Source: Cylindrotheca closterium (taxonomy: Eukaryota; Bacillariophyta; Bacillariophyceae; Bacillariales; Bacillariaceae). From it: 64,000 nt of DNA. Within the stretch, counting starts at the first letter, position 1, and each line of letters opens with the position of its first letter. Positions 1 to 64,000 of the stretch are shown in pieces. Made by a program: the position numbers and the translations under genes. The DNA is taken from assembly GCA_933822405.4 (NCBI GenBank), contig CAKOGP040001112.1:285793-349792 (forward strand), given 5' to 3'. The notes beneath the pieces were generated by a model that searched no databases, was not told where the DNA came from, and saw nothing but the letters and a program-made list of their open reading frames with translations.

Positions 1-237
1 TGCCAGATGTGGGCAGCGGTACTCGGCCTTCGAGACCAGCGAGAAGCCGAAAAGTACATTCAAGATGATGACCTTGAAACTCGTTTCGATGATCTTGAGA
101 CGCTCACGCAAGCGCAAGAATCTCAAGAATCATCAATCCGACAAGACTACGTTGCACCTCAAAAGATCTATGATTCCAGCAGCACGCGAGCCATGACTTC
201 GCCGCAGCAAATGGCCGTGACTGCAAGGTCAGCATAA
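1..237 (+). CDS. SRGLE-family protein, copy 1 (3' end only)
   Basis: This is the C-terminal part of the first member of a tandem family; the gene starts before the window and is open at base 1. The first codons read CQMWAAVLGLRDQ, which matches the SSCQxWAxVxGLxDQ(K)EA segment of the copies at 2992 and 4339, and the last residues (QMAVTARSA) match their VAVSARSA ends. An acidic DDDLETRFDDLE stretch sits where the other copies have their Asp-rich run. Function is unknown. No membrane segment or catalytic motif is visible in the part present. Confidence 0.75.
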   Translation, partial: CQMWAAVLGLRDQREAEKYIQDDDLETRFDDLETLTQAQESQESSIRQDYVAPQKIYDSSSTRAMTSPQQMAVTARSA

Positions 238-952
238 GCAATATTCTATAATTTGCTTATTGCTATTCCTTCTTTTGAGCCTGGTAAGGAATGGTGTAAC
301 TGATGAAGTCCCTATTTGGCACACAAGTCTAAATGGAAATAAGAAACAATTTTGATACTTATTAGTCCTAGCCTTTATGTAGAAAGTACACAATCCGATG
401 GAACGACCACCATGATGGTACTATCGGAGTGACTGATCATCGAAAAGCGAACGGATCGAACAAGATAACCCTTTTTGTGTCTTGTTCCGTCTGGGTTCCT
501 CCGCGAGGATTCTTCTTCCTCCTGGTTGAGGGTGGGGTCTACAGCACTATGCCGGTACAGCGAGCGAACCCTTTCTGCCTCTCGGAACGCAAGGAGAAAA
601 GTGTGTTCCCACCAAGCGAAGAACTTACTGCGATGCACTTATTTCTGGTTTTCATGTTGGAGTGACTTGTATGGTTCGCATTCACGCTACCCGCGATCGC
701 TTTTTTGCTCCCATTACGAACGTCAGGTAAGACTTAGTCCAACTTATGTCCACTATTTTCAATTTGCAGTCATCATTGCTTCGCTGGACTACTTCGTCCA
801 TTTTTCTCCCTCCACAGAACATACTGTAGGTAGCCGAGAATATATCCGCTGTCTTTGCTCTGACAATCCCAAGAATCCCACAAAATCACAAATCAAGACA
901 AAATACTCACTTGCAATCTTTCTCAAATCACCCCAAGAAACTTCTGCATAGA
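238..952. other. Intergenic, upstream of SRGLE copy 2
   Basis: About 715 nt without a convincing gene. Short open frames exist on both strands (for example 375-638 minus) but have no recognisable motif or splice-supported extension. Unlike the gaps after copies 2 and 3, I find no kinase-tail fragment here. Confidence 0.5.
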
Positions 953-1666
953 ATGTGCCAAAGACAACACTATCGGTACCGTCACCATAAGCCAATGGTG
1001 CCTGCTGAACTATTGACTGCAGAAACCAAGACAAGGGCCGCCCACAACCCCAAACGGCCTTCCATAACCTTCGCTGAAACTGTGCATGTCTATTCCACTA
1101 CTGCCTTGCATGACTACACCGATGAGGAATACCGCGCGTGCTGGTATTCATCAGAAGAATATAATAAGATTGAAAAGGAAATGCTAGGCCAGTTCAAGCA
1201 ACTGCAGGATGGATGTCCATTTGATGCGATCTCTTGCTCCAGAGGATTGGAGCAATACTTGACTGTTAATGCAAGCTTAAAGCAGAGTAACAAAAGCAAA
1301 GCGCAACAAATCGTCCTCGATGAGCAAGATCGGCAATTGGAGGTCGAGAAGAATGACGAGAATGCCATTTCTAAAGCATATCAGGATGTCTCTTCTAGTT
1401 GTCACTTGTTGTGGGCAGCAGTTCTCGGCCACCGAGATCAACAAGACGCAGCACAGGCATACAACGATGGTGATGAAGACGAAATCCTTGTTGCTGAGTC
1501 ATCAAACAGTACTCTGGATAAAAGTCTAGATGGCCCTGAACCCCTGATCCCGCTGCTGAAAGTAGTAGTGGGTGTGGAGTCGCCGCATGGGTCGAGAGTT
1601 GCACTCGTCTCGTCTCAAATGCTCCCTTTGAACATGAAATACCCCTTCATTGGCCGACGCAAGTAA
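953..1666 (+). CDS. SRGLE-family protein, copy 2
   Basis: A 237-residue protein of unknown function and the most divergent copy of the array. It shows the family signature in order: FAETVHVYSTT, DYTDEEYRACWYSSEEYNKIEKE, CSRGLEQY, VLDEQDRQLE, ISKAYQDVSSSCHLLWAAVLGHRDQ. Its C-terminus is different from the other copies (no VSARSA end). The frame stays open upstream to 911, but the first ATG is 953 (MCQRQHYRYRHH); a later ATG at 995 is possible. I associate this signature with a large diatom-specific family; that is recollection, not a search. No signal peptide or membrane span is visible, so a soluble protein is likely. Confidence 0.75.
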   Translation: MCQRQHYRYRHHKPMVPAELLTAETKTRAAHNPKRPSITFAETVHVYSTTALHDYTDEEYRACWYSSEEYNKIEKEMLGQFKQLQDGCPFDAISCSRGLEQYLTVNASLKQSNKSKAQQIVLDEQDRQLEVEKNDENAISKAYQDVSSSCHLLWAAVLGHRDQQDAAQAYNDGDEDEILVAESSNSTLDKSLDGPEPLIPLLKVVVGVESPHGSRVALVSSQMLPLNMKYPFIGRRK

Positions 1667-2144
1667 CTCATTAAATGTTGTTTCAACTTCTTTTTGCAAG
1701 GCATTGCACCGGAAATACAACACTCACCTTTTGTTAAGTATGCTATATTGTGCATATCGGTCTCTCGTGGGTTTTTTCTTTACATTATTGCAAATATTCA
1801 ACAACTATTTTTTCGTACCATACGTTTTTTGCACTGGTTTGGTCGATTTTTCTAGCATCCATCTGCGCTACATACTCCATATCTGGTACCCTTTGGACCT
1901 TTCTTTGTTTCTTTCACACGGTAATGCATGAAAGAGGGCGGAAATTCTTTTTCAAAGCGGAGATGAAATGTAATTTTTCGGACAAAAAGTGGTGGCTTTT
2001 TGATTTTCTTGCTCTTTTTGGAGTAACGTGACTGTCTGGACTGCCGAGTACCGAGCATATGCCAATGAGCGATCAAGAGCCAACAGTCGTCGCCGATCTC
2101 AAGCCTAAGAACTACATTCTGGCGCCTACATAGTCCCCGTCTAA
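1667..2144. other. Intergenic after SRGLE copy 2
   Basis: AT-rich sequence with no supported gene. It leads into the duplicated kinase-tail fragment at 2145. The open frames crossing it are short and without motifs. Confidence 0.45.
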
Positions 2145-2250
2145 CTGCCCCAATGTAGTCTGCAGGTAGCAAGCAATGGTTGGTCTCGCAATATTTGCTC
2201 AATGACGGTTTGAACTTTCGAATAGCTTCCATTCTGACAGCAGTGACTCA
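2145..2250 (-). pseudogene. Copied 3' tail of the kinase-like gene, fragment 1
   Basis: This stretch matches, with substitutions and small gaps, the last roughly 50 codons of the minus-strand kinase-like gene (5097-5242). Shared words include ATGTAGTCTGCAG, CAATATTTG, TTCGA(A/G)TA and CATTCTGACAGCAGTGA. No frame is kept and the rest of the gene is absent. Beyond the match, sequence is shared with the region after 3853 (CAACACTCAAATTT, TTTTAAATATCGA), so the fragment belongs to a larger duplicated unit. It lies downstream and convergent to SRGLE copy 2, as the intact gene does to copy 4. Confidence 0.75.
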
Positions 2251-2991
2251 CTCAACACTCAAATTTGTAACCTGTCAATTTTAAATATCGACCTCTTTTT
2301 GCACAACGTGATCTTCGAATGGCAAAGATACACACTATGGTAAAGTACAAATCTGACAGTTTATAAAATAGTGCAATATGCTGAAAGCTACCATACTCAT
2401 CCTTGCCATACTGTATAGTAGATAATTTTCAGATGCATGCGTAACTGGTTTGGGGGATGATTGATCGCAAAAGAGGGTCGAGATCCTCATTGATTGCCAC
2501 AGAGGAATGGCAAATTTTATGCCTGCGATAAAAAATATGGTTCCCACACTATATACCGGTACATATTAATACGTACGTTACGAGCACGAGTATGGTACGT
2601 GTACGTGTACCTGGTAGACAAACGCTTCTGTCGAAAGTGACTATGATACAAAACACTGTGACAACAGTTTCTGTTCAGAGAAGAATCTTGGTTTTGCGCG
2701 ACGCTTCCCACTTATTATGCCCAGCGCAAACGACACAGTTCACACCGATAAGAGGGACCGCTCATCACCCTAACTCATATTATGGCACACACACAAGTGA
2801 CTGCTCCGAGGCCGATCAGAAGCAAATTTTCAAATTTGCAGGGCGGAACAACAACTACCGGACGAGTAGTTTGTTAAGCCGAAACGAACGTTGTTTTATG
2901 GCTCGCATAAAAGTCTACCGGTTCAGTAAACGCACAGCACCTCCTCGAAGACCAAATCCTTAGTGCTTAAACTTCCAAACAAACTCACACA
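2251..2991. repeat. Duplicated upstream region of SRGLE copy 3
   Basis: Non-coding spacer shared in diverged form with 3854-4338. Recognisable shared words are TTCTGTTCA, TTTTGCGCGACGC (2694 and 4188 areas), GAGGCCGA(T/G)CAGAAG, GGGCGGAACAACAACTAC and the run CCTCGAAGACCAAA just before the gene. It probably contains the promoter of copy 3. Conservation between units is clearly lower than in the coding sequence. Confidence 0.6.
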
Positions 2992-3570
2992 ATGACTATG
3001 ATGAGAAGTGAAAGATTGGTACGCATTGCAGAGACTGAACAGATTCAAGTCGTATGCAGTTTAGATGACTACAAGAAAGCTGAAGTCAAAGCCTGCTGGT
3101 ATTCTTCAAAAGAATATTCGAAAATTGAAAAAAACATTGTGAAAGAATGTGACAAGATGGCAAAGAGAAAGGACCTCAAAGACAAGAAGTACTGTTCACG
3201 GGGATTGGAAACGTACCAGACCTACATGTCCAGAAAACAGAACTACAGAGAGGCACTGCACGCTGTCTTGGATGAACAAGACCGTCAAATCGAATCGAAT
3301 GTGTACGATGAAGAATCTATCGCGCAGGTCTACCACAATGTTTCATCCAGTTGCCAGATGTGGGCCACAGTGAAGGGACTCTGGGATCAGAAGGAAGCAA
3401 CAAGCTATCATATCGAGGATGATGATGATGATGACTTCGAAGATGACAAGACTATCCCAACACAACCTCCAATATACTCCATAACTCCAAAGGAAAAGAT
3501 TCAATTCAGTCACAAGATGCGGCCGATGACCCAACTTCACCAGGTTGCAGTCAGTGCAAGGTCGGCATAA
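2992..3570 (+). CDS. SRGLE-family protein, copy 3
   Basis: A 192-residue protein of unknown function with the full family signature: IAETEQIQVV, DDYKKAEVKACWYSSKEYSKIEK, CSRGLETYQTYMSRKQNYREA, VLDEQDRQIE, IAQVYHNVSSSCQMWATVKGLWDQKEA, then an Asp run (DDDDDDFEDD) and the VAVSARSA end. The N-terminus is about 27 residues shorter than copy 4: homologous sequence upstream exists but carries an in-frame TAG at 2961-2963, so the ATG at 2992 is the usable start. Positions 3094-3326 are identical to 4519-4751. The protein is hydrophilic and lysine-rich, and probably soluble. Confidence 0.8.
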   Translation: MTMMRSERLVRIAETEQIQVVCSLDDYKKAEVKACWYSSKEYSKIEKNIVKECDKMAKRKDLKDKKYCSRGLETYQTYMSRKQNYREALHAVLDEQDRQIESNVYDEESIAQVYHNVSSSCQMWATVKGLWDQKEATSYHIEDDDDDDFEDDKTIPTQPPIYSITPKEKIQFSHKMRPMTQLHQVAVSARSA

Positions 3571-3673
3571 GCTACTGTACTCGATCCATTTTTCCATCGA
3601 TCAGAATGGCAATTTTGACCCCACTTTAGAAATAATAAAATTAGAACATTGAAATGATATATTTTATGGCCTA

Positions 3674-3692
3674 CTACATAGCGCCTATGTAG
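3674..3692. repeat. Perfect inverted repeat, 8-bp arms
   Basis: CTACATAG, spacer CGC, CTATGTAG. It sits about 100 nt after the stop of SRGLE copy 3 and just before the kinase-tail fragment. It could fold as a small hairpin in the 3' UTR. The matching place in the first duplicated unit (about 2122-2137) has the right arm in the opposite orientation. Confidence 0.7.
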
Positions 3693-3713
3693 TCCCCGTC
3701 TAATTCTTTCTGC

Positions 3714-3853
3714 GAATATGCCCCGATGTAGTCTGCAGGTGCTTCAGAAATCAAAGGTTGACCTCGCAATATTTGCACAATTGTGATGATTTGACTTTTC
3801 GAGTAACTAGTACTGTACCATCATTCTGAAAGCAGTGACTTCGATGCTAGTTG
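3714..3853 (-). pseudogene. Copied 3' tail of the kinase-like gene, fragment 2
   Basis: Matches 5097-5242, the C-terminal coding end of the kinase-like gene, through GAATAT-CCCC-ATGTAGTCTGCAG, CTTCAGAAA-CAAAGGTTGA, TTTGACTTTTCGAGTAACT and TTCGATGCTAGTTG. After 3853 the similarity to the intact gene stops abruptly, while similarity to the first unit continues. This marks the duplication breakpoint. It has frame-breaking gaps and no start, so it is not a functional gene. Confidence 0.8.
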
Positions 3854-4338
3854 GGAATGCAACACTCAAATTTTCCAAACTATCGTTATTTCAATTTTAA
3901 ATATCGATCACTTTTGGCACCCAAATGATGCAAAATAAACTACGAATGTTGTTTCCTTCGAATGGCAAAGACACACGAAGGTACTAGTACCTGATATTAT
4001 ACCAATCTGAAAATTTGTTCGAAACCTCGGAGGAATTTCAGTGGAAAATACAAGAATGCGAATTATTTCCGCGATCAAAAATGACCTTTGCGCCTTCACT
4101 CGTCTGACTCAACTCAAGTGAAAGTGACTACAAACCAGCTGACCCACGGTGCAGGAACGAATTTTCTGTTCAAGAACCTTCGTTTTGCGCGACGCCCTAC
4201 TTATGCTCAGCATAAATGATCAGAGGCCGAGCAGAAGTAAAATTTCAAAATTTGGAGGGCGGAACAACAACTACGAGTAATAGTGTCGAAATGCGCACGA
4301 AGTTTTAGGCCGTAACGAAAGTTGATTCTTTTTTACGA
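3854..4338. repeat. Duplicated upstream region of SRGLE copy 4
   Basis: Non-coding spacer related to 2251-2991 (see shared words there). No open frame of interest. Likely holds the promoter and 5' UTR of copy 4. Confidence 0.55.
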
Positions 4339-4998
4339 ATGTCTCTCACAAATCTAGACGCTCAGCGCCTCGAAGACCAAACCCTCCTTGCATCTACTAC
4401 TTCCGAACAAGCTTCCACAATTACTATGATGAGTGAAAGACTGGTACGCTTTGCAGAGACTGAACAGATTCAAGTCGTATGCAGTTTAGATGGCTACAAG
4501 AAAGCTGAAGTCAAAGCATGCTGGTATTCTTCAAAAGAATATTCGAAAATTGAAAAAAACATTGTGAAAGAATGTGACAAGATGGCAAAGAGAAAGGACC
4601 TCAAAGACAAGAAGTACTGTTCACGGGGATTGGAAACGTACCAGACCTACATGTCCAGAAAACAGAACTACAGAGAGGCACTGCACGCTGTCTTGGATGA
4701 ACAAGACCGTCAAATCGAATCGAATGTGTACGATGAAGAATCTATCGCGCAAGTTTACCACAACGTTTCATCCAGTTGCCAGCTGTGGGCCACAGTGAAG
4801 GGACTCCGCGATCAGAAGGAAGCGACGAGCTATCATGTTGAGGATCACGATGATGATGATGACTGGGAATATGCCAAGATTATCCCAGCACAACCTCCAA
4901 TGTACTCCATTACTCCAAAGGAAAAGATTCTATTTAGCCACAGGACGAGGCCGATGACCCAACTTCACCAGGTTGCAGTCAGTGCAAGGTCGGCATAA
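4339..4998 (+). CDS. SRGLE-family protein, copy 4
   Basis: A 219-residue protein of unknown function, nearly identical to copy 3 over its centre. It has the longer N-terminus (MSLTNLDAQRLEDQTLLAST) from an ATG at 4339. Signature in order: FAETEQIQVV, CWYSSKEYSKIEK, CSRGLETYQ, VLDEQDRQIE, VYHNVSSSCQLWATVKGLRDQKEA, an acidic run (DHDDDDDWE) and VAVSARSA. The stop is 82 nt from the stop of the convergent kinase-like gene. Hydrophilic, with no signal peptide. Confidence 0.82.
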   Translation: MSLTNLDAQRLEDQTLLASTTSEQASTITMMSERLVRFAETEQIQVVCSLDGYKKAEVKACWYSSKEYSKIEKNIVKECDKMAKRKDLKDKKYCSRGLETYQTYMSRKQNYREALHAVLDEQDRQIESNVYDEESIAQVYHNVSSSCQLWATVKGLRDQKEATSYHVEDHDDDDDWEYAKIIPAQPPMYSITPKEKILFSHRTRPMTQLHQVAVSARSA

Positions 4999-5080
4999 TT
5001 TCCACGATCCATTTCGACAGTTTTGACCCCAATTCATAAACATGATACATACGAACAATAACATTTTTTAACTTGAACGA

Positions 5081-6061
5081 CTATTTTCTACCGTCCGAAT
5101 ATTCCCCAATGTAGTCTGCAGCTACTTCAGAAAGCAAAGGTTGATCCTTCAATATTTGTACAATGGAGGCTGACCATTGATGGCGATCGTTTGACTTTTC
5201 GAGTAACTTCCATTCTGACAGCAGTGAATTCGATGCTAGTTGTACCAAGTCTTCCGGAACCAGATTCCAAATCTCCGATGTGAAGGATGTCGCAAGCGCG
5301 AGATCAACAAAAGTAGGCGTCGATGAGATTTCCTGTGCCTCGGTCATGTCAATGAGCAGGACGGATCCAGTCTCGGTCGAAATGAGTGGCTGAACGTCAG
5401 TTGTCACCACCCCTGCCGCCATCATTTGAAGCATGATCCGCATCAATTGGTCCACGGCTGTCTCTCTCAGAGCTGGTGTGGGAAGATCTGCAATATTGCT
5501 CACTGACTTGCCAACGACGACTGGTTCCATGGCAATCATGGCCCGATTCGAATCACCAAACGGATAGTCCAAAGATGTCAAGCACTTTTCGACTCCAGTG
5601 GATACGCCACGCTCCTCTAGAACTTGCAAGACATGACATTCGTTTCGGACACTTTTTGCGCTTCCACTCCAACTAATCTTGACTGCTACATCGGGTAGAC
5701 TGCTACTGCTGCCATCTCTAATGTAGCCAAAGACAGCTCCCCCACCGCCACTTCCCAATAGGGTAGGATCTCGAAGTCGGATCAACTCTGATTGGTTGTA
5801 GTTCTTGCGACCTTCCTTTGCGGAGTTCTTCGAGACGGAAATCTCCAAAGGGTTTGAAAGTGTCACAGACCCATTCCCCAAGTCATAGGTTTGAGTTTTC
5901 AGGGTGTTGGAAGCGCTTGCAATAAAAGCTGTGGAAGTACCGGTACCCACAACGGCAGTGTTGGTGTCAATACCGTTCGGGATTGGAGTAGGTTCTGATG
6001 CTAAGAGGGCACTGGTAGCTAACCAAACGGACGCTACAATCCTTGGAGGTAGCACCAACAT
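5081..6061 (-). CDS. Secreted or organelle-targeted protein kinase-like protein, probably inactive
   Basis: A 326-residue protein. The first ATG is at 6061 (MLVLPPRIVASVWLATSALLAS), which gives a signal-peptide-like start. A kinase N-lobe is visible: Gly-rich loop GSGGGGAVFG at residues 103-112 and VAVK with the Lys near 128. The C-lobe is poor: the catalytic-loop position reads TTDVQPLIS (Asp near 212, but no HRD His and no clear Asn), and the DFG position reads LIDMTEA (Asp near 228). This suggests a pseudokinase or a very divergent kinase. Its last 50 codons are copied at 2145-2250 and 3714-3853. Subcellular site is uncertain; the leader could be for secretion, ER or plastid. Confidence 0.6.
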   Translation of the reverse strand: MLVLPPRIVASVWLATSALLASEPTPIPNGIDTNTAVVGTGTSTAFIASASNTLKTQTYDLGNGSVTLSNPLEISVSKNSAKEGRKNYNQSELIRLRDPTLLGSGGGGAVFGYIRDGSSSSLPDVAVKISWSGSAKSVRNECHVLQVLEERGVSTGVEKCLTSLDYPFGDSNRAMIAMEPVVVGKSVSNIADLPTPALRETAVDQLMRIMLQMMAAGVVTTDVQPLISTETGSVLLIDMTEAQEISSTPTFVDLALATSFTSEIWNLVPEDLVQLASNSLLSEWKLLEKSNDRHQWSASIVQILKDQPLLSEVAADYIGEYSDGRK

Positions 6062-6379
6062 GGGCAAGTGATTTCTGTTCCTGGTGCAATTCGAATCTAA
6101 ATGATTCTTACGCCACGATCAATCAATAGTCAGGTGTTCGATGGAAACATATCATATGTCAGGCCTTGGTCTAGATGCGATGCAACGATGATGCGATGAT
6201 TGGGCAACGATGGATGGCTCATGTGAATGGATTTCAGATGTTGAATATAATCGACTTCATCGACCAAAAGAAACGGGGGGTTCACTATAAACTCAAAACT
6301 CCCCTTTTTATCACAAATGCGGAGGCAACATATATCAGAGAAGCAATATCGTAGTATCAACAACAACAACCACAACAAG
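6062..6379. other. Intergenic, upstream of the kinase-like gene
   Basis: Promoter side of the minus-strand kinase-like gene. A CAACAACAACC-type run at 6358-6376 resembles the run before the RAD51-like gene (about 8920), so the duplicated block may begin here. No gene seen. Confidence 0.45.
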
Positions 6380-6745
6380 TTTCTCCGAGGTATCAACACT
6401 GCAGAATATGCAGCATAGATATGTTGTAGCAAGGTTTCACAACTACATTGTTCATCATTTTTTCGATATGCCAACTTTCGAATCGTCCATTCCATTGCAT
6501 CCTGCTGTGATCAAGCAACGGCTGTTGGAGCCACCCAATACAGGTGGTCATTTCCATATCTCAAGCCCTGCTGTCAAGAACGCCTCAAGCGCTGGCCGAT
6601 CAAATCGTGTTGACAAACTCATCCAAAGATGGACGAAGCAAGGCTAGTAACAATGTTGGCGACCAAGCCACTACGAATCAAATTAATACGCTCTGAAGTC
6701 AATTTGCACATGTCACGATTGCACAAACTATATGGGTGCTGATGA
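6380..6745 (+). pseudogene. Truncated copy of the 5' end of the RAD51-like gene
   Basis: Closely matches 8945-9290, covering 5' UTR and about the first 85 codons. The copied start at 6468 gives MPTFESSIPLHPAVIKQRLL before a 5-base deletion after AGGTGGT (about 6548, where the intact gene has GTGAG) shifts the frame; an in-frame TAG follows at about 6645. Similarity fades near 6745, so the ATPase core was never copied or was lost. The fragment lies in direct orientation, about 2.6 kb upstream of the source, with the glycosyltransferase gene between them. Confidence 0.85.
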
Positions 6746-6976
6746 AGATGTGTCTACGTCAGGGGTCGATGGACTATTTGTGAGTGTTTCGTGATGTTCA
6801 ATGTGTTGATGTTCGACCATGATGTGAGGTCACTTCATATTCAACCATTTTTTTTAAGTCGCTGGAGTCATCTGGATCAGTCACAGAACTCATCTCAAAT
6901 GAAAAGGGGAAAAAATGGCGAGAGCAAGTGTTGTTTCGGCACTGCAACGCTTCTGTTTATTTGATCTGCCCACCGA
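6746..6976. other. Intergenic, promoter side of the GT31 gene
   Basis: No gene seen. AT-rich with T runs; probably the promoter and 5' UTR of the glycosyltransferase. Confidence 0.4.
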
Positions 6977-8440
6977 ATGGTTCGGAAAAGTCCATTTGGA
7001 TACTTGGGGCTCTTCTCCTTTGTTGCATTCTTCTTTTTTTGCAGTTCCTGGAACTGGGGCAATAATTACAGTGCTTTATCTGAATACAGGAAAACATCCA
7101 ACAGACTGGCATCTTCGGAGTCAGAAAAGTCCTTTGACGACGAAGAAAATGAGCTTTCCAGGGAGTTTAATTCATCTGAACACAACGATTCATCACCATT
7201 ATCACACCATGCTAACAACCAAAGCGTTTCCAAGATCGAAGATTCCACAAATTTGAACAAAACAGCATTATTGTCATCACATCAGGCTAACAACCAAAGC
7301 CTTTCCAAGAAAAATATCTATTACATCAATGGAACGTATGCTGTTTTGAACCCGTGGTATGGCTGGCAACCAGAAATACATCCAATGGATTGTTCCTGGC
7401 AATTTTGTATGATGGATAATCACACATCCAAGACTTGTCGCGATTCGATGGAGGACATGGCGGTATCAAACAGCTCCTCCATCGATCCTGGGGAAGATTG
7501 GATCCCTGATGTCACCATGTTGCGTCGAATGTTTTTGGACGGCTACGATGCCAATGGGCACCTTTGGCCCCCTCAATTGGAGGACGAACTGTGCCATGCG
7601 CTTGGCAAAAACACTAGTACCAAGAAATTGCTAGACGAGGCAAAGATAGTTGGGGCGCCGATTTCCAGAATGCCAGAAAAAAAGAACAACAAAATTCTGT
7701 GCTTTACTTATACCATGGAGAAGAATCATGCCACCTCGATTCGAGCAATGCGAGAAACCTGGGCACCAGGCTGTGATGGTTTCCTTGCCTTCTCGACAAA
7801 GTCTGATCCTCGCATACCTGCAATTAGTATTCCGCATAAAGGACGGGAAGGTTACAGAAACATGTGGCAAAAGGTTCGAAGCATGTTCCAATTCGTTGGA
7901 AAACACTACCTATCGCAGTTTGATTGGTTCTACATTGGCGGCGATGATCTTGTGGTCTTCCCTCAAAACTTGAAAAAGTATCTTGGAACCTACAATTCTA
8001 GCCAACCCTTCTATTTGGGAAGACGCTTCAAAAGGGGGGCAGAGATTGGCTACAACACTGGAGGTGCTGGCTATGTCCTCTCGCGACCTGCCCTGCAGTG
8101 CTTACTCGAACACTTGGAAGACAAAAGTTGCGAGCCGAAGAAGAAAACATCCTCTGAGGATGCCAAGACAGCAACTTGTTTGAGACTTGCCTGTAATATC
8201 ACTTACGAGGACACACGAGACGACCAAAAGCGGGAGCGGTTTCATCACTGGAGCGCTGAACGCGAGTATGAGTACGATGGCAAATCGAAGTTTTGGAATG
8301 GGTTGAACAAAGATTGGGGACTCTTGTTGGGGAAAGACAGTTGCTCGCCCGAAACTGTCAACTTTCATTATATCAAGAACCCAGGATTGGCCCGGTACCT
8401 TTTCCACTATGTCCAAGGTGGCTGTGTCCGAAGTGAATGA
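6977..8440 (+). CDS. GT31 glycosyltransferase, core-1 beta-1,3-galactosyltransferase-like (type II membrane)
   Basis: A 487-residue single-exon gene. A short cytosolic start is followed by one membrane span (residues about 8-24, LGLFSFVAFFFFCSSW) and a Ser/Asn-rich stem, as in Golgi type II enzymes. The catalytic part shows the C1GALT pattern: ILCFTYTMEKNH, AMRETWAPGCDGFLAFS, DWFYIGGDD (near 315, DxD-like metal/donor site), NTGGAGYVLSRPAL (near 360), SEDAKTATCLR and DTRDDQKRERFHHW (near 411). The family adds Gal or GlcNAc to glycoproteins in the Golgi; exact donor and acceptor cannot be told from sequence. Several N-glycosylation sequons lie in the stem. Confidence 0.85.
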   Translation: MVRKSPFGYLGLFSFVAFFFFCSSWNWGNNYSALSEYRKTSNRLASSESEKSFDDEENELSREFNSSEHNDSSPLSHHANNQSVSKIEDSTNLNKTALLSSHQANNQSLSKKNIYYINGTYAVLNPWYGWQPEIHPMDCSWQFCMMDNHTSKTCRDSMEDMAVSNSSSIDPGEDWIPDVTMLRRMFLDGYDANGHLWPPQLEDELCHALGKNTSTKKLLDEAKIVGAPISRMPEKKNNKILCFTYTMEKNHATSIRAMRETWAPGCDGFLAFSTKSDPRIPAISIPHKGREGYRNMWQKVRSMFQFVGKHYLSQFDWFYIGGDDLVVFPQNLKKYLGTYNSSQPFYLGRRFKRGAEIGYNTGGAGYVLSRPALQCLLEHLEDKSCEPKKKTSSEDAKTATCLRLACNITYEDTRDDQKRERFHHWSAEREYEYDGKSKFWNGLNKDWGLLLGKDSCSPETVNFHYIKNPGLARYLFHYVQGGCVRSE

Positions 8441-9032
8441 TTTACTGAAAAGACGGATGGTTGTGGGACCCAGAATCAGTAAAGGATATCTATTCTCCAT
8501 ACTACTTGCAGCGGACCCAAGGAAGCTGTCATGCTCTGTCGGACTGAAGCGTGGTCAGCTGCGTCAATCAATTGATAATCGCCTGGAGCCATGAGTATCA
8601 GATCGAAAGGTATAGGTATCCTGCCGCCTGAGATAGGACTGCAAAGTCACTCATCGCATCATCTCACGTCCTTCGCAGTAGTGATAGCCGAACTTACTAT
8701 GTTTTTAATACGAACGCTATCGATAGTAATATGAGCTATAATCTTCTGCATTTCGGCCATTTGTATCCTGAACATACACGACTGTTTCGACCAAACAAAT
8801 TTGAAAATGGGGTTCATAAAAGTCTCTCCCCGACCACTATTTTTTAAAATATTTGTACTCGTAGACCCAAAAATGCGGCAATAATAATCGAGGACGAGTT
8901 TCTAAATTATGAGAGAAAGGCAACAACCACAACAACAACGTCAAGCGTTTCTCCTTCCAACACTGCAGAATACGCAGCACAGACATGTTGTAGCAAGGTT
9001 TCACAACTACATTGTGCACCCTCTTTGTCGAT
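8441..9032. other. Intergenic, 5' region of the RAD51-like gene
   Basis: About 590 nt. From about 8920 onward it is the 5' UTR or proximal promoter of the RAD51-like gene and is the part copied at 6380. Nothing else recognisable. Confidence 0.5.
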
Positions 9033-10400
9033 ATGCCAACCTTTGAATCCATTCCATTGCATCCCGTGCTCAAGCAACGGCTGTTGGAGCCACCGAATCC
9101 AGGTGGTGTGAGCATTTCCACACCTCAAGCCCTGCTGTCAAGAACGCCTCAAGCGCTGGCCGATCAAATCTTGTTGACAAAATCATCCAAAGATGGAAGC
9201 AAGGCTAGTAACAACATTGGCGACCAAGCCACTATGAAACAAATTGATACCCTCCGAAGTCAAGTCGCACATGTCATGATGGCACAAACAAGGATGGGAA
9301 AATACCGCCTCCAGCAACAACAGCTGTACGATGACAGCACGGTACAATACGACACCAAAAACGGTACTGAGCATTACTATGCCACGCGACCTCTCGTATT
9401 GGGGGCGACTGTTAGTGCAATGCAAGCATGGCAACAAGAACAGGAGCGAAAAGGACCGATCACCAATCTTTCCACCGGTTGCCGTGCCTTGGATGAGTTG
9501 CTTTCCCTTCCAGCAGAGTATTCAAATCCTCACCCTTATGCTCTTCAACAAGAGCAAAATGGTCAGCCGCAACAGCATCCTCATCATAGTGCAATGCTGG
9601 GTTTTCCACGAGGACATCTTTTATCTTTTTCGGGTCATTCCGGATCGGGTAAATCCCAATGGTGCCTACAACTTGCGGCCCAAGCCTTGCGACAGCCATG
9701 GATCCAGCAGTTCCCTACGGCTCGAGTTCGATATTGCTACAGTGGCGCCGGTCACGATGGCAATGCCTTGGCCCAACGTCTGTCCCAACTGCTCCAACAT
9801 CAAGTATCACCAATGTCGCCTTCTTCTCCTTTCTCTTCAGGTGCTTTGGAAAAGGTCGAATATCAGCCTATTCGTACTACGACACAATTGGTAGCGATAT
9901 TGCAAGCGTTGGAAGACGAACTATTAGAAGCATCCTCGTATGGCACCCGTAGTACTACAACAGCGGGCACCACTTTTCCGACACACAATGCAAACCAAGG
10001 AGGAGGGATGATCTTACACCACCAACCTCCATTTGTGCTCGTTGTCGATTCCTTGTCCAACCTGGAAGTCCAGGGTGACCCATCTCAAATGTCTCGCCTC
10101 CTTCGTACTTTGAAACGATTGGCACGGCAATATTCCCTGTGGGTGGTAGTGACTCTTTCCGAACACCACCACAAGGGCAACAAGAATGCACCAGCGACCA
10201 ACCTACCCGGTGATTATCACGTGCTGTGCCAATCCATGACTGTCACTGCACCTCCACCAACACCCGAAACTTCCGCTATTACCACCACAACAACCATTCA
10301 GGCGACTCTGTGGAAACATCCCGCCAAACTGGACCAACCGTCCATTACGCTCTTTCATACACCATCGGGAATGTCCACAAGGGCTTCCCCTACCATGTAA
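9033..10400 (+). CDS. RAD51/RecA-like ATPase (recombination paralogue)
   Basis: A 455-residue single-exon protein. ATG at 9033 (MPTFESIPLHPVLKQRLLEP) is chosen; the upstream open frame has no ATG. RecA-fold features: ITNLSTGCRALDELLSLP, as before the core of RAD51 paralogues; Walker A GHSGSGKS near residue 200; Walker B FVLVVDSLSNLEV near 334; then a LARQYSLWVVVT strand. An expanded Gln/His-rich insert precedes Walker A, and Ser/Thr-rich loops interrupt the core. RAD51 paralogues help load or stabilise RAD51 on single-stranded DNA in homologous recombination. I cannot say which paralogue (RAD51B/C/D, XRCC2/3) it is. A broken copy of its 5' end lies upstream at 6380. Confidence 0.75.
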   Translation: MPTFESIPLHPVLKQRLLEPPNPGGVSISTPQALLSRTPQALADQILLTKSSKDGSKASNNIGDQATMKQIDTLRSQVAHVMMAQTRMGKYRLQQQQLYDDSTVQYDTKNGTEHYYATRPLVLGATVSAMQAWQQEQERKGPITNLSTGCRALDELLSLPAEYSNPHPYALQQEQNGQPQQHPHHSAMLGFPRGHLLSFSGHSGSGKSQWCLQLAAQALRQPWIQQFPTARVRYCYSGAGHDGNALAQRLSQLLQHQVSPMSPSSPFSSGALEKVEYQPIRTTTQLVAILQALEDELLEASSYGTRSTTTAGTTFPTHNANQGGGMILHHQPPFVLVVDSLSNLEVQGDPSQMSRLLRTLKRLARQYSLWVVVTLSEHHHKGNKNAPATNLPGDYHVLCQSMTVTAPPPTPETSAITTTTTIQATLWKHPAKLDQPSITLFHTPSGMSTRASPTM

Positions 10401-10701
10401 AATAGGTTGCAATTCATGTAGATAGGTAGCAAAAAAAGGCAATTATAGACACACAATATAAAACATGCAAAAGAGAAGAACCATCATAAAAATAGTTCAT
10501 CCTTTCGAGAGAATACACCAATCACATTGAAACCATTTCGGATCTATTTTATTGCATATTGTACTGGTACTCATTCTTCATACGATCCTAGTAGATTCGA
10601 TTTGAAAGTAATCATTCCTCAACAAATAATTGCGATGTTACAGTAAAGAGAGAATATTACAGTAGATACCCAATAAATACTACTGGCCAGTCCAGATCCT
10701 T
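10401..10701. other. Intergenic between convergent genes
   Basis: AT-rich 3' flank shared by the RAD51-like gene and the CaaX protein gene. Several AATAAA-like words occur (for example near 10671). No gene seen. Confidence 0.5.
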
Positions 10702-10914
10702 CTACGAAATCACACAACAATGGTGTGTGACTGTCCCGGTATCTTCCACATATCTCCTTTTGGTTTTTCGTTTTCGTACTCTTCTGGTGCGCCCATCTGC
10801 AGTCTTTTCTTCTTTATACTCGACGTCTTCGTCGACGCTAGTCACCACCCAGTCATGTTGGGGTCCTTTCTTATCGAATTGTTTGGGACCATTTTCATCG
10901 TCGTTTTCCGCCAT
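10702..10914 (-). CDS. Small protein with a CaaX prenylation box
   Basis: A 70-residue protein, MAENDDENGPKQF at the start. The C-terminus is HHCCVIS, a good CaaX box (CVIS, predicted farnesylation) with an adjacent Cys that could be palmitoylated. A strongly basic stretch (RTRRVRKRKTKRR, residues about 42-54) lies upstream, as in Ras-type polybasic membrane anchors. The first half is acidic (SVDEDVEYKEEKT). There is no enzyme fold; it is probably a peripheral membrane adaptor or regulator. I do not recognise the family. The frame is intact from a clean ATG, but the short length leaves doubt. Confidence 0.55.
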   Translation of the reverse strand: MAENDDENGPKQFDKKGPQHDWVVTSVDEDVEYKEEKTADGRTRRVRKRKTKRRYVEDTGTVTHHCCVIS

Positions 10915-11401
10915 GTTGATCCTGTTGTTTCAGGAGTGTTGATGTCTTCTGGCTTGGGGCGAATGCGGCAAAGAGAGGAAGCCGGTTGTTATTGTGTTTT
11001 CAATTTCCTTTTATATCCACACTTTGTTTTAAGAGTGTGTAGCAAGCAAAACGGGTGCGTATTGAGGATGATTTTTTGAAGTGATATCGATGCTCATCCA
11101 ATGCCAAATGCCACCCCCTTTTTTAGCGTCTAATCCAACGGAAAAAAAGGCCTACTGTATGCATCGTTGCGCAAAATCGCGCTCTGCGGTATTTCAGTCT
11201 CGTCGACGACAACTGACGACTCCTCTGACTGAATTACAAAGTTTAGGCCTGACGACGGACGAGCATCGTGTCTTTTGACGACGAAACACATCAACAAAGC
11301 AATAAACCAGATTCAAAACTCTCTTGTGGACATTAATGATCCACCATAACCGTAATAATCACAAACAATGTTGTCAGAATAGGATTTTTTTCCTTTTTAC
11401 G
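10915..11401. other. Intergenic, divergent promoter region
   Basis: Lies between the CaaX gene (minus) and the flavoprotein gene (plus). No gene seen. An in-frame ATG at 11336 could extend the flavoprotein by 22 residues. Confidence 0.45.
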
Positions 11402-13036
11402 ATGTGTTTATCGATTGCTTCGCCATCCTTCTATTCCAGAAAGTGTGCCTTCTTTGTTCGAGCACTATCGACATCGAGCAACAAACATGCTGATAAAAAG
11501 AAGATTGCCGTGATTGGAGGAGGAGCGTAAGTAGGAGGTGGACAAACAGTCATGTATTTATGCCATGTGTTCAAATGGTCATTCACTTACCACCTTTCTC
11601 CATCTCAAAAGGTCTGGTATATTTGCTTCCATTGCTGCTGCAGAACATTCACATACACAAGTCACAGTTCTTGAAGCGACTGGCAAAACTTTGCAAAAGG
11701 TGAAGATATCTGGTGGAGGGAGGTGTAATGTTATGCACGACACGGACAAGTCCATTCAAACGATTTTGGGATCGTATCCTCGTGGGAGTAAGGAGTTGAA
11801 TGGTGCCTATCGCAAGCGATTTACTCCAGCAATGGCCAGAGACTGGTTCGAGTATCGTGGCGTAGAACTGAAAACGGAAGCCGATGGACGCATGTTTCCC
11901 ACAACAGACTCGTCGCAGACTATACTAGATACGTTGATGAACGCGGCCGAAGAGGAAGGTGTCGAAATCCGAACCAAACAAAAAGTGGCCTCCATCACTC
12001 CTTATGACAATGGCTTTCTAGTTGGTTGGAAGGATGCCGAAGAACCTCCCGAGGAATTTGAAGCTATCATATTGGCTACTGGGTCGGCACCAGTCGGGTA
12101 TGGTCTGGCAAAAAGTTTGGGGCATGACTTGGTACAACCTGCCCCGTCGTTATTCACGTTGAATTGCAAACATGCCATCAAAGAAGATGGGTTGCTTTAC
12201 GGTCTCTCAGGCATATCTGTTCCCACCGCACGCATTACTCTCTCCATGACAACTATATCTGGTGGAGAAACTAATAACATCAGCGATCCAAGCAAGAAAG
12301 TAAAGAAGAAGAAAAAGACGACAAAGCTGCAGCAAGAAGGCCCACTTCTAATAACACATCACGGATTATCAGGGCCTGCAGCTTTGAGGTTGTCAGCTTT
12401 TGCCGCCCGTGAGTTCCAAGAAATCAACTACCGAACCCATATCACTGTCCATTGGGATACTGGTATCGGATCGAATGCTGAAGAAGTTTTTGAGAAACTG
12501 TGGCAGGTGACATCTAGCAATCCGAAGCGTACGGTCTCCAGCCTTTGCCCAATACCCAACAATCAAATCCCTCGTCGACTTTGGTCAGCTCTGGTGGAAT
12601 ATAGTGGGTTGGGCTCAAATGACAGCAACCCAAATGGTATTCTGTGGGGAGGTGCCCCGAAGAAGCTGGTTCGAAAGTTGGCCACGAACCTAGTAGCATG
12701 CCCCCTTGAAGTGACAGGGAAAGGGACTTTCAAGGAGGAGTTTGTAACTGCCGGCGGAGTTTCACTGGAAGAATTGGAAATGAAAACTATGGAATCCAAG
12801 AAATGGTATGTCCAACATGTCGCGAATCAAGCATTAGGGCTATTTGTTTGTGCTGAACAAAGTCTCATGCATCTCCTTCGGTTGCGTTGCTCTTCACTGG
12901 CAGTCCTGGGGTTTTCCTGTGCGGTGAATTGATAAATGTTGACGGTGTGACCGGTGGATTTAACTTTATGAACTGCTGGGCCACGGGATTCATGGCTGGC
13001 CACAGTTCGGCAGACTATGTACACTCATCACAGTGA
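11402..13036 (+). CDS. HI0933/BaiN-family FAD-dependent flavoprotein
   Basis: Three exons: 11402-11526, 11612-12805 and 12904-13036 (483 residues). Intron 1 splits the dinucleotide-binding motif, which rejoins as [15 protein letters not shown]; intron 2 rejoins to [28 protein letters not shown], the conserved C-terminal FAD/GG motif. Also present are [10 protein letters not shown], the hallmark of the HI0933 family, and [18 protein letters not shown] Lys-rich insert ([11 protein letters not shown]) precedes this. The family is a Rossmann-type oxidoreductase of poorly defined substrate. The N-terminus ([20 protein letters not shown]) looks like an organelle presequence; an alternative ATG at 11336 would lengthen it. 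Confidence 0.85.
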
Positions 13037-13175
13037 ACTTAGCAAAAATTCCGAGCCTTGGGAAAAAACTATTTTGTTGATAGTCGAAACCGCACTGCCA
13101 TCTACCCTTGCAAGCTCGTTCTGAATGCTCTGAGTAAATCTTTCAGTTGAAGTCGACACTAGTGCTACGTAACAT

Positions 13176-15608
13176 TTAGTACCGTCGTCTCTTTTTCTTT
13201 TGGTTCTTATCTTGGCCGTTTCGGTTTTTTTTCGTCGATCCATTCGGTTTTCCATCCTTTTTTGTTTCTCTTGCACGAAGCTGAAATAAAGACCGCATCC
13301 GTCGAGTTGCTGAGATGTATATGCTGTCCTCGCTATCTTTGATTTCACCGTACTTAGAAACAACCCACCCATATACAACCTTTGTCTCGTCCTTCTTCCA
13401 TCCATAACCGCTCTCGGGAGTCACTAAGTGCAACTTTTCGTCCGCTTCAAAGTCTTCTTGATTCGTATATTCCCTGACCGAGCCGAACTCGCACCATCCA
13501 ATCACTCTTGGGCCAATCGAATTGGAGCCTGATATATCAATCACATCACTCATGCTGCTTACTCCAGCCTTGCCTGCTGGTGACTGAAGGATCATGATGC
13601 GCTTCCCAATCAAAGCTAGGGGCAGTGTGTACGCCCTCGTTTCGATAGGCTTCTTTCCTTGGACTACAGCCAGGGCCCACGGTTCTTGTAATTCGAGACA
13701 AAAGTTGGATGTTGCCCAACCTTCCCAGTCCAATCCCTTGGCATGGTCGTTCGACTCCTTTGTGCTTTCGCTGTCTTGGTTTTCTTCTGGCTTTGGTAGG
13801 TCGCTCGCTTTTCGAGGCAGATAGGCACGTCCAGCTACTCGCAGGTCTTCGCTGATCTGTTTCAAACCATTCGGCGTGCCATCTATTGGGGACATTCCAT
13901 ATTCATCGACTTGTTTCGTCCCTTCTGGAACATTGAATTGGAACGGCACATCCATCGGCCGACACTCAGGTCCGAGTTCTCGAAACACATGATCCTTTTC
14001 CCGCTTTTGCCAAAGTTCTCTCATCACAGCTCGTTCGTTTATTACCTCCGCAAGAGGCTCGTAGATGTTCTCCAGAGCGCTATGCTCATCCAACGAGCTC
14101 CGCGTCAACAAATCTTCAATGCACGCCAATGCTTTCTTTCGGCGTTCCTTTGCTTTCCGCTCTTTTCTCGAAGGTTTGTCGTCATTTCTATCGGAATAAG
14201 TTCCAACTCCACACCTTTCTTCCGCTGCTGCTTTCAAGAGAGTTACGACTTGACGTGTTCGATTCTCCAAAAGGGTCCAAAATCGGAGCAGCTTCTGCAT
14301 TGGTTCCTTCCATGCCTATGGTAGTTTGATGATACAGGTGTGAGTTCAATATGTTTTGTCAGCAAGAAGTAAGATTCAACAGAGACTTACAGGCCAAAGG
14401 AGTTCGAGATGTTGGGAGCCTTGAATGTAGAACTGACGGATCCATTCCGACTCCAGCTCAGTCAACAACAGTTGTTCCGATCTCCAAAGCTTGCTTCCCT
14501 TCTTGTGGAAATTGCTACATGTTGTTTGACATCGAAGCAAGTGATAATCCACATTATGAGAATCTCGGAGTAATCGAAAGGTGCAAGAATAGCGAACTCC
14601 AGCCGAAGCGATGTCTCCAGTAGTTAGTACAGTGTGTTGATGGTGATGATTAAAGTCATCCAACAGATAGTATGCAGAACCTGAAGGAAGGGAAGCTGCT
14701 ATGGGAGGTGTCTCCTTGATGATTGATGATTCTATGCCCTTCCCTCGTCTTGAAGCCTGAGGACCCTCCGAGTCGTGGGCCACTCTCAAAGCCACATACC
14801 ACTGGCCATCATTATTTGATGTTGAATTCTTTGGCGGTATCAGTGTTTGGTAGACAGCAATCGTAGAGTATTGCTCCAGCGAGGAGTCAGCATGCCAGCT
14901 AACGGATGCTTTCATATTCCCCATGGTGGGTTCAGGCTTCAGGTCATCGTAGGCTTCCATTCGATTGATGAGACAGATATCAAAGTTGGATCTTCCTCGT
15001 GTTGCCGGGGCATTCCGTTGAGCTCGAAGCTCGCTGAGCTCCTTTAGGTGGTGTTGTGTTCGTTGTGTCAGTTTTGCCCCTAGTTTTTGGATCTCTGTAT
15101 TGTCCCAGGGATGAGCGAACATTCTTAATCCTAGGTATTTATAGGTTGTCCCTTGTTCTCCAAGGACGCACCTTGTGACATATGTCTTGGCACATTTCGT
15201 TCCGAGTCCAAAGGGTTGTGTCACATCCCGTCGAAACAATTTGTCGTCCAGCATCTGCTGAAGATAGTTTTGAGCACGTTGCTCATCATATATCGACTCA
15301 TCAACAACAAAACCTTCATACGATGTCTCTAATGCTTGTCGAAAGGATTCCTTGTACGGCTTCGCATTCTTCAGAAAATCGTCAGATGGTATTGGTAGGT
15401 TCTTTGGAAATGGGAGTGGATATTGGGGATTTGAAGGCTTCGATTCTACACTTTGGAAAGAATGGGGAGGAGTGTTCGCACTCTTGATCTTTGCGGTTGT
15501 TTTGGTGTCTCCTTTCCGTTGTCGTTTCTTTCCCATTGTCGTTTCTGTTGTTGTTCTGTTTGACGACTGGGATGAGTGAATGGTTGGCATTTGACATCGA
15601 AGATCCAT
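13176..15608 (-). CDS. FTO: FTO-type 2-oxoglutarate/Fe(II) dioxygenase fused to an ASCH domain
   Basis: Two exons, 15608-14391 and 14315-13176, joined in phase 0 across a 75-nt intron (GTAAGT...CATAG); 785 residues. Exon 1 carries the FTO catalytic domain: YKYLGLRMFAHPW, SVSWHADSSLEQYSTIAVY (Fe ligands H239, D241), YYLLDDFNHHHQHTVL (H325) and VRYSCTFR (R339, R345, the 2-oxoglutarate pair). Exon 2 continues the FTO-specific helical C-terminal domain: ESEWIRQFYIQG, INERAVMRELWQKR and GPECRPMDVPFQF, up to about residue 565. An ASCH (PUA-fold) domain follows at about 610-740 (LELQEPWALAVVQGKKPIETR), then a Lys/Arg-rich tail suited to nuclear localisation or RNA contact. FTO enzymes remove N6-methyl groups from RNA adenines. 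The ASCH part suggests RNA or modified-base binding (inference). Shares a 322-nt promoter gap with the DUF676 gene. Confidence 0.85.
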
Positions 15609-15930
15609 GTGGTCTACTGAGTCGAAAAATGCATTTTTCCGGGTTCGTTTGTTTCTTTGTTTACGTCATGCACGACATGACACCGCTATTTTAACATTCA
15701 AACTTCAAATTATTTACAGTTGACATCCACGATCTCATCCTCATTTGATTCACATTGTCATTGCAAGTGCCGTTATCCGCTTTTCGCCCTTTGAGAAGTT
15801 GCAGAAAATCGAACTTCGCAACTCTGAAAATAAGCAAATCGAATTCTGCAGTTCAATCTTGCAATAGAATCGTGTCAGCTCTTTTAGTGGATGGGAATAG
15901 GATCAGAACTCATAGCGTTACCGGCGTAGT
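15609..15930. promoter_or_regulatory. Head-to-head promoter gap, FTO-ASCH / DUF676
   Basis: A 322-nt divergent spacer that must hold both promoters and 5' UTRs. No sharply defined element recognised. Confidence 0.4.
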
Positions 15931-17673
15931 ATGCTCTTGAAGGATCTGTTTAACAAATTATTACAATCGCCGCATATCACTGCCTTTCCAAGTATCGAAG
16001 AAATAGGATATTTCGAGTCATTCGTTCGATTCATGATGATCGTTTCCATACTGTGGTTGATTTGCATCAGCTTATCACTCACACTGGGTTCGGCTAATGC
16101 CTTCAGTGGTATGCTTCGACGAAAGCTAGACACTGAAAAATTTAAAGAAATGGCGAACGCAGAGTCGATCCGCAAGTCGTTTCGCTCAACTACAGAATTT
16201 CTTAACGATTTGAACAACGATTTGTCGCCCCCCTTTCAATTGGACCTTCAAGATCCTGACGGGTTGTCAGGTACCGTTCACTCTCCAGATGTGACACACT
16301 TTCTCTTTTTGATGCATGGTCATAGGGGTCAGAGCAAAGATTTGGCGTACATGCACACAGTTATGGAGAGAATTGCTGGAACCAAAAAGAAACGAATGTC
16401 TCGTGTGGCCAGTCCTTCTCGCAGCAAAAACAATAAAATCTCAGGAACGGATTCAGACCCAGTGAAACATGACATGTTAGTCCACAATACCGTGTCCAAT
16501 GAGCACAAGACTGAGGATGGCATCCAGAATGGAGGTGATAGACTAGTGGAAGAAATGCGCCAAGTAATCGAAGGTGAAATGAAGAAACGACACCCTAACT
16601 CCAAAGACGTCTTTGATATCACCATTTCCATTCTTGGAAACTCGTTGGGTGGTCTCTATGGTCGATACGCCATAGCTAAGCTTGTGGAGCGACACTGTAT
16701 CAAAGATGGCAATGGCAAAGGTGGTGATTCCTGTTGGATGTTGGATGGAAGATACAGGTTACACCTCAATGTCTTTTGCACGACAGCGACCCCTCATTTA
16801 GGCGTTTCCAAGCACACATTTCTGCCAATTCCAAGAACTGGCGAAATCGCTGTTGCGACAATCATGAAGGACACTGGAAAGGATCTATTTCGAATGAATG
16901 ATCTGTTGCACAAGATGGCCACGTGTCCGACATATCTTCGGCCACTTGCCAATTTCAGAAAGAGGATCGCCTATGCCAATGCATTCAACACAGACTTCCC
17001 AGTTCCTACTGCCACTGCGGCCTTTCTGAGTGAAAATTCTACTTATCCTCACTATTTTGAGGACGACTCGTTAATTGTGGAACCAGAAAGGACACCGAAA
17101 AGCCAAAGCAGAAAGAGATCACCTGCGAGAGGCAACAGTCCAGAACGGGCCAAGAAAAAGCTGTTTGTTGCCTCTCTATATACACGAACACTGGAGGATA
17201 ACCAAGACGAAAGATCCGATAGCATGCAAACCGATTATGATGGCAAGAAACACAAGGATGAATTCCATCACATGTCGGAATGTCTCGACCAGTTGGGTTG
17301 GAAGAAAGTCTTTATTGACATACGCAGTGAACTCCCCACAGTTGAAATCCCAAAGGGTTTTATCAAGAAGCGGAAAGAATTATCCAAGGAGACCGAAGAC
17401 GAGTCGGCGTCGTCGTCGTCCAGATGCATCCATTCGCTCAAACGGCAACGAACGACATTGTCCTCCAGAGACTTGGCCTCGGCAGTGGCACAGAACAACG
17501 ACAATCGATTCTCTTGGCCACTGGGGCACAATATGATTGTTGCGTTTTCTAGGACTCGCATGAGCACGTTAATGAACAGGGGAGGAAGGCCAGTGGTGGA
17601 TGCCGTTGCCAAAGAACTGGTGGAAGATATCTTTGCCTGGGAGGACGGTGGAAAGAAATCTACCACTCAATAA
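15931..17673 (+). CDS. DUF676-type serine esterase/lipase-like protein
   Basis: A 580-residue single-exon protein. A membrane span or signal anchor lies at residues about 30-56 (FMMIVSILWLICISLSLTLG). The alpha/beta hydrolase start is VTHFLFLMHGHRGQSKDL (oxyanion-side HGH), and the nucleophile elbow is ILGNSLGGLYGRYA (GNSLGG). A FCTTATPHLGV motif follows, typical of the DUF676/ROG1/FAM135 group. A charged insert (RTPKSQSRKRSPARG) lies in the second half. The C-terminal part contains GHNMIVAFSR, a plausible place for the catalytic His. Members are putative lipid esterases; the substrate is unknown. It is probably anchored in an endomembrane. Confidence 0.78.
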   Translation: MLLKDLFNKLLQSPHITAFPSIEEIGYFESFVRFMMIVSILWLICISLSLTLGSANAFSGMLRRKLDTEKFKEMANAESIRKSFRSTTEFLNDLNNDLSPPFQLDLQDPDGLSGTVHSPDVTHFLFLMHGHRGQSKDLAYMHTVMERIAGTKKKRMSRVASPSRSKNNKISGTDSDPVKHDMLVHNTVSNEHKTEDGIQNGGDRLVEEMRQVIEGEMKKRHPNSKDVFDITISILGNSLGGLYGRYAIAKLVERHCIKDGNGKGGDSCWMLDGRYRLHLNVFCTTATPHLGVSKHTFLPIPRTGEIAVATIMKDTGKDLFRMNDLLHKMATCPTYLRPLANFRKRIAYANAFNTDFPVPTATAAFLSENSTYPHYFEDDSLIVEPERTPKSQSRKRSPARGNSPERAKKKLFVASLYTRTLEDNQDERSDSMQTDYDGKKHKDEFHHMSECLDQLGWKKVFIDIRSELPTVEIPKGFIKKRKELSKETEDESASSSSRCIHSLKRQRTTLSSRDLASAVAQNNDNRFSWPLGHNMIVAFSRTRMSTLMNRGGRPVVDAVAKELVEDIFAWEDGGKKSTTQ

Positions 17674-17974
17674 TAATAGCTATGCATGTAAATATAATTT
17701 TTGTAACATCAGGTCTCCGAAGTCCTATACACGTTACTGAATAAGAATAATCTTTCATGATAGTGAGCTACTTCATCATAAGCCTATCTTCACCATACTC
17801 ATTCAATGTGGCAACATTGCGTTTTCTAAAACTCAGAATGAATTTTAAAAGAATTCGTCTGTATTTTGTCCGTCCTTCATTCTTTGGATACGAACCCAAG
17901 ATGTTCTTCATGTCACACATCATCCTCACAACTGACATCATTCATTCATTCATTCAACTGCTTACAATAACAAG
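17674..17974. other. Intergenic, upstream of ribosome recycling factor
   Basis: About 300 nt; contains a short ATTC repeat at 17940-17957 just before the gene. No gene seen. Confidence 0.45.
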
Positions 17975-18985
17975 ATGACAAGTCGACGGCTCATCCTAGA
18001 TACACTTCTAAAGAGAAGACTTTCTGTATTTGAAAACTCTGCCTCTCGTAGCTTGTCTTGCATTGCCAACAATGGTAATTTTGCTTCCAACATTCCAACA
18101 ACTCAGTTGACGTCATCGCCATTGAACCTTGCTTTCCATGGCCCTCAATCAACCATCATTGGTGCCAGAAGATTCAAACACGCGTCCAAAATGGGGCATC
18201 ATCTGGAAACACTTGATGAATTGGCCCACGAACCCGAACGAGAGGCTGCTGAAGAAAAGCGCAAAAAGAAAAAGGAACGAAAGGCAAACAAAAAGAAGGG
18301 CAAAGCGGCTGCACCTGCACAGGAAGAATTAGAAGACGACGACGACGATGATGACTTTGACTTTGATGATGACGAGGACATGGAAGAGGAAGAGGTAATT
18401 GGTGAAGACGGCGAGGTTGAAATCACCCTCCCCGATCCGTCGGATGTCAAGCGACGCATGATGAATGTCGTAGGCAGGTTTGAAGAAGCCTTGAAGAGTA
18501 TCCGAGGTGCCGAACCCTCTCCCGAAATCTTCGACGACTTGATGGTAGATGCGTATGGTTCTATGACTCCACTCAAGGCGATAGGACAAGTTGTCATTGT
18601 CTCACCCACCTTGGCACAAATTACCTGTTTCGATCCAATGATTGCCAAGAACGCGGCCAAAGCCGTTCAACTTGCCTTGGAACTGAATCCACAAGTGGAA
18701 GAGGGGGGCAACATCAAGGTACCACTCCCCCGCATGTCTTTAGAAGTGAGAGAACAAACTGCAAAACAACTCAACAAACGATCAGAAGCCTGCCGTCAAC
18801 GCATTCGTCAAGTCCGTCGCAAGGCAATGGATAAGGTGAAAAAGGGCAAGGATGGAAAGATTCCGGGTGTCTCTAAGGATGACGCCTTTGCTAATGCAAA
18901 AGAAATTGAAAGTGTGACAGAGTCCGCAATGGACTCGCTGAAGAGCTTGGTGGATAAGAAGACGGACTCCATCATGAATGTCTAA
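17975..18985 (+). CDS. MRRF: Mitochondrial ribosome recycling factor
   Basis: A 336-residue protein. The N-terminus is a basic, Ser-rich mitochondrial presequence (MTSRRLILDTLLKRRLSVFE). The RRF domain spans about residues 150-336: KRRMMNVVGRFEEALKSIRG, MTPLKAIGQVVIVSPTLAQI, FDPMIAKNAAKAVQ, IKVPLPRMSLEVREQ and the RRKAMDKVKK region. RRF releases the post-termination ribosome together with EF-G. Unusual here is a highly charged insertion between presequence and domain: a Lys-rich run (EEKRKKKKERKANKKKGKAA) and then an Asp/Glu run (DDDDDDDFDFDDDEDMEEEE), residues about 92-141. A plastid rather than mitochondrial home cannot be excluded, but no ASAFAP motif is present. Confidence 0.88.
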   Translation: MTSRRLILDTLLKRRLSVFENSASRSLSCIANNGNFASNIPTTQLTSSPLNLAFHGPQSTIIGARRFKHASKMGHHLETLDELAHEPEREAAEEKRKKKKERKANKKKGKAAAPAQEELEDDDDDDDFDFDDDEDMEEEEVIGEDGEVEITLPDPSDVKRRMMNVVGRFEEALKSIRGAEPSPEIFDDLMVDAYGSMTPLKAIGQVVIVSPTLAQITCFDPMIAKNAAKAVQLALELNPQVEEGGNIKVPLPRMSLEVREQTAKQLNKRSEACRQRIRQVRRKAMDKVKKGKDGKIPGVSKDDAFANAKEIESVTESAMDSLKSLVDKKTDSIMNV

Positions 18986-19092
18986 GCTACAATCGGAAGA
19001 AACAAATAAAACAATAGCAGTACTAGTCCTAGCATCAAAATTGAGCGCTATCAAATTTAAAAATGACTTTGCAAACGCCCATGAAAGCCATG

Positions 19093-21426
19093 TTATTGGC
19101 GCTTTGGATAGATTTTCTCATAAATTGCAACGCACGTCCACGCATCGAGGGCAGCATATATCCGTTGACTCTCCGAAAGTGGACGAGAGGACCACATGCT
19201 GCACTGTTCTGCCTTGTCCAATGGTTTCCCGAGGTAGTGCTGGGAGACTCGAGCCAGGCCCAATTTGCGAAGCTTGGGCTCCTTTTCTCCAGCTATTCGC
19301 TGAGCATCTACCACGGCTCTAGTCCCCGAAAGCCAATGATTAGTGGAAACACATTTGCTGACTCGAAGCCGTGACAAATCTTGTCGTGGAGAAAAACCCA
19401 CGACCGTTGCCTCCGAGGAATTCATCAAAGCACCTACCGTCTCGGATAAAGCCTTGACTCCTTCTTCGGTCGATGACAAGGCAGGAATGTCAATCAAGAG
19501 CACTTCATTGCGACCAGAAAATTGAAAGAGTCCAGCCCCAATCGTTTCCTCGTCCCACTCGGCATCAATCCCAAAGACAGCATCGTTCCGAATCCGATCA
19601 AAGGCTGTCCGTAACTCTTGTGGTTCCGACAAGAGGTTGGGAATTCCTGCTCCAGCCAAACACTCGTCCCATTGTAGATATCGTTTCCGTCGTTCGGCAG
19701 CAGCAACTAGTATAGCTTCTTCATCGTAGACATAATCCATGGACCATAGCGATGCCAATCGATGTGCAGCGACGCCTTCACCTGCCTCGGTAAGTTTGTT
19801 CAAGGCAAACCTTCTGATTTGCTTGCGAGCAGAATCTGTTTCATCTGACAACAACAGTACTTGCTGTTCATCGAGTACTACTTGCTCGTCATTGCTCTCT
19901 TTGGCCATGTCACTCTTTAATTTCTCAACCGCCTTGTCCACTCGATCCACCTGGCGTTCAATAATGGGCAATTGTCGCTTGTAGACGACCTTGGTAATGG
20001 TATCAAAGGCATGATAGAGTCTTGCTTCTACATATTTCGATCGTCCTCCTTGTTCGTACAACTTGGTGGCCATGTTGTCGGCCAATCGAAACAGCCGTGC
20101 ATCCATGGCAGTCTCAATCAAGGCTTCCGTGGCTTTTAGGACTTCCTCCAATCGCTCTTGTTGGTTGTATTGAATGGCTCCTGCAATGGGCACTTGTACA
20201 TTGGAAGAGGCCGCCTTGTAGGCACTGATACAGACTTGTTCGGCTGTATGCCAATAATCCAGTTCAATGGCAATATCAATGAGTGGAACAGGTGACAACA
20301 TGGGCCAAGGTCCCATTTGGCAGGCCAACGCCAGCGCGGAAGAGACTCGTTGTTTTTTCACATCCTCGGAAGCATCATTGGCTGGATCGACAAGAATGGT
20401 AGTGGCTGTGCTACCGTCCTCTACTAAATCATGCCGCAAGGAGTATCGAATGGCATTGGCCGCCAACTCGGAATACTGAGGATCTTGTTCGTGGTTGATC
20501 TTAAAGGCCTTGGCAAAGTGTGTCAAAATAGTAAGATTGATGGTATCGCTACAGCTCGAGTGTACCAAGAATGATTTTAAAACATTGTTGGCGATAATTC
20601 GTCCCTTGTGTCGAAAGTTTTTGTTGCGGGAGGTAGTGGAAGACATGGCGGAAGCAGCTGCCTTTGGGCCACTTTGGGCTTCGTCGTTTTGGTTGTTCTT
20701 GTTCTTGCTCTTTTTGTTGTTGTTGCTGTTGCTACCTGCAGTAGTAGCAGTTTCGGGTGGAAATAAGGAGAGCGCTCCAAAGACCATGGAAACGGCAAGT
20801 GCATTAGCTTCCGAGACATCACTTTGCAAAAATTCAGCGCGTTTCTGCAAGGCTTGCCATCGTTCCTTCTTGTGCAGATTCATATCATTGACAATGTCAC
20901 ACATGGATTCGGCCACCAAAATGGCGTGTTGGGCAAAGCGTCGCTCTGCATTTTGATTGGGTTCCGCAGTAGAGTTTTGTTCCACTTCCATTTCAGTATC
21001 ATCGGTAGAGACAGCTGCAGCAGGAGCAGCAAGGACCGATTGCAAGACATTCAACGCGTTCTGAATGTCTGGTTTGTCCGCGACACAACCGAACAAACCA
21101 AAAAGAGTTTCTTCCATTTGAGCATCATTATCAGCAGTAGTATCACTGGTGGAACGAAAACCGCCGATGGAATCTGTGCTTGTCATATCGAAGAGGCTGT
21201 TGTGAGACGTCAACTTGGTGGCAAACGATGATAAATGCACAGGTCGTGTAGGAGTGTGATATTGAATGACAGTGAGGCAAGTGAGAGAAGGAATTAGACG
21301 AGAGAAGGATAAAAGACTCAGAGCCAGTCTTTGCATGGTCCTGTCAACCAAATGCAAGCGCTGTTGTTGGAGTTGAGACGCGTCAGGGTGTTGAGTGAGC
21401 ATGATGTCGATGAGACTTATTTCCAT
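19093..21426 (-). CDS. EXD3/MUT-7-like 3'-5' exonuclease-domain protein
   Basis: A 777-residue single-exon protein; first ATG at 21426 (MEISLIDIMLTQH). An internal ATG (MQRLALSLLSFSRLIPS) would give a mitochondrial-like start. The C-terminal 180 residues are a DEDDy-type exonuclease fold: FGIDAEWDEE (DxE metal ligands), VVGFSPRQDLSRL and RIYAALDAW (YxxxD). The central part (FAKAFKINHEQDPQY, LALACQMGPWPMLSP) is helical and resembles the repeat-rich N-terminal region of EXD3/MUT-7 proteins. Such enzymes trim small RNAs or other RNA 3' ends. Acidic and low-complexity stretches (Ser/Asn/Lys near residues 245-260) interrupt it. Confidence 0.75.
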   Translation of the reverse strand: MEISLIDIMLTQHPDASQLQQQRLHLVDRTMQRLALSLLSFSRLIPSLTCLTVIQYHTPTRPVHLSSFATKLTSHNSLFDMTSTDSIGGFRSTSDTTADNDAQMEETLFGLFGCVADKPDIQNALNVLQSVLAAPAAAVSTDDTEMEVEQNSTAEPNQNAERRFAQHAILVAESMCDIVNDMNLHKKERWQALQKRAEFLQSDVSEANALAVSMVFGALSLFPPETATTAGSNSNNNKKSKNKNNQNDEAQSGPKAAASAMSSTTSRNKNFRHKGRIIANNVLKSFLVHSSCSDTINLTILTHFAKAFKINHEQDPQYSELAANAIRYSLRHDLVEDGSTATTILVDPANDASEDVKKQRVSSALALACQMGPWPMLSPVPLIDIAIELDYWHTAEQVCISAYKAASSNVQVPIAGAIQYNQQERLEEVLKATEALIETAMDARLFRLADNMATKLYEQGGRSKYVEARLYHAFDTITKVVYKRQLPIIERQVDRVDKAVEKLKSDMAKESNDEQVVLDEQQVLLLSDETDSARKQIRRFALNKLTEAGEGVAAHRLASLWSMDYVYDEEAILVAAAERRKRYLQWDECLAGAGIPNLLSEPQELRTAFDRIRNDAVFGIDAEWDEETIGAGLFQFSGRNEVLLIDIPALSSTEEGVKALSETVGALMNSSEATVVGFSPRQDLSRLRVSKCVSTNHWLSGTRAVVDAQRIAGEKEPKLRKLGLARVSQHYLGKPLDKAEQCSMWSSRPLSESQRIYAALDAWTCVAIYEKIYPKRQ

Positions 21427-21570
21427 GCCCCGCAATCTTTCCCCCTTTTTAAAATATTTTATTAATTAAGACATTGTTTAGCTCCTTCTGAAATTTTCGA
21501 CAAAACGCATCTTCAAATGACAACAACCATGGCCCTATTATTGTACCCTCACTGATTGATATTTCCAACA

Positions 21571-23604
21571 ATGACAAGTCTATGTTCTCGCAGGATAGGG
21601 ATATTTCTACATGTAATATTCATATTGCAATCATTACAAAGAGTAGAAGCATCATCGGACGGTTCCTCCTGCGGCAATGACGACTCGGAAACTTGCACCA
21701 ATGATGAAAACATGGAATGCGGCGTGTGGGTTGGATTATCGACACTTCCCGGAACTGGAATTGGAATGTTTGCAGGTAAAGACTTTCGAAAGGGAGAGAC
21801 TCTGCTGGATTACGGAGATCATATCATTCCGATTGTCGATATCAGTTCCAAGTTTCAAAATCCAAAGGACATTGATCGGTCGGAGGTTTCCTTCTTGTGG
21901 ACCGAGTATACTTGGAATGCGGATTACTTTGGCATGAGCAGAATGGGAATGGATGCTGTAGAAGTGGCGTCCGCGGGCTTTGGGGCAGCGGCCAATTCCT
22001 TTATGGATTTTGTCAATGTTAAGGAAGAAGACACGGCCAAGTACACAGTACCAGACAATATTCATAGATCTAGGGATCCGGAAGCAGGGGCCTTTACATA
22101 TCATCACAGTCGGGGTTCCTTTGCAAACGATCATATACGAGCGGGACAAGAACTCTTTGTATCCTATGGAGACAAATGGTACGTACCTAATCGGGTTGTC
22201 GTTTGAATTAGATGTTTTTCATATTTAAAAAATCAATGCTTCAACAAACCTTTCCATTCGTTGCTGCTCGTATTTTGATACTCCTCGCATATATACATAC
22301 ATATATACACATATATGTATTGCACCAAAAGGTTCAAAGGACGCAAAAAGTTGATTGGACCAGTACCGATTACCAAGGATCACGTCAAGGCGGAGAATTT
22401 GCATGTCATTTTTCAACACAAACTGCTAAATCGGCGACCCAAACTCAAGGCAATACTGGAAGAAATGTGGCACATTTTTGTGGGCGACCCAGAGTTCAAC
22501 CCATGGGAGTCGTCCCTGTTGGCTGCACTTCCAGAAAAGGACGAGTATGATTTGATGGAACAGATTGGACTGATTGAACTCAAACGACGAAAGATGGTCC
22601 GATCCCAAGAATGGTTGGAAGAACATGCGGTATGTGCCGATAATTTTTACTTTGGCGTCTCGTCCATTCCCAAAGCTGGTCATGGTGCCTTTGCCAAGCG
22701 AAAATTAAAAGCTGGTACCGCCATCCTGCCAGTACCACTCATTCACATTCCGGATCGATCCATCTTGGAAATGTATCACCCTTCTGGTGTGAGGGAAAAG
22801 AATCGACAGAACAAGACATCAATACCAGAAAAGGGCCAACAATTGCTGGTCAACTACTGCCTGGGGCATGCCAACAGCACAATGCTGCTGTCACCTTATG
22901 GGCCAGCCTTCAACCTCATCAATCACAATCAAACACGGGTCAATGTCAAATTGCAATGGGCGCTTCCGAAACGCAGCAATCACTTTCCAGAAATGTTGGA
23001 AAAGGATCCATCCTACTTTTCCGATATCAAGAGTGCCAAATTGGCCATGGAAGTTGTCGCGCTCCGTGACATTGAACCAGACGAAGAGATCCTGTTGGAT
23101 TATGGCGAGGAATGGGAAGCTGCCTGGCAAAACCATGTCCAAACTTGGAATCCTGTTCCAGATGCCCACGACTACGTTTCGGCGGCCGAAATGAACAAAC
23201 GACCCGAGCGATTGCGGACCGAGTTTGAACAAATCTACGATCCGTATCCAAGCAACCTTGCCATTGTCTTTAAGGAGAGTTATGAACACAACATGGGACC
23301 CTACCGAGACACCAAGGAAATTGGACACAAGAATGTGAAATTTTCCACGGGAGATTCCAACAAACATACGTGTGAAATATTGAGTGCCAAACCATTGTAC
23401 AAACGCACCGTGTATACCGCAGTCCTTGGAATTGGAGGAGAAGGAGCGGAGGAGATGGTATTATTGGAAAACCTTCCAAGAGAAGCCTTTGAATTCCAAG
23501 ACCGGCCACATACCGAAGACTTGTTCTTGCCGAATGCCTTTCGGCACGATATCCGAATACCGGACGAAATGTTTCCAGAAGCATGGAAGAATAATATGCA
23601 ATGA
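21571..23604 (+). CDS. Double-SET-domain protein with signal peptide, paralogue A
   Basis: Two exons, 21571-22178 and 22332-23604 (626 residues); the join restores YGDKW-FKGRKK, matching paralogue B. A signal peptide is likely (RIGIFLHVIFILQSLQRVEA). First SET-like unit: TGIGMFAGKDFRKGETLLDYG through GQELFVSYGDKW. Second unit: GHGAFAKRKLKAGTAILPVP, FNLINHNQTRVNVKLQWALP (the N-H-x-x-x-x-N pseudoknot part) and EPDEEILLDYGEEW. The conserved C-terminus is PNAFRHDIRIPDEMFPEAWKN. SET proteins methylate lysines; the leader implies a secretory or plastid place rather than the nucleus (inference). The intron is AT-rich with a TATATACA run. Start set at the first ATG. Confidence 0.78.
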
Positions 23605-23790
23605 TTGGATGGAGATGCCTGTCGGTGCTCGGTGCATACAAGCCGTGTTAAACTATAATGTGCCCCACAAGACACGTACTGCAGAATGTAGAATTCATAT
23701 ATATACTAGCTGTCTTCTATTTGTTTTTTTGTTTTTTAAAAAGGTATTCTGTAATGAAATAGGTATAAATCATTTTGATTTCCATTCATT

Positions 23791-25236
23791 TTACATGGTA
23801 GGTCCATCCTTGACAAAGTCAATGACAAATTCGGATCCAACAGTCTTGAGGCACTCCAAAACCTCAATGGTTCCGTCGTACATGTCAGCCTCGTGGTATT
23901 GGACGTTCCATTCCTTGCAAAAGGACTCAACAAATTCATGAGTCTTTCGCAAGTTGTGGCGAGGAATACCAGGCAACAAGTGGTGATCCACTTGGTATTG
24001 AAGTCCACCGCAGAACCAGTCCACAAAGAATTGTGGGATTCCGTGTCCACCGGTAATGTTACGGGTGGTGGTGACTTGCAACTTCCAAAAGTCGGGTCGC
24101 TTGTCGGCATCGTAGGTGGCCATACCGTTGTGTCCCAATCCAAAGACAATGGCTAGGTAAAAGCCAGAGGATGCAGTGACAGTAAGGTAAAGGGCAGCTG
24201 AATAAAGGAAAGAGAATCGTCCGAAACCACATGCATAGGCAAACATCCAGATGTGGTGCATGGTGATAAAGGACTTTTCAGTGATGGGATATTGAAGACC
24301 CTTGAGCTTCAATTCAATGGCAGCGTTCTCAGAGGCGGCTCCCAGTCCAAAGGAAGTCTTGAAGGACTCGTTCAACCAAGAGAGACGGGCGAGCAGAAGG
24401 ATGGGGAAGTAAAAGATGTGTTGGTTCTTGATCATGAACTTGACAAATGCCGAATCCTTGCCATCCGCTTGCAATTCACGGTATTGCTGAGCTTGGGTGA
24501 CAGACCAGGCAAGAAGAGGCATGGTGTCGATATCTGGATCACCATCGGTGGCCAAAGCAGAAGAGTTGTGAAGGTTGGGGACGGCGTGGTGCCCGTTGTG
24601 CTTGTTCTTCCACCATTGAACAGAGAAACCTTGCATGAGGTTTCCCCAGAAGAGTCCAGCGTAGTCTCCGTAACGGCGGTTCTTGAAGACTTGGTGGTGA
24701 AGAAAGTCGTGAGCCAACCATCCGCATTGTTGGAAAAAAAGCCCCATCAACATGGCAGATGCAAAGTGCACCAGTGGGTTTTCCGAGTACCACATCATGG
24801 CCATGGCAGCAGCCCACATCGAGATTTGCGAGACTTGCTTGTAAATGTAAAAGCCAATGTTAGACTTGAACATTCCCATCATGACCAACTTGGATCGCAA
24901 TTCACGGTAGGCCTTTTCAAAGTCGCGTTGCTTTTGGTCCTTGTGTTCCACACTTTCGACAATGAGGTCTCCAATGAGAAACTTCTTCATCATGTTGTGG
25001 GAACCAGCAGCGTGAAAGGCAGCAAAGATGTCGGTCATGTCATCACCAGCGTGGGTGAAAATGACGGCACCTCCTGGGTGTTCGTGCCAGTTGGAGACGT
25101 CGTAGACCTTGTTGTTGTAGACCATCCAAGCATCGGCGGGTTGGGCGTGCTTCTTCACCTCACTCCATGTGTACTTTTCGAGCTTGGCAGTGGCGGCACT
25201 GTTGGCCTTGACTCCTGCGTCTCCTCCTTTTCCCAT
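23791..25236 (-). CDS. PTD6: Delta-6 front-end fatty acid desaturase
   Basis: A 481-residue single-exon protein. It has an N-terminal cytochrome b5 domain with the heme motif WHEHPGGAVIFTHAG, then the three His boxes: HDFLHH, HNGHH and QYQVDHH (Gln in the third box marks front-end desaturases). Hydrophobic segments flank the boxes, as in ER membrane desaturases. The sequence is close to the Phaeodactylum delta-6 enzyme over its whole length (MGKGGDA start, DGDPDIDTMPLLAWSV, FVxDFVxDGPxM end). It introduces the delta-6 double bond in the pathway to EPA, working in the ER with cytochrome b5 as electron donor. Delta-5 or delta-8 activity is less likely given the close match. Confidence 0.92.
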   Translation of the reverse strand: MGKGGDAGVKANSAATAKLEKYTWSEVKKHAQPADAWMVYNNKVYDVSNWHEHPGGAVIFTHAGDDMTDIFAAFHAAGSHNMMKKFLIGDLIVESVEHKDQKQRDFEKAYRELRSKLVMMGMFKSNIGFYIYKQVSQISMWAAAMAMMWYSENPLVHFASAMLMGLFFQQCGWLAHDFLHHQVFKNRRYGDYAGLFWGNLMQGFSVQWWKNKHNGHHAVPNLHNSSALATDGDPDIDTMPLLAWSVTQAQQYRELQADGKDSAFVKFMIKNQHIFYFPILLLARLSWLNESFKTSFGLGAASENAAIELKLKGLQYPITEKSFITMHHIWMFAYACGFGRFSFLYSAALYLTVTASSGFYLAIVFGLGHNGMATYDADKRPDFWKLQVTTTRNITGGHGIPQFFVDWFCGGLQYQVDHHLLPGIPRHNLRKTHEFVESFCKEWNVQYHEADMYDGTIEVLECLKTVGSEFVIDFVKDGPTM

Positions 25237-25367
25237 TTTGAATATATTAAATTGTGATCTTGTTTTAAGGATACAAAACTAAAACTTCCGCAAGCTGCAC
25301 ACACGTTTACAGAAAACAAAGTCCGTTGCCAGCGCAGTTCCTGTTTTCTCCAATTTGCTTGAACCAG

Positions 25368-25592
25368 TTACGTGGTAGAAAATGTGAGTTCCACTTTTGA
25401 ATTCGATCCAATGGATTCGAATTCACCAATCAAAACACTCATTTTGGGAAAGGAGAAAAAGTGGATGATGATTTTGGATTTTTCATTTGCGTCGTCACCA
25501 ACTTCAAACACGAACTCCGGGTTGATCCCGCAAATTCTCTGAAACTCCCGTCTCACAGAGGCAACGTCACTCCATTTTATGATTGCACCCGC
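25368..25592 (-). CDS. Possible terminal exon of an unknown small gene
   Basis: An open stretch of 74 codons begins after a good acceptor (TTTCTGACAG at 25593-25602) and ends in TAA at 25368. It reads AGAIIKWSDVASVRREFQRI to start, then GINPEFVFEVGDD and SVLIGEFESIGS, which looks like ordinary folded protein. No convincing first exon was found: an ATG near 25734 could reach it through a weak GTGGTT donor. I do not recognise it. It may be a small real gene, divergent from the GGCT-like gene. Confidence 0.3.
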   Translation of the reverse strand, partial: AGAIIKWSDVASVRREFQRICGINPEFVFEVGDDANEKSKIIIHFFSFPKMSVLIGEFESIGSNSKVELTFSTT

Positions 25593-25769
25593 CTGTCAGA
25601 AATGGGGGAAGTTGAACGTTTGGGGAATTGAAAAAGGGAACATGGAAGGGGGAAATGAGTCAGCAATCAAAACTCCATCATCACTTCTTTCAACCACCAT
25701 CCACATGAAAGAGATGAAGCATGAACTCGTCATATAATAATCGACCACCGCTCTAATAACCCCACCACC

Positions 25770-26474
25770 ATGTCCACAATCAGCGTCCTTCTCATCATTC
25801 TGATATTGGTTAACATGACTTTCTTTGGCAGTGCCTTGTCATCCTCGTCCTCGTCATCAAAGAAGAACAAGACCTACCGATATTTTGGATATGGTTCCAA
25901 CGTCTTGGTTTCCACCATGAAGGCTTTGCGCCAGATTCAACCATTGGATGCTACCGCGGCAGTCTTGCCCGACTACGAATTGCGATTTGACGGGTCGGAA
26001 TCCTCAAGGCTGGTGGAACCCTCGGCGGCCTTTGTGAATGCTGCAACAGGAAAACAGGTGCACGGCGTGTTGTATACCTTGTCGGCGGAGGATTTTGCCA
26101 AGGTGGGAAGGACCGAAGGAGTTCCCTTTGCGTACCGATGGCAAAAATGTCAAGTGTATCCCTATGTCGGCAATGGCAAAGAGGCTGGAAAGGAGGCCAT
26201 GGAGAGTGCTAATGATGCTGCTGCAGCTAGTAGTAGTCAAAGAACAACAGACACCTATGTCTTGATATCGCCCAATTTGGGAGAACGAAACATTCCACCT
26301 AGTTCCTCCTACCTAGGATTGATCAAAGAGGGTGCTGCCAAATGGAAATTCGATCAGGCGTATCAAGAGGAGTTGGCAAGCATTGAGGAAGCCAAGAATC
26401 TCATTATTCCACAAGGTCTGTCAGGATTGTTACTCAAGGTGGCAGAAGCGGCGACTGGAACCAAGCGAGAATAA
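25770..26474 (+). CDS. Gamma-glutamylcyclotransferase-like (AIG2/GGCT fold) protein
   Basis: A 234-residue protein with a hydrophobic signal peptide or anchor (ISVLLIILILVNMTFFGSA). The GGCT fold starts at YRYFGYGSNVL (the substrate-loop YGSN motif), followed by LPDYELRFDG, VHGVLYTLSAEDFAKVGRTEG (the position of the catalytic Glu is E in RTEG or nearby) and PSSSYLGLIKEGA. The family releases 5-oxoproline from gamma-glutamyl compounds and takes part in glutathione turnover, though many members have other substrates. The SALSSSS after the leader could act as a plastid or secretory cleavage region. ATG in a CACCACCATG context. Confidence 0.75.
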   Translation: MSTISVLLIILILVNMTFFGSALSSSSSSSKKNKTYRYFGYGSNVLVSTMKALRQIQPLDATAAVLPDYELRFDGSESSRLVEPSAAFVNAATGKQVHGVLYTLSAEDFAKVGRTEGVPFAYRWQKCQVYPYVGNGKEAGKEAMESANDAAAASSSQRTTDTYVLISPNLGERNIPPSSSYLGLIKEGAAKWKFDQAYQEELASIEEAKNLIIPQGLSGLLLKVAEAATGTKRE

Positions 26475-26828
26475 CTAATGGGATGGATAATTCACTCATC
26501 CATTCTATGATATTATACATTTTGAAATGATGATAGCCATTTTGTTTAGCTTTAGTCGTAATATATTCAATATACCTACCTACAACAAATGCGAATCATC
26601 TCATGAAGCAAATGAATCGTACCAAAATATGCAGTGGAATTCCATAGTCGTCTTCTGGATGGCGTTGCGTGATATACGTATATATACAGTATTTACAATC
26701 TTTATGTCTGAGTATCATGGACAGCCTCCAATCGATTTGTAATATGTTTTGCCATTGTCAAGTTCCTCTCAAGCCGTTTTTCGTTTTTATACATAGCCTT
26801 TTAACAGCCCTGTGTGTCATGATAATAA
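26475..26828. other. Intergenic between convergent genes
   Basis: AT-rich 3' flanks of the GGCT-like and thioredoxin-like genes, with TATACG/TATATA words near 26670. No gene seen. Confidence 0.5.
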
Positions 26829-27455
26829 TTACAATTGATCACCCTTGAGCATATAATCGTCTGTCATATACGTAAAACTGATTAGTCCCTTACGTTTGAT
26901 ACGTCTTGCCTTGTCATCGTTCTCTTGATCGATTCCTCCTTTTGAAATAGATGACTTGAGGCTCGAATCCAAAAATTCATTCAAGGCATCCGCACTCAGC
27001 AGTCCAGTCTTGGTTCCCAATATCTTATTGTTTTGAATCAAAATCAAGGAGGGTAGCGCTTTTGGCATGACTCGTTGCAATAACAATTCGAGCTTGATTT
27101 CGTTGCTGTCGGATTCCACGTCGTATCGACTTACCACCAAGCTATCCTTACGTTCCAATGCACACTGATTTATGAGTGGCTCAATAAGCTTACATGGTCC
27201 ACAGAACTCGGCACAGGCATCAATCAGTATGGGAGTCTCACTGGAAAAGTAGCCTCGAAAGTTTGAGTCTTGCAGCTCCACAACGTCGCATGATGCTGCC
27301 GGAAGAACGATGAGGCTGCTGCTACTACTGCTGGAAGGTCGAATGCTTTGTTGTTTCGAAGAGGAGACATGATTGGATGCCTGGAATGCTGTAGCTTGTG
27401 AAGCCAGGATGCACACTGTTATTAAAAGAGAGATTGCAAACATGGAATACATCAT
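26829..27455 (-). CDS. Thioredoxin-like protein, probably plastid
   Basis: A 208-residue protein. It begins with a signal peptide (MMYSMFAISLLITVCILAS) followed by QATAFQASN, an ASAFAP-like cleavage motif for diatom plastid import, and then a Ser-rich transit part. The thioredoxin fold has ILIDACAEFCGPCKLIEPLI; the active site is CGPC, but the usual Trp before it is Phe. A cis-Pro appears in ALPSLILIQNNK. A basic C-terminal extension (DKARRIKRKG) is extra to the normal 105-residue fold. It probably acts as a disulphide reductase in the stroma. Head-to-head with the plastid S1 gene. Confidence 0.85.
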   Translation of the reverse strand: MMYSMFAISLLITVCILASQATAFQASNHVSSSKQQSIRPSSSSSSSLIVLPAASCDVVELQDSNFRGYFSSETPILIDACAEFCGPCKLIEPLINQCALERKDSLVVSRYDVESDSNEIKLELLLQRVMPKALPSLILIQNNKILGTKTGLLSADALNEFLDSSLKSSISKGGIDQENDDKARRIKRKGLISFTYMTDDYMLKGDQL

Positions 27456-27787
27456 GGTAGTCTTGTGGATGTTTCTTTTTCTGTAGTTGTCTTTTTTTGT
27501 GACAAAGACATGAAGAAGAAATCATCATCGATCCCACCAAAATGGGATGAGGTCAGAAGACATCTTGACAACAACATTATGTATAAAAACAGTTCACCAC
27601 CTGAATTGCACCACGTCGTTTCCGAAAGGCCTAGATGTCTGTCCATCATACGGAAATGTTTCATTCATTCGAAGAAATCGACGCAGCCATCAAAACCCAT
27701 CAAAATCAATCAGAACCACCAAAAGCGAAGAAAACAGTAGAGCTACAGAAGAAAACAAACAAGATCATAACGATCATCATCATCACG
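27456..27787. promoter_or_regulatory. Head-to-head promoter gap, thioredoxin-like / S1 protein
   Basis: A 332-nt divergent spacer between two genes with plastid-type leaders. The plus-strand frame is open upstream of the chosen ATG but starts without an ATG. ATCATCATC-type repeats at 27766-27786 lie just before the S1 gene start. Confidence 0.4.
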
Positions 27788-29920
27788 ATGCGAAACTATA
27801 TTTCCTTTTTTGCAATTTTTATTGTGGCAGAGATTTCTCAGCAATCTTTGTCCTTTGTTCACAGCCCATCGCTTGTGAGAAATACTGCTCTCTTGGGTGT
27901 CAATAAGAACTTGCCCCATCCAGAATATACCATTGATGACGAATCAGACACAACAGAGAGTACCACCCCCGTAGACAAAGGAGAATATTTCTCGGTCACT
28001 CAAACAAAGGAAGAGTCAAAGGAAGAGCCAGAAGTCTCAAAGGGTGGTCCACCCATTCAGAAACCAGAGTACGGTGCCTTGTCACAAGGAACAGTTATGA
28101 AAATTCAGGTTGGTGACATTGCTCTAGCCAGAAAAGCATGGAAGAAGAGAAGGAGATCAGGATCGCCTCTCCTCGTCCCTTGCAGTGTCTTGAATGTTGA
28201 TCGGCAATCAATGGTTCGGTGGAATATGATTTACCTCCTTGAAAAGTTTGGATTGAGCAAGAAGGATGGAATTGAAATTTCTGCCAGCGACATGGCAAAC
28301 AGGTATCGTACATTTTTGAAGTCTTCCCTCCAGGTAGGTTTATTCATTTGTTGGATGAAAAATCAATGTCAAGCTTCTGTTTTCTAATCTTGCGCGCAGA
28401 ACCAAGCAGATGCACTTTCATATTCGTCAAACAACGAAATGATCAAGGACCTTTTCAACAAGAAGACTCAAGAGTCCTATGGAGTACGTCTCGTGGAGAA
28501 GGACGACCAATTGTTTTTAAAGGCTCCAATCTCAAAGTCGAAAGCCCACCAAAGAACAGCAAAGACACCAGTTCTTCAGTTCCGGCTTCCAAAGAAAGGG
28601 GATCACGGAGACGAGGACACCATGACTCACACCGGGTATTTGAGAGCCCGAAAGGAGGACAAAGAGTACGGTTTTCTTCCACTTTCAGCAGCACTTCGTG
28701 TCTCGCAAAAAGATGATGTTGACAGTGGTCGTGTGGAAGAAGGAAGCATTCACCCTGCAGTTGTTTTCGACTATGATGCCATGGGAGATGGCGGTTCGCC
28801 GCTACTCACACTTTCGTTGAATCCTCGCGGAACTCGGGATAACTTGAAGATGAAAACAGATAGAAGATTCATGCCAATCGAGGACCCCAAGTGTATGTTC
28901 AATGAGCTCAAAGTTGGTCAGGGCCCGTACCAGGCAAAGGTTGTACAAATGCTTCCAGGCAGAGCATTGGTCGATATGCAAGTTGGACGGGAAGTCTCAC
29001 AAGCGGGTATGGTGAACGTTCTAGGCACGCTTCAATTCAAAGATTCTTTCGAATCCGATCCAAGTGTGGCAAAAAAGAGCAAGTGGCTCATTAAGGATTT
29101 CGATGACAACGATGATGATGATGATTATGAAGATGACTCGGAATCTGTCATTGCGGCTTCTCTTGAGGACTTGGATTTTGACGAAGAAGAAGACTTTGAC
29201 GAAGAGGATGAAGCTGGTATTGCAGAGCAACTTTTGGCGTTAAGAGACTCGTCGACATTTGAAGAGGGAACCTTCGAAGAAGGAGAAGAGGAAGAAGACA
29301 TCTCCAATAACTTTGAAGTCAACGACGACGGATCGATCCTGTTCACTGACCCAGATACCGGTAAACCAATCCTACTCAACGAAGACGATGGAGAGGAAGC
29401 CCCAAAGGGATTCGGCTCCAAAATGGTGAAGGAGAAACCTTCGAAGAACCGAAAGTTTAAAATCATGAACCATCAGGCTGCCGAGGAACCAAAGACCCGC
29501 ATAGTTTCGAAGCATCTGAAAGTCGGCGACGTTGTAGACGTGTACGTTCGCACTGTTTCCAAGCAATCTGGACAATTTGCGGTTACGACAAATCCCGCGG
29601 TGCAAGGACGAAAAGCCAAAGACATGAAGAAGGAAAATGACGCTTCCAAGAGGCTCAAGAAGTTGAAGAAGAGTCTAGGAGGGGGGCTCAGACTGATCTA
29701 TGAATCGGAAGGGAGCGAGTGCGAAGGTACTGTGAAAGCGGCTTCAAAAACTGGAGACTGGGTTTACGTCGAACCAGACATCGAGGGACTACCAGTTGGA
29801 ATTGCAGCTATGAGCGAAGAGCTTTCTGGCGTCAATTCTGGCGACAGAGTCCGAGTTAGAATAGAAGGCGTTGATGAAGAAAGAGGCCAATTGTCACTGC
29901 AAGTGCTTGAGAAGCTGTAA
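27788..29920 (+). CDS. S1-domain RNA-binding protein, probably plastid
   Basis: Two exons, 27788-28333 and 28400-29920 (688 residues), joined in phase 0 (SSLQ-NQADALSYSS). The ATG at 27788 gives a signal peptide (MRNYISFFAIFIVAEISQQS) followed by LSFVHSP, an ASAFAP-like motif. S1-like strands are seen at LKVGQGPYQAKVVQMLPGRA, at LKVGDVVDVYVRTVSKQSGQ and in the C-terminal VNSGDRVRVRIEGVDEERGQ. Between the first two lies a long acidic region (DDNDDDDDYEDD, EEEDFDEEDEAG). It probably binds plastid RNA or ribosomes in translation or RNA processing (inference). The N-terminal half has no other domain that I recognise. Confidence 0.78.
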
Positions 29921-30016
29921 TTTATAAATCTTCGTTGTCACACTATCTCTTGGATTTTTTGCTTCAACAATCGTACTACAACACTTCAGACAAGCAGCAC
30001 GCCCCTTGGCTGCAAA

Positions 30017-31024
30017 CTATTGGAATCGTTTTGACTGATATCCAGGCGGGTACTTGGAAGGTCGACCTGTGTCAACCACAAAGTTTGATTTTGTTGTCGG
30101 TTTCGTTACAGACCGTCTCGATCCTGGCCCACCGTACTTATGTGGCTTTTCATCCCAGAACTGACCGACAAGAAGGGTCAGCATGAAACCAAGTAAACCA
30201 AAGATCAAACACAAGATGCCTTGCCATGGTAGCGTGGCAGACTCCTTGATTATCAACTTTTGCCGACGTTTTTTAACGTAGCTATCAACCTTGTTGATGG
30301 ATGATCGCACTCTTGTCCTAGATTGTGCCAATCCGAATTGACGCATGGTTAATTGCAGCACTCCTCCATCCAACTCTCTCATGTACTGCAGAACATCACT
30401 GAAATCGGAATCAGGGACTTCAGGAGGTTTCTCCACACCCTCTGGAGTTTCTTTTTTGAAGCTCAGAGCATAACTTTTATATTCACCAAGCTCGTCAGGT
30501 CCCTTATAACTGCCAGACTTGTATTTTTTCCTTCCCTTGTCATCTCGATTTGGCGGCTCGTACTTTGAAGTATCGATCGACAAGAAGTTTCCAGCCTTGT
30601 CCGTCTTAACCGCTTGGGCAAAATCAAGTTGTGTTCGAGAGAAAACAACTGAAATTGATCTTCCGCCAGCTGGAGTCATATCCAGAGTGCACTCGTGCTG
30701 ATGACATGTCAACCAGATCGAAGCTGAAATGATTTTGTGTTAGCAAAGGTGAAGTTGCAATATTAGAAGCTTCTTGCCGAAGTACTCACCATTCCAGTAT
30801 CGTAGATAACGGTATCCTACAAACATTAGAAAGATAAAGAAAGCGAGGATATAATAGGAGTATTTTGTGAAGGAACTGGCTTGTTTCCATGACTTGATAA
30901 TTGGAGCATCCATTCTGATTGACTTTCCAGACCCATCGTCGCCTGGCCGAGACATGAATGAACCTCCTCCTGTTCTGGGGGACGAGTTCATTGGGAGAGA
31001 CCCGCTATTCTTTCGACGAAACAT
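30017..31024 (-). CDS. Two-span membrane protein of unknown function
   Basis: Two exons, 31024-30790 and 30723-30017 (313 residues), joined by a 66-nt intron; the join gives YRYLRYWN-ASIWLTCHQHE. The first ATG is 31024 (MFRRKNSGSLPMN); the frame upstream has no ATG. Membrane spans: YYILAFFIFLMFVGYRYL near residue 57 and WQGILCLIFGLLGFMLTLLVG near 250. The loop between them (about 170 residues, with TLDMTPAGGRSISVVFSRTQ and VRSSINKVDSYVKKRR) would face the lumen if the N-terminus is cytosolic. A Gly/Pro/Lys-rich tail ends the protein. I do not recognise the family. Confidence 0.65.
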
Positions 31025-31437
31025 CGTAATAGTATCTCGCACAACCACAGATGAGAGATAGCTTCATCAACTTTCTTGGCTTCTTGTTATGTCGCCGATA
31101 TTCGTGACCATTCTCTCAAAAAATTTAAGTCGACGGAACATGTCCACACGCGCGCAGTGTGTACGGACATGCTCACGGCGGGGAGCGGACAGACCAAGAG
31201 TTCGGTCTTTCCAGCGACATTCGAGTTGAACCATGGTTCCGGTACGACATGGCAGTGGTAAGGTACTATACACTCCACACTCCACACACTAATTACGAAG
31301 AGAAAAGACACCTACTGTATGTAGTAAAGCCAAACAAAAGTTATGAGCATGCGATGAGTACGGTTTCATTTCGTAGCAGAAATGAAACTAGTAAAGTACC
31401 CAAAAGTGGTGGTAGATGGCACTAGAACACCAATTGA
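31025..31437. other. Intergenic between two minus-strand genes
   Basis: Promoter side of the two-span membrane gene and 3' flank of the PDZ gene. No gene seen. Confidence 0.45.
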
Positions 31438-31538
31438 TCACTGCTGTTGTTTCCTGTTTTTGCGTTCGAGGAGGAGCAAGAAATGGCAGCGAAAAGGGTG
31501 TCGATGAGAATAATCCAAAAGAAACATTCATCAGCTTT

Positions 31539-32171
31539 CTAAAAAGCAAAACAATAATAAACGTACCAGGGATTATCGAATGGAGGCTCGAAAAAATCCA
31601 TGAATGTCTTCACAGCACTAGGATCTGCTTCTCCAGGACGTTCAAACATGAGGATGACGTCGTTACATCTCCACTTTTGATCATTTGAGCCAATCGCGCC
31701 TACAACAGTGTCGAAATCGAAATTGCGTGCAGGAATTAGTCGTCGCTCATACTTGGCACCAACAATCTTAACAGCTGTGATTGCAACCAATATATCTCCT
31801 TTTTGAATCTTTCCTTGGCGCTCAGCTAGCCCGCCTTCAACGAAATCTTGGACGAAGACCCCATTTCCGATCTCGATCTCTTCAAAAATGATGCCGAGAG
31901 GCTTGGTAAGCGAGACTTCGTAGATGCCCTTGGGGATGTTGAAGATTTCTGGAAAAGCCTCCCGATCTTCAGGGGTGAATGGTTTCATGAATGCATCAAA
32001 ACTTTTGTAGAAGGCAAAGTCTCCTTTTCCAAAATTCAGACCAGCACCCCACATTCCTGGTACTGAAAGCGAATTGCAGGCTGTATCAAATCTTTCGGTA
32101 TTCTGCAACGGTGTAGGTGCAAACGCAGATGCGCCGCAAAGAAAAGCTGTCAATGTCAGTATGGTTCTCAT
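31539..32171 (-). CDS. Plastid-targeted PDZ-domain protein
   Basis: A 210-residue protein from ATG 32171. The leader MRTILTLTAFLCGASAFAP is a textbook diatom signal peptide with the exact ASAFAP motif, so plastid import is very likely. A PDZ-like core follows: KPLGIIFEEIEIGNGVFVQD, FVEGGLAERQGKIQKGDILV. The frame upstream of 32171 is open but would bury the leader. The end is uncertain: the open frame stops at 31539 (PWYVYYCFAF), but a good donor (CTG-GTACGT at 31566) and an acceptor (AAACAG at 31454) would instead give PWKQQQ with the stop at 31438. A scaffold or protease-adaptor role is plausible for a lone PDZ. Confidence 0.8.
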   Translation of the reverse strand: MRTILTLTAFLCGASAFAPTPLQNTERFDTACNSLSVPGMWGAGLNFGKGDFAFYKSFDAFMKPFTPEDREAFPEIFNIPKGIYEVSLTKPLGIIFEEIEIGNGVFVQDFVEGGLAERQGKIQKGDILVAITAVKIVGAKYERRLIPARNFDFDTVVGAIGSNDQKWRCNDVILMFERPGEADPSAVKTFMDFFEPPFDNPWYVYYCFAF

Positions 32172-32431
32172 CTTTCTGTTGGTTGTATGTTGACTGTGAT
32201 AACGTTTTGCGGTTTGTATTTTGTGTCTGAGTCGAACGATGTTGATGTCATCCAATTCGACTGACGTGTAGTAAAGGAACTAATTCAGTCTCTTGGATTC
32301 AACTACTTGATGGAGCGCCTACTGCCTACCCTTTTTGTAAAAACACTCCTCATTTCCGCCTACTGTCATTCCAGCCCATGGACGAATGGTAATCTTTTAG
32401 ATACGTATGTTGCCTCTACTTATTACATACA

Positions 32432-34380
32432 CTACACATTTGGCGGGGGGAAATCAGATGCTTCACGCAGATTTTTCCAAGCCTCTGGGAACATGTCGTC
32501 TGGTATCCTTATTTCATGCCTGAAAGCGTTTCGTAGGAAGACATCTGTGGTGTACGGAGCATCAGAAAATTCAAACGCTTCCCGCAGTAAATGTTCTAGC
32601 AGAACGTTTTTGTCCGTGTTATTTCTGTCAGCCAAGACTGCGGCGTACAACGTTTGGCCATTCATTTCTTCACGTCTTAGTATCTCACAACTTGTCATGT
32701 CCGATAGACCCTCCTTGAAGAAAAAGTTATCAGTTCCAGTTTCATTTGCATTCCTCCACGGACCTGTGTGATTGTATTCTTCTCGAAAACCGAGTACAAT
32801 GTTTGAAGGATAAGGTTCTTTGATTTCTTCAAAGACTGTCTTCAATGTGCTATTTTGTCGTCGATTCATCTCGTAGGCAGACACATAGTTTAGTGATTTC
32901 TCAAGTGGTCTCCATTTTGCTTTGTGCTCTCGCCATGCCTTTTCCCAGTCGTCGCCGTAGTCGAGGAGAATTTCTTCGCCAGGCTCAATATCTCTCAGTG
33001 TGATAACTTCCATTCCGAGTCTTGAACCTTTTTCAGTCGTGAACCATTTAACATCCTTCTCCAATGCCTCTGGGAAGTGATTACTTCTTTCAGGCTTTGC
33101 CCATTGCAGTCGCACGTTGGCCCGGGTCTGATTGTGGTTTATCAAGCCGAAGCTTGGTCCATATGGAGACAAAACCAAAGTTGAGTCGACATGCCCCAAG
33201 CAGTAGTTCAACAGAAGCTGCTGGCGGGTGAATTTCTCGTGTTTGTGTCCCATATCAATGAGTTTCCGGGGTTGTCGCATTGTCAGAACAGATCTCTCTG
33301 GAATATGAATGAGTGGGACAGGTAGAATCGCGGAACCCTCCGACAAGTAGCGGGACGCAAACAAGCCATGGCCTGCCTTTGGAATGGTAGACACTCCAAA
33401 TTCGAAGTTATCGGCACACAATGCATGTTTGTCAAGCCAATCTTGCGACCGAGTCATTTGTGAACGCTTCAATTGCTTGAGGCCAAGCTTTTCCATTTGC
33501 TGATAGTCTTCTTTTGGAGGAAGAGCAGCGAAGACGGTTGACTGCCAAGTATTCTTTTCGTCCGTCACAAAGGTGGCCCACAAATCTTGCACCACTGAAG
33601 ATAGACTAGAATCTTCATATTTTGACAGCAGCTTTTCTGAAAACTTTTTGTAAAGCGATTCAGCTCGTTTATGATCCTTCCAGAGTGGGATGACACCCAA
33701 TTTGTACTGTCGTTGCTTGAACCTTTGGTTTGCATGCAACTGTGAATACCGACGCAAGATCAAATATGCAGTAGGGCATTACATGCCATTTGCACTTACC
33801 ACTTGTTTCCATAGTTGTTGAATAATTCTTCGCCTTTTGCGACCTTTCGTCCTGCATGGGACATGCGACTGTGATGCAAACTGAAAGCCCCAGCTTCCGG
33901 ATCTCTCAAACGATCTAATTCTTCGGGACCGTATTCACACCCTCCATCCTGATCGACATTGAGAAAATCCATATAACCATTGGCTACAGCTCCAAAGCCG
34001 GGAGAAGCCATGTCTGTTTCATGCGCCGCCATTTTGGTTGCCCCATAGTATCCAGAGTGCGATGCCCAGGTGTAGTCATTCCAAAGGAAGGTAATTTTCC
34101 GGCGAGTTCCCAGATCAACAATCGGTATAACCAAATCGCCTACCGGGAGCAATAATTCCCCTTTATCGAAGTCTTTTCCTGCGAACATTCCCAGTCCTGC
34201 ACCTGGAATTGTTGACATACCTACCCAGATACGACATTGATCGCTTTCTGGAGTCTGAGCCGTGGAATTCTGCGAATCGACTACAAGGATATCATTTTCA
34301 TTAGCATTATCTTGAGAATGAGAGAATTGTGTCAGAAGGAGTGTGGCAACTCCGACCGAAAATCTTCGCAACGTCGCCAT
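32432..34380 (-). CDS. Double-SET-domain protein with signal peptide, paralogue B
   Basis: Two exons, 34380-33800 and 33722-32432 (623 residues); the 77-nt intron is at the same codon as in paralogue A (YGNKW-FKQRQY). The signal peptide is at LRRFSVGVATLLLTQFSHSQ. SET unit 1: GAGLGMFAGKDFDKGELLLP through GEELFNNYGNKW. SET unit 2: GHGLFASRYLSEGSAILPVP, FGLINHNQTRANVRLQWAKP and EPGEEILLDYGDDW. The shared end is NAFRHEIRIPDDMFPEAWKN. Inverted relative to paralogue A, about 9 kb away, with unrelated genes between. Predicted lysine methyltransferase; substrate and compartment unknown. Confidence 0.8.
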
Positions 34381-34598
34381 CGTCACCGTTTTTTTTACAA
34401 AAAAAGGAAAGAAACGGAATTCAGTTCAAACGGAAAAAATTTAAATTTGAAACTTTGACTGGTTCGACTAAAGTAAGCAAGAACAAGAAGTAGGATGAGG
34501 ACACCAGACGCGTGTTCAACGCTTTTTTAGCAATATCATGCAGTACATCACGACCCAAGCTTGGGCTGAGTGACTGCTATCAACCTCACTACATCAGA

Positions 34599-35754
34599 AT
34601 GAAATGGAGCACAGGATTCACAAAGACGTTCTCCTGTAGGCTCCCAATTATGGGTGCTCCGATGCTTGGTAGGTGCCTCTTGTATCTGATGTTTTGGAGT
34701 GTTCTTCGATATCGAACCTATTCTCAACGCTTTTCATTCAGGTCCCTCAGGAGGTCAATTGGCGGCTGAAACTTGCCGTGCTGGTGGATTGGGATTCCTT
34801 GCTGCTGGCCACCTGAATAGCAAAGAGGCCTTGCACAGTTTAGAACGAGAAATCGAAATATTCAAGGAGGCGTCAAACAACGAGGAGTTTCCTTTGTGCA
34901 TTGGATTCATTGGCCACAGCACCTTTGCTACCGAACAGGGATGGTCTTTGTTTGAAAATGTTTTAGAAGATTATAATCCAAGTGTGATCCAAGTATTCGC
35001 TCCAGCTATTAGTTATATGAAGAACAATGGTACCAAGACAAGTGTTGTGCAGCTGGCACATTCCTATGGATGCAAGGTTATCGCACAAGTGGGTTGTGAA
35101 AGTGATGGTGCCCGGGCTCTTAAAGAAGGCGTGGACTGTGTAATTGCACAAGGGACAGAGGCAGGTGGACATGGCGTCCGACGAGAACATGGCTGTGGAA
35201 CCTTGTCTCTGACCTCTCGATTGGTAAAGCTTTCGAAAGGGAAAATTCCCGTGTTGGCCGCGGGTGGGATCGTCGATGGTAGCGGATTAATAGCTGCACT
35301 TGCTCTAGGAGCTGACGGGGTAGTTTTGGGAACACGCTTATGGGCTTCTAATGAGGCAAAAGGACCATCAGCCTACAAAGATGCCATGGTAGCTGCAACG
35401 AGCGCAGATCAGGTTGTTCGAACTGAAGCATTTGATGTCATCTGGAACTCTTACCGAGGGACAAAGTGGCCGGCACCCTTCGATTCCTCTGGAGTATTGA
35501 GAAATAAGTTTACAGACGCTTGGGATGAGAAAATACCCGATTTGAGAAAAGAGTTGGAGAGTGGAGAAGAGTCCAATATCGTCAAGGAGTTCAAGGAATG
35601 TAGTGCCGCCCAAGACACAGATTTCAGCTGTGTATTCAGTGGCAAAGGTGTTGCTTCAATAGATTCCATTGAACCTGCATTTGATATCATCACAAATATT
35701 GAGAAGGAGGCGATAAAGAGCCTTCAACGAGTGAATGTAGTAGCACAAGAATAA
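34599..35754 (+). CDS. Nitronate monooxygenase (2-nitropropane dioxygenase family)
   Basis: Two exons, 34599-34668 and 34742-35754 (360 residues). Exon 1 is short (MKWSTGFTKTFSCRLPIMGA) and supplies the conserved PIMGAPML; the join gives MLG-GPSGGQLAAETCRAGG, the FMN phosphate-site start of the TIM barrel. Further family marks: FGFLAAGHL-type loop (GFLAAGHL), VIAQGTEAGGHGV (catalytic His region) and VLAAGGIVDG...ALGADGVVLGTRLWAS (FMN-phosphate loop). The enzyme oxidises alkyl nitronates such as propionate-3-nitronate to carbonyl compounds plus nitrite. No targeting leader is evident. It sits 170 nt upstream of the GSIII-like gene on the same strand. Confidence 0.88.
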
Positions 35755-35924
35755 CTGAACTGTAAACTGATCGTTCCGCCTTCCTACTGTACGGTGTTGT
35801 AATCCATGTGGTCGAATTTTCAGCTGCCATTGCACGTGAACGTGACCGTGTGTACGCTCAACGATCTTCTCGCATTTATTCGTATTCCGAAGATTGCAAA
35901 AGAACTACTTTAGATATTGTGACT

Positions 35925-38068
35925 ATGCTTGCTGTCCTCTCCCGAAGTCGTATACCAGGGAGAAAAGCATCCCGCTTTGCATCTTCTTTGGTTGGATATG
36001 ATGACTATGGGAAGGATGTCTTCACAGGAAAAGTTGCAGATGAATACCTAAAAAAGCATGGTGCGAGCAAAGAACTTATGAACAGCGGCAACTGGACCGT
36101 CGCGGATCCCGACACGGTTGCCAATGCTGTCTTTGATTGGTATGTTTAAAGTGTGCTACATCTCGAAATTGGAGACAAGAGGCTAGATCGCTAAACATTG
36201 ATTCGCTATTCTGCAGGGCGATTGAACGTGGTGCAAATACTTATTGCCACTTGTTTCAACCACTGGCCTCGAATGGAGTGCGTTTCGGAATGACAGGGCA
36301 GGTCCAGAGTACCATGATGACAATTGATGAGAAGAATCAAGTTGCGCAAGGTTTCAGCGGCAAAGATCTTGTCAAGGGAGTCGCAGACGCATCATATCTT
36401 CAAACTGGTGGTCTTGTAACTTCACAGAAAGCTAACGGAATCCTCGCAATTGATACGTCTTCTCCCATTTTCTGTCGGGGCGATGTTGTATTTATACCTG
36501 CAGTCTTTGTAAGTGAAGACGGCGTAGCGCTAGATGAAAAGACTCCTCTTTTGAGGTCGAACGAAGCCCTTTCACGTGAAGCCAAGAGGTTGTTGCCTCT
36601 CCTTGGCCTAGATGCCTCCAATGGCCTGGACACTTATCTTGGTATAGAGCAGGAGTTTTTCCTGGTTCCTCGTGATCATTATTATCGTCGCCCTGATTTG
36701 CAAGATACAGGACGAACGCTAATGGGCAAGGGCGCCGCAAAATCGCAGGAAATTGCAAATCATTACTTGGCGCCACTGTCTAGTGCGACTTCGGCTCTTG
36801 CTTGTCTGCAAGAGATTCAAGATGAAACTTGGTCGATGGGGATCCCTCTGAAGACAAGACATCGCGAAGCGGGGCCAAATCAGTTCAAGCTTATATGCAG
36901 CCGTGGGAAATCCGCGGCTCGGATCGACCAAAACCTCATGGTCATGCAGGTAATCGAAGAAATTGCGGCAAAACATGGCCTTGCAGCTCTACTTCATGAA
37001 AAGCCGTTCGAAGGGATCAAAGGAAGTAGTAAGAACATTCGTTGGTCCATGAAAACTCGAGAAGGTCTTAATCTACTCGATCCGAATGCTGTTCTAGAAG
37101 ACTGCGAAAATGAAGATGCTTTCCCAATTATCATGGCCGCAATCATTTCCGGATTGGTTGAATATGGGGATCTAGTTCGCATAGCAATGTCATCACCTGG
37201 AAATGAGCTTCACACTGGAGACAGAAAACCGACCACTGTGTCTGCTTGTCTTGGGGACGACTTGACTGCAGGTTTGCAAGGCTATGTCAACGATTGGATA
37301 GCAGCGTACAAACCAAGCAACAAAGTGCTTGATCTTGGAATTGGCGAAGTGCTTCCGTTCGAGATTTCACAGGCAAATCAGAACAATACTTCCTTGTTCG
37401 AATACAGGGCCAATGGACTTGACTTCCGCGGTCTTGGGTCAGGTCAAAATATTTCAATGGCCAACACAGTTTTGAATTCCATCGTCGCAAACAAGTTTTC
37501 TGAGTTTGCCGGTCGAATTGAAGCGGGAGAGACCCCAGGTGAAGTTGCGAAGAAAGCGCTGAAGACGATTTTTAATGGTGATGTATTTGTTTCTAGCGGA
37601 GACGGACACTCTGATCTCGAGGCCATTGAAGCGCTTTCCACTCAGAAACACACGTCTTTCTTCGAGAAGATGAGGGTGTTCTCGTCCGAAGAGCTGACTG
37701 CACGCCAAATCGTTCTTTACGAGCACTACGCCGGGATTATCGAGATGGAGGCACTGGTGATGGTCAAGGTGATCCTCCATCGAGTTCTACCAGCGATGAG
37801 GGCATTGGAGCATGAATCATTGAACGACATGACATCTTCCCTGGGATCTTTAGAAGAAGCCATCCAAGGATTACAGGATGCTACTAGTGCCAAAGAGAAA
37901 GCAGCTTTGGCAAAAGAACTTCGTCTAGGAGAGATGGTAACGGCCCGTTCGATTTGCGACCAAGCAGAAGGAACTATTCCATCGGAGCACTGGTCTTTGG
38001 CAACCTACAAAGAGTTGCAATCGCTTGATTCCCACACAGTAACGGAGGCTGACTACTTTGGAGAGTAA
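35925..38068 (+). CDS. Glutamine synthetase type III-like protein, active site eroded
   Basis: Two exons, 35925-36139 and 36217-38068 (688 residues), join FDW-AIERGANTYCHLFQPL. The fold is clearly GSIII over its whole length: FSGKDLVKG, DEKTPLLRS, LGIEQEFFLV, GIPLKTRH, GLAALLHEKPFEG, CLGDDLT, LDFRGLGSGQNIS. But many residues conserved in active GSIII are changed: KHNEVAPxQ(H/F)E reads RHREAGPNQFK, SGKHNNWS reads SSKNIRWS, GNDHRLGANEAPP reads GNELHTGDRKPTT, and RTSPFAFTGN reads NTSLFEYRAN. A normal enzyme is therefore unlikely; a regulatory or new-substrate role is possible. The start (MLAVLSRSRIPGRKASRF) resembles a mitochondrial presequence. Confidence 0.85.
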
Positions 38069-38424
38069 GTTTTGCTTTTGTTGTTTTTCGTTTTTTTCAG
38101 CTGTATGCTTAAGAATTTGAATACTCACCCTGTTGCAATGTAGGATATAATATGACGACACCTAGCTAGGTAGATAAAGTATGATAGGAATCGAATGTTT
38201 AAAAAAACGAAAAAGTATTTTTTGAATGCTGTTATAATACCGGTACTGTACTTCTAGATCTACCGGTACGCTAACGAACGAATCTTTGATTAACCCGACT
38301 AATGGACGAAACACGTGCTTCGAGGTGATGTCAAAGCGAACTATGTGAACCGCAAAATTTCAAACCAATGGTTCAACCAGAGAAAAGATCCAAAGAAGTA
38401 CATGCACCCTCATAAAACAATATC
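38069..38424. other. Intergenic, upstream of the TroA-like gene
   Basis: About 356 nt; no gene. Contains a repeated CCGGTAC word (38239, 38262 areas). Likely promoter of the TroA-like gene. Confidence 0.45.
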
Positions 38425-39771
38425 ATGAAGCTCTCGTATCACCTCCTCCTTCTTGCTCTCCTTCAATCATCTGTGAACGGAAACAACTCGCAGCAATGTG
38501 TCACTTCTGTCGATGCAGCCAATGATTACTTTCCAGAGAAAGTGCAACCAACTGAATCGGAACAATGGTCCATAGAGTACCAAAACACCTACAAGGTTCT
38601 CACCAACTCTTGGGCCAACAAGACTTACCTCCTTTACCAATGTGGAACTGAGCCTCCGCAAAACGAGAACCAGTACGATGCAATCTTTTCGGTGCCAGTT
38701 CAAGGTATCAGTCTTTCCTCGACACCGCAGGTTACCTTCATCGAGCTCTTGAACCGACGCACAAGCATCGCGGCCTGGGTTGGAAGCTTTGGCTTTATTC
38801 ACTCACCATGTTTGAGCAAGATGATTGATGATGGTGATGTTGCTACACTCCAACCGGATGACGGAACCAATGCTACTCTTCTTACTGACAGTGGTCTTGA
38901 GAACACTGTCTTTTTTGCTGGGGGTGACACAACTTACGAGAATGAGGTTCAGGTTCATGCCTACGAAGAGAACTTCAACCTTGCAACTTTTGAATGGGTC
39001 AAATTCTACTCGGCCTTTTTCAACCTCGAGAAGGAAGCTAACGAAATCTTTGACGCTACAAAGACTCGATATGATTGTACCGTTCAGAACGCCGGCATCC
39101 TTTCGGCAGACCAAGAGAAAAAGCCCACTGTCCTCTGGGGATCCTGGTGTGAATCCTGTGGAGGCTGGTTCGTTGCCAAGTCCTGCCCAGAGTACTACTG
39201 TGAATTTGCTGAATCTTGTGGCGCAACTTTGCTCACTACTGAGGCTGGAAGTGTAACCACATCCTGGGGTGTCAATTACATGACTACCGAAGAGTTTGTG
39301 GAATTTGGCAAAGATGCTGATCACTTCATCTATACAGCTACTGATGTATTGAGTACTGTCTATGGAACCTTTAAGGATGACTTTGCAAATATGAAAGCGG
39401 TTTTGAACAACGAGGTGTACGACACTGCCGGTGCTGGACCCAATAGTTGGTTCGAACAGCGTCTCGCTGAACCCGATGCGATCTTGCAAGACTTTTGTAC
39501 CATTGTTGGAACCGAGAACCCCGCAGTCCTCCACAAATTGTCCTTTTTGAGACACGTTGACGATGTCGTTCCCGTCAATGGAGTGTGCGCTGACATTGCT
39601 ACTCAACTGGAACCTCTTGGAACGGATTGCGAGGCTCTTACAGATGCACCACAAGAAGGGAACGACGCTCCTGCTGATCCAGCCGCTGATGAGGACACCA
39701 AGGAAGACTCTGCTCCTGGAGCCAAGTTTGTTCTCGGAATGGTTGGACTTCTCGCAGCTTTCTTGCTCTAG
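38425..39771 (+). CDS. TroA-like (siderophore/B12-type) binding protein, probably GPI-anchored surface protein
   Basis: A 448-residue protein. Signal peptide MKLSYHLLLLALLQSSVNG, then YQNTYKVLTNSWANKTYLLYQCG and AIFSVPVQGISLSSTPQVTF, the entry of class III periplasmic-binding folds related to ferric-siderophore/B12 binding proteins (YKVVTV...YVLVQxGT pattern). The second lobe has VLWGSWCESCGGWFVAKSCP and a Cys-rich segment. The C-terminus is an acidic linker followed by FVLGMVGLLAAFLL with no tail, a GPI-anchor type signal. The fold suggests capture of an iron complex or a vitamin at the cell surface (compare diatom FBP1), but ligand residues cannot be assigned here. Confidence 0.68.
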   Translation: MKLSYHLLLLALLQSSVNGNNSQQCVTSVDAANDYFPEKVQPTESEQWSIEYQNTYKVLTNSWANKTYLLYQCGTEPPQNENQYDAIFSVPVQGISLSSTPQVTFIELLNRRTSIAAWVGSFGFIHSPCLSKMIDDGDVATLQPDDGTNATLLTDSGLENTVFFAGGDTTYENEVQVHAYEENFNLATFEWVKFYSAFFNLEKEANEIFDATKTRYDCTVQNAGILSADQEKKPTVLWGSWCESCGGWFVAKSCPEYYCEFAESCGATLLTTEAGSVTTSWGVNYMTTEEFVEFGKDADHFIYTATDVLSTVYGTFKDDFANMKAVLNNEVYDTAGAGPNSWFEQRLAEPDAILQDFCTIVGTENPAVLHKLSFLRHVDDVVPVNGVCADIATQLEPLGTDCEALTDAPQEGNDAPADPAADEDTKEDSAPGAKFVLGMVGLLAAFLL

Positions 39772-39913
39772 ATGTCATTACAGTAAAGTTAAATAATGCC
39801 CAAGTAAGAAGAGCATAAAAAAGATAAAAGCTTATTTTATATACAAATGTTATCCTTGTGATCATGCCGGGCGCCTCTTCGACAAGGGTGCCATGATGCA
39901 CAACGACGCACTT

Positions 39914-40933
39914 TTACTCCTTCTTCATTTCTTCTGGAGCTATTCGTTCCAATGGCATGCTTTCTCGATACTTGTAGTTCTGAGAGTCAATTTTCAATGC
40001 AGACACATCGATTTCTTCCCGAATGGAATCATGTATCCACAAGGTTTCTTTGCCCGCCTTGAGTGTTTTGAGAAGACTGTATCCATTTTCGTTGAGGAGT
40101 TGAGATAATGGCTCACTGGGCCGTTCAACCGTCAAGACGTTGAATCGATACTCCGTAAATGGAAAGGATGACAGCACCAAGTCTTCCGCCCCTTCCACAT
40201 CCAAACTCAAATAATCAATGACACGAGGGGCCTGGAAGGTTTGAAATATCTCCTTGAGCGTGACTGTATACCGTCGTTGTATCGTATTGAATTTGTTATC
40301 GTCATTCTTGTTGTCAAATTGTCCACCCACAATCCCTCCCTTTGGCGCCTTGGCCTTGGGAAAGGTAAAATGAACTTCTTCTAGAGTTTGATTCCCCACC
40401 ACTGCCGCCACAACTTCACACTTGCGATAGGCCAAGCCGCCCCAATAGACTGGGTTGGGTTCCAAACAAATCCCCTTCCAATCCAATTGAGTCTCTAATG
40501 CGTACGTATTGGATATTCGGATCGCATCATTGCTAGCCAAATCGACAAAGAATCCTTGTTTTTTAGAATTCAAAAGGCGGGCCACAATTTCGTCTTGTCG
40601 GTATTGAGAAAACCATTGATTGACTTCAAAATACGGCTTGGGAAGTGTGGTGACATCGGCAATGTGCTTTTGATCCCCGTAAAAGACATTGATTTGTTTC
40701 CATCCATCGTTTGAAGTAGAAGGTATTGTTGTTCGTCGTTGTCTCTTCAGATGATGATTCTTGGAGGCAGTGGTGATCAACGCATCCAAACCCGAACAGG
40801 AAGCACCAATGGTGCTCTCGAAATGAAAATGAGACAAGAAGAGTAGTGATGAAAGCACGAACCCAAACAGCGATCCACCTGCAAAGGTGATGTATTGCAA
40901 GTTGCGTGAACTGTGTTTTGGAGATGGCATCAT
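39914..40933 (-). CDS. FkbM-type methyltransferase, type II membrane protein
   Basis: A 339-residue protein from ATG 40933 (MMPSPKHSSRNLQYITFAGG). A membrane anchor follows (GSLFGFVLSSLLFLSHF). The SAM-binding core is QGFFVDLASNDAIRISNTYA...DWKGICLEPNP (motif I and the acidic ribose-binding residue) with YLSLDVEGAEDLVLSSFPF, the FkbM hallmark (DVEGxE). The family O-methylates small molecules or glycans; the membrane anchor points to a Golgi or ER glycan target (inference). Divergent from the kinase gene at 41458. Confidence 0.82.
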   Translation of the reverse strand: MMPSPKHSSRNLQYITFAGGSLFGFVLSSLLFLSHFHFESTIGASCSGLDALITTASKNHHLKRQRRTTIPSTSNDGWKQINVFYGDQKHIADVTTLPKPYFEVNQWFSQYRQDEIVARLLNSKKQGFFVDLASNDAIRISNTYALETQLDWKGICLEPNPVYWGGLAYRKCEVVAAVVGNQTLEEVHFTFPKAKAPKGGIVGGQFDNKNDDNKFNTIQRRYTVTLKEIFQTFQAPRVIDYLSLDVEGAEDLVLSSFPFTEYRFNVLTVERPSEPLSQLLNENGYSLLKTLKAGKETLWIHDSIREEIDVSALKIDSQNYKYRESMPLERIAPEEMKKE

Positions 40934-41457
40934 AGTGCTGTATGTGACGACTTTGGGGTGTTGGTTGGTGAACACGATCAACGATCGATTGTGTGAGATT
41001 TTCTGCTATCGATCGATTGATTGTTTGAATGAATGACGAAATGAAATCAAAAAATTCAAATTGTGAAACGGGGGCAATGTATTCGACACGCACATCATCC
41101 CCTACTTGTGTGTCCCCTTATTAAGAACTGTCATTTGTCCAGCCATCCAATCTTGCGACATCCGAGCGACAGAAGGTCATGACGAAACATAGAGGCGAAA
41201 GGCCAGATCATTCTATCAAAAATAAATTTAGCTCGTTATTTAACATTTCGGACGAGTAACGAGGTTGTGCCGGTGTGTCTTCTCGGTAAATAATCTACAT
41301 ACGCATGTCACGAACTGAAAAATTCAGTGCCTTGTTCTCCGAATGACTTTTGCTCAGGGCAAAATGTCGCAGGAGGCAAGGACGCTGCACCTATTCTGTT
41401 GAATAAGAGATCCCCCTACTGCCATCGTTTTTTTTTGAGTTGTGTAGCAAAAAGACA
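40934..41457. promoter_or_regulatory. Head-to-head promoter gap, FkbM / PKG-type kinase
   Basis: A 524-nt divergent spacer with no open gene. Includes an ATCGATCGATTG palindrome-like stretch around 41008-41022 and a T run just before the kinase start. Confidence 0.4.
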
Positions 41458-44069
41458 ATGAAGGGGCTTTCTCTCTTCAAGAAGAAATCCTCCAAGAAGA
41501 ATCGGAGTAGTGATAGTGTTGATGACTCCTCCAGTTCTCAACCACAACAAACGGCAAGTTTTATTCAGTCCAAGCACTCGGCATTTGGTTGGGAAGATTC
41601 ATGCGCGCGTACGATTCTACGTCGGGAGAGTACTGATGCTGGTACTTTTTTCAAGATGAAAAAAGAAAATGAGCATGATTTTGAGCATGATCCGGAACGA
41701 GATGTAATGATCTTAATGCCCCACTTCTTACTAATATTTTCTCTTTTGCCTCAATACAGCAGCAAACAAGGCCGTCCGATAAAAGTAGCAATGGAAATAG
41801 TAGTCCGCAGGATATGAACGTGGACCCAAAAGTGTCCACGAAAAGGGAAGCGGACATCAACACTCACAGCCGAGCCAAGCGTGGACAGAATATCTTCGCT
41901 CAGAAGATTGATCTTAACGAGCACTTTGAGACTCCCTTTTTCGCCAAATCCGACACTTCGATCCAGTTTATCGATACAAGTCTGGTGGATAACTTTATTT
42001 TCGCTTCCCTGTCCTCAAAGGAGCGTAGATTGCTCATCGATGCTATGATCATGGAGACAGTGCCTGCCGGCACAATCATTATCAGGCAAGGCGATGTTGG
42101 GGACTTCTTTTATGTTGTAGATGACGGTCATGTCAGCTTTGCCGTGGACGGGAACCATGTGGGAGCCTGTGGACGTGGTGGATCCTTTGGAGAGCTTGCA
42201 CTGCTTTACAACTGTCCTCGTGCTGCCACCTGTCTTGCCAATACCACTTGTCGATTGTGGAAGGTCGACCAACGGACATTCCGTTACATGCTTGCAAACA
42301 ACACTGCAAGCCAGCAGAAAGACATTCACGATGTACTCCGCAAAGTTCCTTTCCTTTCTGAGCTCGATGAATCCAATCTAGTTCGTATCTCCGACGCTCT
42401 CACCTCCGTAACCTTCCCAGAAGGTGAACGCATCATCAACAAGGGAGATGTTGGGGAAGTCTTTTATATTATGCGGGAAGGTAAAGTGAAAGTCCACGAC
42501 ATTGGTTTTGGAGATAGTACATACATTGATCAAGAAGTTGGCCAAGGAGACTATTTCGGGGAGCGTGCTTTGCTCACGGGTGATGCTCGATCGGCAAACG
42601 TTACTGCCATTACCAACTGTACCACACTTTGTCTATCGCGTGAAACCTTCGAGAAGGTCCTCGGTCCGCTTCAAGGACTCATCGATCACTCCATGAAGAA
42701 GCGAACATTGGAAGGTGTTCCAGTCTTTGCAAACTCCCAATTTCAACCATTCGAAATGGCTCGTCTTACTGACATGCTTGTCGAACGTTCCTTCCCTGCT
42801 GGAACCGTTCTCGCAGAAGAAGGCAAACCATTCGAACCCAACCTGTACATTATTCGAGAAGGACGCGTTGTGGTTGCCAGTTCCAGTGGCCAAATCAACA
42901 CACTGATGGATGCTGACTACTTCGGTGAAAACTGGCTCAAGTTGGAGCCTGGTTCACCCAGTAAACAAACCATTACAGTTCAAGCCGACACGGAGTGCGG
43001 TGTTCTATCCAGAAAAGACATTGAAACTGTCCTTGGTGATATTCGAAGACTTGGACAACCGGCACACTTGTCTAATCCAAGCTTGAAAAACAATATTCGA
43101 TACAAGGACCTTGTCAAGTTCCGCATTCTTGGTGTAGGTACCTTTGGTAAAGTCTGGCTCGTTAGCCACAAAAGAACGGGTGTTCCGTATGCTCTGAAAC
43201 AACTGAGTAAACGAGAAATCATTGGCCATCACCAAGTTGAAGGTGTCATTCGAGAGAAGAACATCATGGCCTCTATCGATCACCCCTTTGTTGTTAACCT
43301 GGTTGCTACATTTCAAGACGAGCGCCACCTTTTTATGCTGATCGAACTGGTGCAAGGAGGAGAGCTGTTCTCTGTTATTCACACGGAAACCAGAGATGGT
43401 ATTCCCAATGGTAACTCTCGTTTCTACGCTGCTTGTATCTTGGAATCTTTGAGTCACTTGCACTACAGAGGAATCTGTTATCGTGATCTAAAGCCAGAAA
43501 ACATTTTGATTGATTCCAAGGGATACTGTGTGCTCGTCGATCTTGGTTTCGCCAAGGTTGTCACGGACAAGACCTACACACTGTGCGGAACTCCCGAATA
43601 CTTGGCACCCGAAATTATTTTGTCAAAGGGTCACGACAAGGGTGTTGACTACTGGGCCTTTGGTGTGTTGATCTACGAAATGCTTGTAGGTCGCTCACCT
43701 TTCTACTCGTATGGAACTGACCAAGTCAGTCTCTTCAAGCGAATCGTTCAAGTTAAGTATTCATTCCCTCCCGGTGGAATGGTGAGCGAACCCGCCCAAG
43801 ATTTGATCCAGCGTTTGATTGTGCGTCGCCAAGCCAACCGTTTCGGATGTCTTGCACGTGGAGACATGGATGTTCGCGACCACTACTGGTTCAATGTCAT
43901 TGATGTCGAAAAGCTATTGGTAAAACACATTCCCGCTCCTTGGGTACCCCGCATCAAGGATCCATTGGATGCTTCACATTTTGATTCTTACAGGCACATG
44001 GAGAATGAGCCACCGTCCAATAAACCACACCTATCAGCGGCACAACAGGCTCAGTTCACTGAGTTTTAA
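41458..44069 (+). CDS. PKG: cGMP-dependent-type protein kinase (AGC) with three cyclic-nucleotide-binding domains
   Basis: Two exons, 41458-41703 and 41760-44069 (851 residues), 56-nt intron in phase 0. Domain order: basic low-complexity start (MKGLSLFKKKSSKKN), then cNMP-binding domain 1 (FGELALLYNCPRAATC), domain 2 (FGERALLTGDARSANVTA), a third, degenerate one (DYFGENWLK, no PRxA motif), then an AGC kinase: GVGTFGKVWL, YALKQLSK, YRDLKPENIL, DLGFAKVV (DLG in place of DFG), CGTPEYLAPE. Domain 2 has the Thr/Ser-Ala-Asn pattern (RSANVTA) expected near a cGMP-selective pocket, but real ligand choice needs testing. Such kinases carry cyclic-nucleotide signals; cytosolic. Confidence 0.88.
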
Positions 44070-44582
44070 AATAGAATAAGGGAAGCCGTTCTCTATATTT
44101 AGTGGAGTCATGTTTTGGGGTTCACTTTCTTCTTTTGGATTGCCAGCCATCTGTATCACTGTACAGTATTACACTGTAGTTTCAATGGTAGGCTGGCTGC
44201 CGTGTAGTTGGGAGTTGGGTAATCCAAATCGCATCAGGAGCTTTTGGAATGAATGCTTCCAGTCCATTTTGCAGTTTCAAAGCACACGAAGAGGAGGAGC
44301 TCGTCGAGAAGACATGGCATTCCAACAACAAAAAACACGCCAACAGCTTCTTCTCTACCACATTATCAAACAAAACAAACAGACATACTACAAATTTAGT
44401 AGTAATGTAATGCAATGTAGTGATACAACAGTCTCATTTAGTGTCATTTTATCAAAAATGAGATTTGAATATTCATTCGTCCTTCAGCCTAGTAGGTCCT
44501 AGGATTGTTGAGAAACCATCCAATACTAGAAGGTCATAGCAAAAAGTGAGTGGGAAGCTCCTTTTTTAATGCAGTACCAGTA
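44070..44582. other. Intergenic between convergent genes
   Basis: About 513 nt between PKG and TIM22 3' ends. Short frames only; no gene seen. The PKG 3' UTR probably fills the first part. Confidence 0.45.
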
Positions 44583-45317
44583 CTAGTGCGTTCCCATGAA
44601 GGAATCAATCACCAAAGAAAAGGCTGCAAACCCTCCACATCCCACTGCCGCCGCTTGCGGTCCTTGCTTTGCCTGCAACGCCGCCCCCGTAATGCATCCA
44701 CTCGCCACCGAATTCCATACATCATGCTTGCCCCGAAACTTTTCCACCAGACATTCCGATCCACCAAATACTCCTGTAATAAAAGCAAAATTCCGACACC
44801 AATACAAGGATTTTTCAGCCGTGGCTCGAAAGGTCACTCGGACTTGTTCCTTGAGAGGTGCTTGCGGGACTTCCTTTCCAGCAATCACTTGAATGGGAGG
44901 CGTACTGTCGGACATGGCCCCCAAAAAGACTCCCATGAGCAATCCCATGACGCCCCCACCAAAGACCCCGATCGCCGCCTTGCCACCACACGAATTGGAA
45001 ACCCAACTAAAATCGGGTGCGACTTCCGAAGGACCCGCCGTCATGTTCCAATATTGGAAATAGGGCAAGGATTTGCGGGTGAGATTTCCCAGACTCAGAT
45101 CGTTTGCTTCATCGTCTACGGGGACTGGTTTGTGAAGAGCTGCTTCAGGTTGGTATGGAACAGTTTTCGGGAATGCCTTGTTGAGCATGATGGTTTCATA
45201 AATCGAGAGTGGAGATCCAGCTGGTTTGTTGTAAGTTTGGGCTTCCGCCGGAGTAAAGGATATTGGAGGTTGTCCTTCTGCTGATGGATTGCTGTTACTA
45301 TTTGACATTGACGACAT
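44583..45317 (-). CDS. TIM22: Mitochondrial inner membrane translocase TIM22
   Basis: A 244-residue protein from ATG 45317 (MSSMSNSNSNPSAEGQPP). The Tim17/22/23 domain fills the second half, with Gly-rich membrane segments: GGKAAIGVFGGGVMGLLMGV, FAFITGVFGGSECLVEKFRG, then KHDVWNSVASGCITGAALQA and AAVGCGGFAAFSLVIDSF. The E-(x)n-R-GKxDxxN-(x)n-GxxTGA pattern is typical of TIM22, the channel that inserts carrier proteins into the inner membrane. The first 110 residues are a family-variable hydrophilic domain. Head-to-head with HSP70. Confidence 0.85.
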   Translation of the reverse strand: MSSMSNSNSNPSAEGQPPISFTPAEAQTYNKPAGSPLSIYETIMLNKAFPKTVPYQPEAALHKPVPVDDEANDLSLGNLTRKSLPYFQYWNMTAGPSEVAPDFSWVSNSCGGKAAIGVFGGGVMGLLMGVFLGAMSDSTPPIQVIAGKEVPQAPLKEQVRVTFRATAEKSLYWCRNFAFITGVFGGSECLVEKFRGKHDVWNSVASGCITGAALQAKQGPQAAAVGCGGFAAFSLVIDSFMGTH

Positions 45318-45773
45318 TATTAAGAGCCTTGTGCTGGCGATGAAAGAGAAAGAAAGGGAGGAATGAATCAACTTTACTGGCACTGTCACCTGTCACCTGT
45401 TGATGTCACAGCAGATCGATGTTTCGATGATGGATTTCATCTCACTTCGACACGACCCAAGGACAGACCTGAAACTTATTTGCCCAAGACCAGAAAGTCA
45501 AATGAGTCGCAAATGTCGATCCGCAAATCGTGTTTTTAACCTCTGCCGTAGAATTTAACGGAAGCCCTACAGGAAACGGGTATGGGGGGCGGACTTTTTT
45601 TCGATCGAAAACTTTGCAGTAGTACTTGTGGTAGGCAAGTCTACGTAACGGATGAATGGTCCGTGGACGACTGAAAAACTGAAAGGCTAATACGAAATGT
45701 GAAACCAAAGCTCATAATATTTCCGCCTGTGGATCTATTTTACATCAACACTCTATCGAATAATAAATATACA
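45318..45773. promoter_or_regulatory. Head-to-head promoter gap, TIM22 / HSP70
   Basis: A 456-nt divergent spacer. A palindrome TTTTCGATCGAAAA lies at about 45599-45612. I looked for classic heat-shock elements (inverted GAA units at 5-bp spacing) and saw no clean run of three. Confidence 0.4.
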
Positions 45774-46337
45774 ATGTCTGGTACGTAGCATCAAAGGAGA
45801 TGAAGGGAATGAACGTAGATGGCCATGGTTGTTGCTGTGAAAGTTGTTGTTGCCTTTCAGAAAAATTGCAATTGCAGCAACAAATGATGGCCATTTGTGG
45901 AACTAATTTGCCCCCACGTTTGAATCGATGTTGGAATGAACGAATGAATGATTTACTCACAGTACCTTTCCTTTTCTCTTTCCTTTCCCTTCCCTCTTAC
46001 AGCTGTAACCGGAGAATCCGTCGGTATTGATCTTGGAACCACGTACTCGTGCGTTGGTGTCTGGCAAAATGACCGTGTCGAAATCATTGCCAACGACCAA
46101 GGTAACCGTACTACCCCTTCTTACGTTGCCTTCACCGAGACTGAACGTTTGATTGGTGACGCCGCCAAGTCTCAAGCCGCCATGAACGCCACCAACACTG
46201 TCTTTGACGCCAAGCGTTTGATTGGACGCAAGTTTACTGATCCTGGCGTTCAAGCTGACATGAAGCACTGGCCATTTGACGTTATTTCTGGTCCAGGAGG
46301 AACACCCATCATTGAGGTTGAATACAAGGGAGAAAGA

Positions 46338-46372
<35 letters not shown>

Positions 46373-46487
46373 CCTCACCAAGATGCGTGATATTGCCGAG
46401 GCCTACCTTGGAAAGGAAGTCAAGAACGCTGTTGTTACCGTGCCAGCTTATTTCAATGACTCTCAACGTCAAGCTACCAAGGATGCT

Positions 46488-46525
<38 letters not shown>

Positions 46526-47966
46526 CGAGCCCACCGCCGCCGCTATTGCCTACGGACTTGACCAAAAGGGTGAAGAAAAGAATGTTCTTATTTTCGATCT
46601 TGGAGGAGGTACATTCGATGTCTCTCTTTTGACCATTGAAGAGGGTATCTTTGAGGTCAAGGCCACCGCCGGAGACACACACTTGGGAGGAGAAGATTTC
46701 GATAACCGCATGGTCGACTACTTTTTGCAAGATTTCAAGCGTCGCCACCGCAAGGATATGAGCGAAAACCAACGTTCTCTGCGTCGTCTTCGTACTGCTT
46801 GCGAACGTGCCAAGCGTACTCTTTCTTCTTCCACTCAAGCACACATTGAGATTGACTCTCTTTTCGATGGTATCGACTTTAACTCCACCATTACCCGTGC
46901 TCGTTTCGAGGATCTGTGTATGGATTACTTCAAGAAGTGCATGGAGCCTTGCGAAAAGGTCCTTCGTGACGCCAAGATTGCCAAGAACCAAGTTGACGAA
47001 GTCGTGCTCGTCGGTGGTTCTACCCGTATCCCCAAGATCCAATCTCTCCTTACCGAATTCTTCAACGGACAAGAGCCATGCAAGTCCATCAACCCCGATG
47101 AGGCTGTTGCCTACGGAGCCACAGTCCAAGCTGCCATTCTTTCTGGTGCTGACAAGTCCGAGAAGCTTTCCGAGCTTCTATTGTTGGATGTCACTCCTCT
47201 TTCCCTCGGTTTGGAAACTGCTGGAGGTGTCATGACCACTCTTATCAAGCGTAACACCACTGTTCCCGCCAAGAAGACACAAACTTTCTCCACTTATGCT
47301 GATAACCAGCCAGGTGTCTTGATCCAAGTCTTTGAGGGAGAACGTTCCATGACCAAGGATAACAACCTTCTCGGAAAGTTCAACTTGGATGGAATCCCAC
47401 CCATGCCCCGTGGACAACCTCAAATTGATGTTTGCTTTGATATCGATGCCAATGGTATCTTGAACGTTTCTGCCCTTGAAAAGTCCACTGGTAAGGAGAA
47501 CAAGATTACCATTACCAACGATAAGGGACGTCTTTCCCAAGACGAGATTGAGCGCATGGTCTCCGAAGCTGAGAAGTTCAAGGCAGAGGATGACGCCAAC
47601 CGTCACCGTATCGAAGCCAAGAACGGCTTGGAGAACTACTGCTACTCTCTCAAGTCTTCCATCAGCTCGGAGGAAGTTGCCGGAAAGATCCCCGAAGACG
47701 AGAAGGCCCATTTGGATGCTACCATTGATGATACCATCAGCTGGTTGGATGCCAACCCAGGTGCCGAGAAGGAAGAATACGAAGAGAAGCAAAAGGCCTT
47801 GGAAGGTGTTGCCATGCCCATTCTTCAACAAATGGCTGGCGGTGCCGGTGGTATGCCCGGAGGTATGCCAGGTGGCCCCATGCCCGACATGGGAGGACCT
47901 GCTCCTGGCGGTGACGCTGGATATGATGATCCAGCTGGAGGCCCTACCATTGAGGAAATTGATTAA
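45774..47966 (+). CDS. HSP70: Cytosolic HSP70 chaperone
   Basis: Exon 1 codes only 7 nt (ATGTCTG, 45774-45780); a 222-nt intron (GTACGT...CTTACAG) leads to exon 2 at 46003-47966, giving [20 protein letters not shown] and 656 residues. All Hsp70 signatures are present: [32 protein letters not shown]; then the substrate-binding domain and a GGMPGG-type Gly/Pro-rich lid tail. The end is PTIEEID, close to the EEVD that binds TPR co-chaperones in cytosolic members. No targeting leader, so cytosol or nucleus. Codon use is strongly biased to C-ending and other translationally favoured codons, as in highly expressed genes. Confidence 0.95.
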
Positions 47967-48267
47967 GCGTCACGTGTGTGCTAATGGCATTCAATTTCAA
48001 ATACCCTACTGTATTGGCGATTAGTTGTTTAGAATCGTGTTCCTAAATTTATAACTTGCGCTATTTATATTAGATCACACGTTCTTTTTATTGACTAGTA
48101 CCTGAAACGTTTAGTTGTCTTCTGTTCTATGTAGTGTTGTGAGCAGTAGTATTACCTTAAAAGGGAGCCGATACCTCCTCTCGAAACCAGTCTGTGTGAA
48201 TTGATGAACCTTCTTGACGCTCATTTAGTATTTAGTAATTATCACAAGAGACAACTTGTCAAAAAGT
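47967..48267. other. Intergenic between convergent genes
   Basis: Three-prime flanks of HSP70 and the DBP4 helicase. AT-rich, nothing recognised. Confidence 0.5.
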
Positions 48268-50547
48268 CTAAGCAGTACCTCGGATCAAGGACAGCGCAAG
48301 ATCTTCTTGCGCGGCCACATCTGTACTCTTATCATCATCGTCGTCATCATCACTAGAAGACGAGTCGTCACTGGAAGAGGAATCACCCTCGCTTTCAGGT
48401 TCGGAAGATGACGATGAAGAGCCAGACGAAGACGAAGCAACCAATGCATCCTCTTTTTCCATGGCATCTACAGCCAGAGTGGCAGTGGTAGGCTCCTCCA
48501 TTTCATCCCCTTCCTCGGCCATGGCGGCGGCTTTTTCTTTCATCTTTTGCTTCTTGTGCTTGGAACGGATTCTCTCTCGCTCTTCTTTCTTGTCCAGGTC
48601 ACGGGTCTTCTCCAATCGTTGTAGAACTTGTTCCATGTACATTTCATTGGCTTCTCCCAACTTTCCGTCAATCTCTTCTCCTTCTTCACTTTCGTCGTCG
48701 TCGCCGCTTTCCTTGGCCAACACGAGTTTGGGTTGCACTGTACCATCATCATTAAACTTGGTGTGTTGTTGTGGTGCCGAGTTGCCACTATCAATGCGAA
48801 TCTTTTTGGCAAGACGAGCACTGGACGCCAATCCATGATTATCGACATCGTCCTCGTTGTATTCGTGTCGGGCCTTGACAACGAGCAGATCGTCTTCTTC
48901 ATCCGCTTCATCGTCATCACTGTCTGCCTTGCGCTTCTTCTCCTTTCTGCTCTTCTTTTTCTCCTTTTCCAATTTGATCTGCTCCTTTAGCTTTTGGAGT
49001 TTGCGATTGACGTTTTTGGACTCACGGAGGCCGTCTCGGTTTGAGACTTTCTTGAGGAAGTCCAAGTCGGGCATGGCTGCGAGTCCCAAGGAGAGAGCAA
49101 AGGCCTCAAGGTTCATCTTCTTTACGTCCAAGTCAGCCCAAACCGTTTTGGGTAACAGGGCAACCGATCGGACATACGAATGAAAGGCCTTCTTGGCGAG
49201 TAAATGGAGATTTCCATGTTCGGCAACCAAGGACGATGCCCGTTGACTGACCAACATGGTCTTTGTCGGGTTGATAGACTTTTTCTTCAACGGGGCTTTC
49301 AGATTGAAATTCTCAGTTACGCTCTTCTCCTCCGCTGGGTCTAGCAACAGAAGAGCTTGGCCTTTACTTTGGAATCGTGCCGTTCTTCCAACACGGTGCA
49401 CGTACATATCGGCATCCTCCGGAGCATCTACTTGAAGGACCCAGTCAATATTCGGGAAATCCAAACCTCGCGAGGCTACATCGGTTGCAAAGAGGACAGA
49501 ATGGGGAGTGGTGGTAAATTTGTCGTAGACCTGCATTCGCTTTGGCTGAGACAGCTTTCCATGAATCGCAAGGACACTCAGACCCGGCCTCAGTTGGCAG
49601 AATAAATCCCAGGCGTAGCGGACCTGCGAACAGGATGCTAGAAAGACGATAGTCTTGCTTCTCAAATGTGACTTTAGAAAACTGAACAAACAGTTCAGCT
49701 TGTGTTCCAGTGGAACAATCACATACGACTGGCGAAGCTGATTCGGGGTAGTCTCCGTGTCCTTGTCATGCACTCCAACATACTCCACCTTTTTTCGGTT
49801 AATACTCAGTGTAGCAAGGTGTTTGACATCCTTTGTCTGTGTTGCACTGTACAAGAGAGTTTGTCGTTCCCCAGCTGGAAAATAGTCAAGGATTCGTACC
49901 AACTGGTCTCTGAATCCCATATCTAGAATTCTATCTGCCTCATCCAAAATAAGCATTTGAAGAGAATCGGCATTCATATAAGGCGTTTGTTCCAAATGCT
50001 GAAGTAATCTTCCAGGAGTACAAATCAGAATATTCGTGTTTGGAATGGACTGTTGCTCTTGTAGAAATTCGTTGTGTTCACGACGGTTCTTATTGCGTCC
50101 TCCCATCAACAAACCCAGCGTGAAGGAGTGAAACTTTCCGATTTTTCTTAGAACTGCAAATATTTGTCCCGCAAGCTCTCTGGTTGGCGACAAGACAATC
50201 GCTCCCACCCCATCTTGTGTCGACCAACCGGCTCGGTAGAGCTTTTCCAACATGGGAACCAGAAATGCAAGCGTCTTTCCTGAACCAGTCTTGGCAGCCC
50301 CCAAAATATCTCTCCCTGCTAGTGCGTGAGGAATCGAAGCAGATTGAATAGCCGTCATATTTGTGTAAGCATTGAATTCGAGGCCTCGCAATGTGTTGTT
50401 CGAAAGAGGCAGTGAACTAAATGCAATAACTGAGTTCTTGAGGGATGGAACGGTTCCCCTTTCTGGGGTCTCAGCTGCAATCCGGGCGTTGAGTGCAGCC
50501 ACTTCTTGTTGCGCTGGTATCTTCCGCTTGTTGTTCCGCTGAGGCAT
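48268..50547 (-). CDS. DBP4: DEAD-box RNA helicase, DBP4/DDX10 type
   Basis: A 759-residue single-exon protein. Helicase motifs in order: AYTNMTAIQSASIPHALAG (Q motif), AAKTGSGKT (I), PTRELAGQ (Ia), TPGRLLQHLE (Ib), LDEADRILDMGF (II, DEAD), YSATQT (III, SAT), FATDVASRGLDFP and YVHRVGRTAR (V, VI). After the core come KKAFHSYVRSV and LGLAAMPDLDFLKK, the C-terminal signature of DBP4/DDX10, then Lys-rich and Asp/Glu/Ser-rich tails (SSSGSSSSSSEPESEGD). DBP4 acts in the nucleolus in 18S rRNA maturation, freeing snoRNAs from the pre-ribosome. Confidence 0.9.
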   Translation of the reverse strand: MPQRNNKRKIPAQQEVAALNARIAAETPERGTVPSLKNSVIAFSSLPLSNNTLRGLEFNAYTNMTAIQSASIPHALAGRDILGAAKTGSGKTLAFLVPMLEKLYRAGWSTQDGVGAIVLSPTRELAGQIFAVLRKIGKFHSFTLGLLMGGRNKNRREHNEFLQEQQSIPNTNILICTPGRLLQHLEQTPYMNADSLQMLILDEADRILDMGFRDQLVRILDYFPAGERQTLLYSATQTKDVKHLATLSINRKKVEYVGVHDKDTETTPNQLRQSYVIVPLEHKLNCLFSFLKSHLRSKTIVFLASCSQVRYAWDLFCQLRPGLSVLAIHGKLSQPKRMQVYDKFTTTPHSVLFATDVASRGLDFPNIDWVLQVDAPEDADMYVHRVGRTARFQSKGQALLLLDPAEEKSVTENFNLKAPLKKKSINPTKTMLVSQRASSLVAEHGNLHLLAKKAFHSYVRSVALLPKTVWADLDVKKMNLEAFALSLGLAAMPDLDFLKKVSNRDGLRESKNVNRKLQKLKEQIKLEKEKKKSRKEKKRKADSDDDEADEEDDLLVVKARHEYNEDDVDNHGLASSARLAKKIRIDSGNSAPQQHTKFNDDGTVQPKLVLAKESGDDDESEEGEEIDGKLGEANEMYMEQVLQRLEKTRDLDKKEERERIRSKHKKQKMKEKAAAMAEEGDEMEEPTTATLAVDAMEKEDALVASSSSGSSSSSSEPESEGDSSSSDDSSSSDDDDDDDKSTDVAAQEDLALSLIRGTA

Positions 50548-50788
50548 CTTGTTGCTTGCTTGGTGTTGATGTCGAAGAAAAATGAGAAAGATGGAAATTG
50601 AAAATCGATGGTTTGACCTGAGACAACGTCTGCCTGTCGTCTTCCGGACTTAAACCGTTTCGAATGGAAGTATCATTTTTAAAAGGGGTACGAGTACGAT
50701 AACATAACAAAGGTCTAACAAAGCTAGAAAGCAATAGATCGAACAATGGTTTGTATGCAGTACAGAATAGGTAGATATTTTAAACAGG

Positions 50789-51643
50789 TCATTCAAAACC
50801 ATTTAGTTCTTGGTTGTCCTGATTGATCGACATTAGGTTTTCTGCGTTCTTTATTTGTTCCTCCAGAAGTGCTTTAGCCACGATATCGAGGCGCTGGTGA
50901 ATGCTGTCAGATGCAATGGCCTTGGAACCATATCGTCCGATTCCTTCTGGGGAAAGGCATGCCATATATGCCCAGCTTTTTGCTGCCAGGTCACGCACTT
51001 CGGAATCCTGATACTCTTCTTCAAGCATGACAAAGGCATCGCCGTAGGCACTCTGATAAGCTGTCGAAGACGACTGCCTCTTCAGGTTTTCAGCTAAACG
51101 GTCAACAAGGCTTCGAGATTCGTTCAATTCCTCCGCGCTCATTTGAATCACATCCCGAAGTGCAACACACGTTGCCAAGATTGTTGGTTGCATCTGCTTC
51201 ATTTCTTCCAATCTTGCTCTCCCAACAACCTGGAACTCAACTGATATTGTAACTTTCCCACGAAACCCTGACCTTACATCGACATCTGTTATCTTGCACA
51301 GCGGCATCCCTTCCATTACAATTCCGTCATCGTCCATTAGCATCATACCGATAAGACCGTCATGGTTGCTTGTGGCATCATCAATAAGGTCGAAAAACCT
51401 TCCTTCTTTCAGAGTAACACAAGTGGTCTGTCCAGGAAATAACGCCTCGGAGGTCGAAAAGGCGAGCAAGTTCAATTCCAACGGTTGGAATGATGAATCG
51501 ATCGGAGACGAACAGAACAAGCTTCTTGCTGTTGTCCTTGATCTTGGTCGGCAGCCAATAGATTTTTCGACAAAAGGGTGCACAAGTGTTGTGTTCACTA
51601 GAAGTAATGTGGTAAGAACCATGGAGACGACACCTATCATCAT
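50789..51643 (-). CDS. LON substrate-binding-domain protein, probably plastid
   Basis: A 284-residue protein. The leader MMIGVVSMVLTTLLLVNTTL followed by VHPFVEKS is signal-peptide-like with a Phe after the cleavage region, compatible with diatom plastid targeting. LON-type N-terminal domain: QPLELNLLAFSTSEALFPGQ, TLKEGRFFDLIDDA, LIGMMLMDDDGIVMEGMPLC. No ATPase or protease domain is present, so it is a stand-alone LON-domain protein like those of plants and cyanobacteria. The second half is helical. Role unknown; such proteins may bind misfolded or regulated proteins. Confidence 0.75.
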   Translation of the reverse strand: MMIGVVSMVLTTLLLVNTTLVHPFVEKSIGCRPRSRTTARSLFCSSPIDSSFQPLELNLLAFSTSEALFPGQTTCVTLKEGRFFDLIDDATSNHDGLIGMMLMDDDGIVMEGMPLCKITDVDVRSGFRGKVTISVEFQVVGRARLEEMKQMQPTILATCVALRDVIQMSAEELNESRSLVDRLAENLKRQSSSTAYQSAYGDAFVMLEEEYQDSEVRDLAAKSWAYMACLSPEGIGRYGSKAIASDSIHQRLDIVAKALLEEQIKNAENLMSINQDNQELNGFE

Positions 51644-51999
51644 TTTACTACAGTTGCTTGCAACATGCCCACCACATGAAGAAGCATGAAGAATTGATCA
51701 AACTCTGGACATTCCAAGACGGACTGATTTCAGTCACGCTAATAGCGTACAGACGCAGAATCTTCAATTTTGATCTCACCAAGACCTCCAAGTTCTTCCC
51801 CAACTCTCTATTGAAATAGATATTTTAAAGTCGTTATTAATTTTATGCTAGACTTCCACTTGTGCATCTCACAAAAAAAATTGTTCAAAAAGGGATTGTA
51901 TCGGCTGAACACTTCAAAAGGCCATGGAAGGTCAAGACCATTTTCGTTTATCCCAAGGATATTGGCCCTGCCTAGCCATCAGAAGATTGGTTTCTTTGT
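51644..51999. other. Intergenic, upstream of the LON-domain gene
   Basis: About 356 nt between the LON gene start and the 3' end of the PAS-LRR-receiver gene. No gene seen. Confidence 0.45.
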
Positions 52000-54900
52000 C
52001 TACATCGCACCCCTTTCTTTTTGGATCACGCTAATGCTGAGGTCACTGAACATTGGAGACACATCATCAACAACCTTGAATAATCTCGGGATGTTGCATG
52101 GCTTACTTTCCATCACATCAAGTCCAGCTTCTTTGCATTTCATCAACTCGCTCCTCTCGATAATTCCATCAACGTATGCAGCAGTTAGCGCGCATATCGG
52201 TTGTCTTGTTCCTGGTCGAACGGCATCTTCCCATTCTCGCAACTTCTTTGTTGCTTCGAAACCGTTCATGACAGGCATATCGATATCCATAAAGGCAATG
52301 TCATAAATTGAGGTCTTCAGCTTCTTGACACCTTCCAATCCATTGGCAGCTGTATCCACGATAAAGTTGGCTTTTTCGAAGGCGCGAGAAACGAGTTTCC
52401 TTGTGACATTACTGTCATCAACGATCAACACCTTCCGTTTCACCGAGCCTTGTCGCCAACCGTCGAGCCCGCTATTCATGCAATGGTATCGCAGCTGCCG
52501 AAGGATTGTCAATGATGCTTCAGCGTACTGCGTTAGGATAATCTCCTGCTGCTCCTGGTCCTCCTCTGACTCTATCATTTCAGTAGCTGTGGCCTTAAGC
52601 TCTTCCAGCTTGTATTCAAATTGAGGGAACATTGTGATTCGTGCTTTGATTCCTCTATTTCGCCTTCGATCATCGTCCGACGCATAGCTTTCACCATCTG
52701 ATTCAGTGGAGCTACTTTGCCGCGACATGTCCGACATTGAGCTGCGAGATGATGGTCCTCGATAATCTCCATTGTTTTCGAAAGAATCGTCCGAGAAATC
52801 CTGTTGCATGCGTCGTTTTCTGTTCACTTCTTCCTCATCGGACATGTGTCCCGACCAGCTATTATCATCTTCCATCATATGTTCCGAAGGTTCCTCATCT
52901 GGTATCTTCTCCAGAGCTGGGTCTGCTTGGATTCTTTGTGGCTTGTCAAAGCTTTTTCCTAGCATTTGGTCCCATGGAGAAGCATCTGGATTGTTTCCTC
53001 CATTAATAATGTCCAAATCAATACCAACTGATCCTTGATACTTGACAAGCATTGGAGTCTCGTCACGGAGTTCGTCGGCAACATCACTTTCAAGCGCCGC
53101 AAGAAGATCACCTCTGAGCCGCAAGTTGATGTAACCCTCACTACCACGATCTTCAGAAGCACCATCAGAATCGTAGAAGTATTTCCTCAGCGATATGAGC
53201 TCGTCCTCGTCGAATGGAATACGACTAAGCCATCCTAGCAGCCTTAAGTACGCATTCTGTGATGGGATACCTTGAAATTCATTCTGGCTCTGCACAAACT
53301 CAGGAGACAAGAAGTGCTGGTACGAATCACTGTTAACATCTCCTAGTCCTGCTCCCCTTGCACCCGCGAGCTTGGCATTTCGGTTGGATTCCATCCACTC
53401 CAGAATGGTTTTCATCTGTTCATCCTTTCGGATTCGAAAACATTCTTCATTGCTTAGACTTTGAGCGGAAATTTGAAGGGCACCAAGCGCAACCATTGGT
53501 GGACCGGCCTCGAAACCATTCATTCGTTTCATGGGTACCCATCTGTTGGAAATGATTCCTGAGACGATGTGGCACTGTGCGGCTTGACTGAGACAACAAT
53601 TGTCGACATCAAGCTCTTCTAACCGAGGATGTTGCGCCAATAAGAAGGCAAGCGCAACAGCACCGGAGATTTTCATGATATTCCCAGAAAGACTGATGTA
53701 CTGGATCGAATCACACGCAACCAAACTTCTCATCAAACTGTTCACACCTCGACTTCCAATTTGATTGAAGCCAAGATTCAAGCGCGAAAGAGATCGCATG
53801 CCGTTTAATGATGCAGCAACAATCTGACAACCTTGATCCCCAATAGCATTCTTGTCAAGAGATAAACTGACAAGATTGTGTTGCAAAAGCTTACTCATCA
53901 TTGTTTCAATTCCACTGTGAGCAATTGCATTGTTAGATAACCTCAATTCTACCAACTGCATTCCGTTTCGTTTTGAGATTGCGCGGCATAGTTGGGTAAG
54001 ACCATCGTTACCCAGCCTGTTATTTGAAAGGTCTAATCGGTCCAAGTGTTTCATCACCTTCGTCCCCTTTGGCATCCCTTTTCCTTCCAAGAAGTCTACA
54101 AGCTGTGTAATTCCGCTAGCCCCGATTCCGTTTGACGTCAAACTCATCTCTTTGACGGGACAGTTTGGTCCGAGTCCACCGAGGAACTCAGCAACAGAGT
54201 CGGCATCCTTCAATGCGGAACCCAAGTGGAGCACTTGAAGTCCGTGGTTTTTGCTCAGGTATTTCTTCGCGGCATCGACCATGGCCTCGGTTTGCTCCTG
54301 CTTAGCTTCGTCTCCGAATGAGCTGTCGTCCGAAGGCGAAGGTTCTTCGGGACAAAGCGCTCGACCCAGTGCTCTGGCACCCTTGAGGGTGATATGGTTC
54401 CCCGACACTATTAATCCTCTCAAGGGTGCAATCCCTCGTCGTCGCCTTTGTTTGAGTGCATTCGCGAAAATAATAGTGCCCCTTTCATCCAGTGCACAGA
54501 AGCTGATATCAATCGTTCTCAACAATGAGCCCTCCATTTGCACCAGATCGGAAAGGATTTCAATAGCTGTGTTTCCCATATAGGTATAGGAAAGATTCAA
54601 AACAGCAATGGGTGGCATATTTGCGAGGGAATCCCCGGGTTCATCGATCTGCGACCTAAGCACCATGTACTCTCTCAGAGCTTGATCGATCCCAACTCCG
54701 ACACTGAGCGCCTGGTATACCAGCGTTGCCAAGTCTTCGGCTGGGATTTCGCCTTTCAATACCATTGTGATCATTTTTATCTCACTTTCCGATAAACTGA
54801 TCATTCCCAAGTCAAGTCTCACTCCCTCACGAACCTCTTCTAGCACTGAAAAAGGGTCGAAACTTTCTTTCTTCTTTGTGCCATATCGTTCCATAATTTC

Positions 54901-56058
54901 TTGTTCGAGCTTTGCCGTAGCTGCAGCTTTATTCTTGCTCATCGCCCCACCTGTTGCTGCAGCTTTCATAATTTGTGCTAAAGTATCTTCCACACTAGGA
55001 TGGCCTCCAGCAGCTGCTGCACCACCCTGTAACATGGCTTGATAGGCAGCAGCATCCTCTGCCACCCAAGGTATTTGCGTGGAACTGTCCACAGAACCAT
55101 TGTCCGATCCCTGCAGCTCATCTGTCAATCCTGGATTCAGCGACGCCACTTGGGCCGCCTCTACAGCTTGCACCAGAATCGCAGATATTCGAATGATTCT
55201 GCTTATTCGATTTGCATGTTCCACGTCGTCCACCGCTCGCTCCAACAATATAATGCCAGGTATCGGCTGGTCCACATAGGATACAGCTTTGGTTACCAGC
55301 CATATCCAGTCCCCATCTATTGTTCGTCGCCGCAAATATACTTCGACATCTGGGTGTCCGTTGTCCCAAAAGTGAGTCTTTACTGCCAGTAGTCCGGGCA
55401 AGTCATCTTCGTACACGGCATCGTATCTGAACAAGATAAGATGTCCAAAAAAAAAGGTGCGTGAGATATACATACGAATAACAGTTTCGCATGGTGGCGT
55501 GGTAGTCATCCATGAACTTACGCAGATGTCATTAACAGAGCATCTGGTGGATATCCAGTAGCCGTTTTCGTGGCTTCCAAGATCATTCCTGTACCAAGGA
55601 GAAAGTAAAAGTGATGGTGTGAGTATCGCGTTAAGCAATCAGTGGCACAAGTTTGCAATAAAATAAAACACACAACAACAAAGACAATCCTTACCATTTT
55701 GCGCAATTGTGAGGTAATGTTCCTCTGGTCTTGCATTTTCCCGTTCTTCCTGAGCTAGCAGTTGCAGCAGAGCTTGAACACTAGGGTCATCTTGGCCCAG
55801 TTCAATCATCCTCTGCAACAACTCCGCTTGTTCCCCCTCTTCTGCATCTTGAAGTGCTCGAAGAAAGACTAGTTGTTCAGCGTCCAGGTCATGGTGTTGC
55901 TGTGACGACGAGGAATGTTCTATATGTTGTGATGATTCTTCTGACTGCTGTGATTGTTGTGATTGTTCCTCGTCCTCATGATACTGCTGACCTCCAGCAA
56001 CCCCAGACTCTCTGGCGGCAGCCTCTTCCATCGCCGCCTCCAGCGCTGCTTGCATCAT
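52000..56058 (-). CDS. PAS - LRR - response-regulator receiver protein
   Basis: Three exons, 56058-55695, 55588-55522 and 55426-52000 (1285 residues); joins give QNG-MILEATKTATGYPPDALL and MTSA-YDAVYEDDLPGLLAV. Order: Gln/Ser/Glu-rich start; a PAS-like domain at about 115-215 (VEVYLRRRTIDGDWIWLVTK); a linker; about ten RNI-type leucine-rich repeats (LRGLIVSGNHITLKGARALG, LDRLDLSNNRLGNDGLTQL, LRLSNNAIAHSGIETMM, LSRLNLGFNQIGSRGVNSL); a Ser/Asp-rich region; and a C-terminal receiver (KVLIVDDSNVTRKL, FMDIDMPVMNG with the phospho-Asp, ALTAAYVDG, ESKPCNI with the Lys). No histidine kinase domain, so it would receive phosphate from another protein. The ligand of the PAS is unknown. Likely cytosolic. 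Confidence 0.82.
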
Positions 56059-56504
56059 CTTGAAGGTATTGTTTTTAGAGATTCCGGACTTTCAGTCGGT
56101 CAACGCAGTAGTAATTAAACAACAACAAGAGATCGTTTGTAACGGAAGGCTTTCTCCTACAAAATCGCTGGGTATTTTCTTATTGCTTGATGAGACGGGC
56201 AGAAGGCAGAAGTTTCACAGATAGGATGGTCACAAGACATTCCCCTTTTAGCGCTGTTGCGGACGTTTTTCCGATGACGTGAAGTATTTGAGTCGATGTT
56301 GTCGTCCTTCTACCAGGTTCCTGTAGATTTGTACGGGGTATTAATTGTGGGAAAGAAAGGAAGTTGGACAGGTCCCTCGAACTTTCTGATCTCTTTTTTA
56401 TATCCGAAAATCTGAACCAAACTCCACGCGCATTACAAATTTCGTGAGGATGTGCGTATTGAGTCTGCAGAAAGAGATGAGAAATGTGATGATAAAGTAG
56501 AGTG

Positions 56505-56549
<45 letters not shown>

Positions 56550-56570
56550 AGAGCGAAGACTGAAAGAAAC
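56059..56570. promoter_or_regulatory. Head-to-head promoter gap, PAS-LRR-receiver / FSH1
   Basis: A 512-nt divergent spacer with no gene. Holds the TG/GA microsatellite close to the FSH1 start. Confidence 0.45.
56508..56549. repeat. (TG)n(GA)n microsatellite
   Basis: About 29 nt of TG repeat followed directly by about 14 nt of GA repeat. It ends 21 nt before the ATG of the FSH1-family gene, so it lies in its 5' UTR or core promoter. Confidence 0.95.
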
Positions 56571-57338
56571 ATGAATGTGATATCTCCTGCAACGGTACCA
56601 AAAGTTGGAACCGTCCTGATGCTTCACGGATGGGCTCAAAATGCCAAAGTCATGCGATCCCGCTCCAAATCCTTGACCAAGAAACTGAATCAGGCTGGAT
56701 ACGATTGTCTGTTTTTTCAGGCTCCTATCGAATTGCCCATGGTCAGTACCATTATGATTGAAGGACAGCCTGTTTTGATCACAAATGGTGGACGCAAGGG
56801 TGCCATGGCTTGGTTCTTGTATAGCCAAGAAGATCCAGGCGACACTAGTTCCATGCTGACTGGGGAACGAATTGAGTATGTTGGATTGGAAGAATCCATC
56901 AACATGATGCAACAAGAACTTACCAATATTTTAAAAGCAAACGAGGACGAACAGATTTTTCTATTGGGGTTTTCGCAAGGGGCCGTCTTGGCTCATATTT
57001 TGGCATCCTATTGTACGATTGCACCATTCAACAAGATACGAGGCTTTGTCTTGGTGAGTGGATTTCCTGCCACACCTCTGCAACGACCCATGGTGGTGGA
57101 TGCTATCGCTGTCGCAGAGAACAGTAGTGTTGTCGATGAATCATCTGCTTTTCAGGAGATTGACAGACCCTCCTTGCATGTCATTGGTCGCAACGATACG
57201 AGTGTTCCACCCTCACACAGTGACAAATTATTCCAGTGCTTTGTCCATGGAAGAAAACTAGAGCATGAAAAGGGACATATATTAATCCAACAAAGTGCTC
57301 AATGCGCAACAATAATCCAATTTTTGAACGAGTGTTAA
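56571..57338 (+). CDS. FSH1/OVCA2-family serine hydrolase
   Basis: A 255-residue alpha/beta hydrolase. It starts with VGTVLMLHGWAQNAKVMRSR, the family opening (LxLHGxxQN); nucleophile elbow IFLLGFSQGAVLAH (GFSQG, Ser near residue 133); a PSLHVIGRNDTSVPPSHS segment with the acidic residue (Asp of GRND); and the His in LEHEKGHILI. All three triad positions are thus visible. The length matches the family. OVCA2/FSH1 members are esterases, often for long-chain esters; natural substrate unknown. No leader, so cytosolic. Confidence 0.88.
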   Translation: MNVISPATVPKVGTVLMLHGWAQNAKVMRSRSKSLTKKLNQAGYDCLFFQAPIELPMVSTIMIEGQPVLITNGGRKGAMAWFLYSQEDPGDTSSMLTGERIEYVGLEESINMMQQELTNILKANEDEQIFLLGFSQGAVLAHILASYCTIAPFNKIRGFVLVSGFPATPLQRPMVVDAIAVAENSSVVDESSAFQEIDRPSLHVIGRNDTSVPPSHSDKLFQCFVHGRKLEHEKGHILIQQSAQCATIIQFLNEC

Positions 57339-57560
57339 GATGTTTATGTCATTTCCAGTCAGGAATAACAACTCGTTGCGAGAATGATGCTAATTTTGTA
57401 GTACCAAACCTCTTCTACTCAATAATACTATATTGCAAGTTGGTGTACATCAAGGCAAAGGCTAAGACTATCATGGCTTACAATTCCATATTGCAAAGCA
57501 GACAAATGGATGAATGAATCAACGAATCAATCCTTCACCGGTCAGCGATTGAGAAATTTA

Positions 57561-58577
57561 CTACGCACGCTTCTTGTGCATTTCAAATTCAATTTGTTCC
57601 ATATCATCATCATCGTCCAACAATCCTCTACGTTCTGCTGCCGAACTAGTATTCTCCGGTATGCCAGTACCACCACCGCCACCTACTGGTGCCTTGTTGG
57701 CATTGAGCTTCAATTCAAAGTTGCGGGCCATGATTTGGAGGCGTCGGCGGGTATTGTCGCCCATTTCTGTATTCGTATTGGTGTATTAGTACCGGTAGAT
57801 AGGAGCAAAAGAAAGAATAGAATGAGAACAGCGTCGGTATTGCGAAAGATTCTATCATAATTCAACACTTTTAAACCCTTGCCAATAATAAATATACAAC
57901 GCGCCTGACGTTGCCGAGGCACACTGTAACTGTACACAAAAACATCATTCAAAGTACGTACCTGATAGCTTCTCCATCACATTGACACCTTCAAATGGAT
58001 TCGGTGGTGGTGCTGTTGCATTAGATCTCCGTTGTGCTGGAGCAGACCTTCCTCCACCTCGTCCACGAGCCAAGTGGGCAAAATCGGGATTTCTTGCCAA
58101 TTCTTCGGAAAAGAGTTCGTCCTGCAACATGCGTGCCAAACTCTCATCGTCCATGGGCGTTGCCGCAGCAGAAGCTCCTGCATTGGCCGGTATTTTAAAA
58201 CCAGGCACTCGCAAAAAGTCGTCGGGCAATGAAGTGGGAACGCCTCTTCCTTTCTGGCCGGCGGCGGCTTGTGCTTTCTTCTTGCCGGAAGTAGCTGGTG
58301 CTGGCCGACTCCCTCCTCCTCTTCCACCTCCTTGTTCTTGAGCACTCAATTGTAGGGCCAAGGCTTCATCAATGGCCTGCTGTGGGTCAGGTTCTCCCGA
58401 TTGTAGACGATCCACCAGAATTTGAGGATCCTTATCGCCATGATTCAAAATACGTTCGCAAGTGTTTTCCATGTGACCTTTTTCATGACGGAGGACAGTA
58501 TCTAGGGTCTCTCGAGTCCAAGGAGCCCCAAACATGGCCTCCAGCGTTGACAACGCATCTTCGTATGTAATCGACAT
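57561..58577 (-). CDS. CUE-domain protein
   Basis: Two exons, 58577-57962 and 57766-57561 (273 residues), joined across a 195-nt intron to VMEKLS-EMGDNTRRRLQIMA. The N-terminal 45 residues form a CUE-like ubiquitin-binding domain (DALSTLEAMFGAPWTRETLD, then HMENTCERILNH). The middle is Gly/Pro/Ala-rich with RGGG runs (GGGRGGGSRPAPA, RGRGGGRS) and a DDESLARMLQDELFSEELAR helix that could be a second interaction motif. The end has RRGLLDDDDDMEQIEFEM. It probably links ubiquitinated cargo to another complex; the family beyond CUE is not recognised. Confidence 0.7.
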
Positions 58578-58815
58578 TATTGCTGATTTGAGCGTTTGTG
58601 GAGACCGTCAAGAGCAGGAACGAGATGAGGATGATTCGAATTTGGTTCGTTCATTTCATTCGTCACGAATGACAGCCGTTAAAAGCCTCTTCCTCCGGTT
58701 CTCTCCTCTTCTTTCAACTAATAGTCGATTCATTCGACCACCATTTTGATCTTTTCCTCATCCACACAACATCATTATTGAAATCAATATCATCGGTCCT
58801 TCTGCTCAACATACA

Positions 58816-59937
58816 ATGTTTGTTTCTGTATCTCGCTCCCTGCGATCACCCCTCATCAGCAGAGCCTCTGGAAGATTCAGTCATCCCGCAGTCGCAGTAG
58901 CCAAGCAATCTTCTCGATCTTTCTCCTCCCTTCCTCCTAATGACCCACAAGCTCAGTTTCAACCATCGCCTCCCAAGGAATTGAATATGGAAATGGCCAT
59001 TGGGATTCAAGACGCAAATCAATTATTCTTGAAATACGGAGTGGGTCAACAACGCTGTAAGTCATTACTTTTTAGAAATCCAGTTCTTTGGTACTGATCC
59101 ACGCAAAGGTTCTTGTCCTCTGACCTGATTGATTTTCCAACTCGTCTCAGTAAAGTTGCTATCAGAAGATGAAAACATGCCATTGGTGACTAAGTGGCAA
59201 AGAATGATGCAAATCTACTTGGGCATGCAGCTTCACACGGTGGCTGGATTGGGATACCAAGCCAGTGAACAGGGAATCATGATGTACACCCAACATTTGG
59301 CACAATTTGTTGGCGCTTGCGAACCATCTGTCCAAGATCAATTCCGAGAAGTCGGGCGGACCACCTGGAGAGACATGTTGTCCCTGGCCTTTGCGTTGGA
59401 CGATGAATTGGCCAGTGGCAAGTATGATGAGGAATTGGGGGTAGTGGATGCTCGCAATGCATCACACAAAGTTGCCTCCAAAATGATTGAGCCAGATGTC
59501 CTCGAAGAACTCTCAACCAAGTGCGGTCAACTTCCATCTGGTAAGTAATGGAAGTGCAGTGCTGGTTGGATTGAAACTGAGAAACCTTCTATTGGAAACT
59601 CACATGCATATTCTGCAACTTCAAACTTGTCCATCGTGATCATACACCAGACTCTGACCCAGAAGTCGAAATGGGAATGAAGCATCAAGTCATTCAAGAT
59701 GTCGTTGTCAACAAGGTTTATCTAGGAGGATCTCCTTCCCTCGTGGAAGAACTTGGATATCCAGCTGGTCCCAAGGGTTATGCTTTGATGCAATACGTCA
59801 TGGCCTATCACGAAAACGATCCCTTGTGTATGGAGTACACTAGTAGTTCCATGGTCAAACTTTGGCAGGCAGCTGGTTTGGATTTGGGAAATGTTCCAGG
59901 AGCTGGAAAGCTACCAGGAGCACTTCCGTCAGTCTAA
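58816..59937 (+). CDS. Mitochondrial-type protein of unknown function
   Basis: Three exons, 58816-59056, 59151-59540 and 59651-59937 (305 residues); all splice sites are GT-AG and phases agree (QQR-LKLLSEDENM, LPS-DSDPEVEMGM). The start (MFVSVSRSLRSPLISRASGR, then SSRSFSSLPP) is a classic mitochondrial presequence. The body is mostly helical with LVTKWQRMMQIYLGMQLHTV and GMKHQVIQDVVVNKVYLGGS, and a Gly/Pro-rich end. I do not recognise a domain. Splicing consistency makes it a secure gene even though the function is open. Confidence 0.75.
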
Positions 59938-60175
59938 ACAAACAAACAAACAAGTACTGTAGATAGTTAAAAGGATTAGTACGCAAGGATGATTGATAGT
60001 ACCCAACATTCTCCGGGTAGATGGCCAGACGTCGTCTCACGTTTCAGTTGTTCGTGGCTATCGTACAACTGAAACTTGCTCGGTTGGATCCTGGATCTTT
60101 TTCTGTTGTTGTCGTCGCCTCATCGTTTGTCTCATTTATATTGAAAGGATTCGGTTTAGAAATCGAGTACACAAA

Positions 60176-60258
60176 ATGTCAAGATACCTTTCACGCTTCG
60201 GTAGTCGACTCTCACATGGAGTCGGCGGCAACTCCTTCTTGACATCATCCACCAGAAC

Positions 60259-60290
<32 letters not shown>

Positions 60291-61670
60291 TGACGATGAC
60301 GATGACGAGATCCCATCCACAAAAGATTTATACACGCCAATTTGCAGCCAAGGTATCGGCACTCTCGCTCAATGCCAAGAAGCGAAAAGGAAACAAGATA
60401 TCCATGGTCACTGCGTACGACTATCCATCTGCCGTCCATGTCGCTCGGGCTGGTATTGACATGATCTTGGTGGGAGATTCAGTGGCCATGGTGGAGTTGG
60501 GACACGAGACTACTCAACAAATGGAAGTCGATCACATGCTGCATCATTGCAAGGCAGTCAAACATGGTCTGGAGTTTGTCAAGAGTGGTTCCATGTTGGT
60601 GGGGGATATGCCGTTTGGAACTTATGAATACGAAGATACGGATATAGCGTTGCGGAATGCATATCGGTTCGTCAAAGAAGGGGGTTGCGATGCGGTCAAA
60701 TTAGAGGTAGGGTGACGATGATGTGATGAAAAAAAAGGGCAAAGCCTGCAAACAATCAGAATCTCATACTATTTACGATTGCTTACCTTCAGGGCGGAAG
60801 TGAAGCAAGGGCAAAGACGGCAAGAAGGATTGTCGATGGTGGAGTTGCTGTGATGGGACATGTTGGCCTGACTCCTCAAGCAATCAGGTATGTGAATTGT
60901 TGGAAGTACTAGAGAGGCACTTACCTCTTCGTTGGTTTGGTACTAGCGCATAGTTCTCACTTTGCGTCCAGTGTTATTGGTGGATTTCGAGCACAAGGAC
61001 GAACAGCAGTTCGGGCGCGAGCCTTATTGGACGATGCCCTAAGGATGCAAGATGCGGGTTGTTTTGCCGTCGTCTTGGAGTGCATCCCAGCAAACGTCGC
61101 AGCTGCCATTACCGAAACCTTGGAAATCCCAACGATAGGTACGTCCGTACTAGAACTTGGAGAGTGCTAATCCGTTCCCCATCCGTTTCTTACATCATCG
61201 CAACGTCCACAGGCATCGGCGCAGGCGGTGGAACCTCAGGCCAAGTATTGGTCTTCCACGACATGTTGGGTATGTTGAGTCATCCTCAGCACGACCAGTT
61301 TGTTCCAAAGTTCTGTAAAAAGTATGCCCAAGTTGGCCATGCGATACAAGATGGTCTGAAAGGTAAGTTATTGTTTTGGGACGTACATTCTTGTCTAGTC
61401 GCATTCATGTTCTCCTTGCAACCAAGCAGTTCAGTTTGCTGACTCTTTCAACCTTTTTTTTTCTGTATAGAATTCAAAGAGGATGTGGAATCAGGAGTCT
61501 TTCCTGGTGAGGAGTACTCTCCTTATACGATGACAGAAGAAGAGGAAGTCCTATTTGAAAGTTTACTGCAAAAAGATGCGGAGGAACGTAGACGGCAACA
61601 CGAAGCTGCTGCCAAGAAACTGTCACAGGCAGATGAATACGAAGCATTGAAACTGTACGGTGATAAGTGA
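60176..61670 (+). CDS. panB: Ketopantoate hydroxymethyltransferase
   Basis: Five exons: 60176-60706, 60793-60887, 60972-61138, 61213-61362 and 61471-61670 (380 residues). Joined family motifs: [112 protein letters not shown]. This is PanB, which makes ketopantoate from 2-oxoisovalerate and 5,10-methylene-THF in the pantothenate/CoA pathway. The N-terminal extension of about 65 residues is probably a mitochondrial presequence and contains a Thr/Met run coded by a microsatellite (60257-60308). A C-terminal Glu-rich extension ([20 protein letters not shown]) is extra to bacterial PanB. Confidence 0.92.
60257..60308. repeat. ACG/ATGACG microsatellite inside the panB presequence
   Basis: About eight ACG units followed by ATGACG units, translated as a Thr run and then Met-Thr repeats. 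The repeat is in frame, so unit-number changes would alter presequence length without breaking the enzyme. Confidence 0.95.
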
Positions 61671-62176
61671 ACGATTTGAAACCATGGCCGATCATGGCAT
61701 GATCGAAATACACCTAAAGGCATTGAATTGTCATTGCCGTCACAAATCGAAGGGGAGCAAAGCATGATGAAACCTATTGCTGTGTAATGTAAATAATGAA
61801 ATAATAATTGATGGAGTTTTGTTCTTGTTTCTACTGTAGGGTGTCGCACGCCGCACTGTAGTCGAGGGAATGCCAGAATCAAACTACTGCCAGCATTGAT
61901 AACAATGATAGTAATAATGATAGTCTAGCAAAACAATCAAGGTAAATGTTAGAGAATTGAAAAATGGTACTAGTTATTCTTAACACACATTCTTCCATAA
62001 AGCTAGCTCCGGCGAAATTCCAAGTGTGTCCGCCATTGCTGATCCACCACGCCCCTCCCTTTCAGCAGGGACGCATTCCCATCATCCATTGCATTGCCCA
62101 AACTCCTGTCAAAGCAACTTAATGCTGCAATTGACAAACCATCAAGACATAAATAATAATAAATCTTCTGAATAGT
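61671..62176. other. Intergenic between convergent genes
   Basis: About 505 nt of 3' flank for panB and eIF5A. Short direct repeats of AATGATAGT at 61904-61924. No gene seen. Confidence 0.45.
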
Positions 62177-62739
62177 TTAACCCTCCTTCTTCCAGGCGAC
62201 AACTTGTTCGATACCGACGGCGGCTTGGACAGTGACAATGACACTGTTTTCACCTCCATTCCAGGCACTGCGGATTTCTTCAGCCATAGTGTCGGGGTAA
62301 CTGGGAAGGTTAAGATCGGTCTTTTGGTTACCACCTTCGTCCATAAGTGTAAGTTCTTCACCCTCAATGTCGATGATTTCCCAGTCAGAACGGTTGACAA
62401 TTGGGACGGTGGTTCCGTGCGAGGAAGGAATCATATCTTCCAGCTTCTTTCCAGTGAAGATATCGACGGCGGTAAAGTTACACTTAGCGTGACCGTGCTT
62501 TCCAGTCTTGGAGACGGAGATACTGAGGACCTTGCAGGGCTTTCCCTTGATCATCATGAATCTGTGTAGAACGGCGTCACGCGTGTGTAAGTTGAAACCT
62601 GCCAATGAACACCGATTTTGATGGAACAAATAACTAAATTTCAAACTCACCCTCCCTTCTTAATTTGACCAGCTTCCATAGGAATGGTGGCGGAGGCTCC
62701 GGCATCGGTAGTCTCAATTGCGTAATCTTCGTCGGCCAT
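62177..62739 (-). CDS. EIF5A: Translation factor eIF5A
   Basis: Two exons, 62739-62651 and 62561-62177 (157 residues); the 89-nt intron lies just after the conserved IKKGG, joined as IKKGG-FMMIKGKPCKVLSI. The hypusination loop SKTGKHGHAK is intact (Lys 51), followed by CNFTAVDIFTGKKLEDMIPS and the OB-fold C-terminal domain. eIF5A, after hypusine addition by DHS and DOHH, relieves ribosome stalling on polyproline and aids termination. Start MADEDYAIETTDAG is standard for the family; the upstream open frame is ignored. Cytosolic. Head-to-head with DPH3. Confidence 0.95.
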
Positions 62740-63068
62740 GATGTCTTTTTTTTCCTTTCCAAGTATGATAACAAAGACAAAAAGTTGATGATGAAAGGGC
62801 GCCAACCGGTGTTGCCTGTACGTAGTCCTACTACTGTACTGAATTTTCACGGAAAACAATTCGTGGTAGCTGTGGACCACGCAAAAAAATGCAGGGCTTG
62901 TGTGCGCGTGATTTCGCTTAGCGAATACGGGAGATGGACGGACACAAATAAGTCTGTCGTGGTTTCAAATTTCAGTCCACCTCCACGACCAATAATTGAT
63001 TGACGCAAGTTTCATCTCCTCCATGGTTTCACCACTGTTTCCTTTTTCAGGGAAACCAAACACAAAAG
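62740..63068. promoter_or_regulatory. Head-to-head promoter gap, eIF5A / DPH3
   Basis: A 329-nt divergent spacer shared by two translation-linked genes. No single element recognised; a GTAGTCCTACTAC stretch near 62822-62834 is partly palindromic. Confidence 0.45.
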
Positions 63069-63472
63069 ATGCCGCTGTATGAGGAAATCGAGATCGAGGA
63101 CATGGACTATGATCCCAAGACAATGACATACTCGTATCCATGTCCTTGCGGTGATCGATTCAAAGTCAGCCTGGAAGATTTGTGGGATGGGGAAGATGTT
63201 GCCGATTGTCAGTCCTGCACCCTATACATTGAAGTCATTTACGAAGAAGTGGATTTACCGTAAGTCGGAACATTTGGAATGAGATGGTATGGATGTTATG
63301 CCATTATATGGGTAGTTCTAATTCCATATTGTTGTATCCTTTGACAAACAATAACCACAGACCTCTTCCAGATGATTCGGACGATGAGGAGTCAACCGAC
63401 AAGGAAAAAACCTTGGCAAAAGATGTCACCGAGGCGGTTCAAAAGCTCTCTGTGAATGACAACAAGGCATGA
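63069..63472 (+). CDS. DPH3: Diphthamide biosynthesis protein 3 (CSL zinc finger)
   Basis: Two exons, 63069-63259 and 63361-63472 (100 residues), join [35 protein letters not shown] and YPCPCGDRF, then [13 protein letters not shown], give the CSL zinc-binding pattern C25, C27, C47, C50. DPH3 is the electron donor for the DPH1/2 radical enzyme that starts diphthamide on eEF2 and also serves Elongator. The acidic tail after the zinc domain is typical. The ATG at 63069 is chosen because it begins the conserved domain. Cytosol/nucleus. Confidence 0.93.
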
Positions 63473-63707
63473 GGAAGTTTGCAATTACTCAAACATCTCA
63501 CAGCACTGGCGCCAACCACAATTGAGATTTCGTCCTTTCGATTCAGCATGTAGAATCATCACTGCATCATATGACATTCCTCAAGGTAAGACACATTTTA
63601 GCGCTCCAAGTTAAGTTTCCATCCAGGAAGCTTGGCCAGCTAATCCGGTTGTTTTACAAAAAAACCACACAACTAGATCCGTTTTTCCAAGCAAGATTAT
63701 ATCCGTT

Positions 63708-64000
63708 ATGGGGCGACATTACGGCAAGACGAAGTGGATACTAAAATGGTATTCTCATAGGTCGTCAATTGCTCGTCGTTTTCAATGGTACAATTTTGAG
63801 AAGCTATACGTTTTGATCTTTTTTCTCACATGGATTTTGTTTGTTGGTCGAAGATATATAGGAAAACAAAGGCATAAGGTAGTCAATAGTGCAGCTCGAA
63901 TGAGTTGGACAATGATAGTGAACTGGACCCTCCTTCATCCATCTGCCTACCATGGGACGAGGAAACTTGCATTCGATATCCTAGTCATATATATTGTGTG
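63708..64000 (+). CDS. Partial membrane protein running off the window end
   Basis: From ATG 63708 (MGRHYGKTKWILKWYSHRSS) the frame stays open for 97 codons to the window end. A hydrophobic segment (LYVLIFFLTWILFVG, residues about 33-47) follows a basic, Trp-rich start, and a second apolar part begins at the end (LAFDILVIYIV). It could be a membrane protein with a cytosolic basic N-terminus. I do not recognise the family, and the rest is needed to judge it. Confidence 0.45.
   Translation, partial: MGRHYGKTKWILKWYSHRSSIARRFQWYNFEKLYVLIFFLTWILFVGRRYIGKQRHKVVNSAARMSWTMIVNWTLLHPSAYHGTRKLAFDILVIYIV

What the first reader, a model, noticed from the sequence alone, without database searches (positions are those of the whole stretch)
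13176..15608. FTO-type RNA demethylase fused to an ASCH domain
Seen: two open frames (15608-14391 and 14315-13176) join in phase 0 through a clean 75-nt intron. The first ends inside the FTO helical C-terminal region and the second continues it (ERAVMRELWQKR, GPECRPM...PFQF), so they are one gene. It then carries an ASCH domain and a basic tail. All Fe and 2-oxoglutarate residues are in place. Known: FTO removes N6-methyl groups from RNA adenines and is scattered among vertebrates and algae; ASCH/PUA folds bind RNA or modified bases. Inference: the ASCH part may give the eraser substrate choice. I do not recall this fusion being described.
Basis: partly seen in the sequence, partly recalled or inferred. 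Interest (0 to 1): 0.85.

Follow-up and report, generated by a model that had tools for sequence, protein, structure and literature searches.

The report
Algal FTO demethylase with ASCH domain
A diatom gene for an FTO-type enzyme, which in animals removes methyl marks from RNA, carries an extra ASCH domain that probably holds RNA; the combination is real and widespread in related algae but was already mentioned in print in 2015.

Summary
Window 15536-13176 (minus strand, Cylindrotheca closterium) encodes one FTO protein split by a 75-nt phase-0 intron: FTO catalytic domain, FTO helical domain, ASCH domain, basic tail. Pfam does not find ASCH in this protein itself, but the GxKxxExR motif, relatives' profile hits and a confident model matching solved ASCH structures support it. 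The fusion is in 98 of 138 relatives read, from diatoms to Triparma, Chrysoparadoxa and Ectocarpus.

It is not new as an architecture: Tung et al. 2015 (PMC4354923) state that FTO of several algae has a C-terminal ASCH domain, and used this to find that mammalian FTO binds the ASCH protein TRIP4.

What I add: the position of human purine contact E234 is serine in 134 of 134 relatives with a residue there; no ASCH was found at this genome's TRIP4-like gene; MT-A70 and WTAP genes were not found (weakly controlled), while three PCIF1-type frames keep NPPF.

Best reading: an RNA N6-methyladenine eraser whose ASCH is a built-in RNA-gripping arm, perhaps acting on cap-adjacent m6Am.

The parts
14391..15536 (-). 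exon 1 of FTO-ASCH, start codon as in the public protein (the open frame extends to ATG at 15608)
14316..14390 (-). 75-nt phase-0 GT-AG intron
   Evidence: same place and phase in 18 read-through ORFs of relatives
13176..14315 (-). exon 2 of FTO-ASCH, with stop codon
14571..15347 (-). FTO catalytic domain (PF12933, residues 64-322 of P0001); Fe ligands H215, D217, H301; 2OG side N191, Y289, R315, S317, R321
13944..14492 (-). FTO C-terminal helical domain (PF12934, residues 349-506), interrupted by the intron
   Evidence: helices in model
13734..13943 (-). linker (residues 507-576), poorly conserved; pLDDT under 50 at residues 560-570
13269..13733 (-). ASCH domain (residues 577-731)
13635..13658 (-). 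ASCH hallmark GxKxxExR (GKKPIETR, residues 602-609)
   Evidence: pattern in 87 of 91 ASCH-bearing relatives of the first list
13179..13268 (-). low-confidence basic tail ending KKKRRRY (residues 732-761)

Best explanation
A single-copy Fe(II)/2-oxoglutarate demethylase of the FTO family that removes N6-methyl groups from adenines in single-stranded RNA. Its C-terminal ASCH domain is an RNA-gripping arm on a flexible linker that raises affinity and holds the target RNA near the FTO pocket. Shown: one gene, both FTO domains, the ASCH fold (by model), catalytic residues, wide conservation of the fusion. Inferred: RNA as substrate, ASCH as RNA-binding arm, nuclear site (basic tail). More speculative: that the main target is cap-adjacent m6Am or snRNA adenine marks rather than METTL3-type internal mRNA m6A, because PCIF1- and METTL16-type genes were found in this genome and MT-A70 and WTAP were not.
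For: FTO_NTD 178 bits and FTO_CTD 64.1 bits, cut-offs 27. Full model pLDDT 85.4 matches human FTO (4ie5, E 2.4e-25, target TM 0.73). Positions of H231, D233, Y295, H307, R316, R322, R96 and Y108 never vary among the 130 to 138 of 138 relatives with a residue there. ASCH model (pLDDT 88.9) matches Zymomonas ASCH, TTHA0113, EOLA1/CXorf40A and TRIP4. The linker has low confidence. Zymomonas ASCH binds nucleic acid through its cleft (PMC5615036, passages); human TRIP4 raises the DNA affinity of its helicase partner about tenfold, which its authors attribute to the ASCH domain (PMC10076317, passages). Own genome: PCIF1 four hits, three with NPPF; METTL16-type one; YTH one.
Confidence: 0.55

Rival explanations
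1. The ASCH domain is a reader of a modified base (YTH-like pocket) that docks the eraser on already marked RNA, giving substrate choice.
For: ASCH shares the PUA-like barrel with YTH and EVE; the EOLA1 authors superpose a YTH-bound methyladenosine into the EOLA1 cavity (PMC6803910, passages). The four motif residues are kept in 88 to 91 of 91 relatives.
Confidence: 0.25
2. The ASCH domain is mainly a protein-docking part that links FTO to the ASCC/TRIP4-type transcription or ribosome-rescue machinery; the fusion stands for the FTO-TRIP4 contact seen in mammals.
For: FTO binds TRIP4 by co-immunoprecipitation and yeast two-hybrid (PMC4354923, passages). In this genome the TRIP4-like gene keeps the zinc finger (ASC1 match E 3e-14) but no ASCH was found at its locus, while FTO has one.
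Against: FTO contacts (30-48, 249-269) were mapped with full-length TRIP4, so the part played by its ASCH is unknown. TRIP4 is named once in the main text of the 2021 human interactome paper, as earlier in vitro work (PMC8565353, passage).
Confidence: 0.15
3. The ASCH part is itself an enzyme, such as an ssRNA nuclease (ZmASCH) or a modified-nucleoside amidohydrolase (YqfB), coupled to demethylation.
Against: Catalytic residues of either enzyme were not mapped here; identity is 16-17% to ZmASCH and 10% to YqfB.
Confidence: 0.05
4. The enzyme erases N6-methyladenine from DNA rather than RNA.
For: Human FTO was crystallised with m6dA ssDNA (5zmd title), and human TRIP4 ASCH structures hold dsDNA (titles).
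Against: No test of 6mA in this species; no MT-A70-type methyltransferase found (uncontrolled).
Confidence: 0.1

Closest known systems
Algal FTO with C-terminal ASCH domain (Tung et al. 2015, PMC4354923)
   Different: In the passages I saw it takes a sentence in the results, a line in the discussion and a supplementary figure legend; the algae are not named there and the algal protein was not tested. I did not see the figure.
Vertebrate FTO
   Same: Both FTO domains, Fe and 2OG residues, R96 and Y108 equivalents.
   Different: No ASCH in vertebrate FTO (PMC4354923); H232-D233-E234 of human is Ala-Asp-Ser here.
TRIP4/ASC-1, EOLA1 and bacterial ASCH proteins
   Same: PUA-like ASCH barrel and GxKxxExR motif.
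   Different: Stand-alone or joined to a zinc finger, not to a dioxygenase; 16-22% identity over aligned residues.

Membership tests
FTO family | FTO catalytic domain profile (PF12933) above cut-off | tested here: met
   178 bits, cut-off 27
FTO family | FTO C-terminal helical domain profile (PF12934) above cut-off | tested here: met
   64.1 bits in the spliced protein, cut-off 27
FTO family | Fe(II) triad and 2OG-binding Arg | tested here: met
   H215, D217, H301, R315, R321 of P0001 align with H231, D233, H307, R316, R322 (alignment; human numbers recalled and counted; survey)
human-type FTO substrate pocket (a property of human FTO, not one that defines the family) | purine contacts R96 and E234 | tested here: not met
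   R96 kept in 130 of 130, but E234 is Ser in 134 of 134 with a residue; roles from PMC7835257
FTO family | N6-methyladenine demethylation | not testable with these tools
   no assay
ASCH superfamily | GxKxxExR motif in the pocket | tested here: met
   GKKPIETR; pattern in 87 of 91 ASCH-bearing relatives of the first list; motif named in PMC6803910
ASCH superfamily | PUA-like beta-barrel fold | tested here: met
ASCH superfamily | match to the Pfam ASCH profile | tested here: inconclusive
   no hit in this protein nor in its genome; 36 of 57 aligned relatives hit at E up to 0.1; P0003 26.3 bits over cut-off 21.2, while P0131, P0135 and P0137 give no hit
ASCH superfamily | nucleic-acid binding | not testable with these tools
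   reported for ZmASCH and TRIP4

The most novel reading that the evidence does not exclude
Ochrophyte algae that have lost the METTL3/METTL14 writer keep an FTO-ASCH eraser dedicated to cap-adjacent m6Am (or snRNA) marks made by several PCIF1-type enzymes and METTL16. The ASCH domain and an altered purine contact (Glu to Ser) set this target, and the ASCH part has been moved between FTO and TRIP4 in evolution.
Probability: 0.2. Interest if true: 0.7.

Novelty: new member of a known kind. Interest (0 to 1): 0.4.

Why it matters
Which mark FTO mainly serves, m6A or m6Am, is still argued over in mammals (recalled). An algal lineage with a conserved FTO, PCIF1-type genes and, if confirmed, no METTL3/14 would be a natural test. 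The built-in ASCH domain also makes the role of an accessory RNA-binding part in an eraser directly testable by deletion.

Tried and rejected
Separate genes: rejected, because the public protein, relatives with an MMETSP transcript source that carry both parts (P0011, P0045, P0073) and the conserved intron position all fit one gene.

Chance ASCH resemblance: rejected, though by sequence alone it is weak. Pfam finds no ASCH in this protein or in its genome, where even this domain was missed while 6 of 14 control genomes rang. The best solved-structure match of exon 2 is ASC-1 at E 0.49, and the profile of full-length relatives reaches ZmASCH (5y6b) only at E 0.85, behind an unrelated chain at 0.12. 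Motif and fold decided it.

Viral or prokaryotic origin: scans of viral contigs and genome contigs with A1 found no relative. Their peptide patterns came from the FTO part, so they say nothing about ASCH alone. A stand-alone ASCH of this type: nine short proteins found, which look like pieces of the same fusion; the own genome gave only the FTO gene plus one match at E 0.56. The two long searches listed only 120 of 243 and 120 of 249 hits, so green algae, haptophytes and vertebrates were not surveyed here.

Prior-art searches: (FTO with ASCH, with or without diatom or algae). One search listed two papers, neither on the subject by title. One search's only paper was PMC4354923, which is. One search listed 20 of 31, of which by title only PMC4354923 is on the subject. 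Subscription papers and preprints are not in that library. PMC11312118, on writers and erasers in C. closterium, used plant ALKBH erasers as queries; in the passages I saw FTO is only background. PMC12024952 put human FTO into P. tricornutum; it has no 'ASCH' or 'endogenous' in its main text.

Full report
WHAT IS THERE. The window lies in Cylindrotheca closterium: the protein found at 100% identity bears that name, a pennate diatom of the Ochrophyta. On the minus strand two frames join in phase 0 across a 75-nt GT-AG intron (GTAAGT...CATAG, 14390-14316); without splicing the frame stops at the fifth codon. The public protein has the same join and starts at 15536 rather than 15608. A search of the assembly finds one FTO catalytic domain, this one.

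THE SPLICE. Among 47 of 138 relatives examined for it (those not flagged with ASCH), 18 are ORFs that run through the same point, 'LLW' then V[SRC], and stop within 54 residues (19 pattern matches, one false). None of the 98 ASCH-bearing relatives shows the pattern. This fits a conserved intron in the same phase. Relatives P0011, P0045 and P0073 have an MMETSP transcript source, are labelled 'complete' there, and carry FTO and ASCH in one protein. I saw no transcript of C. closterium itself.

FTO PART. Pfam gives FTO_NTD 178 bits and FTO_CTD 64.1 bits, both cut-offs 27, and the CTD match is shared between the exons. The model of P0001 has mean pLDDT 85.4 and pTM 0.70 and matches human FTO at E 2.4e-25, with target TM 0.72-0.78 over the 28 FTO rows. 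By the alignment (human residue numbers recalled and checked by counting), the iron ligands, 2OG residues, R96 and Y108 are kept. Over 138 relatives the positions of H231, D233, Y295, H307, R316, R322, R96, Y108 and N205 never vary where a residue is present (130 to 138 of 138); S318 is Ser in 125 and Ala in 13. The positions of human H232 and E234 are Ala and Ser in all 134 that have residues there. A review reports that R96 and E234 hydrogen-bond the methylated purine and that mutating them abolished activity (PMC7835257, passages; I did not see the original work). Whether the E234 contact is by side chain or backbone I did not establish, so this is a warning about substrate, not a sign of inactivity.

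DISTRIBUTION. Of 120 listed relatives (243 found) 91 carry the segment; of 18 further relatives from a second search (120 listed of 249), seven do: Triparma, Chrysoparadoxa, Phaeothamnion (partial), Ectocarpus, Discosporangium and two unnamed. So 98 of 138. Of the other 40, 18 are cut at the intron and 22 end without ASCH. Of the 22, 18 were placed on a tree of the FTO part (108 proteins of 560 aa or more from the first list; midpoint-rooted, support values not read): 11 form one clade that includes Seminavis, the other seven are scattered. The fusion is thus spread over several ochrophyte classes, with later loss or incomplete gene models; I cannot separate these two. No relative was found in viral contigs or prokaryotic genomes with FTO-derived patterns. 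Groups outside ochrophytes were not reached.

PRIOR ART. Tung et al. 2015 (PMC4354923; [quoted passage not shown] they report FTO-TRIP4 co-immunoprecipitation and yeast two-hybrid binding. Sanchez-Pulido and Andrade-Navarro 2007 had already found FTO in Phaeodactylum and Thalassiosira (PMC2241624, passages). So this gene is a new member of a described kind.

CONTEXT IN THE GENOME. The own genome has one YTH hit, one METTL16-type and four PCIF1-type hits, three with the NPPF motif and one without it in the part held. MT-A70 gave no candidate in two searches, but no control genome rang either; WTAP gave none at E 0.001. A published survey says METTL3-METTL14 was lost in lineages such as heterokonts (PMC8868631, passage), and its homologues were not found in oomycetes (PMC11449341, passages). 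PMC11312118, by contrast, reports that all its plant queries, MTA and MTB among them, mapped to the C. fusiformis genome (passages), which speaks against absence. The TRIP4-like gene (L008:1009-1848) has the C2HC5 zinc finger and matches human ASC1 at E 3e-14, up to ASC1 residue 324. No ASCH was found there: its frame stops at 1848; the frame on the opposite strand at 2280-2867 is COX5B-like (E 7.9e-5, below cut-off); no plus-strand ORF of 60 aa starts between; and the six frames of the 3.1-kb locus give nothing with my ASCH profile, which finds the FTO one at E 3.5e-81. That profile is built from FTO-type ASCH and might miss a TRIP4-type one, and an exon further away is not excluded. So in this diatom the ASCH sits on FTO and, as far as this locus shows, not on TRIP4, the reverse of mammals.

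HOW IT MOST LIKELY WORKS. Inference: the FTO part oxidises an N6-methyl group on adenine in single-stranded RNA; the ASCH part, on a flexible linker, grips RNA and holds it near the pocket. The closest tested precedent is TRIP4, whose presence raises the DNA affinity of its helicase partner about tenfold, an effect the authors attribute to the ASCH domain (PMC10076317, passages). Whether ASCH reads a modified base is open. The choice of m6Am as main substrate rests on the writers found and on abstracts linking FTO and PCIF1 (listing); I give it about 0.2.

THE TAIL. A basic C-terminus ending R-[FY] (at least four K/R in the last eight residues) occurs in 68 of 98 ASCH-bearing relatives, 8 of the 22 without ASCH and none of the 18 cut at the intron, among them Triparma, Ectocarpus and unnamed P0135. 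It is thus kept in part independently of ASCH; a nuclear signal or a docking motif are guesses.

VERDICT. Real, correctly read, functionally suggestive, and already in print as an architecture. Interest is moderate: the value is in the altered pocket residue, the place of ASCH on FTO rather than TRIP4, and the set of writers in this genome.

Noticed in passing
L002:811-2763 (minus strand), own genome contig C157: The only YTH hit in this genome is one frame with CCCH zinc fingers, a YTH domain and a DCD (Dev_Cell_Death) domain; CPSF30-like by layout (recalled).
   Followed up: partly
L004, L005, L006, L007 (own genome): Four PCIF1-type hits; three frames keep NPPF, one (L007) shows none in the part held: an apparent expansion of cap methyltransferase-like genes.
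   Followed up: partly
L008:1009-1848 (own genome): TRIP4-like gene with C2HC5 zinc finger in which no ASCH domain was found.
   Followed up: partly
window 13179-13202: C-terminal basic motif ending R-[FY], kept in 68 of 98 relatives with ASCH and 8 of 22 without; unexplained.
   Followed up: partly
window 6977-21435: Neighbours by Pfam: Fringe-like (6977-8440), AAA domain (9012-10400), HI0933-like flavoprotein (11538-12932), DUF676 esterase (15931-17673), ribosome recycling factor (17975-18985), 3'-5' exonuclease (19093-21435, minus); six frames scanned, none an RNA-modification enzyme by name.
   Followed up: no
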